This document shows, in pieces, positions 1 to 10,000 of a DNA stretch of 10,000 nt; position 1 is the stretch's first letter; every line of letters starts with the position of its first letter. This DNA comes from Candidatus Hydrogenedens sp. Lineage in GTDB: Bacteria > Hydrogenedentota > Hydrogenedentia > Hydrogenedentales > Hydrogenedentaceae. The position numbers were made by a program, and so were the translations under genes. The notes beneath the pieces are model-generated. The model did no database searches. It saw nothing but the letters and a program-made list of their open reading frames with translations, and was not told where the DNA came from. The stretch lies in the NCBI GenBank assembly GCA_020216745.1, contig JAIWNQ010000267.1, forward strand, positions 1 to 10,000, in the 5' to 3' direction.

Positions 1-1
1 T

Positions 2-1306
2 GCAATTACATGTAAATTTGGTGGAACCTCACTCGCTGATGCCAATTGTATTAAGAAAGTAGCAGAAATTATTTATTCATCACATGATAGAAAATATATC
101 GTCCCTTCTGCCCCAGGAAAAAGAACTGCAAACGATAAGAAAATTACAGACCTTCTATACTTATGGTATAACATCGCCCGAGAAGGATTAGACCCATCAG
201 AACCCGAAAAAATTATCAGAGAACGTTTTTCAACTATAGTCTCGGAATTAGGTCTTAAATTAAATATAAACTCAGAGATAGATAATATTGCAAAAAATGC
301 AGACAAATATGACACCCCTGATTATATGGCTTCACGTGGTGAATATCTCAACGGTAAGATTATTGCAGAATATCTAAATGCAACATTTGTTGACCCAGCC
401 AGTTATATATTCTTTGACGAAACAGGTTCTTTAGATACAAAAACATACAATATCTTAGGAGAGAGATTACAAGGTTCAGGATTATTTGTTGTTCCAGGAT
501 TTTATGGGTCAATGCCCGACGGAACCATTAAAACATTTCCTCGAGGAGGAAGTGATATTACAGGTGCCATTGTTGCACGTGCTACTAAATCAATTCTATA
601 CGAGAACTGGACCGATGTCGATGGCTTTTGTATGGCTGACCCGAGAATTGTTCCCAATGCAAAAAGAATCGAAGAAATCACATATCAGGAGTTAAGGGAA
701 TTATCGTATATGGGTGCAACTGTTTTGCACGACGAATCAATTTACCCTGTACTGGAACCAGGAATTCCAATTCATATTAAAAACACAAAAAATCCCGATA
801 ACCCAGGAACATTAATAGTCCGAAGTAGAGTTCCGAAAGGACCTGTTTGTGGGGTTGCTGGCTTGGCGGGGTTCAGTATGATTAATATCGAAAAAACATT
901 CATGAATAAAGAAAGGGGATTTGGATTAAAAGTACTATCAGTACTCGATGAATATGATATTCGTTGGGAACATATGCCCACAGGTATAGACACAATGTCT
1001 ATCATCATACGAAACAGTGAATTAGGGAATAAAGGACCATTAATTGTTGAGGCAATAAAAAAACGGTGTGAAACAGATGATGTCACCTTAACCAAAGGAC
1101 TTGCTATGATTGCCACAGTGGGCATGGGTATGAATCATCATATTGGGGTAGCCGCAAGGTTATGCACTGCATTAGCAAACGCCAAAGTAAATATCAGGGT
1201 TATTGACCAAGGTTCATCAGAAATGAATATCCTTGTCGGTGTTAACGAAAATGACCTGAACACTGCTATCGAAGCAATTTATAAAGCATTCGAAAATTGG
1301 GATTAA
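2..1306 (+). CDS. Aspartate kinase, yclM/lysC type (5' partial)
   Basis: Phosphorylates L-aspartate with ATP, the first step towards lysine, threonine and methionine. The reading frame is open from base 2, so the true start lies left of the window. The codon ending at base 1 ends in T and cannot be ATG, GTG or TTG, so at least two codons are missing. The first visible residues carry the kinase signature KFGGTS (visible residues 5-10), so the loss is small. Next come VPSAPGKR, typical of Bacillus YclM-like enzymes, then SRGEYLNG (about 111-118), RGGSD (about 181-185) and TDVDG (about 204-208). Two C-terminal ACT domains (about 296-362 and 366-434) bind the amino-acid inhibitor. The 434 visible residues fit a monofunctional aspartokinase, with no homoserine dehydrogenase fused. 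The first internal ATG, at 326, is not the start because the kinase core lies upstream of it. Which amino acid inhibits it cannot be read from the sequence. Confidence 0.96.
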   Translation, partial: AITCKFGGTSLADANCIKKVAEIIYSSHDRKYIVPSAPGKRTANDKKITDLLYLWYNIAREGLDPSEPEKIIRERFSTIVSELGLKLNINSEIDNIAKNADKYDTPDYMASRGEYLNGKIIAEYLNATFVDPASYIFFDETGSLDTKTYNILGERLQGSGLFVVPGFYGSMPDGTIKTFPRGGSDITGAIVARATKSILYENWTDVDGFCMADPRIVPNAKRIEEITYQELRELSYMGATVLHDESIYPVLEPGIPIHIKNTKNPDNPGTLIVRSRVPKGPVCGVAGLAGFSMINIEKTFMNKERGFGLKVLSVLDEYDIRWEHMPTGIDTMSIIIRNSELGNKGPLIVEAIKKRCETDDVTLTKGLAMIATVGMGMNHHIGVAARLCTALANAKVNIRVIDQGSSEMNILVGVNENDLNTAIEAIYKAFENWD

Positions 1307-1344
1307 GCAAAGGTATTACCCATTTAATTTCAATAAAGATTAAA

Positions 1345-1351
1345 AAGGAAG
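1345..1351 (+). promoter_or_regulatory. Ribosome binding site for pyruvate kinase
   Basis: AAGGAAG lies 8 bases before the ATG at 1360. It fixes the start there rather than at the in-frame ATG at 1297, which lies inside the end of the aspartate kinase gene and would add 21 residues unlike any pyruvate kinase N-terminus. Confidence 0.75.
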
Positions 1352-1359
1352 AATCTTCT

Positions 1360-2814
1360 ATGCGTGGAACAAAAATAATTTGCACCATGGGACCTGCAAT
1401 AGAGAACAAAGAGATGATTCAGTCCTTAATCTCAGCAGGAATGGATATTGCCCGTCTCAACTTCTCCCATGGAACCCATGAAAGTCATAAAAATATGTTC
1501 CATGCCATACGAGAAGTAAGTAATACATTAGATAAAAAAATTGGAATCATTATTGACTTACAAGGTCCTAAAATTAGAACTGGTTTGCTTGAAAATCATA
1601 AATTGATTGAATTAATTAGGGGTAAATATATAACAATAACCACGGAGAACGTTGTAGGGAATTCAAACATAATATCGACTGATTATAAATTTCTTCCCGA
1701 AGAAATCCATATTGGGGATCGGATACTTCTTGCTGATGGGACAATGGAATTAAAAGTCGTTGAAATAACCCCACCAGAAGTTAAATGCGAAATTATCCGT
1801 GGAGGACTTTTAGGTGAACGGAAGGGAATGAACCTACCAGATATACCCATTAAAATTCCGTCTATGACAGAGAAAGATTGGGATGATCTTGATTTCGGGA
1901 TATCTTTGGGTACTGATTATTTTGCACTATCTTTTGTTCGCTCTGCTAATGATATTTTACAAGTTAAAAAAAGACTCCAAGACAAAAGTAGTTCTGCAAA
2001 AATAATAGCCAAAATAGAACGTCCAGAAGCCTTAAAATGCATCGATGAAATCATAGAAGTTACAGACGCCTTACTTATTGCAAGAGGCGACCTTGCAGTT
2101 GAAACAACACTTGAAGAAGTACCTTTAGTTCAAAAAAGAATCATTCGAAAATGTAATCAGGCTGGAATTCCTGTTATAACTGCTACACAAATGTTGGAAT
2201 CTATGACTGAACATCCTATCCCAACACGAGCAGAGATGACAGACGTTGCGAATGCAGTTCTTGATGGAACAGATGCAGTAATGCTATCTGCTGAAACAGC
2301 CACAGGCAAAAATCCAATTACAGTGGTAGAAGTTATGTCGAAAATAATCCAATGCGTCGAAAATGACCAAAAATATTTTGAATGCCCTTTTGATAACTTA
2401 TGCAAATCATTTTCAGAACGAACAAAAATTTCACCAGAAATTCAAAAAATTGAAGATAGCGCCTCTGCTGTTGGTAAAGCAGTAAAACAACTCACCAATA
2501 TATTAAATATCAAAGGAATTGCCTGCTTCACATTTTCAGGTTATTCAGCATTAGCCATATCAAATACAAAACCAAAAGTACCTATATATGCTTTAACACC
2601 AAATGATAATGTAGCAAGACAATGTTCCCTTTATTGGGGGGTTCAAGCAATTCTGATACCACCCGTCCAAACAATTGAGGAGATGTTACATATGGTTGAA
2701 AAGACATTAATTACACAAAAATATGTTGAACGAGGTGATATAATAGTCATTGTGGCTGGGTACCCTTTGTCTGTTGCTTGTCCAACAAATTTTATCAAGG
2801 TTCATGTTGTATAA
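1360..2814 (+). CDS. pyk: Pyruvate kinase
   Basis: Converts phosphoenolpyruvate and ADP to pyruvate and ATP in the last step of glycolysis; cytoplasmic, usually a tetramer. The 484-residue protein opens with the classic RGTKIICTMGPA. The substrate-binding ARLNFSHG (about 30-37) and IDLQGPKIRTG (about 65-75) follow, then the B domain (about 75-165). Next are AKIERPEAL with the catalytic Lys218 and metal ligand Glu220, ARGDLAVE with metal ligand Asp244, and TATQMLESM (about 274-282). The MLSAETA segment and a normal C-terminal domain ending in the usual PTNFIKVH are present. The extra PEP-utiliser-like C-terminal domain of Bacillus pyruvate kinases is absent. The gene starts 53 bases after the aspartate kinase and ends one base before the methyltransferase, so it is probably co-transcribed with both. 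All active-site motifs are intact. Confidence 0.97.
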   Translation: MRGTKIICTMGPAIENKEMIQSLISAGMDIARLNFSHGTHESHKNMFHAIREVSNTLDKKIGIIIDLQGPKIRTGLLENHKLIELIRGKYITITTENVVGNSNIISTDYKFLPEEIHIGDRILLADGTMELKVVEITPPEVKCEIIRGGLLGERKGMNLPDIPIKIPSMTEKDWDDLDFGISLGTDYFALSFVRSANDILQVKKRLQDKSSSAKIIAKIERPEALKCIDEIIEVTDALLIARGDLAVETTLEEVPLVQKRIIRKCNQAGIPVITATQMLESMTEHPIPTRAEMTDVANAVLDGTDAVMLSAETATGKNPITVVEVMSKIIQCVENDQKYFECPFDNLCKSFSERTKISPEIQKIEDSASAVGKAVKQLTNILNIKGIACFTFSGYSALAISNTKPKVPIYALTPNDNVARQCSLYWGVQAILIPPVQTIEEMLHMVEKTLITQKYVERGDIIVIVAGYPLSVACPTNFIKVHVV

Positions 2815-2815
2815 C

Positions 2816-3571
2816 ATGGATAAAAAACAGAACACAGATTGGTATATTCAGGCTTTCGATAAATGGTATCCCATTGTTTATCAACAGCGGAACGAACAAG
2901 AAGCAAAAGAACAAGTCAATTTTGTGCTTTCCGAATTAGATTTATCTCCACATCACAAGGTCTTAGACCTATGTTGTGGTTATGGAAGACATATTCAATA
3001 TATAAAAGAAAAAATACCCACTACCATAGGAATTGACATTTCTACATATCTCCTAAGAAAGGCACAGGAATCATTAAAAAATACAGTGATTATAGTTAGG
3101 GGTGACATTCGTTGTCTTCCCTTCAAACACAACACTTTCGATGCAGTGCTAAGTTTCTTTACAAGCTTCGGCTACTTTGCTAATGAAAAGGATAATATTA
3201 AACAAATAAAAAATGTATATAATGTATTAAAAGGAAATGGACTTTTCTTCCTCGATTATTTAAACCCTGAACAAGCAATAAATATTAAAATGAATAGAAC
3301 AAAAAGAATTATTAATAACTACACTGTTATTGAAACACGTTGGTATGATGACAAAACAAAAATACTAAAGAAAAAAGTAGAAATATTTTCAGATGAAAAT
3401 ACAATAATGACAACTTATGTTGAACATGTTCGTATCTACATGTGTAGTGAATTAGAAACCATGTTAAAACAAAATAATTTTGCCATTATGAAAACATTTG
3501 GTGATTACAAAAAGAATAAATACACAGAACTCAGCCCAAGATTAATAATAGTTAGCAAAAAAAATGAATAA
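2816..3571 (+). CDS. Class I SAM-dependent methyltransferase, candidate bacillithiol N-methyltransferase
   Basis: A 251-residue Rossmann-fold methyltransferase. Motif I is VLDLCCGYGRH (residues 49-59), which binds S-adenosylmethionine. GIDIS holds the ribose-binding Asp74. GDIRCLPF (about 96-103) and the motif IV region FDAVLSFFTSFGYF (about 108-121) follow, then VLKGNGLFFLDYLNP. The C-terminal half is beta-rich and ends in SPRLIIVSKK. I chose the ATG at 2816, one base after the pyruvate kinase stop; an in-frame ATG at 2804 (overlapping that gene) is possible and neither has a well-spaced Shine-Dalgarno. The 3' end overlaps bshC by 8 bases, so the two are probably translationally coupled. Methyltransferases of this fold act on many small molecules, and the sequence alone does not give the substrate. 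The position at the head of a full bacillithiol cluster suggests N-methylation of bacillithiol, as proposed for NmbA of Chlorobaculum tepidum. The fold is certain; the substrate is inference. Confidence 0.9.
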   Translation: MDKKQNTDWYIQAFDKWYPIVYQQRNEQEAKEQVNFVLSELDLSPHHKVLDLCCGYGRHIQYIKEKIPTTIGIDISTYLLRKAQESLKNTVIIVRGDIRCLPFKHNTFDAVLSFFTSFGYFANEKDNIKQIKNVYNVLKGNGLFFLDYLNPEQAINIKMNRTKRIINNYTVIETRWYDDKTKILKKKVEIFSDENTIMTTYVEHVRIYMCSELETMLKQNNFAIMKTFGDYKKNKYTELSPRLIIVSKKNE

Positions 3572-5093
3572 ACTATACTTCGATTATTTAAATGGAAAAA
3601 ATGATTTAAGAGAATTTTATTCTTGGCTCCCTGGTGATTCCATTGAAAACTTCCTTAATCAATACCTTAATCAAAGGGAAAAAGTGAGAGGAAATGAAAA
3701 AGAGGAAAACAAACAACATATCAATATCATTTCTGGACAACAACCTGCACTTTTAGGTGGTCCTTTTTATACCTTTTACAAGTTAGCTACATTAATAAAC
3801 ATATCAAATCACTATGGGAAAATAGTTGACCACCACTTAAAACCTATCTTCTGGGTTCATTCTTGGGATCATGATTGGGAAGAAGCATGTAATATCCATT
3901 TCCTAACGTATGATTATCAAATATATAAAATGAATTACAAAATTGAGGAAGAACAAAAAGGAAAATCACTTTATAAAATAGATATAAACGCAGAAAATAT
4001 AATAAATGAGATAGAAACATTAATCTCAAAAGTAAAAGGTTCAGAATATACAAAAGAGATAAAGGAATTCCTATGCACATCTGTTGTGAAAAATAAAAAC
4101 ATTGCAGACTGGTCAACCGATATTTTGAAAGAATTTTTTAATGATGAAGAAATAATATGGTTTGAGCCACATAAAATAACAGAACATACAAAATTACAAA
4201 ATGTAATTAACACTGCAATCGAAAATCATGAGGAATTACACGACTGCTTCCAAAGAACAAATGAAAAATTAAAACAATTAGGCTATAAACTTCAAGTTCA
4301 TAAGCTCCCTATAGATGTCTTTTTTTTCCTTGAAGAAAATGGATATAGAAGAAAATTAATATATGATAAAAAAGAATTTTTATCCGTTGCTTCAGGACAT
4401 AGATATACAATAAAAGAATTAAAGGAAATATTAAAATACGAACCTGAACGATTCTCTCCAAACCTTATATTACGGTGTCTCTTTCAACAATTATTATTCC
4501 CCTGTGTAATGTATATAGGCGGTCCCGCTGAAATAGCATATTGGGCACAACTAAAAGATTTGTTTACTTATTTTAACCTTTCGCTACCAATAATATATCC
4601 AAGGAAAAGAGCAATTATAGTACCACCAAAAATAAAAAAATGGATGGACGAGTTTGGAATTTATTCTCAACTTAAAGAGAACAAAAGTCTCAAAATTAAA
4701 AAAGATAGTTATATTAATTTAAATGTAGAAACGGAAATAGAAATCGTAAAAAATGAGTTGATACAATCAATTCATTTATATGCAAACAAAATGAAAAAAA
4801 CTTTTCATACAGATATCGAGATATTCCAAAATCAAGAAGTACAATTCCTTAAAAAGATTGAATATGAGATAGAACGATACAAAAACGAACTTATAAAAAT
4901 GTATATCAATAAAAACAAACAGATGCAAAACCGCATTAACGCTATTGAAAATACTATTTTACCCTTAGAAAAAGAGCAAGAACGAGTATTCTCACCTATA
5001 TCTTTCATTTCTGAATATGGAAAACAATTCGTAATAAATATATTAAAAAATATAAATATTGGCTCATTTGACATAGAGGTAATTGAATTATGA
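3564..5093 (+). CDS. bshC: Bacillithiol biosynthesis cysteine-adding enzyme BshC
   Basis: Adds L-cysteine to GlcN-malate, the last step in making bacillithiol. The 509-residue protein has the family signatures SGQQPALLGGPFYTFYKLA (about 57-75), PIFWVHSWDHDWEEA (94-108, the DHD region of the nucleotide-binding-like core) and GGPAEIAYWAQL (about 317-328). A charged, lysine- and glutamate-rich stretch near residues 400-480 matches the C-terminal coiled coil that forms the dimer. Family members are usually about 540 residues. The shortfall lies mostly at the N-terminus, where SGQQ comes roughly 30 residues earlier than usual. The ATG at 3564 overlaps the methyltransferase end by 8 bases, lies in a run of eight A and has no Shine-Dalgarno, so translation likely depends on ribosomes finishing the upstream gene. 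The stop overlaps the bshB1 start. The gene is visibly more AT-rich than the two kinases upstream. Confidence 0.95.
   Translation: MNKLYFDYLNGKNDLREFYSWLPGDSIENFLNQYLNQREKVRGNEKEENKQHINIISGQQPALLGGPFYTFYKLATLINISNHYGKIVDHHLKPIFWVHSWDHDWEEACNIHFLTYDYQIYKMNYKIEEEQKGKSLYKIDINAENIINEIETLISKVKGSEYTKEIKEFLCTSVVKNKNIADWSTDILKEFFNDEEIIWFEPHKITEHTKLQNVINTAIENHEELHDCFQRTNEKLKQLGYKLQVHKLPIDVFFFLEENGYRRKLIYDKKEFLSVASGHRYTIKELKEILKYEPERFSPNLILRCLFQQLLFPCVMYIGGPAEIAYWAQLKDLFTYFNLSLPIIYPRKRAIIVPPKIKKWMDEFGIYSQLKENKSLKIKKDSYINLNVETEIEIVKNELIQSIHLYANKMKKTFHTDIEIFQNQEVQFLKKIEYEIERYKNELIKMYINKNKQMQNRINAIENTILPLEKEQERVFSPISFISEYGKQFVINILKNINIGSFDIEVIEL
5075..5080 (+). promoter_or_regulatory. Ribosome binding site for bshB1
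   Basis: AGAGGT inside the end of bshC, 9 bases before the ATG at 5090. It supports that start and independent loading of ribosomes on bshB1. Confidence 0.7.
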
Positions 5094-5797
5094 ATAAAAT
5101 AGATGTTTTAGCTTTTGGTGCACATCCAGATGACGTTGAATTGGGGATAGGTGGGACATTGGCAAAACTTATAAAACAAGGGCTTAATGTTGGTATCGTT
5201 GACCTTACAAGAGGGGAGATGGGCTCCCGTGGAACCGTTGAAGAACGATTAGAAGAGGCAAAAAATTCTGCGTCTATTTTAGGTGTATCTATACGTGAGA
5301 CCTTAGCATTACCAGATACAGATATTCGGATAAACAAAGAGCAAAAACTTCCACTCATCAAAATAATCAGAAAGTACAAGCCAAAGATGATACTTGCCAC
5401 AATGCCCGATGACAGACATCCAGACCATCATAATGCTCACTTTCTTATTCGTGAAGCTAATTATTTTGCTGGGGTACATAGTATCAATACGGCTCAACAA
5501 CCATACCGATGTCCTTTACTATTATATTACTATCCTTACTATGAAATAAATACCCCTGATTTTATAATTGACATATCAGATTACTATGAAACAAAAATTG
5601 AGGCTTTAAATGCATACCGTTCTCAGTTCTTTAATCCCAACTATGTAGGTCCTGAAACCTTTATTTCCACAGAACGTTTTTTGAAAAGTATTCAAGACCG
5701 CTGTCTCTATTGGGGAAGTAAAATTAATGTGATGTACGGAGAAACCCTCTATAAGAAAGAACCTATACCAATAAATTTAGAATATTTGCTAAAATAA
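5090..5797 (+). CDS. bshB1: Bacillithiol biosynthesis deacetylase BshB1
   Basis: Zinc-dependent LmbE/PIG-L family deacetylase that turns GlcNAc-malate into GlcN-malate. At 235 residues it has the normal length. AHPDD near the N-terminus gives zinc ligands His12 and Asp15 and catalytic base Asp14. PDDRHPDHHNAH gives His110 and the third zinc ligand His113. These match the positions known for the Bacillus cereus homologue BcZBP. LTRGEMGSRGT (about 39-49) and EALNAYRSQF near the C-terminus are also typical of the BshB1 branch. The start shares ATGA with the bshC stop (4-base overlap) and has its own ribosome site. Some BshB enzymes also cleave bacillithiol S-conjugates during detoxification; no separate amidase gene lies in this window, so a dual role is possible but unproven. 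Confidence 0.96.
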   Translation: MNKIDVLAFGAHPDDVELGIGGTLAKLIKQGLNVGIVDLTRGEMGSRGTVEERLEEAKNSASILGVSIRETLALPDTDIRINKEQKLPLIKIIRKYKPKMILATMPDDRHPDHHNAHFLIREANYFAGVHSINTAQQPYRCPLLLYYYPYYEINTPDFIIDISDYYETKIEALNAYRSQFFNPNYVGPETFISTERFLKSIQDRCLYWGSKINVMYGETLYKKEPIPINLEYLLK

Positions 5798-5801
5798 AAC
5801 A

Positions 5802-6950
5802 ATGAGAAAAAAAACACAAAAACTCAAAATAGGAATCAGTTGCTACGCATCCACAGGAGGAAGTGGCATTGTCGCAACCGAATTGGGTTTAGCGCTTGCC
5901 CAAAGAGGTCACGAAGTACACTTTGTTGTTGAACAAATCCCATTCCGATTAAGAGACAATTCTGAAGGTGTATTTTGTCATGTCGTTGAACCTATTAACT
6001 ATCCAGTTCTTAAACAACCCCCATCATTTTTAACAATGGCTTCACGAATTGCAGAAGTTGTTGAAGAAAATTCAATACAATTATGGCATGCCCATTATGC
6101 AATTCCCCATGCAAGTATTGCACTCCTCGCTAAAGAAATGCTACCACCGCCATTAAGATTTTGTCTCATAACAACCCTACATGGAACAGATATTACCATT
6201 GTAGGTGCAGACCCATCTTTATACAGGGTAACAAAACATGCAATGGAGAATAGTTGTGCAATTACTGCGGTCTCCGATTGGCTCAAAAAAGAGACTGAAC
6301 GCGAATTTAACCTTTCCAAACCCATCCACAGAATTTATAATTTCATCAAACCTTCACGTTTTCAAAAAATAAAAAAAATAAACACTCCATGGTTTGATAA
6401 AAACAAAAAAACAATTATGCACATTTCTAATTTTCGAGCCGTAAAAAGAGTAACTGATGTAATCCGTGTTTTTGCTAAAGTCGTTGAACGAATAGATGCA
6501 CAATTAGTCATGGTTGGTGAAGGTCCCGAACGAATTTCTTCTGTTGGCGTTGCCCGTCAATTAGGTATATTAAATAAAATAAAATATATTGGGAATTATC
6601 CACGCATAGAAGAACTACTTACCTCTGCTGATTTAGTAATTCAGCCGAGCGAACATGAAAGTTTTGGCATGGTCGCACTGGAAGCAATGTCAGCAGGTGT
6701 CCCAGTAATTGCAACTCGAAGCGGAGGAATACAAGAATTGATAGTCGATGGTGTTACAGGGTTTTTATGTGAAGTAGGGGATATTGAAACCATGGCAGAT
6801 TGGGCTATACAAATTTTATTTGATGATAAATTAAAAAAAGAGATGGGCAAACATGCAAAACAAAGAGTACGAGAACAATTTAGCGATGATAAAATAATAC
6901 CTCAATATGAAGAACTATATATAAACACATTAAACAAATATAAATCATAA
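5802..6950 (+). CDS. bshA: N-acetyl-alpha-D-glucosaminyl L-malate synthase BshA
   Basis: GT4-family retaining glycosyltransferase that joins GlcNAc from UDP-GlcNAc to L-malate, the first step of bacillithiol synthesis. The 382-residue protein has two Rossmann domains. The N-terminal acceptor domain carries GGSGIVATELG (19-29), HAHYAIPHA (96-104) and TTLHGTDITIVG (124-135), all hallmarks of BshA rather than of other GT4 enzymes. The C-terminal donor domain has ISNFRAVKR (about 208-216), VGEGPER and the EX7E motif with Glu286 and Glu294 in the segment ESFGMVALEAMSAGVPV. The gene begins 4 bases after the bshB1 stop without a Shine-Dalgarno, so translational coupling is likely. The gene order bshC-bshB1-bshA is the reverse of the order of the reactions. 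Confidence 0.96.
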   Translation: MRKKTQKLKIGISCYASTGGSGIVATELGLALAQRGHEVHFVVEQIPFRLRDNSEGVFCHVVEPINYPVLKQPPSFLTMASRIAEVVEENSIQLWHAHYAIPHASIALLAKEMLPPPLRFCLITTLHGTDITIVGADPSLYRVTKHAMENSCAITAVSDWLKKETEREFNLSKPIHRIYNFIKPSRFQKIKKINTPWFDKNKKTIMHISNFRAVKRVTDVIRVFAKVVERIDAQLVMVGEGPERISSVGVARQLGILNKIKYIGNYPRIEELLTSADLVIQPSEHESFGMVALEAMSAGVPVIATRSGGIQELIVDGVTGFLCEVGDIETMADWAIQILFDDKLKKEMGKHAKQRVREQFSDDKIIPQYEELYINTLNKYKS

Positions 6951-6961
6951 GAAGAATAACT

Positions 6962-7867
6962 ATGAACAAAAAAGACATAATAAGAATTGGCATTTTTTAC
7001 GATGGTAATTTCTTTTTCCACGTGAGTTCATATTACCGTTACGTTCACCCTCCTAAAAAACGAATTTCTATAAGTGGATTGCATAATTTCATAAAAAATA
7101 AAATTGCAGAGTTTGAAAAGGTTGAATCTAACCTTGTTCATATAGTTACATCCCATTTCTTCCGTGGCAGATTATCTGCAAAAGATGCAGAGCTTGAAGA
7201 TAGACTTTATTCCGAGCGTGTTTTTGAAGATATATTAATGAACGAAGGTGTAATAACCCATTACCTGCCAATAAAAGTAAAGAGCGACAAAAGACATGAG
7301 AGAGGCATAGATGTATGGCTTGCATTAGAAGCATACGATACTGTTATTCAGAAAAAACTCGATGTACTCGTGCTTATCACTGGTGATGCCGATTTTATTC
7401 CATTAGTAAAAAAAGCTCAATCAGCCAATGCAAAGGTAATGCTCTTAGGATGGGACTTTAAATATACAGATGAGTCAGGAGTAGATTGTTCCACAATTAC
7501 CTCTGCAGAGTTATTAGAGTCCTCTACATATCCATTAAATATGCACAACTTGATTGAAAAAGGACTACAAGAGGAAGACAATGACATATTAAATCTGTTC
7601 TATGATATTAAGGAAGAACAACAAGAATCACAAACCAAAATAAAAGAATATTTTCAAGGTAAAATACACTCCTTAAAAGAAGGTTATGGTTTTATTTCAT
7701 GCCAGAAATTTCCAAAAAATGTTTTCTTCCATTATTCCGCCTTAAAAAATCAAAACTTTCAAGATTTAGTAGTTGGTCAAAAAGTTGAATTTTTAGTTCA
7801 TGAAGCTGACAAAGGTATTGTTGCTCAACCCGTAATTGTTATAAATAATCCAACAAATAATGATTAA
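6962..7867 (+). CDS. NYN (LabA-like PIN) domain protein with C-terminal cold-shock domain
   Basis: A 301-residue, two-domain protein that probably binds and cuts RNA. Residues about 6-190 form a NYN domain, the LabA-like branch of the PIN nuclease fold. FYDGNF carries Asp14 and Asn16, RGIDVWLALEA carries Asp117, and ITGDADFIPLV carries Asp142 and Asp144, together the expected acidic metal-binding set. A charged, glutamine- and glutamate-rich linker (about 200-230) leads to a cold-shock domain (about 231-295) with GYGFISC as the RNP1-like motif and VFFHYSAL as RNP2. The gene starts 11 bases after bshA behind a weak AGAAG site, so it looks like the last gene of the operon. I know no link between this domain pair and bacillithiol. 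The substrate RNA is unknown and nuclease activity is inferred from the acidic residues only. Confidence 0.88.
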   Translation: MNKKDIIRIGIFYDGNFFFHVSSYYRYVHPPKKRISISGLHNFIKNKIAEFEKVESNLVHIVTSHFFRGRLSAKDAELEDRLYSERVFEDILMNEGVITHYLPIKVKSDKRHERGIDVWLALEAYDTVIQKKLDVLVLITGDADFIPLVKKAQSANAKVMLLGWDFKYTDESGVDCSTITSAELLESSTYPLNMHNLIEKGLQEEDNDILNLFYDIKEEQQESQTKIKEYFQGKIHSLKEGYGFISCQKFPKNVFFHYSALKNQNFQDLVVGQKVEFLVHEADKGIVAQPVIVINNPTNND

Positions 7868-7896
7868 TTAAAATTACATTTATTAATACATTTGAT

Positions 7897-8964
7897 TTAC
7901 TCTTTAGGAAGTTCGTTGTACCAGGGCAATTCCTCTTTTTTCTCTATCTGAACACCTTTTTCAGGATACCATCTCTTATTATCAGGTGTAATTGAGACCC
8001 ATTCATATTCACCTGTATCTGGATATAAGGCATATAACTTCCCTCCTTTAGGAACAAAATCACTTCCATAACCACCTAATCCTGTGGCTCTTCCATATAT
8101 AAGGTCCACACCCTCAATAATGCCCGAATAATCATTTACATGGTCATGACCACATATACACGCTTTTAACCCTGGTATCTTCTTAAGATAGGCAAGCGAT
8201 TCACCACGTTCTGCTTCATAACATACATTCTCAAATTTAACACCAGAAGCCACTTCACTTTCCCAAATAGTATGATATTGATATATTGGAATATGGCACA
8301 CCATAAAAGTAGGAATGGAAATGTTTGCGTTGGCTTCAGCCCATTGTGAAACCCATTGTCGCTGTTCGTCTCGCAAACCAACATTATTTGAATTGAGACA
8401 AACAAATCTCCAGAGACTCTCGCCACTTGTTTTTGCAACAATTACCTCGTAATTACCCTCTGCTATCCCTCCGCGATACATCGAATTCTTCCCTTTTGCC
8501 AGAATGTCATGCCCCTTCGTATAATCTGACAATTTATCATGATTACCCCAAGTATACAACCATGGCACTCCAAGCGACCCAAAAAATTCAACAGCTGTTT
8601 CAAGATATGAAAGCCCCCTACCAAAAGCATTCTCATTCCAAACATCGCCTGTTATAGCAATTAAATGAGGTTGTGTAAGGTCAATCAGTTTTTTAATTAT
8701 CTCTTCTGTCGTTTTATCTATATTCTTATCTTTTCTATATGGATTAAAATGAATATCCGTAAATTGAAGCAATTTGATACTCTTCTCATTACCAGATATA
8801 GTTAATGTATACTTATTTTCACTAACCGTATTTGATTTTTCCATCCCGACAGGTGATTTTGAAGTTTCATTTCTTGCAGATGCTTTGGAACTACTCACTA
8901 TTGCAGTACCAGCTGACACTGAACTTACAATAAAAAAACGTCGTGTTATCTTCATACTACTCAT
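7897..8964 (-). CDS. Metallophosphoesterase with Tat-like signal peptide
   Basis: A calcineurin-like phosphoesterase of 355 residues, probably exported. The N-terminus has the twin-arginine motif TRRFFI (7-12), a short weakly hydrophobic stretch and an ASA cleavage site, giving a predicted cut after residue 30. The metal-binding motifs are all present in order: FTDIH (Asp70, His72), TGDVW (Asp107), GNHD (140-143), CHIP (His224) and CGHDH (271-275). The overall pattern resembles the Dcr2 / plant PAP29-like branch of the superfamily; the substrate cannot be told. It is convergent with the NYN gene, whose stop is 29 bases away. A good ribosome site supports the start at 8964 over the ATG at 8955. 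It appears to have its own promoter in the divergent gap. Confidence 0.93.
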   Translation of the reverse strand: MSSMKITRRFFIVSSVSAGTAIVSSSKASARNETSKSPVGMEKSNTVSENKYTLTISGNEKSIKLLQFTDIHFNPYRKDKNIDKTTEEIIKKLIDLTQPHLIAITGDVWNENAFGRGLSYLETAVEFFGSLGVPWLYTWGNHDKLSDYTKGHDILAKGKNSMYRGGIAEGNYEVIVAKTSGESLWRFVCLNSNNVGLRDEQRQWVSQWAEANANISIPTFMVCHIPIYQYHTIWESEVASGVKFENVCYEAERGESLAYLKKIPGLKACICGHDHVNDYSGIIEGVDLIYGRATGLGGYGSDFVPKGGKLYALYPDTGEYEWVSITPDNKRWYPEKGVQIEKKEELPWYNELPKE

Positions 8965-8971
8965 AGCAAAA

Positions 8972-8981
8972 CTTCCTTCTT
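8972..8981 (-). promoter_or_regulatory. Ribosome binding site for the metallophosphoesterase
   Basis: On the minus strand AAGAAGGAAG ends 7 bases before the ATG at 8964. This is the strongest Shine-Dalgarno in the window and decides the start in favour of 8964. Confidence 0.75.
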
Positions 8982-9010
8982 GTTTGTAATTATTGAATAA
9001 AGTTTAACAA

Positions 9011-9038
9011 AATATAGAACTAAATATGGAATTGTAAA
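9011..9038 (-). promoter_or_regulatory. Candidate sigma70-type promoter for the metallophosphoesterase
   Basis: On the minus strand TTTACA (9038-9033) is followed after 16 bases by TATATT (9016-9011); each box matches the consensus at five of six positions. Transcription would start near 9004 and give a leader of about 40 bases. The region is very AT-rich, so a chance match is possible. Confidence 0.4.
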
Positions 9039-9054
9039 AAACAATAAATTAACA

Positions 9055-9888
9055 ATGAAACAACACTTCTTAAAAGTTGATTCAAATATAAGACTATCAA
9101 TTTACGACTTTGGTGGCATAGGACCTCCATTAATTTTCTGCCATTTCACAGGTGGATTAGGAATGCTATGGCAACCAATTGCAGAAAAACTGCTCACCAA
9201 ATTTCATTGTTTTGCTTATGATGCAAGAGGCCATGGAAATTCCAGTAAACCCGATAATATTAACTTTTACGATTGGAATAAACACTTAAGAGACCTAATC
9301 GCTATAACTGAATATATCAAAAATACAACAAATAAACATCACTTTTATGGTGTAGGTCATTCATTTGGTGCTGCCTGTCTAAGTCAGGCAACCTTATTTA
9401 ATAAGAATATTCAATGGAAAAAAATAATTCTTATTGAACCTATTATTGGTCCCGATATATTTGATTTTAGACAAGAAATAATGTCTGAAATAGCCAGAAA
9501 ACGGCGACCTTTGTTTAGCAAAGAACAATTAGATAATCAATTAAGGAACAAACATCCTTACAAAAGCTGGGACATGAACATGTGGGAGATATATAAAAAA
9601 CATGGATTCATAGTAAATGAAAATAATGATTATTTATTAAAGTGCAGTCCAGAAATAGAGTCATATCAGTATTTATTTGGAAACCCTAAAGGATGGTTTA
9701 ATAAACTGAAGAAAATCCATGTACCTACCTTAATCATCTACGGCGAAAAAAGTGAACTATTACCCATCGCATATTATCAATTAGAACAAATACCAAAGGC
9801 ATTTCTTGTAAAAATTCCTAAGGCAACTCATTTTATCACACAAGAACATCCACAGACCATAGTTAACTGGATAAAAAACTGGTTCTAA
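9055..9888 (+). CDS. Alpha/beta hydrolase
   Basis: A 277-residue soluble alpha/beta-hydrolase fold enzyme, probably an esterase or other small-molecule hydrolase; the substrate is unknown. The oxyanion-hole region reads CHFTGG (29-34). DARGHGNSSKP (56-66) is the usual turn of this family. The nucleophile is Ser103 in the elbow GHSFGA, and the base is His259 in KATHFITQEHP. The acid position after strand 7, usually Asp, reads IIYGEKSELLP, so Glu234 would be the acid unless Glu128 in LIEPI serves. No signal peptide is seen. The ATG at 9055 gives a normal family start but no Shine-Dalgarno precedes it. It stands alone, divergent from the phosphoesterase with a 90-base gap between them. Confidence 0.9.
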   Translation: MKQHFLKVDSNIRLSIYDFGGIGPPLIFCHFTGGLGMLWQPIAEKLLTKFHCFAYDARGHGNSSKPDNINFYDWNKHLRDLIAITEYIKNTTNKHHFYGVGHSFGAACLSQATLFNKNIQWKKIILIEPIIGPDIFDFRQEIMSEIARKRRPLFSKEQLDNQLRNKHPYKSWDMNMWEIYKKHGFIVNENNDYLLKCSPEIESYQYLFGNPKGWFNKLKKIHVPTLIIYGEKSELLPIAYYQLEQIPKAFLVKIPKATHFITQEHPQTIVNWIKNWF

Positions 9889-10000
9889 AAATTTGACTCC
9901 AACTATTAAAATATGTAGAATATAGATAATTATTTACACTTCTAATAAAAACAATAAATATAATTAAATTTTTTTATATGTTTAAGATTAATTGTTTACA
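9889..10000. other. Non-coding AT-rich end of window
   Basis: After the hydrolase stop no reading frame of useful length and no GC-rich hairpin is seen. The stretch is nearly all A and T. It contains a candidate promoter at its left end and two loosely similar segments, near 9925-9938 and 9986-10000, that both end in TTTACA. It probably is the upstream region of a gene beyond base 10000. Confidence 0.6.
9893..9921 (+). promoter_or_regulatory. Candidate sigma70-type promoter pointing out of the window
   Basis: TTGACT (9893-9898), a 17-base spacer, then TAGAAT (9916-9921). Both boxes match the consensus at five of six positions with ideal spacing, and transcription would start near 9928. It lies just after the hydrolase stop, so it would serve a gene to the right of the window. 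Confidence 0.45.

Follow-up and report, generated by a model that had tools for sequence, protein, structure and literature searches.

A predicted N-methyl-bacillithiol synthase gene directly upstream of bshC in an uncultured Hydrogenedentota bacterium

The enzyme NmbA, its product N-methyl-bacillithiol and their broad distribution are already in print. As described in sections of PMC12719100, the NmbA proteins of Chlorobaculum tepidum (CtNmbA) and Paenibacillus polymyxa (PpNmbA) N-methylate bacillithiol (BSH) in vitro, with no product observed from BSSB, glycine or GSH. Deletion of CT1040, which encodes CtNmbA, blocks BSH methylation in the cell, and a repeated late gain of nmbA was proposed in 2018 (sections of PMC6282198). 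Residues W16, W20, H31, R70 and K198 of CtNmbA, at putative binding or entry sites, were adjusted before docking. Validly published phyla were the scope of the 2025 pathway survey, and the four C. tepidum genes bear the far-apart locus tags CT0548, CT1419, CT1558 and CT1040 (both in sections of PMC12719100).

The window, meaning the whole stretch of 10,000 nucleotides analysed here, represents contig C14 of the 3.13 Mb draft genome (86% complete) of an uncultured Hydrogenedentota bacterium. Unlike C. tepidum, to judge by those locus tags, it has nmbA in front of bshC (Table 1). The initial annotation had described a SAM methyltransferase with an intact motif I, overlapping bshC by 8 bases at the head of bshC-bshB1-bshA. 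Its frame runs from an ATG at 2816 to a TAA at 3569–3571; the ORF list starts the same frame at an earlier TTG (2750). The frame ends and the letters confirm the overlap, which spans nt 3564–3571 with the bshC ATG at 3564, and motif I reads VLDLCCGYGRH (residues 49–59). The position directly before bshC also stands, in a tight run where bshC overlaps bshB1 by 4 bases and a 4-base gap separates bshB1 from bshA. The gene is not plainly the first, however: the upstream ORF, which we take from its sequence to be pyruvate kinase (pyk), ends at 2814, 1 base before it. The transcript may therefore begin further upstream, and pyk is perhaps on the same transcript as nmbA, which does not imply a thiol role for pyk.

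Table 1. Features of the locus, in window coordinates
Feature	Position	Strand	Basis
nmbA orthologue (almost certain from sequence), class I SAM-dependent methyltransferase, 251 aa	2816..3571	+	ORF list, Pfam, homology, tree, residues, model
bshC, cysteine-adding enzyme of bacillithiol synthesis, 509 aa	3564..5093	+	ORF list, TIGR03998
bshB1, bacillithiol-pathway deacetylase	5090..5797	+	ORF list, TIGR04001
bshA, GlcNAc-malate synthase	5802..6950	+	ORF list, TIGR03999
pyk (presumed), listed ORF, likely ATG start near 1360	1297..2814	+	ORF list; named from its sequence

The flanking genes, lysC (window 2–1306) and pyk upstream, have no evident link to thiols; lysC or pyk could be detected on the upstream side, in the same orientation, at 27 of the 29 loci L109–L137. 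The ORF list made lysC look truncated, but its frame just continues beyond the start of the contig. The protein encoded just after bshA (nt 6962–7867) combines an NYN domain at its N-terminus with a cold-shock domain at its C-terminus. It was not seen at the compared homologue loci, and most Hydrogenedentota loci are too short to reach that far.

The host genome contains complete bshA, bshB and bshC, all passing the NCBI curated cut-offs. BshC scores 303.2 bits against TIGR03998 (cut-off 265.8), BshB1 274 bits against TIGR04001 (182.5) and BshA 474.8 bits against TIGR03999 (273.7). These are the same three enzymes as in systems whose bsh genes have no adjoining nmbA; the window differs in having all three contiguous and the methyltransferase first.

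The methyltransferase matches generic Pfam models only, PF13649, PF08241 and other class I methyltransferase models, with a best E of 3.7e-17, and among the matches listed no NCBIfam family reaches its cut-off (25 of 28 families). It falls far below the 350-bit cut-off of the glycine/sarcosine N-methyltransferases (GSMT, NF051855). A search of all PDB sequences puts 9RI2, which is CtNmbA, first (E 1.7e-29, 106 bits), aligning residues 5–247 of 251 with CtNmbA residues 12–259; the second, 1WZN, scores 50 bits. CtNmbA (residues 12–259) searched against the host genome finds the window gene best, at 103 bits and 33% identity, with the next match at 26.8 bits. The two are reciprocal best matches, one direction covering the host genome and the other PDB chains only. 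The alignment lies within the homology level of PMC12719100 (E <1e-20, coverage >80%, identity >25%), with programs and databases that differ from the paper's. The aligned proteins have the same motif I region and the SFGYF motif, at 31–33% identity. The comparison with CT1040 proposed in the initial annotation came out in favour of NmbA. Viral relatives were seen at 19 loci, with mostly partial matches and a best identity of 25%. The predicted structure is confident (pLDDT 94.1). In the fold search 9RI2 ranks third by Z, tied with 3D2L, YunM, CypM, CcbJ and others, and function is therefore not argued from the fold.

A careful tree of 63 rows agrees with the alignment. One side of a branch with 94/94 support holds 56 rows, including the window protein, CtNmbA and several Paenibacillus proteins; the other holds the NmbA-like domains of three methyltransferase-ATP-grasp proteins, L178, L179 and two Zixibacteria proteins. 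The tree is unrooted, and this support is just short of the tool's star. P. polymyxa itself is absent from the tree, the Paenibacillus proteins compared being other than its NmbA. L178 and L179, labelled 'fusion' in the tree, are free-standing Hydrogenedentota paralogues. The window's own branch comprises 11 linked Hydrogenedentota rows (98/93) and is separate from that of CtNmbA; the deep branching order is not settled by the 63 rows. Because the protein lies in this Hydrogenedentota branch and not beside CtNmbA, bacillithiol stays a predicted substrate.

A quick tree, rooted on a distant methyltransferase, is less clear. There the smallest set that takes in both the CtNmbA and the Paenibacillus branches excludes the window protein and includes the ATP-grasp paralogues. 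We prefer the careful tree, without the distant paralogues, because very long branches meet in the quick one. The quick tree left out 19 of the 80 loci L009–L088 as near neighbours, and the careful tree a further 17 rows (5 distant paralogues and 12 near neighbours). The expected grouping with CtNmbA and Paenibacillus, apart from the paralogues, is thus found at 94/94, and membership of the window gene in the already known NmbA family is well supported by sequence.

The gene order was surveyed in 68 Hydrogenedentota genomes, using the best methyltransferase match per genome of at least 170 bits (57 rows) and all PF10079 rows. Two genes were called linked when on the same contig and strand with fewer than 500 bases between the profile matches. 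A strong methyltransferase match is present in 57 genomes, bshC in 58, both in 56 and neither in 9 (Fisher p 1e-8, kinship ignored). In 52 of the 56 the methyltransferase immediately precedes bshC in the same orientation, so the adjacency is more than chance. The four exceptions are G002, G016, G017 and G060. In G002 the gene is split over two contigs and bshC comes just after the second piece; bshC is absent from the 6.6 kb (G017) and 5.0 kb (G060) downstream. Genomes with weaker matches only (G025, G027, G031, G038 and G048) were counted as lacking the methyltransferase. In the bshC-only G025 and G048, bshC lies about 200 bases or less from the contig start, so that nmbA could not show, and the match in the NmbA-only G066 is partial (model 4–130). 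Both genes are missing from G030, a 91% complete genome of the same genus.

Several other proteins were encountered in this phylum. In G049 (L173:6962-8932) nmbA and bshC share one 657-aa frame. We do not take it for a true NmbA-BshC fusion, since the end of NmbA and about 127 BshC residues are missing, but for a deletion or assembly artefact. Hydrogenedentota proteins of 650–680 aa (L168:5418-7451, L169:4854-6815, L170:3548-5578, L171:5240-7228) pair an NmbA-like methyltransferase domain with a D-Ala-D-Ala-ligase-like ATP-grasp domain C-terminal to it (Pfam on L169 only). L168–L170 have E in place of R33 and R in place of K198, so the substrate of the ATP-grasp proteins is probably different. 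PF06491 (Disulph_isomer), the bacilliredoxin family, is found in none of the four genomes of the genus (G000, G028–G030) and in 29 of the 68 of the phylum. YpdA reductase (TIGR04018) matches the host genome only below the cut-off, which says little, as 11 of 14 control genomes do likewise.

The linkage extends to other phyla. Among 121 Gemmatimonadota genomes, 50 have a match of at least 197 bits, and in all 50 it is directly upstream of bshC, 9–225 bases before it (between profile matches). This survey used all 94 methyltransferase rows and, for 118 genomes, the top bshC row per genome; 68 of these 118 have bshC and no high-scoring NmbA match. A second NmbA-like Gemmatimonadota group, with 44 matches of 140–171 bits in 43 genomes (for example G092:C12:509568-510308), is never beside bshC. 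Identity-based surveys may count it as NmbA.

Among the best 80 loci, 23 are linked to bshC, 18 of them outside Hydrogenedentota, and in all 23 the methyltransferase comes first on the same strand. Outside Hydrogenedentota the linked loci include those of Gemmatimonadota (5), Planctomycetota (3) and Acidobacteriota (2), with one locus each in Calditrichota, Lentisphaerota, Eiseniibacteriota, Krumholzibacteriota and Electryoneota. L012 was counted as Hydrogenedentota, in accord with its place in the tree. The Planctomycetota locus L048 is unlinked, and at L034 and L069 the sequence stops within 800 bases downstream of the gene. Among the 80, no Bacteroidota, Ignavibacteria or Bacillota locus shows bshC in the flanking sequence read, so that the Bacillota and Bacteroidota loci compared differ from the window in that nmbA does not adjoin bshC. 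The Paenibacillus loci fetched have no bsh gene within their flanks; at the Flavobacteriales locus L077, bshB1 lies on the opposite strand at a distance of 770 bases. For 24 of the 57 unlinked loci the genome was searched for bshC, which is present elsewhere in 23. The exception is Zixibacteria L043, whose protein is on the paralogue side of the tree; in Zixibacteria L070, also on that side, bshC is present. Homologues thus do sit beside bshC in other genomes, as the candidate N-methyl-bacillithiol synthase of the initial annotation led one to expect. Alignment, tree and linkage all support that candidate, and since all three checks favoured NmbA, a separately evolved thiol-modifying enzyme, offered as its alternative, is not needed.

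We infer the following route from sequence. BshA, BshB1 and BshC would build bacillithiol (Cys-GlcN-malate). NmbA would then methylate the cysteine amine of bacillithiol with SAM as donor, yielding N-methyl-bacillithiol. The nmbA and bsh genes are probably co-transcribed, with nmbA and bshC probably translationally coupled through the 8-base overlap, and N-methyl-bacillithiol would be the main low-molecular-weight thiol of the host. The window gene is almost certainly an NmbA orthologue, and it is very probable that, as part of a bacillithiol operon, it lets the host N-methylate the cysteine amine of bacillithiol and use N-methyl-bacillithiol as its main thiol.

The methylated atom is where a different reading finds most room, since linkage to bsh genes fixes the pathway and not the atom. 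The enzyme could instead act elsewhere on a bacillithiol-pathway compound, for example on the thiol sulfur, the glucosamine-malate intermediate or a malate carboxyl. Three of the five named site residues of CtNmbA are kept (W16, R70 and K198, here W9, R58 and K186), and two, W20 and H31, are replaced by A13 and Q23, which leaves room for this rival. Both of these positions vary within the family, and the Paenibacillus pabuli protein has S and N there. The lysine equivalent to K198 occurs in 67 of 70 family rows, against none of 10 paralogue rows (one a gap); it is in all 120 rows of alignment A2, which holds the window protein and its 119 best relatives. The family signature as a whole (W9, R25, R58, K186, E203 and R242) is retained, and both tested members, from Chlorobiota and Bacillota, N-methylate BSH according to sections of PMC12719100. 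The retained signature and the two tested members argue against methylation at another site, which we regard as improbable.

That a class I methyltransferase of unrelated substrate stands beside bshC by chance is less probable still. The superfamily is large, the fold matches are unspecific and the Pfam models generic. Against this, CtNmbA is the best match in both search directions, far above other methyltransferases, the gene adjoins bshC in 52/56 and 50/50 genomes, and both genes are missing together in 9/68, including G030 of the same genus. An unrelated methyltransferase is rejected on the best matches and the adjacency, and chance placement is already strongly disfavoured. Least probable of all is a diverged, inactive or regulatory NmbA, suggested by Q24 (codon 2885–2887) at a position that is H in 53 of 70 family rows and 112 of 120 A2 rows, since the SAM site and most family residues are intact and the protein is full length, in an open frame and confidently modelled. 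The same-genus relatives L109 and L110 have H at this position.

With the NmbA reading preferred, the history of the gene cluster can be considered. NmbA tree distances are correlated with the corresponding distances for BshC (r 0.76, 25 loci), BshB1 (r 0.78, 15 loci) and BshA (r 0.71, 14 loci), about as strongly as those of the Bsh proteins are among themselves (r 0.65–0.88). The comparison used 21 of the 23 linked loci and 4 Hydrogenedentota loci, several BshC pieces being partial, and shared species history alone could give such correlations. A tentative and rather doubtful extension is that nmbA-bshC-bshB1-bshA is an old unit, kept or passed on across at least eight phyla, in which N-methylation is a fixed core step as opposed to a repeated late gain. 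The overlap would then couple NmbA and BshC, between which bacillithiol may pass directly, leaving hardly any free BSH at any time.

The main texts of PMC12719100 and PMC6282198 mention no operon, gene cluster or Hydrogenedentota, and the sections seen of the commentary PMC6336425 mention no operon. The open-access literature searched gave no paper joining Hydrogenedentota with bacillithiol and no title on a recurring nmbA-bshC(-bshB1-bshA) order. Within that literature the nmbA-bshC operon and the prediction of N-methyl-bacillithiol in Hydrogenedentota appear new.

The nmbA-bshC order recurs in several little-studied bacterial phyla. The present locus extends predicted N-methyl-bacillithiol synthesis to Hydrogenedentota, and the genomic context across distant phyla supports the role of NmbA. 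The recurring operon also makes it testable whether N-methylation is an old part of bacillithiol synthesis or a repeated acquisition.
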